Below, piece by piece: positions 1 through 64,000 of a stretch of DNA of 64,000 nt. Origin of the DNA: Salminus brasiliensis (taxonomy: Eukaryota > Chordata > Actinopteri > Characiformes > Bryconidae); contig NC_132894.1 in NCBI RefSeq assembly GCF_030463535.1, positions 11,085,933 to 11,149,932 on the forward strand, in the 5' to 3' direction. Position 1 is the first letter of the stretch, and every line of letters begins with the position of its first letter. The translations under genes were made by a program, and so were the position numbers. The notes under the pieces were generated by a model, which had not been told where the DNA came from, did no database searches, and saw only the letters and a program-made list of their open reading frames with translations.

Positions 1-6
1 TATACA

Positions 7-62
<56 letters not shown>
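1..62. repeat. (AT)n microsatellite at left edge
   Basis: Almost pure alternating TA with a few TATACA interruptions. It runs off the left edge of the window, so its full length is unknown. Confidence 0.95.
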
Positions 63-64
<2 letters not shown>

Positions 65-2001
65 AGTGAAATCAGTCTTGCAATGAAAGCAGTATGTTTT
101 GTGAGGAAATTAAGGCAGTTGATCAATATTTTGGTAAGGGCCGCACAATATCGACAATATACCTCATTTCAATTACTATATATTGCTGCACGTTGCACTA
201 TACTATATTAAAACCCATTGGTGAACCCTTGACATTGGACTTAACTGAGATGCCCCCTTCAGAATCCAGTTCGCTTGTGCCATGTGCTGTTAGGAAATGC
301 AATTGGTCGTATTTGTCTTATTATACTGACCTCTCTTCTTTACCAAGTGACTTACTGATATGATTGGCCATCTACGTAGAAAAGGCCCATGAGAATTGAA
401 CTAAACTTACTAAATGAAGTAGGAAATTATCCTATCATCCAAACACAATAACTGCATTGTTTGTCGATTAGACTTCAAAAGACTAATCTCTCAATACATA
501 AAAAGAATAGCAAAAACTAGAAGAGAATGTACTTTTACAGAGCACTATGAGTTCCCCTATTAGAAGAGACATGATGGCTATGTTTTCTTTAACCTTGTGT
601 TACCTTAACAAATGGTCAGGTTTCTATTCAGACACTAGTGTCTTTTGTTTGTTTGTCAATGTGTCTGCAACTCATTAACAATCCTAAGACCCACTGGTGG
701 GTCCAAACATTTATTATACACTTCTATACCTATACCTTATTATATCCTATATACCTCATTTTCTTTTTTCTTTTTACTCACTGTAGTTACTAAATAGTAA
801 GCCTTAGGGTTTAAGGGTATTTTAAGGGGTTAACCAGAGTGGCTGGGCTCCTTGCATTTCCTTATTGGTCAAAGTGGCCAAATGGTGGATTCTGAGCTTC
901 TTGTGAATCACTGTGTTTTCTGCCAATATGTAAACAAAGCATGATGCTGTCTTTATTGTTGGATGCACATTCAGAACGTAATTAACTTGTAAGTCTATAA
1001 TTTTTTTAGTATATTTCTAAACATTTTATTTCCTCCTTGCATGGCTACATCATGTGGTTTGCATATCACAACAAATGCAGCGCCTCTGCAATACATGATT
1101 AATGCAGCAAACTGTATGGTATAAATATAGAAGCAGTCCTGGTGCATGTGTGTATATATCTGAATAGGGAAGACACTGCATTGCCAGTAGAGATGGAGGA
1201 TTGCTTCACCTGAGCTATAAATAGCCCAAGCTGCTGTGAGTGCTATTTATAGCCCTCCACAGTCTACCCATGTGACCTCTACTGTAGCACCATACCGCAC
1301 TCCACGTCATCATGCTCGCATTGCCTTCATCAAAATTCCCTTTGAATGGCACATGAGCACCCCTGAGGATGCTGAGGAGAAGCAGGGCTCGTTTGGTTAA
1401 GGCCCCTCCCCGTTTCGGTGAGCCCCAGCACAGTCCAGACATACGCCTACGTGCGTCACCGCAGCAACGCCGTCCCCCCACCGCCTTATCATTGGCTCCT
1501 CACCCAGCCACTTGCTTTTCTCATGAATCAAGTTGCCTCATTCAGCACTGATTATGTAACATCCACACTTCATTTAATGGTGGGTGCCACCGCTGGACCT
1601 CCAGCGAGCACTAAAGATAGATTGTGTGGTGTGATATAGTCGATGCTAATGCAGGATAGGCATGCAAAGACAGCTAGGGGCATTGCATCCCATCCAACCT
1701 CAAATTGTACATGGTAGTTCTGAGTGTTCTGAGTATGCTGGCCTACAAACACAGCATTTTCCAACCCTCCTATTAAGGAGGAAAATGCAGCATGACAGTT
1801 TATGGAAAGAAAAAAATCAGCATACAGAATCAGAATTAACCCCTTAAAGGGATTAATGTGAATCCATACCAAAGTACTGCTTTATTCATAGCTTTTTCCC
1901 TTATCTGTGTGAAGGGTCGTAATCTAACTGTAGCTCTCTCTCTCTCTCTTTATTTCTGTCTCTTTCTCCCTCTATCTCTGTCTCTCCTTGTTCTATTTTA
2001 G
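63..2001. other. AT-rich sequence upstream of the first recognised pde4c exon
   Basis: No exon could be supported here. The stretch is presumably intron between an isoform-specific pde4c first exon (outside the window or not recognised) and the shared UCR1 exon at 2002. A slightly GC-richer patch at about 1370-1500 with several CpGs has short open frames on both strands but no convincing start plus splice donor. A (CT)n-rich tract at about 1935-1990 forms the polypyrimidine run before the acceptor at 2000-2001. Confidence 0.6.
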
Positions 2002-15494
<13,493 letters not shown>

Positions 15495-16559
15495 GAGACT
15501 GCAAACTAGGCATGTAGCATGGCCTGAAACCAGCACCGCTGTCCAAATTACGTGTCCCCAAAACAACACGCTCTGATCTGTGATGGGCTGAACGTGGCTG
15601 TGGCCAACTCCTAGTGAACAAACACGTACAACACCAGAGACAACTCCTCGTTTTACTTTCTCCTTTACAACTAGTTAGACGCTTTCGTTTTAAGCCAAAT
15701 AAGCCTTTTTAGTCCTGGTTTCTTAAGACGCATTCATGTCTAGTGCGCTCTGTAAACACCCGACTTGATCATGCTGTGACCTGAGTGACTGCTGACAGGT
15801 GTAAAGATGAACCAGCCTCTTTGTGGTCTACTGACAAAGGCAAGGAGTCCTTCTGAGAAAGAGTCTTCCTTCAAACAGTGCACAAAGTGTCTGTAGAGGA
15901 AAAGTCCATGTAATATTTGTGGTAACCTTACAGGGTCGAGGATCTTTTGCACCGTTCGGTTAGTTTAGGAACTTTAGGACGTTCGTTTATCTTGTGAATA
16001 ATTCATTTAGCACTCATTTGTATTTTTTTGAGACTTTTTAGCCACTTGGAAGTGATCTGATGAATGAGCAGTGACAGTCATACCAAATATGAGATTGAGA
16101 AAAGACAAAATTATGACACTAATAACCTCAGGATATATGAATAATAGTTTCATTTTAATGTAGCAGGGTACCCCTGTATGTTACCCGGTGTGATTTTGTT
16201 GTCGTAAAAAGGATTTTTAGCAAACGTTTTTAAAACGGAAGACTTTACATTGTAGATGTGACACATTTCATGTAAGAGCGCTTAAATATCTTGACATTGT
16301 GAAACAAGGTCCGATCATGTTAAACTAATGGAGATGGTAACTAGAGCCACTGCATAAGACAGTACAAAAGTTATGCCAGGAGAGCTGCTCGAGTTATTTA
16401 ATTTAATTTATTTATTTATTTATGTCGAGCGAAAATGTTCATGGCGTGTGAAGTAGAACGTAAATCCCACACAGACATTTTCACATTTGCTTTGGCCCAT
16501 AATCTCAGAATTGTGAGCAGTAGTAGGCAAAATTTAGTTAGCATAATGCAGAATCCTGG

Positions 16560-16895
16560 TGCTGGTAGTAGGTGTGCTCTGCAGCTCCAGGGGCCTGGGG
16601 CTGTGGGTTTCATTCTCGCTCTGGTCACTGAAGGGAGTTTGGTGTGTTTGGTCTTCTCACACCTCCTAGGAGACTCAGGTCTCCTCCTACCCCCATATTT
16701 TCTCTCAAAGTCCCAGTAAATTGCCCCTAGGTGTGAGTGTATAAGCGAATGAGGGTGTATGGTACCCAGCAGTGGACTGGCACCCTTTCTAGGGATGTTC
16801 CTGCCTTGTGCCAAATGATTCTGTGTAGGCTTCTGGCCCACTGATTCCAGACCCACCTTAATCCTGATCAGGAAAAGCAAATAAGAAGTTAACCG
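16560..16895 (+). repeat. SINE-like repeat with LINE-like 3' tail, copy 1
   Basis: A head that reads GGGCCTGGGGCTGTGGGTTT is followed by CAGTGGACTGGCACCCT, GGGATGTTCCTGCC, a degraded form of the GGGTAGGCTCCGGACC block seen in the copy at 18735-18990, and CCTGATCAGGAAAAGCA. This order is widespread in catfish and tetra genomes. The copy at 18735-18990 has the same order. Family name not assigned. Confidence 0.65.
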
Positions 16896-17569
16896 CATAT
16901 TAATTTTACTTTTGGGGTATTTAACTGTTTAACAGGTAAATTTTATTGTAATGGTAAATGTTATAAAATATGACTTTTCCTATCAAAACAATCTTTTTTT
17001 ACGGTTTAATATAGAGAGTAGTTTTTCCAGATGAGAACAGTATCTGAAACTTGTGAAAATGTGATCTACTGTCTAATTTGATTTAGGATTGGACAGTCTA
17101 GTATATTCTGTCTAGGTAAAGTCTAAAGTTGTGGGATGCTGGAGTTCAATTCTGAGTTGTTTTGATTGTTTTAGAGTTCCTTGGACTAATGAAATGGCCA
17201 GTACGGGTGCACAGATATACATGTTTCTTTGCATACAATGAATATTTTCACCAAGAACAGTGTCCTCTGATATTATTTTTGTACCTCTGATGCAGTGACT
17301 CATGCAGGACTGTAGGTGGAATTAAAAACTCCACTGTTCTCACATTTCCTCTCAGTGACCCATTAGACACCTAACCAATCTGCCAATGATAATGGGTCGT
17401 TTGTGTACAGCTGGGATAAATATCCAGGGGTACCAGTTTGTGTCATCTTCTGACCTTAAACACCACTTACACTCATGTTTGTACAGTTTGTTTTTATTGT
17501 TTTACCTAATGTCCAGTTCTGCAGTTTCTACATGATCACATAATACGTACACTGAATCAACTACACTCT

Positions 17570-17790
17570 TGAAAATGACTCAAAAGTGATTCATGTGGTT
17601 CTTCGAGCAATGCCATAGAAGAGTCACGTTTGTGAGTCTGAAGAATTTGTACCTTTTTACATCAAGGTAAGGTTCTTAGACCTTTAAACAGTTCTTCACA
17701 CACACACTACAAGAATCTCTATTACGAAAATGGTTTGTCATTTCACAACCAAAAGTGGTTCTTCTATGGCATCAATCCAAGGACCTTTTG
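17570..17790. mobile_element. Palindromic element, 'GGTTCTTTGAGCAATGCC' family, copy 1
   Basis: The left arm GGTTCTTCGAGCAATGCCAT and the right segment TTCTTCTATGGCATCAATCC are approximate inverse complements, giving a short inverted-repeat element with no frame. Copies lie at about 18178-18362 and probably 48055-48240. Confidence 0.6.
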
Positions 17791-17839
17791 TATCATGTGC
17801 AGCCTGTATGATTAGCCCAACTGGAAACCAGCTAGTTCT

Positions 17840-18150
17840 ATCCATGGGTTCTGTTCATGTTATCCTCACATATGGATGCCCACCAGGGTCCCACTAGGGT
17901 CAGTGATGGGACTACGAAGGGTTAAACATGGACCCCATCTGGGTTTTACGCTACACATGGGCCATGGGGCATAGATGGGACCCATGTGACATTGAGGTGG
18001 GTTGTAACTATGGGGCCCATTTAGGAAGCCCAACTGGGTCCCTGTAACAACATGTGTACAAACCCACTTGGAGTCCATCCCCACCTGGAACCACCTAGCC
18101 TATGTTCCACCCATGTGAGCCCCACATGAGCATGTTGTCTGGGTTCAGTG
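17840..18150. repeat. Degenerate 'GGGACCCATGTG' repeat block
   Basis: Short GGGNCCCAT / CCCATNTGGG words recur in both orientations (ATGGGACCCATGTG, GGGGCCCATTTAGG, ACCCATGTGAGCCCC). The block sits exactly between two copies of the palindromic GGTTCTT element. Confidence 0.55.
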
Positions 18151-18177
18151 CATCACTTACACTGCACACTTGAAACT

Positions 18178-18362
18178 TAAATGTGCAATGAAGGGTTCTT
18201 TGAGCAATGCCATAGAAAAACTTTTGGTTCTGTAAAAAACAGTTTGGAGAACCTCTTAAAGGGTTAAAGAAATAGATGTTAAGGTTCTGTACATAATGTT
18301 TTATTCAGTTAAAAGTAGTTCTTCAATTGCATCACTCAAAGAACCCAGTTTTAAGACTGCAC
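18178..18362. mobile_element. Palindromic element, 'GGTTCTTTGAGCAATGCC' family, copy 2
   Basis: The arms GGGTTCTTTGAGCAATGCCA and TTGCATCACTCAAAGAACCC are inverse complements with a few mismatches. Same family as 17570-17790, about 390 bp downstream of it. Confidence 0.65.
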
Positions 18363-18734
18363 TAAGTGTTGTCAGACGGTGACTCATGATTTGATCTCAC
18401 CCTTTTGTTTGTTTGTTTTTATATACAGTCTAGGACTACTCTAGGAATCCGAACCACAAATAATTACAGCGCTTTTAAAGGGCTAGAGACAAACCAGGAT
18501 GTAAGAAAAGACGGCGGACTGAATGCCTCTCTCCCTGCTGTCTGGTGATATCTCCACTTTTACTCCAGTTTAACAGTAGCTTTTTTCCATCAGGTGTTTA
18601 GTTCATTTGTTTTGGAATAAACTGCACATACACTCACACACAGCATGTACACATTAACAGTTTTTTACAGACAGACTGACTGAAAATGATAATATGGGTA
18701 GAAGTTCTGGAATTCAGTGTTTTGAGTGTGTTCA

Positions 18735-18990
18735 CAGTGATACCACAGGTACTGCATGTGTCGCATAGTTTGAGGGGCCTAATCCTCGCTTGGGTCACTG
18801 TCTGGGTTCCAGCCTTCCAAAAACACACTCGGTAGTTGAACTGGCCATGCTAAATTGCTTGTATATGTAAGTGTGTAAGTGCCCTGTCCAGGGGATATTC
18901 CAGCTTTGCACCCAATGGTTCGGGGTAGGCTCCGGACCCACACCATGACCCTGACCAGGAAAAGTGGATAAGAAGATTAATGAAATGAGT
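18735..18990 (+). repeat. SINE-like repeat with LINE-like 3' tail, copy 2
   Basis: CCTGTCCAGGGGATATTCC, GGGTAGGCTCCGGACCC, ACCATGACCCTGACCAGG and AAAGTGGATAAGAAG, ending in an AATGAAATGA tail. This is the better-preserved relative of the copy at 16560-16895. Confidence 0.7.
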
Positions 18991-20144
18991 GAAGTGTCTT
19001 TTTACTTTACATCTCATGATTTTCATCAAATGCAGAAACCTCTCCTTTTTTTTAAATACAGCAAACACTAAACGTGTTATTTAAGCCAGAGCCATGGCAA
19101 GTTCAGCACACTACTGTCGTTCACTCAGATAAGTCCTCCTTCAGCCTTAAACCTGCACAGTGGGAGAGAGCTTCAGTGCCAGGGTTCAGTTGGCACATAG
19201 GCTGGTCCGTATCTCTAGTATGTTGTTTTTCATCGTCACCTTCCTGTCTTTTTCATCTTTACTGATGTGCAAAGCGTGCTATTTATTCCCTGTGCTGATA
19301 ACGTCCAAACCAATGCCTGTTTCTGTTCCGTTCATTTGTCGAGGAAATTGTGTCTTTTGATCCAGGGAGCCCGAGTGCTCTGTCAGATAAAGGTGTTTTT
19401 GCCACTCCTGTGCGTGTCCACGTGTACCTCTTCATTTGCCACTTTTCTCAAAGCCAAAACATCCAGATTAATTCAGGTTAATTGCTCTCTAGAAACCAAT
19501 GTCAATAAAAAAAAGATTTCTTGGATAGCTGTCTGTGTGTGTGGTTTCATAAAGAGCTCAGCGAGACACCGGTTTGCACCGGTTTAAGGTTTAATTAACA
19601 GGAACTTAACTGAAATGAATGAAACTGTTTTTTTACTGGTACTAAAAGGAAAAACAAACGCTGATATGTAGAACATCAATTAAAAGATAACAAAGTCAAT
19701 ATTTAATACCAGGAATTATATTTTAGCATGAAATATTTTAGACCTCATCAGCAAGAATGCATAGCCTCCAATTTCATTTCATGGGAGAAACAGTTTTCTT
19801 GAAACAAATGATTACAGATCTAAACTATGAACACAGCTTACCATACTGAACTTTTCACTTGTTTTTACTAGTAAGAAATCTGTTTGGTCCACTATTTTTT
19901 TTTTACAAATTTCTCATTACACACATACATGTCAAATTACTTAAAATATTATCTTACTTAAATAAAAATGTAATCTTAATCCTGTTTGACTAGTGTAAAT
20001 AGCTGTTTCAAATTGAACTGAACTAATAATAATAATGTGGTATCAAAATTTCACATAGTCGTCTGTTATCTGACTATTAAGACTGAATTTGTGATATAAT
20101 AATCTGGTTTCAACAATCTAATTTCTGGTATAATATATATAGGT

Positions 20145-20483
20145 TTTAGAGCATGTCTCTGAGGATTTGGTTGCATTCAGTGACGAGCAATAGTAAGGTC
20201 AGGATGTTGGATGATCACCACTACCAAACCTCAGCTCCAACTCATCCCAAAAGTATTGGATGGAGCACCATAATTCCAGAAAACACAGTACCCCTGCCTC
20301 ACAGCTCGATGCTGGGAGGCTTTATTCTCCTCTAGCCCACTCCTGGCATTAGGCATGGTGCCAATATGTTCCTAATCTATTGGCATTACGTCTAAGCTGT
20401 GTGTTCATTTGCACATCTGCAATGAAGCTAAATGTATTCATTAAAAGGGGTGTCCACAAACATTTGGACATGTAGTGTCTCGA
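20145..20483 (-). mobile_element. Nonautonomous DNA transposon copy, 'TGAATGCATTCAGCT' family, copy 2
   Basis: Inverse orientation to copy 1. It reads GAGGATTTGGTTGCATTCAG, AGGTCAGGATGTTGGATGAT and AGTATTGGATGGAGCACC, and ends GGGGTGTCCACAAACATTTG. No coding capacity. Confidence 0.75.
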
Positions 20484-20829
20484 AAAAGTAAAGAAAACTG
20501 AGTTTGCATTACATGCAAAGTTAAAAGTGAACACTGGGTGGCGCTACATGTTTGGGTTTTACGTTTCCACTGGAAATGGTTTCCTCCAACTTCCAAGTTT
20601 TTGTAGGATAACAGTCAGGGCATGAGAGAGAGAGAGAGGAGATCAGGAGCTTGCACGACTCCACAACACACACACACACACACCTTCTACAGCCTACAAG
20701 ATTAAAGATAAACACCAAGTCACCATTCAGAAATGCACTCCTGACTCCTGCCTAAACACGATCCTTCCCAGGACTTCCTTCGCATCCATGTAAGACACGA
20801 AAACTGAGTCAACAGATGATTTTCTACGA

Positions 20830-21104
20830 CTGTTAGAAGTGATCAATTATACAGAGGCTCCAGCCAGGCCACTACATAATGCATGGCGAGCCTGCGGCGC
20901 TACCGCTGTCTCACCAGCTCACATCGCTTTAGAGAGCCGTGCCTTGCCGCGATTGGCTCGCCGACGCGCCGAGTCACGCCCTCTCGCCGCCGATGGCTCC
21001 GCCCGTTTGGCGCGTCACACGCCTGTCAAGTGACGTCGAAGGTTCTGCAGGTGCTGGAAGAGGCGCAGCGTTGGCGTAATTCACACGTTAAAACATCTCC
21101 AGCG
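20830..21104 (+). promoter_or_regulatory. CpG-rich promoter and noncoding first exon of rab3a
   Basis: A dense CpG patch in otherwise AT-rich DNA. It contains an inverted CCAAT (GCGATTGGCT, about 20949), a GC box (CTCCGCCCG, about 20997) and a CRE-like TGACGTCG at 21031-21038. A 5' splice site, CCAGCG|GTAAGG, follows at 21105. With the coding exon's acceptor directly touching the ATG at 31383, this fits a 5' UTR exon about 10 kb upstream. The start site is not determined, and the assignment to rab3a rests on orientation and spacing. Confidence 0.65.
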
Positions 21105-22149
21105 GTAAGGCAAAGCCATCATATCTCGATATTTTTAGGTGTGTTTCGTTCATTGGCATATTTGCATGCGGTGAGGGGGTCGTTGGCGGTAATAGCCGAA
21201 CCGATCCGCGACTCAAATAAGAGGATAACCTTCATTTGACATGAAGAGAAGCATCCTATTGGGTTGGACTGGGTGTCCACATCTGCACTGTACTGTTACT
21301 GCTATAGGCTCTTACTGCGTTCGGTTGGTCGTCGTCCTGTTTGCTTGTTGTTGGGTTTTTTTTTTGTTTGTTTGTTTGTGCATGTACCTCAGTGTGTGTG
21401 TGTGTGTGTGTGTGTGTTTTTTCGTAACCTGCCTGGTCCATTATCCGTGGTCACAGAATATGACTGGGAGCAGAACGAGGCAAAATTGCATTTGCCATAT
21501 GTTCACTTGCTTGCTGTTACATAAGAAGACACCAGGGTTTCTGTGTACCCTTGCTGTTATTTCCTGAATTAAATGGGAATGCAGTGATGTGTGTATCAGT
21601 AGTGTGTGTGTATGCGTGTGTGTGTGTGTGTGTGTGTGTGGTAAGGTGCCTGGCCCAGATGAAGATTACGTGGAGCGACCCCCACCGCCATCATCCGCCC
21701 TATAACAGCTCCATTTTCCAACGCACAGCAAGCGCAGCTCTCGTTTCTGCAGCGTTTCTGCCTTTGCCTGGCAGCTGCTTGGAGCTGTAGTAGCTAGCTG
21801 ATGTCTCTGTCGGGCTGCTTTAAGGCCTCAGTGATAATACAGCGCTAAAGCTTTAGATAATGTAGCAGCCTGCGGTCGCTTATTGGTAGCTCGTCCGGTT
21901 GGTTGGAGCTGGCCTGACGTTATTGACCTCTTATATGTGATAGAATACTGTGTGCTGTTGTGGATGGGGGGTAGATTTATAGAGCACTATGTAATAACAA
22001 GGCTTTCAGCATATTCCCTCCAGATAGCTGTTTTCATATATATTCCTTATCCCAAATTGTCAGCTGTCTTCATAAGATATTGCTTGTCCTGTATGTCTGC
22101 TATCCTTATGGATTTTCCTTCTACCTGGCTGAGAAAATGTATTTATGAC

Positions 22150-23420
22150 TGAGATACCCTGAGACACTCCTACTATCTGTCTGCTGCGTCTGTATTGTAA
22201 GGTCGACCACACTGGACAATAATTGCAACGTTTATAGTGCTCCAGCATCTGCCCATTGACTTCTGTTCCAAGTGTGCTAAGAGTCCAAGGGATTTTAAAA
22301 GAATATTCTTGGATGTTCCAACCTAATCTGTATTTGCTCCGTCCGTATCATAATGTCGACTACCACGGACAATAACTGCAGTGTTTTTACCTATATGTAA
22401 AAAGGACAGGCCGGACAGAAAAGCCATTGACTCACAGTATGTTTATAATGGAAGCCAATGGGCACAAGCTCCAGCATCTGCCCATTGACTTCTATTCTTC
22501 TGTTTAAAAAATTACTCCTGGCTTTTTCAACCTGCTACGTCTGCATCATACAGTCAGTTACTACTGACAATAATTTCGCAACATTTCCCTGTGCAGAAAA
22601 AGAACAGACAACCCTTCAACTCACAGTACACTTACAATAGAAGCCAATGGGGAGGTGCATTATCATCTGCCCACTGGCTTTTATTCTAAGAGAGTTTTTT
22701 TTTTTTTTGTCCCCAGTGAAATACTCCAGTGATTTCCAGACTAATCTTTATATGCCAAAGCTTCACTATAAAGCCATTTACTATAGACAATAATTTAAGT
22801 ATGTCTTATTTAGGTTAAAGTCCCAACATTCAGCTCGCAGTACACCGTACCACTTATAGTGGATGCCAGTAGTGTGCAGGTGCTACATCACTGGCTTCTT
22901 TTTGTAGAGTATTACAAGACCAGGCAAGGGTGTTTAAACCCAAAGGAATCCTGCATAGATTATTACAGTTACTGTAGTCATTCATTTAGATTTTTTATTC
23001 TGTATATATCTATATAATGTATATATAGATGTATATCTGTATATATCTATATAATGCAACTCTATGCAACACAATGGAAGCCAATGGGAGCATGTTTCAT
23101 CATCTATTTTATAATAGATAGTATTTCTAATCTCTGTCTGCTACATCGACATTAAAAAGCCAGTTGTCAGTAATTTAGAGAGTAATTTAGAGATACATCT
23201 CTACATACGCAAAATTACTTGGATTGTAGGCCAGTGGGAATGTGTTTAGTCAGTATCTGCCGATTGACTTCTATTAAAATGTGTTACATTTGAGTACATG
23301 GGGTTTTCTGTTCTTAGTGTTAGAAAACATACCAAAAATATTTTCAGTGGTAACCGACCGTACATTACAGATGCAGCAGACAGATTAGGTTGAAAAATGC
23401 CGGAGTATTCCTTTAAGGCT
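22150..23420. repeat. Degenerate tandem array, about 200-bp period, with one inverted terminal unit
   Basis: The word CTGCTGCGTCTGTATTGTAA (22181) recurs in altered form near 22333, 22531, 22751 and 23138 (spacings about 150, 198, 220 and 2 x 193). In most units it is followed by GACAATAATT-like, AATGGAAGCCAATGGG-like and CATCTGCCCATTGACTTCTA-like blocks. The last unit near 23350-23400 is inverted (GATGCAGCAGACAGATTAGG). No open frame spans it. Confidence 0.7.
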
Positions 23421-24468
23421 GTCTCAGTCTTAGTCTGAGCACCCCTGATCCAACAGAAAAGTCATTATGTTCAAGGTTCCTAGACAGAGGACATCATCCA
23501 GACATCTAAGTTGAGCACCATCACTGTCCCTATCCACATTTCCGGAATGTGAAAGAACCTGAGATGTTCATAGTACAGTCCTGTGACTCTTAGTGCTGAA
23601 AGGCTTTTGGCAAAATCCACTATGACACTAAAGGTCCTCATGCCTCTCATCCCTGAAGGAACTGTGCTTCTCTGCAGCAGCGTTTGGTCTCACCAATAAA
23701 GTCGCTGGCTCACACTGTGTGCGCCTCAAAGTGAGGTTCTATTTTTAGGGTGCTCGAGCCCTCTGTTATCTAGAGAAACGCTGAAATGTGAAGCACTCCA
23801 GGGCGCTTTGGTGTTGTGCAGAGCTTTTCAGCATACCAGCATGTAGTTCACTTGCTTTTTGAGGCGTTTTTGATTAACCGGTCGTCAAGGAGGTTATGTT
23901 AATTTGCAGTATCAATTAGAGATGACGTCAGTATGGATGGGTATCGGTATCAGGCGGATATCAGCAGAAAATGCTGGAATCAGATATCAGAGGGAAGAAA
24001 CAAACGAATCTGATCCTGTAACAGATCTAGCCTGAAATAGCACACAGTCATGTCGCTAGCTGTGTATTTCGTGTTTTGCTGAGGTGGTGGAGTGTTTGAG
24101 TAGTGTGAGCATGATAGTCCACTTTCAGATGCTCATTGCTGAAGGGTCCACGTCATGGAAAAGCTCATTTTCCTTCAGAATATGCTATTGCGTCCATATA
24201 CGGAAGCTGAAAATCTATCTATTTACATAAAGGGTATAAGAAAATACCAAATATCAGAGTATTGCGATATTATCACAATACATTGTGGGTTTTCTCTTAG
24301 ACAAAGATTAAGCTTCATTTCACACACTGTCACTGCCTTGACATTTGGACACTTATATATCCCAGAATGTATATATCCCAGAATGCATTACGCATCATGC
24401 CACTCTTCCAACTGCAAAATTGCTGTACAGCATCCGCCCGTCCTTAAATCTCAAATGGGGGACCTATG

Positions 24469-25216
24469 GCTGGGCGGTATGACCAAAAATGTGTATCACA
24501 GTACATCACGATATTTTCATATATATATATATACATATGCATTTGTTAGAAGGGGTGTCCACAGACTTTTGGACATGTAGAGTGTTTGGCCAGTAAAACT
24601 GTAAAATTGACTAATAAATGGTAAAAAACAGTAAAAGTAAAAATAATAAAAACACTAATAAATGGTCTTCTTTTTAAAATAGAATCTTATTAGGTACAGC
24701 AAGCATGTCTTTATGGGATAGCAGTGGCTTACTTTACTACTATTACACATATTTAACAACAAAGGTGTATCCATAATCAAAAGGTATTTTCAGTGTGTAA
24801 AACAAATTTTAATATTTAATAGATAAACCTGTCATTATTACATTCTCTAGAACATATCTTTTGAATGTTTATGAACTGAACTTTAGAAAGAAAACTAAAA
24901 CGTGTTTAAAATGAGTTTTTTATGGATCATCTGCTTCTCCTCTGTAATCGCAGGTTTAGCGGAAGAAGCGAGCCGGTTTACTTTCCTCTCAGGCGGACGC
25001 AACGACAGCCCAGGGGTCATTCAGGAGCGTCTGTGTTCTAGCCTACTGTCGCTAGCAGCACAATGCTAAGCATTTGAGCTGTTTGTGATCTGCCTCAATC
25101 ACACTAAACTTTGTTCTGCACATTTGTGTGGCGTATCTGTATTACAGTATGTAAGAAAGATGGACCGTAGTCAGATTTTTAAACTGTAAACCGAATGTAG
25201 GGTCATACCGCCCAGC
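24469..25216. mobile_element. Nonautonomous DNA element with perfect 16-bp terminal inverted repeats
   Basis: The left end GCTGGGCGGTATGACC (24469-24484) is the exact inverse complement of the right end GGTCATACCGCCCAGC (25201-25216), about 748 bp apart. The interior is AT-rich, lacks a transposase and contains a terminal fragment of the other transposon family (24541-24587). Related ends occur at 37318-37610 and 33300-33350. Confidence 0.75.
24541..24587 (-). mobile_element. Terminal fragment, 'TGAATGCATTCAGCT' transposon family, copy 3
   Basis: Carries only the end AGAAGGGGTGTCCACAGACT, then TTTTGGACATGTAG, matching the right end of the inverted copy at 20145-20483. It lies inside the 24469-25216 element. 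Confidence 0.65.
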
Positions 25217-28200
25217 ATTAGGGGAAACCCGTCCTCTGGTCGGCAAAAATTGCTGTCAGATGAAATTTAAAGCAAAGGGACAGTACACCCCACCCCCTGG
25301 TTTTACCACAGTCATTTCCACACGGTTATTTGATTAAGAGGATTCTGTTACAGACACAGCCTAAGACACAGTTAGAAAGACAGTAAGTCTTAATCTGAAA
25401 AGGAAAAAATACAAGAAAAGCAAAGAAATAGCTAAATTCCAGGTCCGTGGTTTTTAATGAAAAAATATTGCATGAGCATTGAGTGTCTGACACTCCAGAT
25501 TGTTCATCACAAGATGCAGATGTTCATTTGATCATGCTGGACTTCTAGCCGGTCAAAACAAATGAAACTTTATCAGGAGCAATATAGCTTGCCATCTTCA
25601 TTGCATTACACGGGTTCAGGTGTGTTCTACTTAACCTGTAGGCACCTGTCCGATTCTGAGTGAGCAACGCGTGCTGCTCCACTTTGCTTTGACGCCACTT
25701 GCTGATCAGGTTTCTTCGAAACCCAATACTAGTTTGCTTAGCTGGCCCACAGCATCTCTGTCCAGCAACCATAGGTTTCGGAAACGTCCACAATAGGTCG
25801 TTTTGTGTAGAGGGTTACCCTAGCCATCAGTCCAAGGATTCCAAGAAGATGGAGTGATGCAGTTGTACTATATGCTGTATGCTGTATATGTTTATGGTCT
25901 TTTTTACCCTGTCATATACTGTTGAAGGTAAATGTAGGCCTTGGAGCCTTAACGGCAACCTGAAAGTGTTAGTTTATGTCCCCATGTATATTATGCCTCA
26001 TTTATTTTTCTGTAAATTTACATTATAATGTAAGGGCTTTGACCTTTGTCTTAAACGTCCTCTAAATGTTTTTTTTTTTTAATTATTATTCTTATGTTTC
26101 ACCTCCTCTTTCCTCCACCCTTGTCTATCACTAAGTGAAAACACTTAGCAAGCTAGCTAGCTTCCCTCAAAAACATGCGTCACGGTTTAGAATGACATTG
26201 ATCATAAAGTGTTAATAATCACAGTGTTTTCCCAGTATCACAGTATCAAATGATTTATTCAGTTGACATTAATAATGTTACATTGTGAATAGTAAAATAT
26301 ATTTTTGAATGGTTTGTTACTTTCTGTTTCATACACATTACAACGTAAGCATCATGTGACACATCAGATGTACAACAGACATTTATTGTCAATGTTTGCC
26401 TTAAAATATGTTTTAAAACTTATAGCAATAATGAATAACTAAATAAGCCTTGGGAAATGTAAACCTTAAAAACGATAATTAACTATTAACTACACTGTAA
26501 ACCCATCTGTATTTAGCTAACTCTAGCTATCTCCGCAAACATGCAAGCAAACTGCTAACAGCTAAGCGCTAATCAAAGCAGGATGCACTAACTAACTGAC
26601 TACAGCCAGGTTAAGCCTGTGAAAGCAAAGCCAACTATTTCAACTAACTGAATTAAGACCTGTTCACACCTCGCCACTGCATGTGATTAGTAATGATTGT
26701 ATCTGGTTAAAATGTGTCTTGTGTGCGTCTAGAGGACCAGAATCACTTCTTCTTCTCGGATTCTGTTTATAACGGAAACTGCATGTCAAAAAAATGAATT
26801 TGTTATTATGGATACAGCCACGTTATCTGTATGCGTATTACAGATTATAATGTACACTTCTGTGACAGTCGGGAACTGCACATGTTTATAATTTGGACTA
26901 GTCATGTAACGGCCTGATCCCACGTTTTTCTACCAACAGCTAATCCCAGAAACTGAAAATTTTAGGATTAGAGCCTTTTATAAATGTTTTGTAATGTATT
27001 ACCTTATATATAAATATTTTGTAGCCAATTTGTTTTTATGTATTGAGGCTCTTCCTCTTTCCAATCTAACAACCCCACCATCACCTTATCCCCTTTCTTT
27101 TACTGAGCCCTGTTTCTCAGCCCTACTTCAGTTCATCAAGGGTCGATTGCCCACTGCCCTAATCTCTTGTCCAAGTTTTCAGAGTTCTCTCACCTCAGTC
27201 ATCCATTCTCTTCTCACCCTACAACCATATGTTGAAGGCTTGGTCTAAACTCTTTTTTGGTCTGAAACAAATTCATCAAGATCCATCGATCCCTCTGAAT
27301 TGTAATTAAATCGTAAAGTGCCTAGAGCTTCCCAGCCCTAATACATACCATATCTTCTGTCAGTATCAGCAGATATACATATTCTTCCTACAAAGCCTGT
27401 TATTCATCAAGTCTTTGGAGGTTAAGGCTGAGTCAGAAGGCCCTTCAAACGTCTGCTGGTGCAGGAAGCCTTTCAACCATCTGAGTCATCCTGATTATGA
27501 TCACGCATCCCTCCCTGTGGTTGCTTTTACTATTGCCACCTCATCTCTCCATGTTTTGAGTAATTGTTCTTTGATCAAGATTTACTGATATGTGTGGGAA
27601 AAAAGCCCTTTTCATTAAATTCTGTTGCTGTGGCTAATACAGTCTAGCTTCAGCTTTTTCATCCAAAAGTCATAGCATTACACTCATGCAATGTCATGTC
27701 AACGTATGCCATATCTTACTTAGGAACTCGTGTTGAACATCCTGTTTCTGATTCCGTTATGTAATTGCCAACTGCCCCAAACGTGCCAAGAGGTCACTGT
27801 ATATTTTCAGGCATTAGACTGCAACAGACCCGGTCAAGGCTTTGGCCATGCTTTACAGCCGTCGAGCACCGGGCATCATTTTTAGCACAGTCAAACAGAG
27901 GTCAAAGAAACACTATCACAGGGTCTGTTTTTAGAATTCCACTGGTGAGACAGATTGGGCCTGAGCCAATGGCGCTGTATCAAATATTGATCCGGCACGG
28001 AAGAGCTAAGTTTGATTGATGCCAAGCCCTGGCATCTGCGATCTCTTTTACTCAAGCCTGGAAGAGTAATGTTTCCATCTTGCTCGACTAATTTTTGTTG
28101 GTACGTGACCTGGAGGCATGTTGTCGTCACCCCAGCATGTACCCTGTAACATGTACCTTGCTCACTAGCTATTAGAGCTGAGGTGTAAGTTAGCATAGCG

Positions 28201-28674
28201 TAGCACCGGGGGATTTGTTTGGTTTTAGGTTGTCCTGTTGATAAGCCGATGCTATTCTATTCTATGCTGTGTATTAAAATAATGAACTTAAGAGCATGCC
28301 TATGCTGTACAGGGTGATGTTTTAATAACCAGGGGTATCAAAATACAGATGTTTTGAGGTTGTCAATGTTTAATGTGTTAAAAGTCTGGAAACACAGTGA
28401 GAACTCATCTGTTTGAGCTCAGATTTCTTTTATAGTCTGGCATTTCCATCCAATACCTAGTTTATCTAATCAGCCTCATTAAAGTAAATCAGTTGAGCTG
28501 CTGGTGGAACTGAACAAATCCACACAGTGTCTGCCGGTGTAAACCTGTGTTCTTCTGACTGTGTTCTTCTAACCTGCACATCCATAATTTTAGCACATTC
28601 TGAGCACAGACCACTGTCTTTATCTTTATGTGTATTTATTCAAATCTTATATAGCTTTTTACTGGCACACTTAC

Positions 28675-28880
28675 TGCTCAGATAATATTACTACTTGCCA
28701 CCATGTAGAAGAGTGGGGTTCGATTCCTGGTCTGGGTAACTGTTCAGTGCTACACCAATTAGAGTCCTTGAGCAAGACTCCTAACACTGTATTGCCCCTT
28801 CTCTGTAATACTATATTGTCAGTTATACTGTAAGTTGCTTTGGATAAGAGTGTCAGCTGAATGCCATAAATGTAAATGTA
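28675..28880 (+). repeat. SINE-like element with tRNA-type B box and LINE-type tail
   Basis: GGGGTTCGATTCCTGGTCTG gives a B-box match. It is followed by CCTTGAGCAAGACTCCTAAC and the tail TTTGGATAAGAGTGTCAGCT, then GCCATAAATGTAAATG. This is the standard layout of a fish tRNA-derived SINE. Confidence 0.75.
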
Positions 28881-30639
28881 TTGCACACCATAAGGCCCTA
28901 TAAAGTTTATGAAAGAAACTTAAAACAAGCTAATCTATAATCATATAATCATGTTAGCTTAAAGAAACTCGAAAGGTTTGCTTTTGAAAGAGCCTAAAGA
29001 CTTGTAACAGATGGGGTAATAAAATATACAATATTTGAGATGGGTTAATATATTCTAAAACCTTTATAAAAACCTTCCAAACAAATAGTTTTTTTTCCTA
29101 AGCTGTCTTTGGAATAGACAGTTGGAGGAAAGGTGGAGTTACACTAGTTATGCTGACAGTATATTCAGTATCACAGAGGAAATCAATCAGTGTTTTTCTG
29201 TGGAAAAGCCAAATGGAAGTGATGGACTTCTTCCATGCCACTTGGTGATAATTGATTGTGCTGAGTGTCTCATCAATTTATTGCTCGCAGCTATGGTAAG
29301 GCCTGATGAATAGCCCTTTAAGATTGATGGAGGTGCTTTTAGATTTAATAGTTTACAGCACAGAGTTTTACTCCAGCTTTATCCAGTCTCTCAGAGTGCT
29401 AAATCACACTCTGAGACTGGGCCTGCATTGTATGTGTTGAAAAAGCAGATCTCTGTAAAGTAGGTTTCATCCTCTAGGGTTGAGTGGTTGGATGCTGTGA
29501 CATTGTTATCATGATGGCTTTTGAGAGCATCATTTTGGCTAATTTTGATATTTGAGCATCTGTAAGAGTTGATCAGAGGGTATTTAGTTTACACTGACGC
29601 TCACAGAGTTTGATATTGAGGTATAATATACATACTTAATGGCAAACCATGCCGAAATTGTTACAGTCCTGTTAAAACCAAGCTGCTGGAGCCCAGTGCA
29701 GCATATTGAATATCTGAGTAGTGATTACATTATGGTATATCATGGTTGTGATGTAGTGTGCCACATATTAAAGGAGCTGTACAGGATTCTGAAAAACAAC
29801 TGTTTATATTTGACCTCAACATCAAAATAAACACACCCCTCCCTTCAGTGCTCATTCAGAAGCTCCGCCCCACCTCCCCAGATCTTCGTGGCCATAAAAC
29901 CCTACGCAAATGTTGTACAATCAACTACCAGCATATAGCGTTAGCAAGAACGTCATGTCAAGTAATTAGCTTTAGCTGGATTAGCATTAGTAAACTGTTA
30001 CTACAATTGCTGCTGCTAAGCAAACCAGTTGTGATGATCTATTGCAAACATTCACAAACGGGACAAACCATACTGATCTATTACTGATCTAAGTTAAAGT
30101 TGCCAACCTATCCAGCAAGAACAGAGCAACAACCTCATACCTTTAAACATTCAGAGGTCTCTTCGCTGCCCAAACGCCTTTCCACATGTCTTCACCCTCG
30201 TCTGATCTAAGAACCTTTTGTTCAGCTTTTGTTCATCGATCTTTTACTTTTTGGCTGATTCTTGGCTGTGTCTCCTTGACCATGTGTGTAGTTCAACACA
30301 TAGCTAGCTAATGCCAGATACACAGTCTCCCCTGCCCCACTCTGTGTATGAGCACGAATGCCCCCTGTTGTTGATCGCCTGGAATAGTGTTGTGTTTCTT
30401 GGGCCTGAGCCAAGTTGTTTCCCATTTACAGAGCCAGGGCTGAGTACGAACACCGGCCTTTTTTCCTGTGCCTAAACAGACTGGAGAGTTTGCAAACCAT
30501 TAGAACGCATTATACAAAAATAACTCTTCAAGCACAGTGGTATATTTTTGCCAAATTGGCCACATTTAGTATCAGGTTCTGAATGAAATCAGATTTCAGT
30601 TCATCTCTCTGATATTATTAGATATAAAATAAAGAAGCT

Positions 30640-31040
30640 GGTGAAGCCTGTTTGTACATCTTCTGTCAAAACAAAACCTTGCATATTTTGGTGGGCAACA
30701 TGACATTATTTTATCGTTATTGTGATAAAGTATGTGGCAATTTACGTGGATAGTGCTCAAAGAACATATATGTACTGATATTTCAGTACAAAGAGAGTAC
30801 AACATTGTCCAATAAAAAAAACAAGCCTCCATTTTGTCTGTTTTTAGTTTTCTACATGGTTTGAACCCTGTAGCTGCTCTGTTCACTTTGTAAATAATTC
30901 TGGATGAATGGACCAATGGAAATGCTCTAAATGATGTAGACTAAACTCTTATTTTACATTTTAATTTGACTTCCATTCAAAGTTAAGCTCATTTTATAAA
31001 GTCACCATTTTGGAGATACAGGTTTTTTATTGGACAGTGA
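30640..31040. repeat. Dispersed repeat, 'ATGGACCAATAGAAA' family, copy 3
   Basis: Contains ATGAATGGACCAATGGAAAT, ATTTGACTTCCATTCAAAG and CACCATTTTGGAGATACAGG. It aligns block by block with the copies at 5630-5850 and 12230-12430. Unknown class. Confidence 0.6.
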
Positions 31041-31382
31041 CGGTAATTAGTCCTGGCACACTTTTGTTTTTGGTCCAGCACAGTATGCAAAACACTGCTG
31101 GTCTTTGGTTTGGTTTTTTTGGGCCTCTATTGCTGCTTTTTTGGACGTTCCGACTTTTAGTTTGCATAATTGCATAAACTTGCTTAATTTAAAAAATTAA
31201 CTTGCCCCTTCATGTTGTGTGAACATTTCACAATTAATGGATCAAATACCTAAGTAGAGATATTAAAGATACCAGCAATCAAATCGTTTCGTAGGATTAC
31301 ATCACTTGTCTGCTGTCTTTGAGATATCCGTTTGAATCCTGATAAACAAAGTTTCCATCTTTTATTTTTGGTTTTCTCTCAG

Positions 31383-34300
31383 ATGGCTTCAGCTACAGAT
31401 AACCGTTATGGCCAAAAGGAGTCTTCTGACCAGAACTTCGATTACATGTTCAAGATCCTGATCATTGGCAACAGCAGTGTGGGAAAGACCAGCTTTCTGT
31501 TCCGCTACGCTGACGACTCCTTTACTCCAGCCTTTGTTAGCACAGTAGGCATCGACTTCAAGGTGAAGACCATCTACAGGAATGACAAGAGGATCAAGCT
31601 GCAGATCTGGGTGAGATTTCATCTCCTTCTCAGATGTTAGGTCACTAGTGGCACTGTGGGTGGGATATCAAATATATATATATATATATATATATATGGT
31701 ATTAAAAATATATTTTTATATATTAGATTAAATAACTGTTGTTGTTTTGTTTTGTTTTTTTAAAGGGGGTGGGGATGGGATATTCAATAACATCAGATAT
31801 TCAAAAACATCATGGTCCATGTGACGTTAGATGATCAGAAACCTAGCAGCAGCCAATGGTCTAGACTCACAGCCAATCAGAATAGCACACAGCAGAGCAC
31901 AAGCTCCCTAGGGTCTTTGGTGATGGCCCCTCCTCCCCATTCGTAGAGTAGAAAGAGCTCAGCGAAGGTCCATTAGGCACATTATCCACTACATGCTGCA
32001 GAGCAGTTCTTTAAGGGCTTTATTGCCTGTGTTTCATTGCATATGGCGGTAAACAAACGTGCTGTGTTGCTTAATAATACAGCTGTTCATGAACTGTTCT
32101 ATGTCCCTACATGGCCTACATGGCACACACATTAACCCCTTTAATGCCAAAAGGCTTAACTACAGGAACGCCTGTACAAACCGGTGGGGCTATTCTTTGG
32201 TAATTGAAGTTTGTAATAACACTTTTGGTCTGCCAGTGGTGCTGGTTGTAAAGAAAGAGGCAGTATCCTGTTATAATTCGAACTTGATAAAACAGTGTTG
32301 ATGTGTGTGAAATCTCACTGGAAACATTTTGACATTGGCGCATGTCAGAAGTGCAGATTTAAACAAGTCCATCTTTGTCTTATTTATTATGTAAATAATA
32401 TGATTAATAATGTAGTCATTAACTTAACTATTTTAAGTAATTAAATAATGTATATGAAATCTTAAGCAAATGATCTAACCAACCAAGACTTCCAAGGGTT
32501 AGAATCCCCCTTTATTGAAGCATATGTAGAGACAGATGGGAAATGTATTCTTTTAGCACAGGGCTTGTTTATGAGGTACTGAGTTGCAAGACAGGGCTCA
32601 GTGTCATGGAGACAGGAAACAGTCCTGCTCCTGTTCATTACAGCTCTTGTGGTAACCTAATAGGTCCCCTTAGCATTAGTTGCTTACCAGCATGGGAGCT
32701 GTAACCTTGGATGGCACAACAGACTGAGAGAGTTGCTATGTGGATAGCTCAGAGCTGAAAGTTGGATTCTCAATCAAAAACTTAATCGAATGTGTCAGTA
32801 TTTAAACTGATACCCATAGATATAACATGTTTCTTCTGTCTTTTCTTGCATCAGTATTCAGGTTTTTTTTACATTACATTATGGGATGTCAATGGCCTCA
32901 ACGTTACACACATCGTCTTCTGTCTGCATTCATACACTACAAATGAATTACTTATCATCACTGATCATAGGCCTGGATTTTTGTACACTAAATAATGTAA
33001 TGCAGTGAATTATCCTGATGTTAATGCAATATAGTGTATAAAGCAGTATATCACAGTTACTGTAATTAAAAAACTGAACTGTATTAGTGTCAAATATTGT
33101 ATTCATGTCAAATAATGAGTGCATTTGAATTGTAGCGCTAAACCATGGTGGCAAATCTAGGTCCAGGCAAATCCAGGTTTCATCTAATTAACCAGTATAA
33201 TTACACTGTTTGTAATAAAACCTGCAGCTGATCAGTGTTTATAAAGAACTAATTGTATTCTTGATATGCTTAGAAAGGCTTATAGTGTATAACAATAACT
33301 AAATTTATCACCATAGAATAAAATATTGTCATATTGCCCAGCCCTAATCTATAGTACTTGCTATTCCAACTACATGATTGTTGTTTTGTCTCTTTCTTTA
33401 AAACGAGTGACTTGAGTCTGAGGAGGACCACTTTTTTCATTTGAGGTGGCTACAACTATGTATGGTGTTGAGTGATTTATTTGGTTTCCTACATGGTGAA
33501 AAAGTAGCCTGAGGTGCACAACTTTAAGTTGCTGTCTGGTTTAACGACCAACGTTTCCACGTTGAGATGCTTTTTCATTTAATCACACAATCAGTTTCAA
33601 CAATTGTCTTTGTAACCGATGTGTTTGGCTGATTAGGACACAGCAGGGCAGGAACGCTACAGGACCATCACCACAGCCTACTACAGGGGAGCCATGGGCT
33701 TCATCCTCATGTATGACATCACCAATGAAGAGTCTTTTGCTGCTGTACAGGACTGGTAAGTGATTTCCAAACCCTAGAATCTGCTTTCCAACCCTGTTGC
33801 CTGGGTCATTTGTCTTCATATCTTGGCAGCATCTCCATAAACAACTATTTTACACACAGACCAAGCACCTGTCGTCTTCAGTGGGGAGAGACTGATAAAC
33901 CCAAACCTGAAAACCAGGCTGACATTTCAAAATCACATTTAAAATATCACTGGTCAAATCTGAATGACACATTCCAGGCATGCACATACACTGTATGTCC
34001 AAATGTTTGTGGACACATGTCCTAATGAATGCATTCCACTACTTTAAGTTGCACCCATTGCTGACACAGATGTGTGAATGCACACAGACTGCTTGTCTAG
34101 TCCCTGGAGAGGAGTATTGCCAATAGAATATGACTCTGGAGCAGATAAACACGAACCTTTGAAGTATGCCTAATGCCAGGCTTGGGCTAGAGGGGCATGA
34201 AGCTCTCCAGCATTGAGCTGTGGAGCAGTGGAACTATGTTCTCTGGAATGACGGGCGGTGCTCCATCATGTGCTTTTGAGATGGTTTGGGGAGTTGAAGA

Positions 34301-35821
34301 TGAGGTGGGGTGGTGTTTATCCAACACCCTGACCCCAATAATGCTCTTGTTACTGCCTTGTCACCTCAGAATTTAGTATGGAAAGCCTTCCCTGGACAGT
34401 AGAGACTGTTACTCCAACAAAAGTACCCTTGATTTCAGAAGAAACTATTTCGGAAGAAACAACTGGCCTTTTAGGCCAAAAGATTATGTCAGAACTATTG
34501 TAGAACAGTGGCACCAGGCAGTGTGTTTGTTATAAAGAAGTTTTTTGTGGTTCACCTGGTACCTGTCACCCCCACTATGAAAACCTCTAACTCAAAAACT
34601 GTGCATTTACGACTTTGATTGTATCTTAATGACTAAAAATAATTGTCCTGTAACTGTTAGCTCAGCGTATTTTTGTCTAGATTGCACAGTACAGACAGCC
34701 AATCAGCAAAGATACAATTTACATATTAGTTTAAATAGCATAGTAAACCTTGTGCTGTTTTTTGGAATGTAGAATAAGGGCGCTAAAAGTAAAACAATCA
34801 TTTTGCAGAGTATGTACTTGTCTGTACTTGTGTTCCTGTGTACTGTTACATTCAAAAGTTCACATCTAGCCAAGTACAGTCCAAATACCCGGATGTGTTC
34901 TTGTTCCATTCACGCTATCAAGGCTACCGCTATCGGACACAGCCAAATATCCCACAATGCATTATGCACCACGCTGCAATTTCCGAATTACCGTAGAGCA
35001 TCTTCCCGTCCTTGGGAGTTTGTACTCGTGAGTCAAACTTGCCATATCAGTACTACCAACTACACCAGTCCCAACTTGCCGTTCATTGTATTGAGAATCC
35101 CTGAGCATAAGTTGAATTAGAAGGATTGGGGTGGTGATGGGGGTTAAATTTTGGATGTGATCCTTCTCCCAAACCTTTAGTTATTATAAAGCTCTATTAA
35201 CTGCCTTAAATACCAATGTCTCTTTAATCGAACAGGTCTACACAGATAAAGACATATTCATGGGATAATGCCCAGGTGCTTCTGGTGGGCAACAAGTGTG
35301 ACATGGAGGACGAAAGGGTGGTCGCCGCTGAGAGGGGACGGCAACTCTCTGAACATCTTGGTAAGTTACATTTTTCTTATTCAAGGCATTTGTTTAACCC
35401 CTTAATCCTACATCTGATAGCTTGAATACCTTTGAGTGAGGAGAGGGCCTTGTCTTGTATGGGACGTAAATTCCAAGTTTCCATCTCAGCTGTAGGCCAC
35501 ATTCTTCACAAGTTCATTAATGCTCCAAATGTTAGAATCCTATACAGCAACTTCCATAATTTGAGCAGTTATGTAATTTAGGTATCCAGTGCAGGACTTC
35601 ATTTTAGTTTGGAACTTCTCTTTGCTCTAGGCTTTGAGTTTTTCGAGGCCAGCGCCAAGGACAACATCAATGTAAAGCAGACGTTCGAGCGACTGGTGGA
35701 CATCATCTGCGAGAAGATGTCCGAGAGTCTGGACGCTGCTGACCCCGCCGTCACAGGGGCCAAACAGGGGCCGCAGCTGACCGAGCAGCCTGCCGCTCCA
35801 CACCAGGACTGTGCGTGCTAA
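31383..35821 (+). CDS. rab3a: Ras-related protein Rab-3A, complete, 4 coding exons
   Basis: A small GTPase of synaptic vesicles that controls late steps of regulated exocytosis through effectors such as rabphilin and RIM. Coding exons are 31383-31610, 33637-33755, 35236-35360 and 35631-35821; they give 220 residues, the same as mammalian RAB3A. Visible motifs are the P-loop GNSSVGKT (29-36), the switch I Thr54, DTAGQE with catalytic Gln81, NKCD (135-138), the SAK motif (165-167) and the C-terminal DCAC for double geranylgeranylation. The start ATG follows its acceptor directly, so the 5' UTR exon is separate (see 20830-21104). Near-identity to RAB3A separates it from RAB3B/C/D. Teleosts often keep two rab3a copies, and I cannot tell which ohnologue this is. 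The upstream neighbour pde4c is also adjacent in human. Confidence 0.97.
31611..33636 (+). other. rab3a intron 2
   Basis: AT-rich intron with an (AT)n microsatellite at about 31672-31697 and, at 33300-33350, an isolated right end of the GCTGGGCGATAT family (ATTGTCATATTGCCCAGCCC). No exon supported. Confidence 0.6.
33300..33350. mobile_element. Isolated right end of the 'GCTGGGCGATAT' element family
   Basis: AAAATATTGTCATATTGCCC and AGCCCTA match the right end of the element at 37318-37610. No left end was recognised nearby. Confidence 0.5.
33985..34470 (+). mobile_element. Nonautonomous DNA transposon copy, 'TGAATGCATTCAGCT' family, copy 4
   Basis: Starts ACTGTATGTCCAAATGTTTG and continues TGTGGACACATGTCC, GAATGCATTCCACTACTTTA, GCCTAATGCCAGGCTTGGGC and GCCTTCCCTGGACAGTAGAG. 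It fills most of rab3a intron 3. The right terminus looks degraded near 34470. Confidence 0.75.
34790..35100. repeat. Dispersed repeat shared with 24345-24460
   Basis: The blocks CCCACAATGCATTATGCACC, AATTACCGTAGAGCATCTTC and CCCGTCCTTGGGAG correspond to CCCAGAATGCATTACGCATC, TTGCTGTACAGCATCCG and CCCGTCCTTAAA near 24361-24450. No frame; family not identified. Confidence 0.5.
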
Positions 35822-37317
35822 AAGCTCAAATATCCCTCTCCCCCAGCCTTTCCAAATACACTGCCCTACGCTACCACATCCAGGAAAATAGGTTAAAAAC
35901 ATTAAAAAGAGTTTAAAATACAAATTCTAACCTTAGCTCCTCCCACAGTACGCATTCCTCGTCTGCCTTTTTGGTTCATTTTGAGATTGTAAGTTAATTT
36001 TCGAACCCCGTGACACTATTTTTATCAGTACGTCCACTTTGCTGCCCGCCACAGTCTTAGACGTGGTGAGGAAAAGCCATATTACACTTTAAGATACTTT
36101 AAGATTTTAAAATTAAGACCTTAAGACCCATTAAGTTTGGCGAAGCACAAATCATGACTTTGTGTGTTAGCTTCTTTGCTAAACGCTCTGTTTCTTCTGG
36201 CCTTTGTGTGCCATTTTTTCCACCTCTTCTGTATCTTTTTTTTGTTTTACCTTTCTTTCATTTCGTTACATTTTTGTATTATTTTTTTCTTCTTCTTTTG
36301 TTCTCACACTCTCCTTTTGTTAAGTGAATTACGAACAAAGAATAGAGGAAAAATTTCTGTATATTTATTCGAAATGTGTATATAGACAATGTGCAGTATT
36401 TAATTGATACAGATATAGTAACATATTCAGAAAAAAGCAAGTTTTTTTGAAAACGACATCGTTCAGAGAATTATGAAGAAAACAAGAGAAGTCATGTTAA
36501 TGTTTTTGTGGTAATCCTTTGCATCGCTCCTCACAAACCTCTCTTGCCGAATTGTAGGTGTACCTTTAGTCACTGAACTGCTTGATCTTACCTCCTTCAT
36601 GAGACTTGTGAAATTCAACCGTCATCCACAGGTATTCCTCAGTGTAAAAAATGCATGGAAGGAAATGAAGCCATTTTGGCGCATAGTTTTAAGATTGCAC
36701 TGTTGATTTAGATACAGACACTTCAGTATGTGTTCTTGCAGTCACGATGTAGTAGCAGCAGGACTTCTCTTCTGCCACTTGTAAATGAATAGTCCAGCGT
36801 TTTTCTACTGTCAAGTAGTATTTTCCCTGTATTTAGAAAAGAGAAATGATTCAAAATACATGTATAGTAGAATCCAGTGGACAGGAGCTGCAGCTCAAGC
36901 AACTATTATAAATGAGTCTTGAATCACTGCTTTTCGTTTTCTTTTGCAAAGTACAGGGCAAAAAATTATGTCTGCGTTAATGTTATGCTCTAGATAAAGA
37001 CAAAAAATGTTGGAGTATTCCTTTAAAGATTCAAACCCCTAAAACCATCCTTTATTTTACGATCTGACCCAGATTTAAGGTCCAAACCAGTGCAGGGCAT
37101 TCATTTCTACGCTGTGCTGCAAGAGCCAAGTTGAGGAAAGCATCTTCTCATGGTGTAAATGTGTATTTGTAATGTCACAAGGCTGATAGTCAGGACTGTT
37201 AGTAGACATACCTAATCTAGGCATTATTAAAAACATAAGGCGATGACGGCAAACAAGAACCCAGTGCGCCTAAATAACATTTTTGTGACTTCAGTGAACT
37301 TCCCCTGTACTACTAAC

Positions 37318-37610
37318 TAGGGCTGGGCGATATGGTAAAAATATTATATCACGATATTTAAAGGCAGTTTTATGATAAACGATATTTATGGCGATACATA
37401 TGGTCGCAGGCAAAATGCATCAGTAGCAGCAGATACTGAAAAAGTAGTCATAACAAATACTGTCCTGTACTTGGTACAGTAATTTTTATGTAAAATCTGC
37501 TGCACTTCATCTAACTGAACCAGACGAATTACACTGCAAGGAAATGTGCAGTAAGTTCAGAAAATCATGTTGTGTATCACGATAAAATATCGTCATATTG
37601 CCCACCCCTA
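37318..37610. mobile_element. Short inverted-repeat DNA element inside the rab3a 3' UTR
   Basis: The left end TAGGGCTGGGCGATATGGTA and the right end CGTCATATTGCCCACCCCTA are imperfect inverse complements about 290 bp apart. The interior repeats ATCACGATAT words. No frame. Confidence 0.7.
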
Positions 37611-38563
37611 CTACCAACCAGATAATTCCCAGCTTTTTTTCCTTTGCTATGCTGTCTTCCTGAAAACTATTGTAAATATATTGGAGTCTTTAGTTTTCTG
37701 TGTGAATTGTGTTGTATTGACTCTGGGTAAAACAAGAAGAGATAAAAAAGACAACAACAAAAAAAAAAAAAACTAAATCTAAATTATTTAAAGTATGTGC
37801 TTTATTGCTATTGTGTATGCCTGCTTGTGAATGAATGTGTCACTTTATTACAAAGCAATATTGAGAAAATATCTTTTAAAGTATTATTCATTGTTTTGTT
37901 ACATCCTTCCAGGAGTGAGAGGAATTCAAGGAAATTGCAAAAAAAATTAAAAATCCTGGTAAATTGAAACTCACTGATTTGCAGGAATGCTCCTTAAATG
38001 TGTGTGATGGCATTTCAGTCAGAATGTCCAGTGATGATCGGAACAGGAGAACAGAGGCCACCAGTATGACACCATGAAGCAGCCAGGCAAGCCCTCTGTG
38101 TCCTTGGCCTGTTTGCACTGCTTTACTTTGCTAGGATCATAGCAAAGCTGGTGAGCTTTGTGTGAAACTGCTCCGAACCCGGAAGCAAACGTTCCGTGCT
38201 CCCTATCACATCCTCCTGAACACTGGAACCTTGCTGAGAAGTTTCTGTAGCAAAACACCTGCTCGTTGCTTTTGCATTTCGATTGCTTTAGCCTCTTTAC
38301 TTTTGTTGGTTTGTTGGACCTGGGTTATCTGCACTCTCTGATTTGTATCTGATATGCTTCATTGTGATTCTTTCTTTTCTACTTCTTCTGTTTTCTAATT
38401 TTCCTTTTCTAATATGGGACTTCAGTGTACGTTCAAGAAAAAGATCAACTATTATGCAGTAGTAAATTTACTCGAAATACAATAAGGGGTATGGTGTCAA
38501 ATGTTCAGTGGTGAAATTTACCAAACCAACTGTCTATGTTGTGGAATTTACTGAAATGAAAAA

Positions 38564-38588
38564 AATAAAATAATAATAAATAAATAAA
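38564..38588 (+). terminator. Overlapping poly(A) signals, probable rab3a 3' end
   Basis: Four AATAAA hexamers start at 38564, 38575, 38579 and 38583, on the rab3a strand and about 2.75 kb after the stop codon. Confidence 0.5.
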
Positions 38589-38719
38589 GGTTTGTGCTGT
38601 AAAATGAACTCACATTTCTTGTTGTTAGACACTTCGGATTATACATATAAATATAGAAATGAACAGAGCTGCACTAGAGGGCACCAGAGGACAAGCTTTT
38701 CTTGTCTGTGATCTCATAT

Positions 38720-38754
38720 CTCAAAGGGAATGAGAATAGCTCATTCCCTTTGAG
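38720..38754. repeat. Perfect 15-bp inverted repeat with 5-base loop
   Basis: The arms CTCAAAGGGAATGAG (38720-38734) and CTCATTCCCTTTGAG (38740-38754) are exact inverse complements separated by AATAG. Confidence 0.9.
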
Positions 38755-38765
38755 GGAGGGGGGTA

Positions 38766-38807
38766 TGACGTCAAAACGAGGCCTGCATCAGCTGTTGCCA
38801 TGGAAAC
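38766..38807. promoter_or_regulatory. Palindromic CRE (TGACGTCA) and X-box-like site
   Basis: A full CRE palindrome lies at 38766-38773. GTTGCCATGGAAAC at 38794-38807 differs by one base from the RFX X-box palindrome GTTGCCATGGCAAC. The surrounding 150 bp is GC-richer than its flanks. Which gene, if any, it serves is unknown. Confidence 0.45.
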
Positions 38808-40791
38808 AGGGAGACAGGGTGATCAGGTGACTTATGAAGGAGGATAAACTGTAGAGAAGGATTGTAGTGTTTTTCTGACAGCCAGAGAGAAAAGTTCAGC
38901 TGATTCTTAGCAGCTCATTGCAGAAACTGTTTACTTTAGGTGTATTGATCAATTGATTATTGTTTATTGTTTATTAATCTGCTATTTGTAAATTAATGCA
39001 TATTTTGAATATCTAAATACTGGATTAAATACTGGTCTTCATTTTTGACCTGTTCTAAATGTCTCACATTGACAAGTGCAGGGCAGGATGCATAGGAAGA
39101 TAAAATATTGGTTAATATTCATGCTATTTGTCGTGCTGTACAGCTTCCGGTGGCACAGGATTGCATCCCAACCTCTGCTTTTCAGTCATTTATGTTCGCT
39201 CACTACAATACACAGCAAATACACCACACAACCATTAGGAATTTTTGCTGTATTCAACCAATCCTGTTCTACTGGCTCATAAATAAACTAAACATCAGTC
39301 TAACTCCTGCAAACAAGATGTTAACCAGAAGACACAATTTAACTGAAGAATGTAGGTGCTGTATATTTGACACTGAGCTGAAGCTACTTAGCTTTTTCTG
39401 TATTAGCCAACTAGACCTTGAGGCTGAAGTAAAACACTTTCTCAGGTTGTGAATATGTACTTGTAATGTCACAAAACTGAGAGGTCAAGTCTTAGAGCTT
39501 TATCTAACAAGAACAACAAATAAACATTAATTAGCAGCAGAACCCCAGTTAGCTATTAACCTTTACCTTAAAGTTGTACATTATGGGAGTCAAACTAATT
39601 GCACTGACCAAATAACTGACCATATCAGAAAGTGAAAGACAATTTTTCATGAATTACTACACCAAACAAATCCCAATACAGCATATGATCAGAAAATACT
39701 GTTATAGCTTACAGTGCCTTCTGTTTGAGGCAGTGAAATAAAAATTATTTTACAATTATGCACATTTTTATGTCCAACTTAAGTTTCTTTTTCTAAAATT
39801 TGACTCAAGTCAGAAACTCAAAATAAAGCAGAACCGAAAGCGGCTACAGCACACGTTTGCCAACACACCCCCAAAAAGAGACGAAGATGGAGATGGCTTG
39901 ATGGTTGTCCAAAACCATTTCATGCGATACCTTTCTTTTATATATTTTTTATAAAATACTTCAAAATATTATCTTTAGCACTTCGTTTTCTCTAGAATGA
40001 TGTACTTTATACCAGACTGCTCTGAACAGCTGTTTGCAGAAATGTGAAAATCTTAACCTTAAACTTAAATTCTGGTCTTAATCCTTAAGCTCACCTGAAG
40101 AGGGTGCTATACTGTAATTGCAAACCATAAGGTATGGCATTTTATTTTTACTCCTACATGAAAACCATGGATTTGCTGTTAGTGCTCTAATTTTCATTTT
40201 TATGCCCAATAGAAAAGAATGGAAATATATATTAGAATAAACTGAAATGATAATTTTTTTTAACAAAAAATGTTTATTGATAAGTCCACTGCTCATAATT
40301 CAAGTGAAAATAGACAAATCAGGTGGTAAAACCAGAAACCAAAGAGTTAAACAGAGACCAGAATCCAAAGAGGAAATTAAAAATGTTACAGTGACACAAT
40401 GGATGCCATTTTTGTATATGAGGAATTCAACTTAAAATTGGAAATATCCAGGGCATCCTGAACATTTAAATGAAACTTATTTCTTTTCCTAGGTGACCGT
40501 CTATGAAAGACGTTTCCTGAAACCTGAAATCTTCTTGTTTGCATATCACATGTACTATGAAGAAACATACATATTTTTATTTACTATAGAAAGCCCCCTG
40601 GATACATGTGATGCAAAAGTAACTTAATATGCCAATCTATACCAAAGAAATTAAACTGCTGCATTAAAATCAGATCATGGGGGAGGACAAAAGGTATTGC
40701 AATGCAATGATGACATTAGAAGGTAGCAGTGTACTTCTGGTGAGAATAACAATCAATGGCTTAAGACAAAAAGGGGGAAGGTACTGTGTGT

Positions 40792-42631
40792 TCAGTGCTG
40801 GTTTTTGACTCCCTGTGGTTTACCAGGTTTTTTGTCTTGCTGCTGTCCACGGCCAGTACCTGGCATCCCTCTTCCCCGGCCACCAAATACACCTAAGAAA
40901 AAAATAAATACAAGATTACAAGATTACAATACTTCACTTTTTAATTTGAGCTCTTAACTGACTGAAAACACCACCCATTCACTTTCTCGCCACATGGCCA
41001 TCTTATTTTACCTCGGCCAGCGCCACCTCCTCTGCCCTTTCCTTGCTGTTTGTTCTGCTGCATGCCACCCCTGCCACGGCCCTTGGAGAGAACCTCCTCT
41101 TTTACCATGTCAATGATTTCATCAGGGATTCGCAAGTATTTGATAGTGCTTCCCCGGATGTAGCACTCAGGCATCCTCCAGAACTTATCTCCATCCTGCA
41201 CAAAGACATACAAACACAGTTAGACTTGGTTATTTCATCCCTTTTTTTGCCTGAAACGACCATTTTCAAAATGTAAAAACTGAGTCACCAGTTTATTAGA
41301 TACAACTTTACCTTCGCATACCTTGTTTTACCATTTTATCATTAACCAGATATTATTTGGGTGTTGGACCATTTACAATAGAGTGATACTGGTACCAGAC
41401 AAATTGTGACTGTGTACCTGACAAACTGACCGATGAGTGAAGTTACAAGGTAGGTGTAAAACTGGTGATTCTACTTACTCGAGAGGTACAGATGACTTCT
41501 CGTAGATTAATGTTCATCCAGTTGTCACAGCTGACCAGGTGACCGTTGTATGTCTCCCCGTTCTTCAGCTCCACCAGCTAGAATTGGGTAGACACATTAT
41601 TCAGGTAGTTTTCTGGTGGAAAGTAACACTTCTTCATCTTCCTTAAAAAGCTAAACATTTCAAGGTAAATGGACCCTGACAATATGTATTTAGTTTACAA
41701 TGTTACTGAATTGGTATTAAAAACCTTTGTACTTACCATAGGGTGGTTCTGTGCTGTTTTCAGTAAAGATAGCGGAAGCTATAGGGGGAAAAAAACAACA
41801 GTTTTATCCATTACAGCATGGTATAGCATGAAAATCTTAAACTATTAAAAAAAAAAACATACTTATTACATATTACGCTCTCTTTTTAGTGAAAGGTTGG
41901 TATATGGTGAAGGTTGTAACAGCATATAAGATCACAATAGCAATAATGTATTGTAATGTTTTAAATAAAGAAATAATTTCAACAATCCTTCATGGGAAAG
42001 TAAAACTGCTATGCTTTCACCCTTCTGTGTTTTGCAGGGTCCACTTATATGTTGTTCATGTTGTCCAACTATTGCTGTCCATTGTTGTGTTTTTATAGAT
42101 CAGTTGTATTTTTTTTTTTTTTTTACCAGAAACGGTGCTACAGTGCAATCGTCGACCAGATCTGTGTAGTATATAGTGTAACTCATTAGAATCAAGACAT
42201 TTTAAAAACACAGAATCGACTTATCGAGTCTAAGCTCGCTAGTGCTCTCCTAAATCGTACCGAACCTTAAAATCTGTGCATCATTGGCCAGCTAGCTACA
42301 TCACCTCAAGCGCTCACATCCTGAGCTTCTATTAGCATTAGCTAGCTTTTAGCCTGAGGGTTTAACAGATTTGGGAACGTGCTAAAGATTTCTGAACATT
42401 ACTGATGCAGGGTGTGCTTGTTTTGCCATTCAATACAGAAAGTTAATTGGAGAAGCGACCTTAGAATCTTTGTACCACGAACTGACGTTAGTTAGCCAGC
42501 TTTAGCTTTAGCCAGCTAGCTAGCAGGCTACTGTTCACTGCACTAGACCGGTGTTCGGTAGCTATCTAGCACTAGCCAGCGCTTGGTGTAAAATTTCCAG
42601 TGCAGCTAAATGCGAATTGTACACTTACCAT
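40792..42631 (-). CDS. lsm4: U6 snRNA-associated Sm-like protein LSm4, complete, 5 exons
   Basis: A subunit of the nuclear LSm2-8 ring that binds the U6 snRNA 3' end for splicing, and of the cytoplasmic LSm1-7 ring in mRNA decapping/decay. Minus-strand exons in transcript order are 42629-42631 (coding part), 41737-41778, 41479-41577, 41012-41195 and 40792-40892; they give 142 residues. The protein starts [20 protein letters not shown]. The Sm1/Sm2 fold includes [15 protein letters not shown] and the RNA-contact segment [11 protein letters not shown]. The C-terminal tail is Arg/Gly-rich ([20 protein letters not shown]). Human LSM4 is 139 residues. The initiator ATG is the last codon of exon 1, directly before GTAAGT, so the open frame alone would miss it. 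The 5' UTR and likely promoter lie at about 42632-42800. Confidence 0.96.
41779..42628 (-). other. lsm4 intron 1
   Basis: Separates the ATG-only coding segment from exon 2. AT-rich with a long T run near 42108-42125 and repeated GCTAGCTAG-type words. No additional exon supported. Confidence 0.65.
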
Positions 42632-42800
42632 ATCGGCTGACTGAATGAACTAGCTAGTTATTTATTGCGTTTTTAAATTCAACCGCTGAAATCTGAGGTC
42701 AATATTTTGCCAAACTTTCAGTTCAACATCAAGCAGCTCAAGCCTCATCCTTCTCTGCGCCGCTACTTTTCATCCGGGTTATTACTGTGCAGCCCGGCGA
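42632..42800 (-). promoter_or_regulatory. lsm4 5' UTR and likely core promoter
   Basis: Directly upstream of the ATG on the minus strand. It is followed by a GC-richer patch at about 42745-42800 with CpGs and an ETS-like CATCCGGG (+ strand). No TATA box at a convincing distance. Confidence 0.4.
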
Positions 42801-43520
42801 AAATTCAAAATAAAAGTTGCATTTTCGTGCGTTTTTTATTTGTTTATTTGTTTGTTTTGGAGCTAGTCAAACGAACTTTTAAAACCACATTTTTAAAATA
42901 TGATCGTTTATGTCTCTAAATATATTAATACTTATTCATATTACTATTTCAACATCACCATATTTGTGTGTTTCGATTTTTTTTGTGCCCACCACAAAAA
43001 GAAGTGTTATATGGTATATATAATATAGATCAAATTTGGCCCCCGCCCTTAACCCATCTGTGTAGTAAAAAAAAAAAAACACACACACACACACACACAC
43101 ACACAGTGATATAGCTAGTGAGCACACGTGCCCGGAGCAGTGGGCAGCCAGGGTTAATATTGGCCATGTGCCAAACCCAGATATTAAACACACAACCCTG
43201 TCACTGACAGCCTGGTTTTCTTCAGATAAATCTTTTATAGTTATGTCATTATGGAAATGTGGGTGGAATAATATCAACAAATAACCCACAACACAGCCAA
43301 ACAGCTGGCTTAGAGTAGATTTGTTTCATGCAGAATTCACAATAACTTTAATAAATTAAGGGTGACAGCAATGATCAGGTTAACAAATCAACAATACCAT
43401 ATTTTTCATTTTATTTTATTATTTAGAATTATTGTATCACAAAATTATACATTTGGACATTGCATAAAATGAGAAAGTTATATACAAATGTTACAGCAGT
43501 TCTGTTCAAATTATGCTAAA
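42801..43520. other. lsm4-ddx49 intergenic region
   Basis: AT-rich. It contains poly(A) followed by (AC)n at about 43067-43105. On the minus strand, poly(A) signals for ddx49 (TTTATT on +) lie at 43410-43415 and 43415-43420, about 105 bp past the ddx49 stop. Confidence 0.6.
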
Positions 43521-48668
<5,148 letters not shown>

Positions 48669-49417
48669 TAGTTATTCGGTTTCCAGGCGAATATGACTTT
48701 AAGTCGAGCTTAACGTGGATTTTAAAGCTGGCACTTTTAAAATTCGGGGTTTTCTACTTTTGAAGTGTCGAGGAGGAGAAGCCTCGAAACCCTCGTGGAG
48801 CCTTCAGTCGGGCGCATGGGCTACGTCATACAACTGCGTCCCGAGACAGGACGCGCCTCTTCCCTCAGCGGATGGTTCCATATAGAAAGCGCTGCGTAGA
48901 ATCAATACAGACAGGGATGTCTAGGTTAGCCCTGAAAGTCGTGAAGGAACAGTTGTTAAAAACTGTAGCTATACGGTATATTTAAAGTGTTTGTCCGGGT
49001 TCCTCTATATTGCGCATGAAGCACATATTTAGAAAGTCCGTTCGCGAATTCTGCGCAGCGTCCGCGCAACGCGAACGCCCCCAACGCTTTATGGCATTAC
49101 GTAGTGTAGTTCAGTTCACATTCAGGGGGGGAATAGAGCGCAGGTGAGGGGATGCGAGACGAAGAGGGGCAATTTATCTCAGTTCCTACATGCAGTGCAG
49201 ATAATGTTTCTGCCTGAGCAGCTCCGTGTCTGACTATCAGGTCCAACTTCCAAGTCGGAATGTAAAAGTCTCGCCCTCCCCGGTCATTTCCGAAGAGCCT
49301 CCAGCGTTGTCGTGTACGGCTGCTGCACACTGTAATATGAAGACTGTAAGGCGGTGTGTGATCAGGGGACTTTCAGCCCACGCATGATGCCCCTCACCGT
49401 GTATGCCGTGACCGAAG
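48669..49417. promoter_or_regulatory. CpG-rich bidirectional promoter between ddx49 and klhl26
   Basis: The two start codons point away from each other and are 749 bp apart. CpG is frequent at about 48690-48860 and 49030-49100 and again toward 49417. A CRE-like GCTACGTCATAC lies near 48820, and AAGATGGCGGAG, a YY1-like site, overlaps the klhl26 ATG. A shared control region is inferred from geometry and base composition. Confidence 0.6.
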
Positions 49418-52400
49418 ATGGCGGAGTTGGATGGTGGGGAATTCTCTGCGAATCGTTCACAGAGCAGGTGAGATAAGGACCCCCCTTAAGCTGACTGAAA
49501 CCGCTGGCTGTGTCCAGTTAAGGGGTCACTGCACTGGAGTGAGGATCAGACTTTGTTTTGGAGGATGTGTTAAGCAGGTTGTAATACTTTATTAGCTGAT
49601 TTTATAAAATATTGCATTAACCTGAGCTACCTGTGATCCTATTAAAGGGCAGTTCTGCACTGTAAGCCAGTGGCTGAATGACCTGGATGCTCTGTTGGTT
49701 AGCAACAGCTTCCCAAACCCAGGTTAAAGAGGTGGTTCACTGGAAAATCTCATTTACTCAGGTTTTTTCCCTTTCTTCAAACAGAATCGATCAGACAATA
49801 CATGTTTAATATCCAAAATGTTTTTTTTTGTTGTTGTTTGTTTTACACTGGAGCTACAAAGCTAAAGTAATGTACCCAAAATCCCTTTTAAGACCAATGA
49901 AGCTGGCTGGGTTTGCTTGATATTCATCATTACTGTGATAAATTACATCACAGAATTTAACAATTTGCTTTTTTTGAGCGTATCATTAGATAATATCAAT
50001 ATATAATGTATAAAAATAGATGATTTTACACCATATGCCCTTTAACAGTGGATTTTAGGACAGCCTCTGAATACCTGCCCTAAGATTAAGTGGATTTCAT
50101 AGATTTCACATTCTTGTCTTAGCCTGCATCTATACAAAACCAACCCCAAGTAAACATGCAGAAACTATATTACTTATAGTTAAAGAATAAAAAAATGTAG
50201 TTATTTATTTATTTTAATGTAGTTATATAATTAATTATATACTCTGATTGTGTTCTGCTGTTGCAATTTATGAATTTGACCACTAATATAACGCAAAGTA
50301 TAAGATTGTCTTTTGTCTACAGAATACCTGCTGTTATATCCTCCTTACCCTTTGGCTCCAGTCAAGATAGGTTATTTCTCTGATGAATAATTGACTGTCG
50401 ATGAATAATTAAAAGCAAAAGTGCAGTTGCCAGTGTCAGGTTGACTCGCGCTTAGAAACTGAGAACTGTTGCTGGGGAATTGTAATACGCCAGACCAGTG
50501 AGATGGATTTCAGAAGTTTCATGGATTATACAGACAGAGATTATGAGCTGGGAGTGGTGAGAGATAAAAGACTTATGTAGACTGATTCCTTTTTTCCCCC
50601 CTCAGCATGGCTAACAATAAGAACAGCTCCCTTCGCTGCACATTCTCAGCCCCTAGTCACAGTAGCACTCTTCTGAAGGGGTTATCTGCCCTAAGAGAGC
50701 AAGGCCAGTTGCTGGACGTGGTGCTCGCCATCAACGAAGAACGCTTCCAGGTTCACAAAGCTGTTCTGGCCTCCTGCAGTGATTACTTTAGGTAAGATGA
50801 TACTTTAAAATGTTGGTGATGAAATAATAGTTCATAATGGATCATATGAGCGTAATGCTTGTTTGGTAAAGTGTATGAAGGTAAGCATATGTTCCTGAGA
50901 CATGATACACTTCAATCAATAATTTAAGCAATCATCCCTCTAGCACTTTCTCTCCAGTTAATAGGTTATTTAGTGTTTCTCCTTTCAATGGTTTGTTAAA
51001 TGGGAACAGCATCTCAGCTTTAAATGTATTTGGCCTAATTGGTGAGTGCAGATTTCTCCACTTTAGTAGAATGATGGTGCTGTGTTTTCCTGAGTGCTTA
51101 TGTTAAGCATCCGTTTCTTACAGAGCTATGTTCACTGGTGGCATGAAGGAATCAAACCAGGACACCATTGAGCTAAAGGGCTTGTCAGCCCGTGGACTAA
51201 AGCACATCATTGATTTTGCCTACAGCTCAGAGGTCACTTTAGACCTTGACTGCATTCAGGATGTCCTTGGGGCGGCTGTCTTTCTCCAAATGGTGCCAGT
51301 GGTGGAGCTTTGCGAGGAGTTCCTCAAATCAGCCATGAGCGTGGAGACGTGCCTCAACATCGGCCAGATGGCCACTACCTTCAGCCTGTCCTCGCTGAAG
51401 GAATCCGTGGATGCCTTCACTTTCCGCCACTTCCTGCAGATTGCAGAGGAGGAGGATTTTCTCCACATACCCATGGAGCGGTTAGTGTTCTTCCTGCAAA
51501 GCAATAAACTGAAGAATTGCAGTGAAATTGACCTGTTTCGCGCTGCCATTCGTTGGCTGCAGCACGACGAGTCCCGCCGGGCCGGGGCCAACCAGGTGCT
51601 CTGCCACATCCGCTTTCCGCTCATGCGCTCCTCTGAGCTGGTGGACAGTGTCCAGACGGTGGACATCATGGTAGAGGACGTGCTGTGCCGGCAGTACCTT
51701 CTCGAAGCCTTCAACTATCAGATCCTTCCCTTCCGACAGCATGAGATGCAGTCTCCTCGCACCATCATCCGCTCAGACGTCATCTCACTTATCACTTTTG
51801 GTGGCACACCTTACACTGACAACGACCGAACTGTGAGCAGTAAAGTGTATTATCTCCCAGACATCGCAGCACGGCAGTTCAAGGAGCTGACCGAGATGGA
51901 ATCTGGCTGCAGCCATGCTTGCGTGTCTGTTCTAGACAACTTTGTGTACGTAGTGGGTGGGCAGCACCTGCAGTACCGTAGCGGTGAAGGTGCAGTGGAC
52001 ATTTGCTTCCGATACGATCCCCATTTGAACCAGTGGTTGCGCATTCAGCCCATGCAGGAGAGCCGCATCCAGTTCCAGCTCAACGTTTTGCAGGGCCGAC
52101 TGTATGCCACCGGAGGACGTAACAGATCCGGAAGCTTATCCTCTGTAGAGTGCTACTGCCCCAAGAAAAATGAATGGTCTTATGTGGATTCGCTAAAGAG
52201 AAGGATATGGGGTCATGCAGGGACGACATGCGGAGATAAACTCTATATATCTGGGGGGTACGGGGTTTCTGTAGAGGACAAAAAGACCCTTCACTGCTAC
52301 GATCCGGTCACAGACCAGTGGAACTTCAAGTGCCCTATGAACGAACCACGAGTGCTGCATGCTATGATAAGTGTAAATGACCGTGTGTATGCTTTGGGGG

Positions 52401-52705
52401 GCAGAATGGACCATGTGGACCGCTGCTTTGACGTGCTGGCGGTGGAGTATTATATTCCAGAGACGGATCAGTGGACCACCGTCAGCCCGATGCGTGCAGG
52501 CCAGTCCGAGGCTGGCTGTTGCTTACTGGACCGAAAGATCTATGTCGTTGGAGGGTACAACTGGCATCTAAATAACGTCACAAGCATCGTCCAGGTCTAT
52601 AACACGGAGACGGACGAGTGGGAGAGGGATCTGCACTTTCCAGAGTCCTTTGCAGGAATTGCTTGTACTCCCATAATACTGCCACAGACTGTCACTCAGC
52701 GATGA
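49418..52705 (+). CDS. klhl26: Kelch-like protein 26 (BTB-BACK-Kelch), complete, 3 exons
   Basis: Probably a substrate adaptor of a Cullin-3 ubiquitin ligase, as for most BTB-Kelch proteins; the substrate is unknown. Exons are 49418-49467, 50606-50791 and 51124-52705, giving 605 residues (human 615). Exon 1 reads MAELDGGEFSANRSQS and joins in frame to exon 2; an internal ATG at 50607 is an alternative start but would drop a spliced exon that fits. BTB at about 45-150 (LLDVVLAINEERFQVHKAVL, then FTGGMKES), BACK at about 150-290 (EDFLHIPMERLVFFLQSNKL), six Kelch repeats from about 295 (ITFGGTPY, YVVGGQHLQ, YATGGRNR, YISGGYGV, YALGGRMD, YVVGGYNW). Most of the protein lies in one large exon. Called KLHL26 from overall agreement and the neighbouring crtc1. 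Confidence 0.96.
49468..50605 (+). other. klhl26 intron 1
   Basis: AT-rich, GTGAGA donor, CTCAG acceptor. Nothing else recognised. Confidence 0.65.
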
Positions 52706-54094
52706 CGGCCTGGCTAGAAGACGCGAGGTGACGTTATGTGGGATTGCAAAATGTGGGTCTTGCTTTTAACATTTGCCCCCTGCTCCTTCAGCCATTTGCG
52801 TTGTGGTTGGTCTTCCTTAAAGGAATGTTCAGCATTGTTCAGCCTACTTTACACCGAACACAGACAATCATTTCAACCTTTTGCCCTTTATTTTCACACT
52901 CTACATCCCAACAATTAGGTCTTGAGAGACTGTCTTCCTGGATTTGTATTGATGATGTTTTATCCAGCTTCACAAATTGGAGCAACATGGTAAAAGCATT
53001 TCAGTTACCTGCACTTTCCTTGAAGGGGAATTCAACCAATTCTTCAAATTTTCTGCACATTTAAAAGGTCAAGATGTTAACAAAGTCATTCTAATGGTTT
53101 AATATTAAGTGACTTCTGTATTAGTGTTTCAAGAGTTTCAAGTAAGTGAGTTTCCTGTAATTTTCCAAAACTACTGAAATGGTAGTGATGGTAATCAGTC
53201 ATCTGCTACAGATGCTGCAGATTGACTGGGGTTAAATGCTGTTGATCTTCATGACGTTTCTTTAGATTGGTTGTTTAAGATGACCTTAGGACTGTCTTGG
53301 TCCCTTGGTCCTGCATGCCATGAGCATCTGTGCGAGTGATTTCATATTCTCATATGTTTGTGTAAAGTGTGTAAAGACAAGCCTTCCATGTGTGACCCTA
53401 CAGTCCAACCACGAAAGGATAAAGGTAAGACAACTAAAATGACATACAACTATGCACCTTCTTCTAAATACTTAATAATAATAATGTACAGGATCTCGAA
53501 CAACTCAACATTCAACTGGCAACTGAAGTCCTCAACATTCTATAAGCGTGTCCAGTTTGCTGCAGTGGTTTCTCGAGCTTAGGCCTAAGAAGCCCACACT
53601 CTGCATGTTTTAGTCTTGTCCCTAGCCTACCAAACCTGATTTAGCTCATCAGCTAATTAATAAGCCCTTCACAAGCTGGGTCAGGAGCATTAGAACCAGT
53701 GAAATTACAAAATTTGTGCAGAACATAAGGTCACCAGACTTTCACAAGCCTCATTAGCACTTCTGGGGTTGCTGGTGTGTTCTATTCCTAAATGTGTAAG
53801 GAATGGTTCAGATCCAGTGTTCACTAGTCAAGATGTTTTTTGTTTTTTTTTGTGTCCGTCATACATAACAATATGCCTTACAGTGTTGGAAACCACATAA
53901 ACAAGCCTGTTTCAGACAAAGTGAATAACTGCAGTTTGAGGCAAGTGTGACTATTAATGCTAACTGATAGGTTTAATATAAAAAGTGGAACCAAAACTAT
54001 TCATTCCTCAATTTATTTCTGTTCCTCCAAATATGGTTGACTTTATTCGGCAGATCAGAAGATTTTCTTACTAAAGCACAATTACAATCTTAAT

Positions 54095-54166
54095 CAAAAT
54101 GTGTGTGTGTGTGTGTGTGTACATATGTATGTATGTGTGTGTGTGTACATATGTGTATATATATAT

Positions 54167-54212
<46 letters not shown>
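54095..54212. repeat. Compound (TG)n/(TATG)n microsatellite
   Basis: Successive TG, TATG/TGTG, TATA and TG runs over nearly 120 bp. Confidence 0.95.
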
Positions 54213-54229
54213 GGGGAGGGGTAATCAAA

Positions 54230-54880
54230 ATATCTGTTACTGTGAATAACTAAGCAAGTACAAAATGACCCAGCGCCTCTTAGGGTTGTCCTTACACTTC
54301 ATTGAAACTTCATCAGTGCACCACCACTCCAGAGTCTGCTAAATCTTCTTAAAGGGTCTTTTGCAGTGCAGTGGGGGCTTTGATTTGCCTCTTTCTGAAG
54401 GTTTTCTTGGTCTTCCAGATCTGAACTTGACCTTCACTGTTCCTGTTATATACCATTTATTATTACATTAGGACATTATGAAGAAACAGCTTCTTGAAGA
54501 AACGTTTAGCCTTGTCATGCTTTGTTTGTTGGGGTGGGGGGGGGGTTGTGTGTGTGTTTTTTTTTTTTTTGTTTTTTTTAAGAGTGCTAGCCAGTGGCTT
54601 AGAGTTCATAGCTGCTGATTGTTGAGACACGATTTGAGAAGTCAAAGTATTTATAAAACAGTGTTTTGTAATTAAGCCATATTCCTAACAAGCTAAATAA
54701 GGTCTGAGACTACTTAAAAGTAGGAGAGCTCAAATTTATTGGGGTGCCCAAACTTTCAAAAGGTGCACCTAAAAAAAACTTGCACTACTCTTGTGTAAAA
54801 TGCAGTTCAGGTTGTCTTCTACTCACTTAACTATTCACAGTAACAAATTTGGACAGGGTGCCCAAACCTTTGCTTTCCGC
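54230..54880 (-). repeat. Remnant of an interspersed element
   Basis: Contains AGAGTGCTAGCCAGTGGCTT, TTATTGGGGTGCCCAAACTT and a second GGGTGCCCAAACCTTTGC, which recall ends and interior of a fish interspersed family. The class is not assigned, and no intact frame is present on either strand. Confidence 0.4.
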
Positions 54881-57604
54881 TGTATGCACAATATTGCATT
54901 ACATATAATGAAGTTTGAGGAATTCATATTTTGAGAATTTAGCTGTGTGAAAGTGCTTAATTATATCTCTTTTACAAAGTCAGCAAGCACATTACACTTG
55001 ATTCAAAATGCACTTTAATCAAATACAGCGTAGCAAAGATCCATATGTGGACTAGAGTGAGTATGTTCACTGTGATGGCTAAGGGAAAAAGTACAATGTA
55101 TTGACTGAAAGTCTGATATGATGTTCATAGTATTACTGCAGATTGAAATGAAGGGAGGGGTGGCAGAAAAAAAACACGTGGTCTTACATCAGTGTGCTGC
55201 CGTTCCCGTAAGACTGCATCGGCATGCTTTTCATATATGAATGTAAAAGGATCACCACAGTCTTAAATACCACAGCATTTCAAGGCTGGATGCTGGAGTA
55301 AGGTGTGATTTCTAGTTTCTGTTTGTGTTCTGTATCATTTCAGTTGTATGACGTGAATCAGTTTGTAATGAAGAAGCACATTATATGGTACTATATGTGT
55401 ATTAGAACTAGGTGTCATTAAACAAACTATGATTTGTGTCCATGAAATGTAAACTATTGTGTAAACTGTCAGCTCAGGACTTTTCTAGGACAACCACTTA
55501 TTAGCTCGTCTGCCTTTTTGTCATGAGCCATGAAGGCATGACTCAGGAGGAATCTGGGTATACTGAGGCAAAGAAAATGTGCATTTTTTTAATGAGTGAA
55601 ATTGAGTTTCCTTATTCTGTTCATCTTCTCTCTCCCACAAGATAATTGTTGGAGGTACTGTAGATTATTACTTTGCAAATCAGTAGCTGGGTTTTCATCT
55701 AAAGGATTTTTACAAAGAGCGTTTTAGAATTTGCCATGGTAGGCAATGGAAATGTCCATTTCGACAAGACTTTCTTCCCTTCAATTTTACCAGCTAGATG
55801 CTGCCACTTACGCCCTTGCAGAGAGAGGTCCAGAAAAGACTGCAGCAGCTCCGAAACACTAGGTGTATCCTGACCAGTAGATTAGGGAGACGTCAGGGAA
55901 ACCTACAGTACAGGAATTAAAACATACATGAATTTACATGAAAACATGTAAAACACAACACAACTAAATTATACATGTTTTTGAAGGAAATGACACTATG
56001 TTAAGCTTTTTTTGGTCAGTTTGATTTATGCTACCTGCCATCAGTAGCCGGGTGAGAGCTTGCCGAAGAGAGTTGGGTACCCGACGCTTTCCTCTGATCA
56101 CATTAGTTGCCTGGTGACGTTGCATTGGCAGCAGTTCGAAAAGAAGCGGTGGCTGGTTGCACATGTTTCAGTCCTCAACTTCCAAGTTTTGGAAGCTTTA
56201 CCAGTGATTCAGCAAAAGTACAAATGAGTAACTGGCTAACTGACTATTTAAAATTGTATAAAAATTACAACAATAAAAGCTGGAAAAAATGAACTTTTTG
56301 CTACTGACATGGAGCAATACAATTAATGATTTATTATTTAAATCTCAGTTTTGGTCACTACAATTAGTCAGAAGTCCATTTTATTTAGTAACATTTTAAC
56401 AGATCCCAATAAAGATTATATAAGTATATATAACAAACAACCGTTCATTCTTTTAATATTGTGATAAATCATCAAAATGATCAAAAATATAAAAGCTAAG
56501 ACGAATATACGATTGTCAGTCGTATGCCTCTTTAAATTGTATTGATATTTGCCACACAATTGTCAATTTATAATAGCATTAATGCTAAAATCCTTCCATT
56601 ATGCCAATCTCCACTAGTTCAGTTTCTGAAAGCACATCTAAACCATGTCCTTAGTGTAATTTCAAGTTGATTTTTTTTTTTTTAAAGATGAAAATTTGCA
56701 AGTACAAATGAGCATGCTAAGGGAATCAGATGGGGTTTTGTTGTGTGTGTGTGCTGTAAGCGCAACTGACCCCAGACATTTCTGTTAAACCTCAGGCACT
56801 TACACAGAATATGCTGACAGTAAAAAAGTAAACTTTTTTCCTATGAATTAAAATTCACCTCATCTCAGGCTTTCTAATTCCTAATCCTTCCTCAGATAAC
56901 CTGGCATAGTATGAGAGTAATGTTACAAATGCTTTAAGCATTAGGAATGTACTTAAAACTCCCATATGTTACAAGTGTTTTTCATTTTTATTAATGTATT
57001 AGTGCAGTGTTATTGTGTTTATAGTTAAAATAAAAAAAAAAACATAGGTGTCTGGACTCGGCATGTTATATAAAATCTCATTTCTGCTTTGCTTTGGTGT
57101 GTGTCATGTTTAAAATGATTGTGAAGGAGATCTGCTATGCTTGTTAATTGTCCTACGATGCTGAATGTATTGCCTCTTGGTAGCACTTTTATGGCTCTTT
57201 CCCATTCTTCCTGCTCACTTTGCATATGTGGGGTCATTTTTACACCTTTTCACCCAGGTAATATATTGTACCAATACATTGTGTCTTGAATAAAAAAGAA
57301 TATTATACAATGGATATATCTGTGCCTTACTGCTCACCTCTATTTGTGTTTCCAGTTACATTTTAATAGAAGGAGAATAGAGTAAATTTTAACTGATTCG
57401 TACTAGTAAACATAAAGCATTATATTCTTACATGTTACAATTTATGTAAAAATCAGGATTTCGCTTCCTTATGTGTATTTTACAGTGCCTATAGTTTTAT
57501 CTTTCTTTTCTTGTATTTTACTTTTTTTCTTGTTTGTTTATTTGCCCAAAACAAATTGCTTAATTTTTACATCCCAATTTTCATGCTTTTTTTAGCTTTT
57601 AAGA

Positions 57605-58145
57605 ATGATGCCCACTTATCCGGCCTGACCTGTTGGAAAATTGAACGATGGGCTCTCCTGTACCTGTGCCAGACCAGCTAACATCCGCCAGACTGACCAT
57701 CAGGTTCCCATGCCTCTTGTGTCAGACGAGCTGCCCACCCTCCTGCCACTACTACCTGCCTAATGACTATGATAAAAATTTACATGGACTCTTAACTATC
57801 TGCCACTATTATTATTACTACAATTAACCATCACCACTCTCATTAATCTTATTAGTTATATTATGTTAGATTATCATGATTATGTTTCACACATGATCAG
57901 TAGAACAGTCTCACATGGTGGTACAGTGATTTTGATCAATAACCCATTAATAGTTCTGACCAGAGGAGGATGGGTCTCCCTTGTTAGTCTTGGTTCCTCC
58001 TGAGGTTTCTTCCTCCAGTTTGAGGGAGTTTTTCCTTGCCTAGCTTTTGGCTTCCTCACTGGTTTTTAATGACTTACTGATTAGTGATTCCAAAAAGCTG
58101 CTAGTTGTAAAAAAAAGTGCTATACAAATACATCTGATTTCATTC
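57605..58145 (+). repeat. Interspersed repeat with LINE-type tail
   Basis: CCAGAGGAGGATGGGTCTCC, then CTTGGTTCCTCCTGAGGTTT and GGGAGTTTTTCCTTGCC, ends with AAAAGTGCTATACAAATACA. This string of blocks is very common in fish genomes. No frame. Confidence 0.7.
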
Positions 58146-58179
58146 TAAATTACCTCTGTTTTAATTGGTGGTTTTAAGT

Positions 58180-58490
58180 GGTGGCTCAGCGGTAAGAACG
58201 CCGGGCTATCGATAACAGGGTTGTGGGTTCGATTCCCGGGCTTGGGAAGCTGCCACTGTTGGGCCCTTGAGCAAGGCCCTTTACCCTGTCTGCTCCCCGG
58301 GCGTTGGAGTTGGCTGCCCACCGCTCTGTGTGTGTGTGTGTGTGTACGTGTGTGTACTCAGTGCCCCTAGTTCACTAGTTTGTGTGTGTGTGTGTGTGTG
58401 TGTGTTCACTACCACAGATGGGTTAAATGCGGAGGACACACTGTACTGTACAGTGACACATACGTGCACCTTTACCTTCTTTATCGTGCC
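58180..58490 (+). repeat. tRNA-derived SINE
   Basis: The head GTGGCTCAGCGGTAAGAACG resembles an A box, and GTGGGTTCGATTCCCGGGC contains a B box. TTGAGCAAGGCCCTTTACCC and two internal (GT)n runs (about 58327-58345 and 58380-58406) follow, then GGTTAAATGCGGAGGACACA. Not a working tRNA gene. Confidence 0.8.
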
Positions 58491-58639
58491 TCATTCAATA
58501 AGCTGCCCATGCTGAAACACTCCTTGTAACTTCAGCATGGTTTACACACTAAATCCTAGGTCCTGTTCTGATAAAGTGCTTTGGATTTTGGCATGGTTTT
58601 ACACAGAAAGCCATGCCTATAAATATTTGTTACAAGGTG

Positions 58640-58813
58640 CACCGGAGCGCTAATCGTCCGTGAACGATTTGCTGTGGTTTTTTATGAAGGACCGACAATC
58701 CTCACCGAAGGACTCCAACTCCCACAATCCTCCGCGCGGCGGCGGCGACGCGGCGGCGCCACGTACGTCTGGCGCAAAAAAAGAGAGAGGTCTGTTTTGG
58801 AGAAGAACGGAAG
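58640..58813 (+). promoter_or_regulatory. crtc1 core promoter with ZNF143-like site
   Basis: Steep rise in CpG just upstream of the ATG. ACTCCAACTCCCACAATCC at 58712-58730, followed by TCCGCG, resembles the ZNF143/SBS composite consensus (ACTACAATTCCCAGCATGC type). No TATA box at a typical distance. Factor binding is inferred from sequence only. Confidence 0.5.
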
Positions 58814-61800
58814 ATGGCGACCTCAAACAATCCGCGAAAATTCAGCGAGAAGATTGCCCTGCACAACCAGAAGCAGGCAGAGGAGACCGCGGCGTTTGAA
58901 GAAGTCATGAAAGACCTGAGCATTACTCGGGCGGCGCGGGTACGTGTCGGGTTTTTCATTTTCTTCACGGTGTTTTCAGTGAGGAGGAGGAGGAGGAGGA
59001 GGAGTGGTGTTGTGGTGGTGGTGGTGGTGGTGGTGGTGGTGTTGGTGTTGAGGTGGGTGAGTGAGTGGGGGGGCGGCGTTAGCCGAGTGGCTAAAGCTTT
59101 AAGCGGAACACACACGACTCAACGACCTTCCCGTCGACTGGCATTCCCTATAAAATCATGTCGACACAGAAAGCGGACGAGAGGCGCTTGTTTCGGGGCA
59201 TTAGTGAGAGCAGCGGGGCGAGAGAGCCACAGAAACGATGCGGATGCGGAGAAGCCAGGCTGTTCGACAGAAAAAACGGGCAGCCTGCCTACAGATGTTC
59301 TGCACATCTGCAAGGAGCCTGCTGGCTCGCTTTATAGTTCGTGTTACTCTTAATTTCATACGTTTCAAAATGTCCCACATTGTCACTCACCCTGTCGTTT
59401 TAATCCACTCATGTTTGTGCTGAGATTCTTATAATAGACCTGAAGTGATTTTTCAGGTTGTAGTTATAAGTGAAATGGACTGCCATCTCCTTCTTGCCTG
59501 GCAAGGCCGGGGTATTACTCTGCCCACTCTCTTCTTCAACTTTGCCAGAATCCTGACATGCTTTCCCTCTGAGTTGATTCGTGCTCACCATAGCGAGGGA
59601 TCTGTACCACAGCCAAAGCCTTCACAGGAGTCTGATTGGCCCTAATTTTAATCCCACAACTTCATAGATAAGCAATGCTCCACTGATCTGCTTTTCCCGT
59701 CGAGCATCAGTTTCTTTTGTTTTTGAATGTTTTCCCCTTTATGATACTTCAGTTAAGTTTCACTCACTCATGCCTTCATGCTGTCATTCACTCTGTCACT
59801 CATCCATGCACTTTTATTTTGCACAGCTGCAGTTGCAGAAGACCCAGTATTTGCAACTAGGCCAGAATCGTGGTCAGTGCTATGGAGGTTCACTGCCCAA
59901 TGTCAATCAGATTGGAAATAGCAACATTGACCTGCCTTTTCAGGTGAGCCCTTAGAAACTATATCGGTTGAAAAAGTCTTTTTGTTTGTCACTGTTTTGG
60001 TGGATTCTGCCCCATTCAGTTCACCCACTATTAACTGCAGGTACTGTGAGTGAGTTTTCTTTAACCCGTGCAATTCAATTTACATTTAACATAACCTAGT
60101 TATTTTTAGCTGCGTTTTAAGTGCAATATCTGTTTTCTAAACAATTGTCTGTGACATTCTGCATAGTCTTGACAATCTGAGACTTGTATGTAATGTAATC
60201 TGGGGAAAATCTGTACATCAGTGTAAGATGAGGCAAATAATGCTATAAGACATACACTTTTATACATACACATATTTTAAACATGTACCCCCTTGTGTTG
60301 CTCCCCTGTCAAACATAGGGTTTATTGCCGTGTGCATTTTTCATCTGTTACCTCTTATGGCAGCAATCCATTTTAAAAAGGCATTTTAACAGTTGCACAC
60401 CATATAGTTCACCTCAAAGCGCCGTCCTCAGATAATACCATGCAGCAGGGTGTGAGAAATTTAATTGCTTCCCACCTTAAGTCTTAGCAGACAAAGGATC
60501 CGTGCATCGTTATTGTTGAGAAGTGGGGGTGCCATCACTGCCTTTGTCATTGCTTTTCATTTATGAGACATTAGCAAGACTACAGACGGAACAATCTGAT
60601 GGTTTCATTGCTTTTATGCTTGCATATTTCCAGTCCATCTCTGATTAAAAGGCTGCACTATATTTTTATTTCTCTAGCTATGCCTCACCATTTATGTGGA
60701 AGTAGAAATAATGGATGCATGTTTTTAGGTTTAAAGAGTCCATGGCTGGGACGTGTCTTAAACCTATGAGATTTCTTTTCAGACCACAGTTTTGGATACC
60801 AGTCGAACGACCCGGCACCATGGCTTGGTTGACCGTGTGTATCGTGACCGGAACCGTATCACATCTCCGCATCGTAGGCCTCTGTCTGTGGACAAACATG
60901 GGCGTCAGATATCCTTTTCTTATTAATGGTGTTTTTGAACTGGTTGAACTTCAGCTAATTTTAAACCACAGTCTTAGACAGCAGAAGTGTTCCTCCCCCA
61001 GCACTTTTGTTAAATGCTGAAAGAAGGGGATTGCTTAGTTCCTTTTTTGTATACACATATTTGAAAACAAGAACAAGCATTTAGTGATAGAAATCTTACT
61101 TAAAAGTTATAGTATATGTCAGAAATAATCATGCCCCCTGTGCAACATATTCACACCTAAAACAAAAGAAATGGCCACAAAATAACATTAAATATGTAAT
61201 GCATAACTAGGAATGTGACCATTGCCAACTGAATTTACTGTCTGAATTAAGCCCAGTGAAGATTTGGTGTTGTAATTTCAGTTTCTCAGGTGGGTAATAT
61301 TCGATTTGAAGTAGTAAGTTGAACACAACAGTAAAAAAAAACGATATTAAATAATAGGATTACATTGTGTGATTACAATATTAAAGCAATATTAGTGAAT
61401 CATCACAAAAGTGGTGCCTAGAGAGACTAGTGGTGGTTATTGTGCATATCAGTATTGGGGACAATGATGATTGAAGCATATAATAGCAAATGGAATTGCT
61501 TTACTGTAAGACTGATCAACATTGTTGATCACGCACTTTCCCAAGGATGCCCCCTCCTGGAATTGCTTGTTGAGGGCTCAAAAGCATCAATTCTATGCTG
61601 GTGTTTTCTCCCTTTTTATGCCTTATTAGATGGTAGACGTCCATAGCCATCACATGTGGCTTTCATTACTGATGCTGGTTATAATAAACATCATAATAAA
61701 AGCGTGTCCACCTTCAGGAGCAGTTGAATATAGTAACACTTTACTGCACATATTGTAAGTTTAATGGTTAAATATCAGTGTGCGACTATGCCCATATATA

Positions 61801-63990
61801 AATAACGTACGCCAGGCCAGACTTTCAGATGTTTGAAACAAATGAGACCTTGTCCTTAACACAGTTACATTGACAGCTGCCCCTATGGCTCAGTGTATCT
61901 GTCACCTCCCCCTGACACCAGCTGGAGGAGGTAAGGCAATGTTTGCCATTGGGAATTGAAAACTTTGTTCCAAGTTGACGTGTGTAGCTTTTCCTACAGC
62001 ACACTTTCACCGACCTCATGCGTCTGTTCCAGGACTAATTCTGACTCAGCCTTACATCAGAGTGCCATGAATCCTGCTCCGCCAGACACTTTTGTTGGAG
62101 GTTCCCAAGAGCTGCAGCCAAAACGAGGTAACATGATTAAGCTTTTTTTACTGTTTGTATTGGCCAGTTCAAATAAAATAAACTCTGTTATGACTTTCTA
62201 TTTTTTTTCTGTTTCTAGTTTTATTGCTCACGCCCCCAGATACAGAGGAGCCTGAAACTGAAATGGAGAAAGATGATCAGAAGGCATCATTGCGTCCTAA
62301 ATCCCATGATGTTCCAGGGATTAAGTGAGTAAAGTTGTTTCTCGGTTATATATAATTCTGCTGATAATTTTGCTGCCACACTAGAAGTGTGCAGGTCACA
62401 GGCCCTATACACGATAGTTAACTTCTTGAACCCTAGACTTAGTTTTAAACTTTAAGATGATTTAACATTTACATTTAACATTTAACATTTAAGTTATTTA
62501 GCAGACACTCTCATCCAGAGCGACTTACAAAATTGCTTCACTGTTTACTCAGAAAAATACCCTTAGCTAGTTTGTATAGACTAGGATCCAAAGACACTAC
62601 TAAACACAAAAGTCAACATGTAGCCCATAAAATTAGTATCCACTGTCAATTATTCTTTATCAACTACCAAGTAATTTGTATTTTCTATGATTTACTCCGT
62701 ACCTGCCATGAAGGATTCAGAATCCACTGTCGATTATTTCATTCACTGTGGATTATGATCTTGCCGCAAATTATGATCACCCAAGTTCACCTACTTTGAG
62801 CTTCTCAAAGAGTCACATATAGTGTGTTTCCCTGCACTTAGCACAGTCCCATTTTTCATTTTTCCCAGCATATTCCCATCCCCCGATCAAGAAGTGAACA
62901 CCTCTTTGATGCCAGCCACTCACAACACAGGCGGCTCCCTGCCGGACCTCACCAACATCCAGTTCCCACCTCCCCTGCCGACACCCCTGGACCCGGATGA
63001 CCCTGTATCATTTCCCACCACCAGCACTTCCAGCAGCACGGGCAATCTCACCACCAACCTCACCCACCTGGGCATCAGTGCCGCCAGCCATGTCCCCCCC
63101 TCTCCTCCTGCACTGAGTGGCCAGACCCAGCCTGCTCCTGCCCTCACGCTTAACATCGACGCTCAGCAACAGCAGCAGCAGCCATGTCCCCAGCAGCTCT
63201 CCCCCACACTCTCTCCCACGCTCTCACCTCAGATGTCCATTTCTCAGGTAAGGTCAAAATAAAGCCCCTGTCACTCATGCATGTTTTTCCTGGAATGTAA
63301 TGGTGATTAAAATGGAGGGGGGTTAATGTGAACACAAGCCAGAGTCAGAATCCCAGTAAAGCAAATTATATGATAAGCCTGTCCAGTGCCAGGACATCTA
63401 AGGAAAAAATAATGTTTGTGTGATGATTTTTCTTTTTTTTTTTTTTTTTTTTTGCACCTTTTGTACATTTGGCTTCAGAAAACATGTGACTATATTTTGT
63501 ACATTATTGAGAAGCTGACTTTAGTTAGATTGGCTATTATACCTTTAAAAGTAATACCTATTAAACCTTTGAAGTCATATTGCTTCTAGAGCTGCTTACG
63601 TTGTTTTGTTGGAATAACCATGTGTTAAATAGAGCATTGTAGAGGGTTTGTTAATGAAAACACAACGCATCGGCAAGAAAATCAGAATTGCTACTTTATG
63701 TTTCGGGATCTGCAGCCAATCGCGATGGACAGCATGTCTCTGGAGCAGCAGCTCTCTCAGTACTCACTGCTCAGTTTGCTGAGCGACCTGCAGAAGCAGC
63801 AGCAGACCCTGCCCCAGAACATCCGCCTCATTCAGCTGCCACCGCTTACCGTTAGCTCTTCCTCCAGCACACCACAGACCTCCCTCACCACCCAGTCGCC
63901 AACGGCCACCAGCGCACCGGTCAGCTCGGTGAGTTCAACCTGCCCCATCGTCATTGAGAACAATAGCAAAGTGGCACAAAGGCTGCCGCC
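58814..63990 (+). CDS. crtc1: CREB-regulated transcription coactivator 1, 3' partial
   Basis: CRTC1 is held in the cytoplasm by 14-3-3 when phosphorylated by SIK/AMPK and enters the nucleus on Ca2+/cAMP signals to boost CREB. Exons: 58814-58939, 59827-59943, 60783-60908, 61869-61930, 62033-62127, 62219-62324, 62869-63247, 63716-63990 (end uncertain). Phases agree. The N-terminal CREB-binding domain starts [33 protein letters not shown] places Ser147 at the main SIK site (human Ser151), and [13 protein letters not shown] keeps a second regulatory Ser (204). Exon 7 has a Gln6 run and Pro/Ser-rich sequence; exon 8 begins [13 protein letters not shown]. The last exon could instead end at the strong donor TCG|GTGAGT (63928); the next candidate, CC|GTAATT, precedes an in-frame TAA. 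The C-terminal half lies beyond the window. Adjacency to klhl26 supports CRTC1 over CRTC2/3. Confidence 0.93.
58940..59826 (+). other. crtc1 intron 1
   Basis: Begins GTACGTG, then purine-rich (GAG)n and (GGT)n tracts (58981-59050). The remainder is AT-rich with no exon supported. Confidence 0.65.
58981..59050 (+). repeat. (GAG)n followed by (GGT)n trinucleotide tract
   Basis: Eight GAG/AGG-type triplets followed by about a dozen GTG/GGT triplets, ending with GTTGGTGTTG. It lies 41 bp after the exon 1 donor. Confidence 0.9.
60909..61868 (+). other. U12-type AT-AC intron of crtc1
   Basis: The exon ends CATGGGCGTCAG and the intron begins ATATCCTTTT, identical to the consensus U12 5' splice site. 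Near the 3' end TCCTTAAC (61853-61860) matches the U12 branch-point consensus, about 9 bp before the terminal AC (61867-61868). The flanking codons join as Gly-Arg-Gln-Ile-Asp-Ser-Cys-Pro-Tyr in frame, matching CRTC1. No GT donor in frame near 60909 gives the conserved protein. Confidence 0.85.
62460..62535 (-). repeat. SINE/LINE tail fragment, inverted
   Basis: TTTAGCAGACACTCTCATCC and AGAGCGACTTAC are inverse complement to the GTAAGTCGCTCT...TCTGCTAAA tail block. It lies in a crtc1 intron. Confidence 0.65.
63248..63715 (+). other. crtc1 intron 7
   Basis: AT-rich with a long T run near 63428-63453. Donor GTAAGG, acceptor CTGCAG. Nothing else recognised. Confidence 0.65.
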
Positions 63991-64000
63991 GTAATTAAAC

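Follow-up and report, generated by a model that had tools for sequence, protein, structure and literature searches.

A putative AT-AC intron of the U12 class in crtc1 of a fish, at a junction where CRTC paralogs of the same genome carry U12-type signals of two subtypes

In one published listing the CRTC family has three minor-intron genes in human, and one ancestral gain could account for them (PMC6865273). Because that listing includes the CRTC family, CRTC minor introns are already known in kind, and the finding described here is mostly an expected one. In open-licence full-text literature, PMC6865273 alone deals with minor introns among the matches listed, as judged by title and the start of the abstract; in the same literature crtc1 was not found together with U12-type introns, nor was CREB-regulated transcription coactivator found with the minor spliceosome. 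Among U12 introns, the reported share of AT-AC is ~22% for zebrafish (PMC7367187, Table 2); for human it is ~22% and for mouse 24% (PMC6717393). These proportions are at odds with a first-pass annotation of the DNA studied here, which had called AT-AC introns a small fraction of the U12 class. Switching between AT-AC and GT-AG subtypes is described for 36 U12DB clusters (PMC2831892). In human cells A-type minor introns are reported to be CENATAC-dependent, with 92% of A-type versus 24% of G-type introns affected upon CENATAC depletion (PMC8280824).

The window, i.e. the whole stretch of DNA that was analysed (64,000 nucleotides; C17:11085933-11149932 in its own genome of 1.07 gigabase), carries a gene for which a model of eight exons, 58814 to 63928, was read off the sequence. 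The encoded open protein of 408 residues matches Pfam TORC_N (residues 6-66; 4.2e-24) and TORC_M (residues 144-282; 3.1e-58). On these two domain matches the gene is a CRTC gene, as had been proposed; it is presumably crtc1, a label that we take from features of the protein and not from a database match. Upstream of crtc1 lies a Kelch-like gene (51107-52705, + strand; BTB, BACK, kelch), whose best solved match is KLHL22; in human, CRTC1 has KLHL26 as a neighbour. Exons of a PDE4-family phosphodiesterase are present at 13261-14158 (+ strand), and a UnaL2-type LINE 3' element (Rfam RF00436; 62488-62541, - strand), the sole Rfam match in the window, lies inside intron 6 of the crtc1 model (62325-62868).

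The consensus strings for U12-type introns used here are RTATCCTTT for the donor and TTCCTTRAY for the branch site. Intron 3 of crtc1 starts ATATCCTTTTC and finishes ...TTGTCCTTAACACAGTTAC; its donor core is ATATCCTTT, with CC at positions +5 and +6, and its best branch site, GTCCTTAAC, matches the consensus at eight of nine positions. The intron has a terminal AC, and removing it joins HGRQ to IDSCPYG in a continuous coding frame at phase 0. The first-pass annotation had claimed an AT-AC intron at exactly these borders, a perfect U12 donor match, and a U12 branch point about 9 bp before the terminal AC; direct reading confirms all three (Table 1). The branch-site motif TCCTTAAC ends 8 nt before the end of the intron, and its last A, at 9 nt, lies below the optimum of 11-13 nt from branch A to intron end quoted in PMC6717393, although counting conventions differ. 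The remaining six introns of the crtc1 model are GT-AG introns, with donors that match the U12 consensus at 2-5 of nine positions. Around intron 3 no direct repeats were found, and two pairs of inverted repeats of 12-13 nt have at least one arm inside the intron.

Table 1. Features of the crtc1 model and of the corresponding introns in the CRTC paralogs (positions are those of the window)
Feature	Position	Strand	Remarks
crtc1 exon 1	58814..58939	+	start codon at 58814
crtc1 exon 2	59827..59943	+	gene model
crtc1 exon 3	60783..60908	+	ends HGRQ, sequence ...CATGGGCGTCAG
Putative U12-type AT-AC intron of crtc1 (intron 3)	60909..61868	+	960 nt, phase 0
5' splice site ATATCCTTTT	60909..60918	+	9/9 to RTATCCTTT
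In-frame TAA upon retention	60924..60926	+	HGRQISFSY then stop; translation of retained intron
Branch-site motif TCCTTAAC	61853..61860	+	last A 9 nt from last intron base
3' terminal AC	61867..61868	+	read from sequence
crtc1 exon 4	61869..61930	+	begins IDSCPYG, sequence ATTGACAGCTGC
crtc1 exon 5	62033..62127	+	gene model
crtc1 exon 6	62219..62324	+	gene model
crtc1 exon 7	62869..63247	+	gene model
crtc1 exon 8	63716..63928	+	3' end guessed; model stops near window end
C29 intron			7981 nt; HGRQ then ATATCCTTTA...TCCTTGAC...AC, 3' end TTTTCCTTGACTAAACCAC then GCAGAG
C5 intron			1286 nt; GTATCCTTAC...TCCTTAAT...AG, 3' end TCCTTAATCACTAACCTCAG
C3 intron			211 nt; GTATCCCTCA...TCCTTAAT...AG, 3' end TCCTTAATTGCACTTCTTAG

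The motifs by themselves prove nothing, because their frequency is that of chance. On both strands of the window together, RTATCCTTT is seen once against 1.25 expected, and 30 times against 36.5 when one mismatch is allowed; TCCTTRAY occurs five times against 10.9. In first-order Markov simulations of the window (n = 300), 94 of the 300 simulated windows held at least one donor RTATCCTTT with TCCTTRAY within 10 kb and a fitting terminus. Motif counts, being at or below chance, were dropped as evidence for a U12 intron. What supports the U12 reading is that the motifs sit at a coding junction and recur in paralogs: the sole exact donor match among the 127,984 window positions falls at the exon end demanded by the CRTC reading frame.

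A protein search of the window's own genome, in which the best candidates only were scored, placed CRTC exons at four loci including crtc1, the number of CRTC loci being at least four. All four show U12-type signals where crtc1 has intron 3, strong in three and weaker in C3, a tally that is not blind because borders were picked with the motifs in view. In the C29 copy, which we call crtc3-like from its features, the exons flanking the intron read KHGRQ up to ATATCCTTT and then AESSPYG, and the branch A is likewise 9 nt away from the end of the intron. Bit scores against a solved CRTC2 chain (C5 88.9, C3 84.9, C29 75.4, crtc1 71) suggest that C5 and C3 fit crtc2, an indication and not a tree. 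By subtype, crtc1 and the crtc3-like copy have AT-AC introns, and the two crtc2-like copies have GT-AG introns. The gene strand of stretches of ~10 kb holds a single TCCTTRAY in C29, a single one in C3 and two in C5, and in each copy one of them is at the junction; the only exact donor among these stretches is that at the junction in C29. The C5 stretch has five donor sites at 8/9, the junction among them. The C3 copy is the weakest case because its donor scores 7/9, a value reached 27 times in C3's 9.9 kb, and because its exon 3, for which tblastn gave no match above 24 bits, was positioned by eye. This crtc2-like copy (G000:C3:40080959-40081169, L011) looks diverged, with the weaker donor GTATCCCTC and a very short putative minor intron of 211 nt. 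Intron-versus-intron blastn among the four CRTC introns gave no match at E 0.01 in any of the six pairs, so the intron ends look retained while the remainder has drifted. When viral contigs were scanned for relatives, two stretches matched a pattern, and neither codes for a relative.

From the junction and its recurrence in the paralogs, crtc1 intron 3 is almost certainly of the U12 type and the AT-AC subtype, and inherited. Its most probable source is a minor intron already present in an ancestor shared by the four CRTC genes, whose introns at this junction would then share one origin; from that ancestral minor intron, crtc1 and the crtc3-like copy would have come to carry AT-AC termini, and both crtc2-like copies GT-AG termini. 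In the proposed mechanism U11/U12 would read ATATCCTTTT and TCCTTAAC, and U4atac/U6atac/U5 would then excise the intron, joining HGRQ to IDSCPYG at phase 0. The minor spliceosome would thus splice crtc1, and crtc1 would depend upon it, a failure of splicing being predicted either to truncate the protein after residue 128 or to lead to mRNA decay. The CENATAC sensitivity of human A-type introns may, by analogy, carry over to crtc1 and crtc3 here. An Rfam search of the genome for U12, which scored 44 of 48,180 candidates and detected none of 14 controls, gave no match.

The alternative that survives best is compatible with the U12 reading and concerns what the intron might do: its retention could be a regulated switch, giving a CREB-binding fragment that inhibits CRTC. 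Translation into the retained intron would stop 15 nt in for crtc1 (five residues), 24 nt for C29, 60 nt for C3 and 18 nt for C5, hence within 20 residues in all four copies, and the retained crtc1 product would keep TORC_N (CREB-binding) and lose TORC_M. An engineered CRTC2 1-54 fragment is described as a dominant negative (PMC9556844), and the abundance of U6atac, which p38 can raise, is reported to limit minor splicing (PMC3728624). Against these points, chance alone predicts short open stretches into introns. Moreover, premature stops in exons other than the last usually lead to mRNA decay, the plainer expectation here, and a regulated switch appears unlikely. We regard as quite unlikely the broader proposal that, where minor splicing is limiting, the four CRTC genes would yield N-terminal CREB-binding fragments damping cAMP-CREB signalling, the sensitivity of crtc1 and crtc3 (AT-AC, with a need for CENATAC expected) exceeding that of the crtc2 copies (GT-AG). 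Intron 3 of crtc1 also contains five AATAAA/ATTAAA strings (61187, 61346, 61380, 61683 and 61695), which could serve intronic polyadenylation.

A second alternative is U2-type splicing at this junction, through a GT-AG or GC-AG pair whose borders are slightly shifted. Enumeration of donor-acceptor pairs within ~60 nt of the borders gave 376 candidates, 35 of them in frame; of these, five are GT-AG and six GC-AG. The GT donors comprise four distinct sites, three with G at +5, and the mildest pair, GC-AG 60902/61864, would swap only RQ for Y. However, only 60909/61868 rebuilds HGRQ/IDSCPYG exactly, and none of the U2-type pairs restores it. All five GT-AG pairs lose a block of residues, e.g. SVDKHGRQ (60884/61864) or an 11-residue block (60904/61893), and the C29 copy retains KHGRQ to the same point, followed by the same ATATCCTTT. 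U2-type splicing, which offers no clear reason for U12 donor and branch motifs to persist in paralogs, is on these grounds very improbable. Other in-frame AT-AC and AT-AG pairs shift a few residues, e.g. 60909/61862, which inserts SY. That the major spliceosome removes this AT-AC intron, a route with known examples (PMC6717393, PMC8280824, PMC2831892), is still less probable, since G stands at +5 in every U2-type AT-AC intron described for sodium channel genes (PMC2831892), in contrast to the CC at +5/+6 of crtc1, and the crtc1 donor is a full U12 match accompanied by a U12 branch site.

With crtc1 intron 3 read as an inherited U12-type AT-AC intron, a CREB coactivator in fish would depend on the minor spliceosome, as the CRTC listing implies for humans. 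The likeness to the human CRTC minor introns is one of family, i.e. members with minor introns, the comparison with PMC6865273 being made at family level only; that the positions are identical is an expectation. In its make-up the crtc1 intron shares the ATATCCTTT donor and a TCCTTRAY branch near a terminal AC with U12-type AT-AC introns generally, as described in PMC8280824, and shows no difference from them, making it a plain example of the class. With two subtypes at a single junction, the four paralogs offer a natural comparison of AT-AC and GT-AG minor intron splicing and regulation, which the unequal effect of CENATAC depletion on A-type and G-type introns makes worthwhile (PMC8280824). 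The CRTC paralogs resemble the subtype-switched introns of U12DB in having AT-AC and GT-AG at one position (PMC2831892), and differ from them in that the CRTC subtype split lies between paralogs within one genome.
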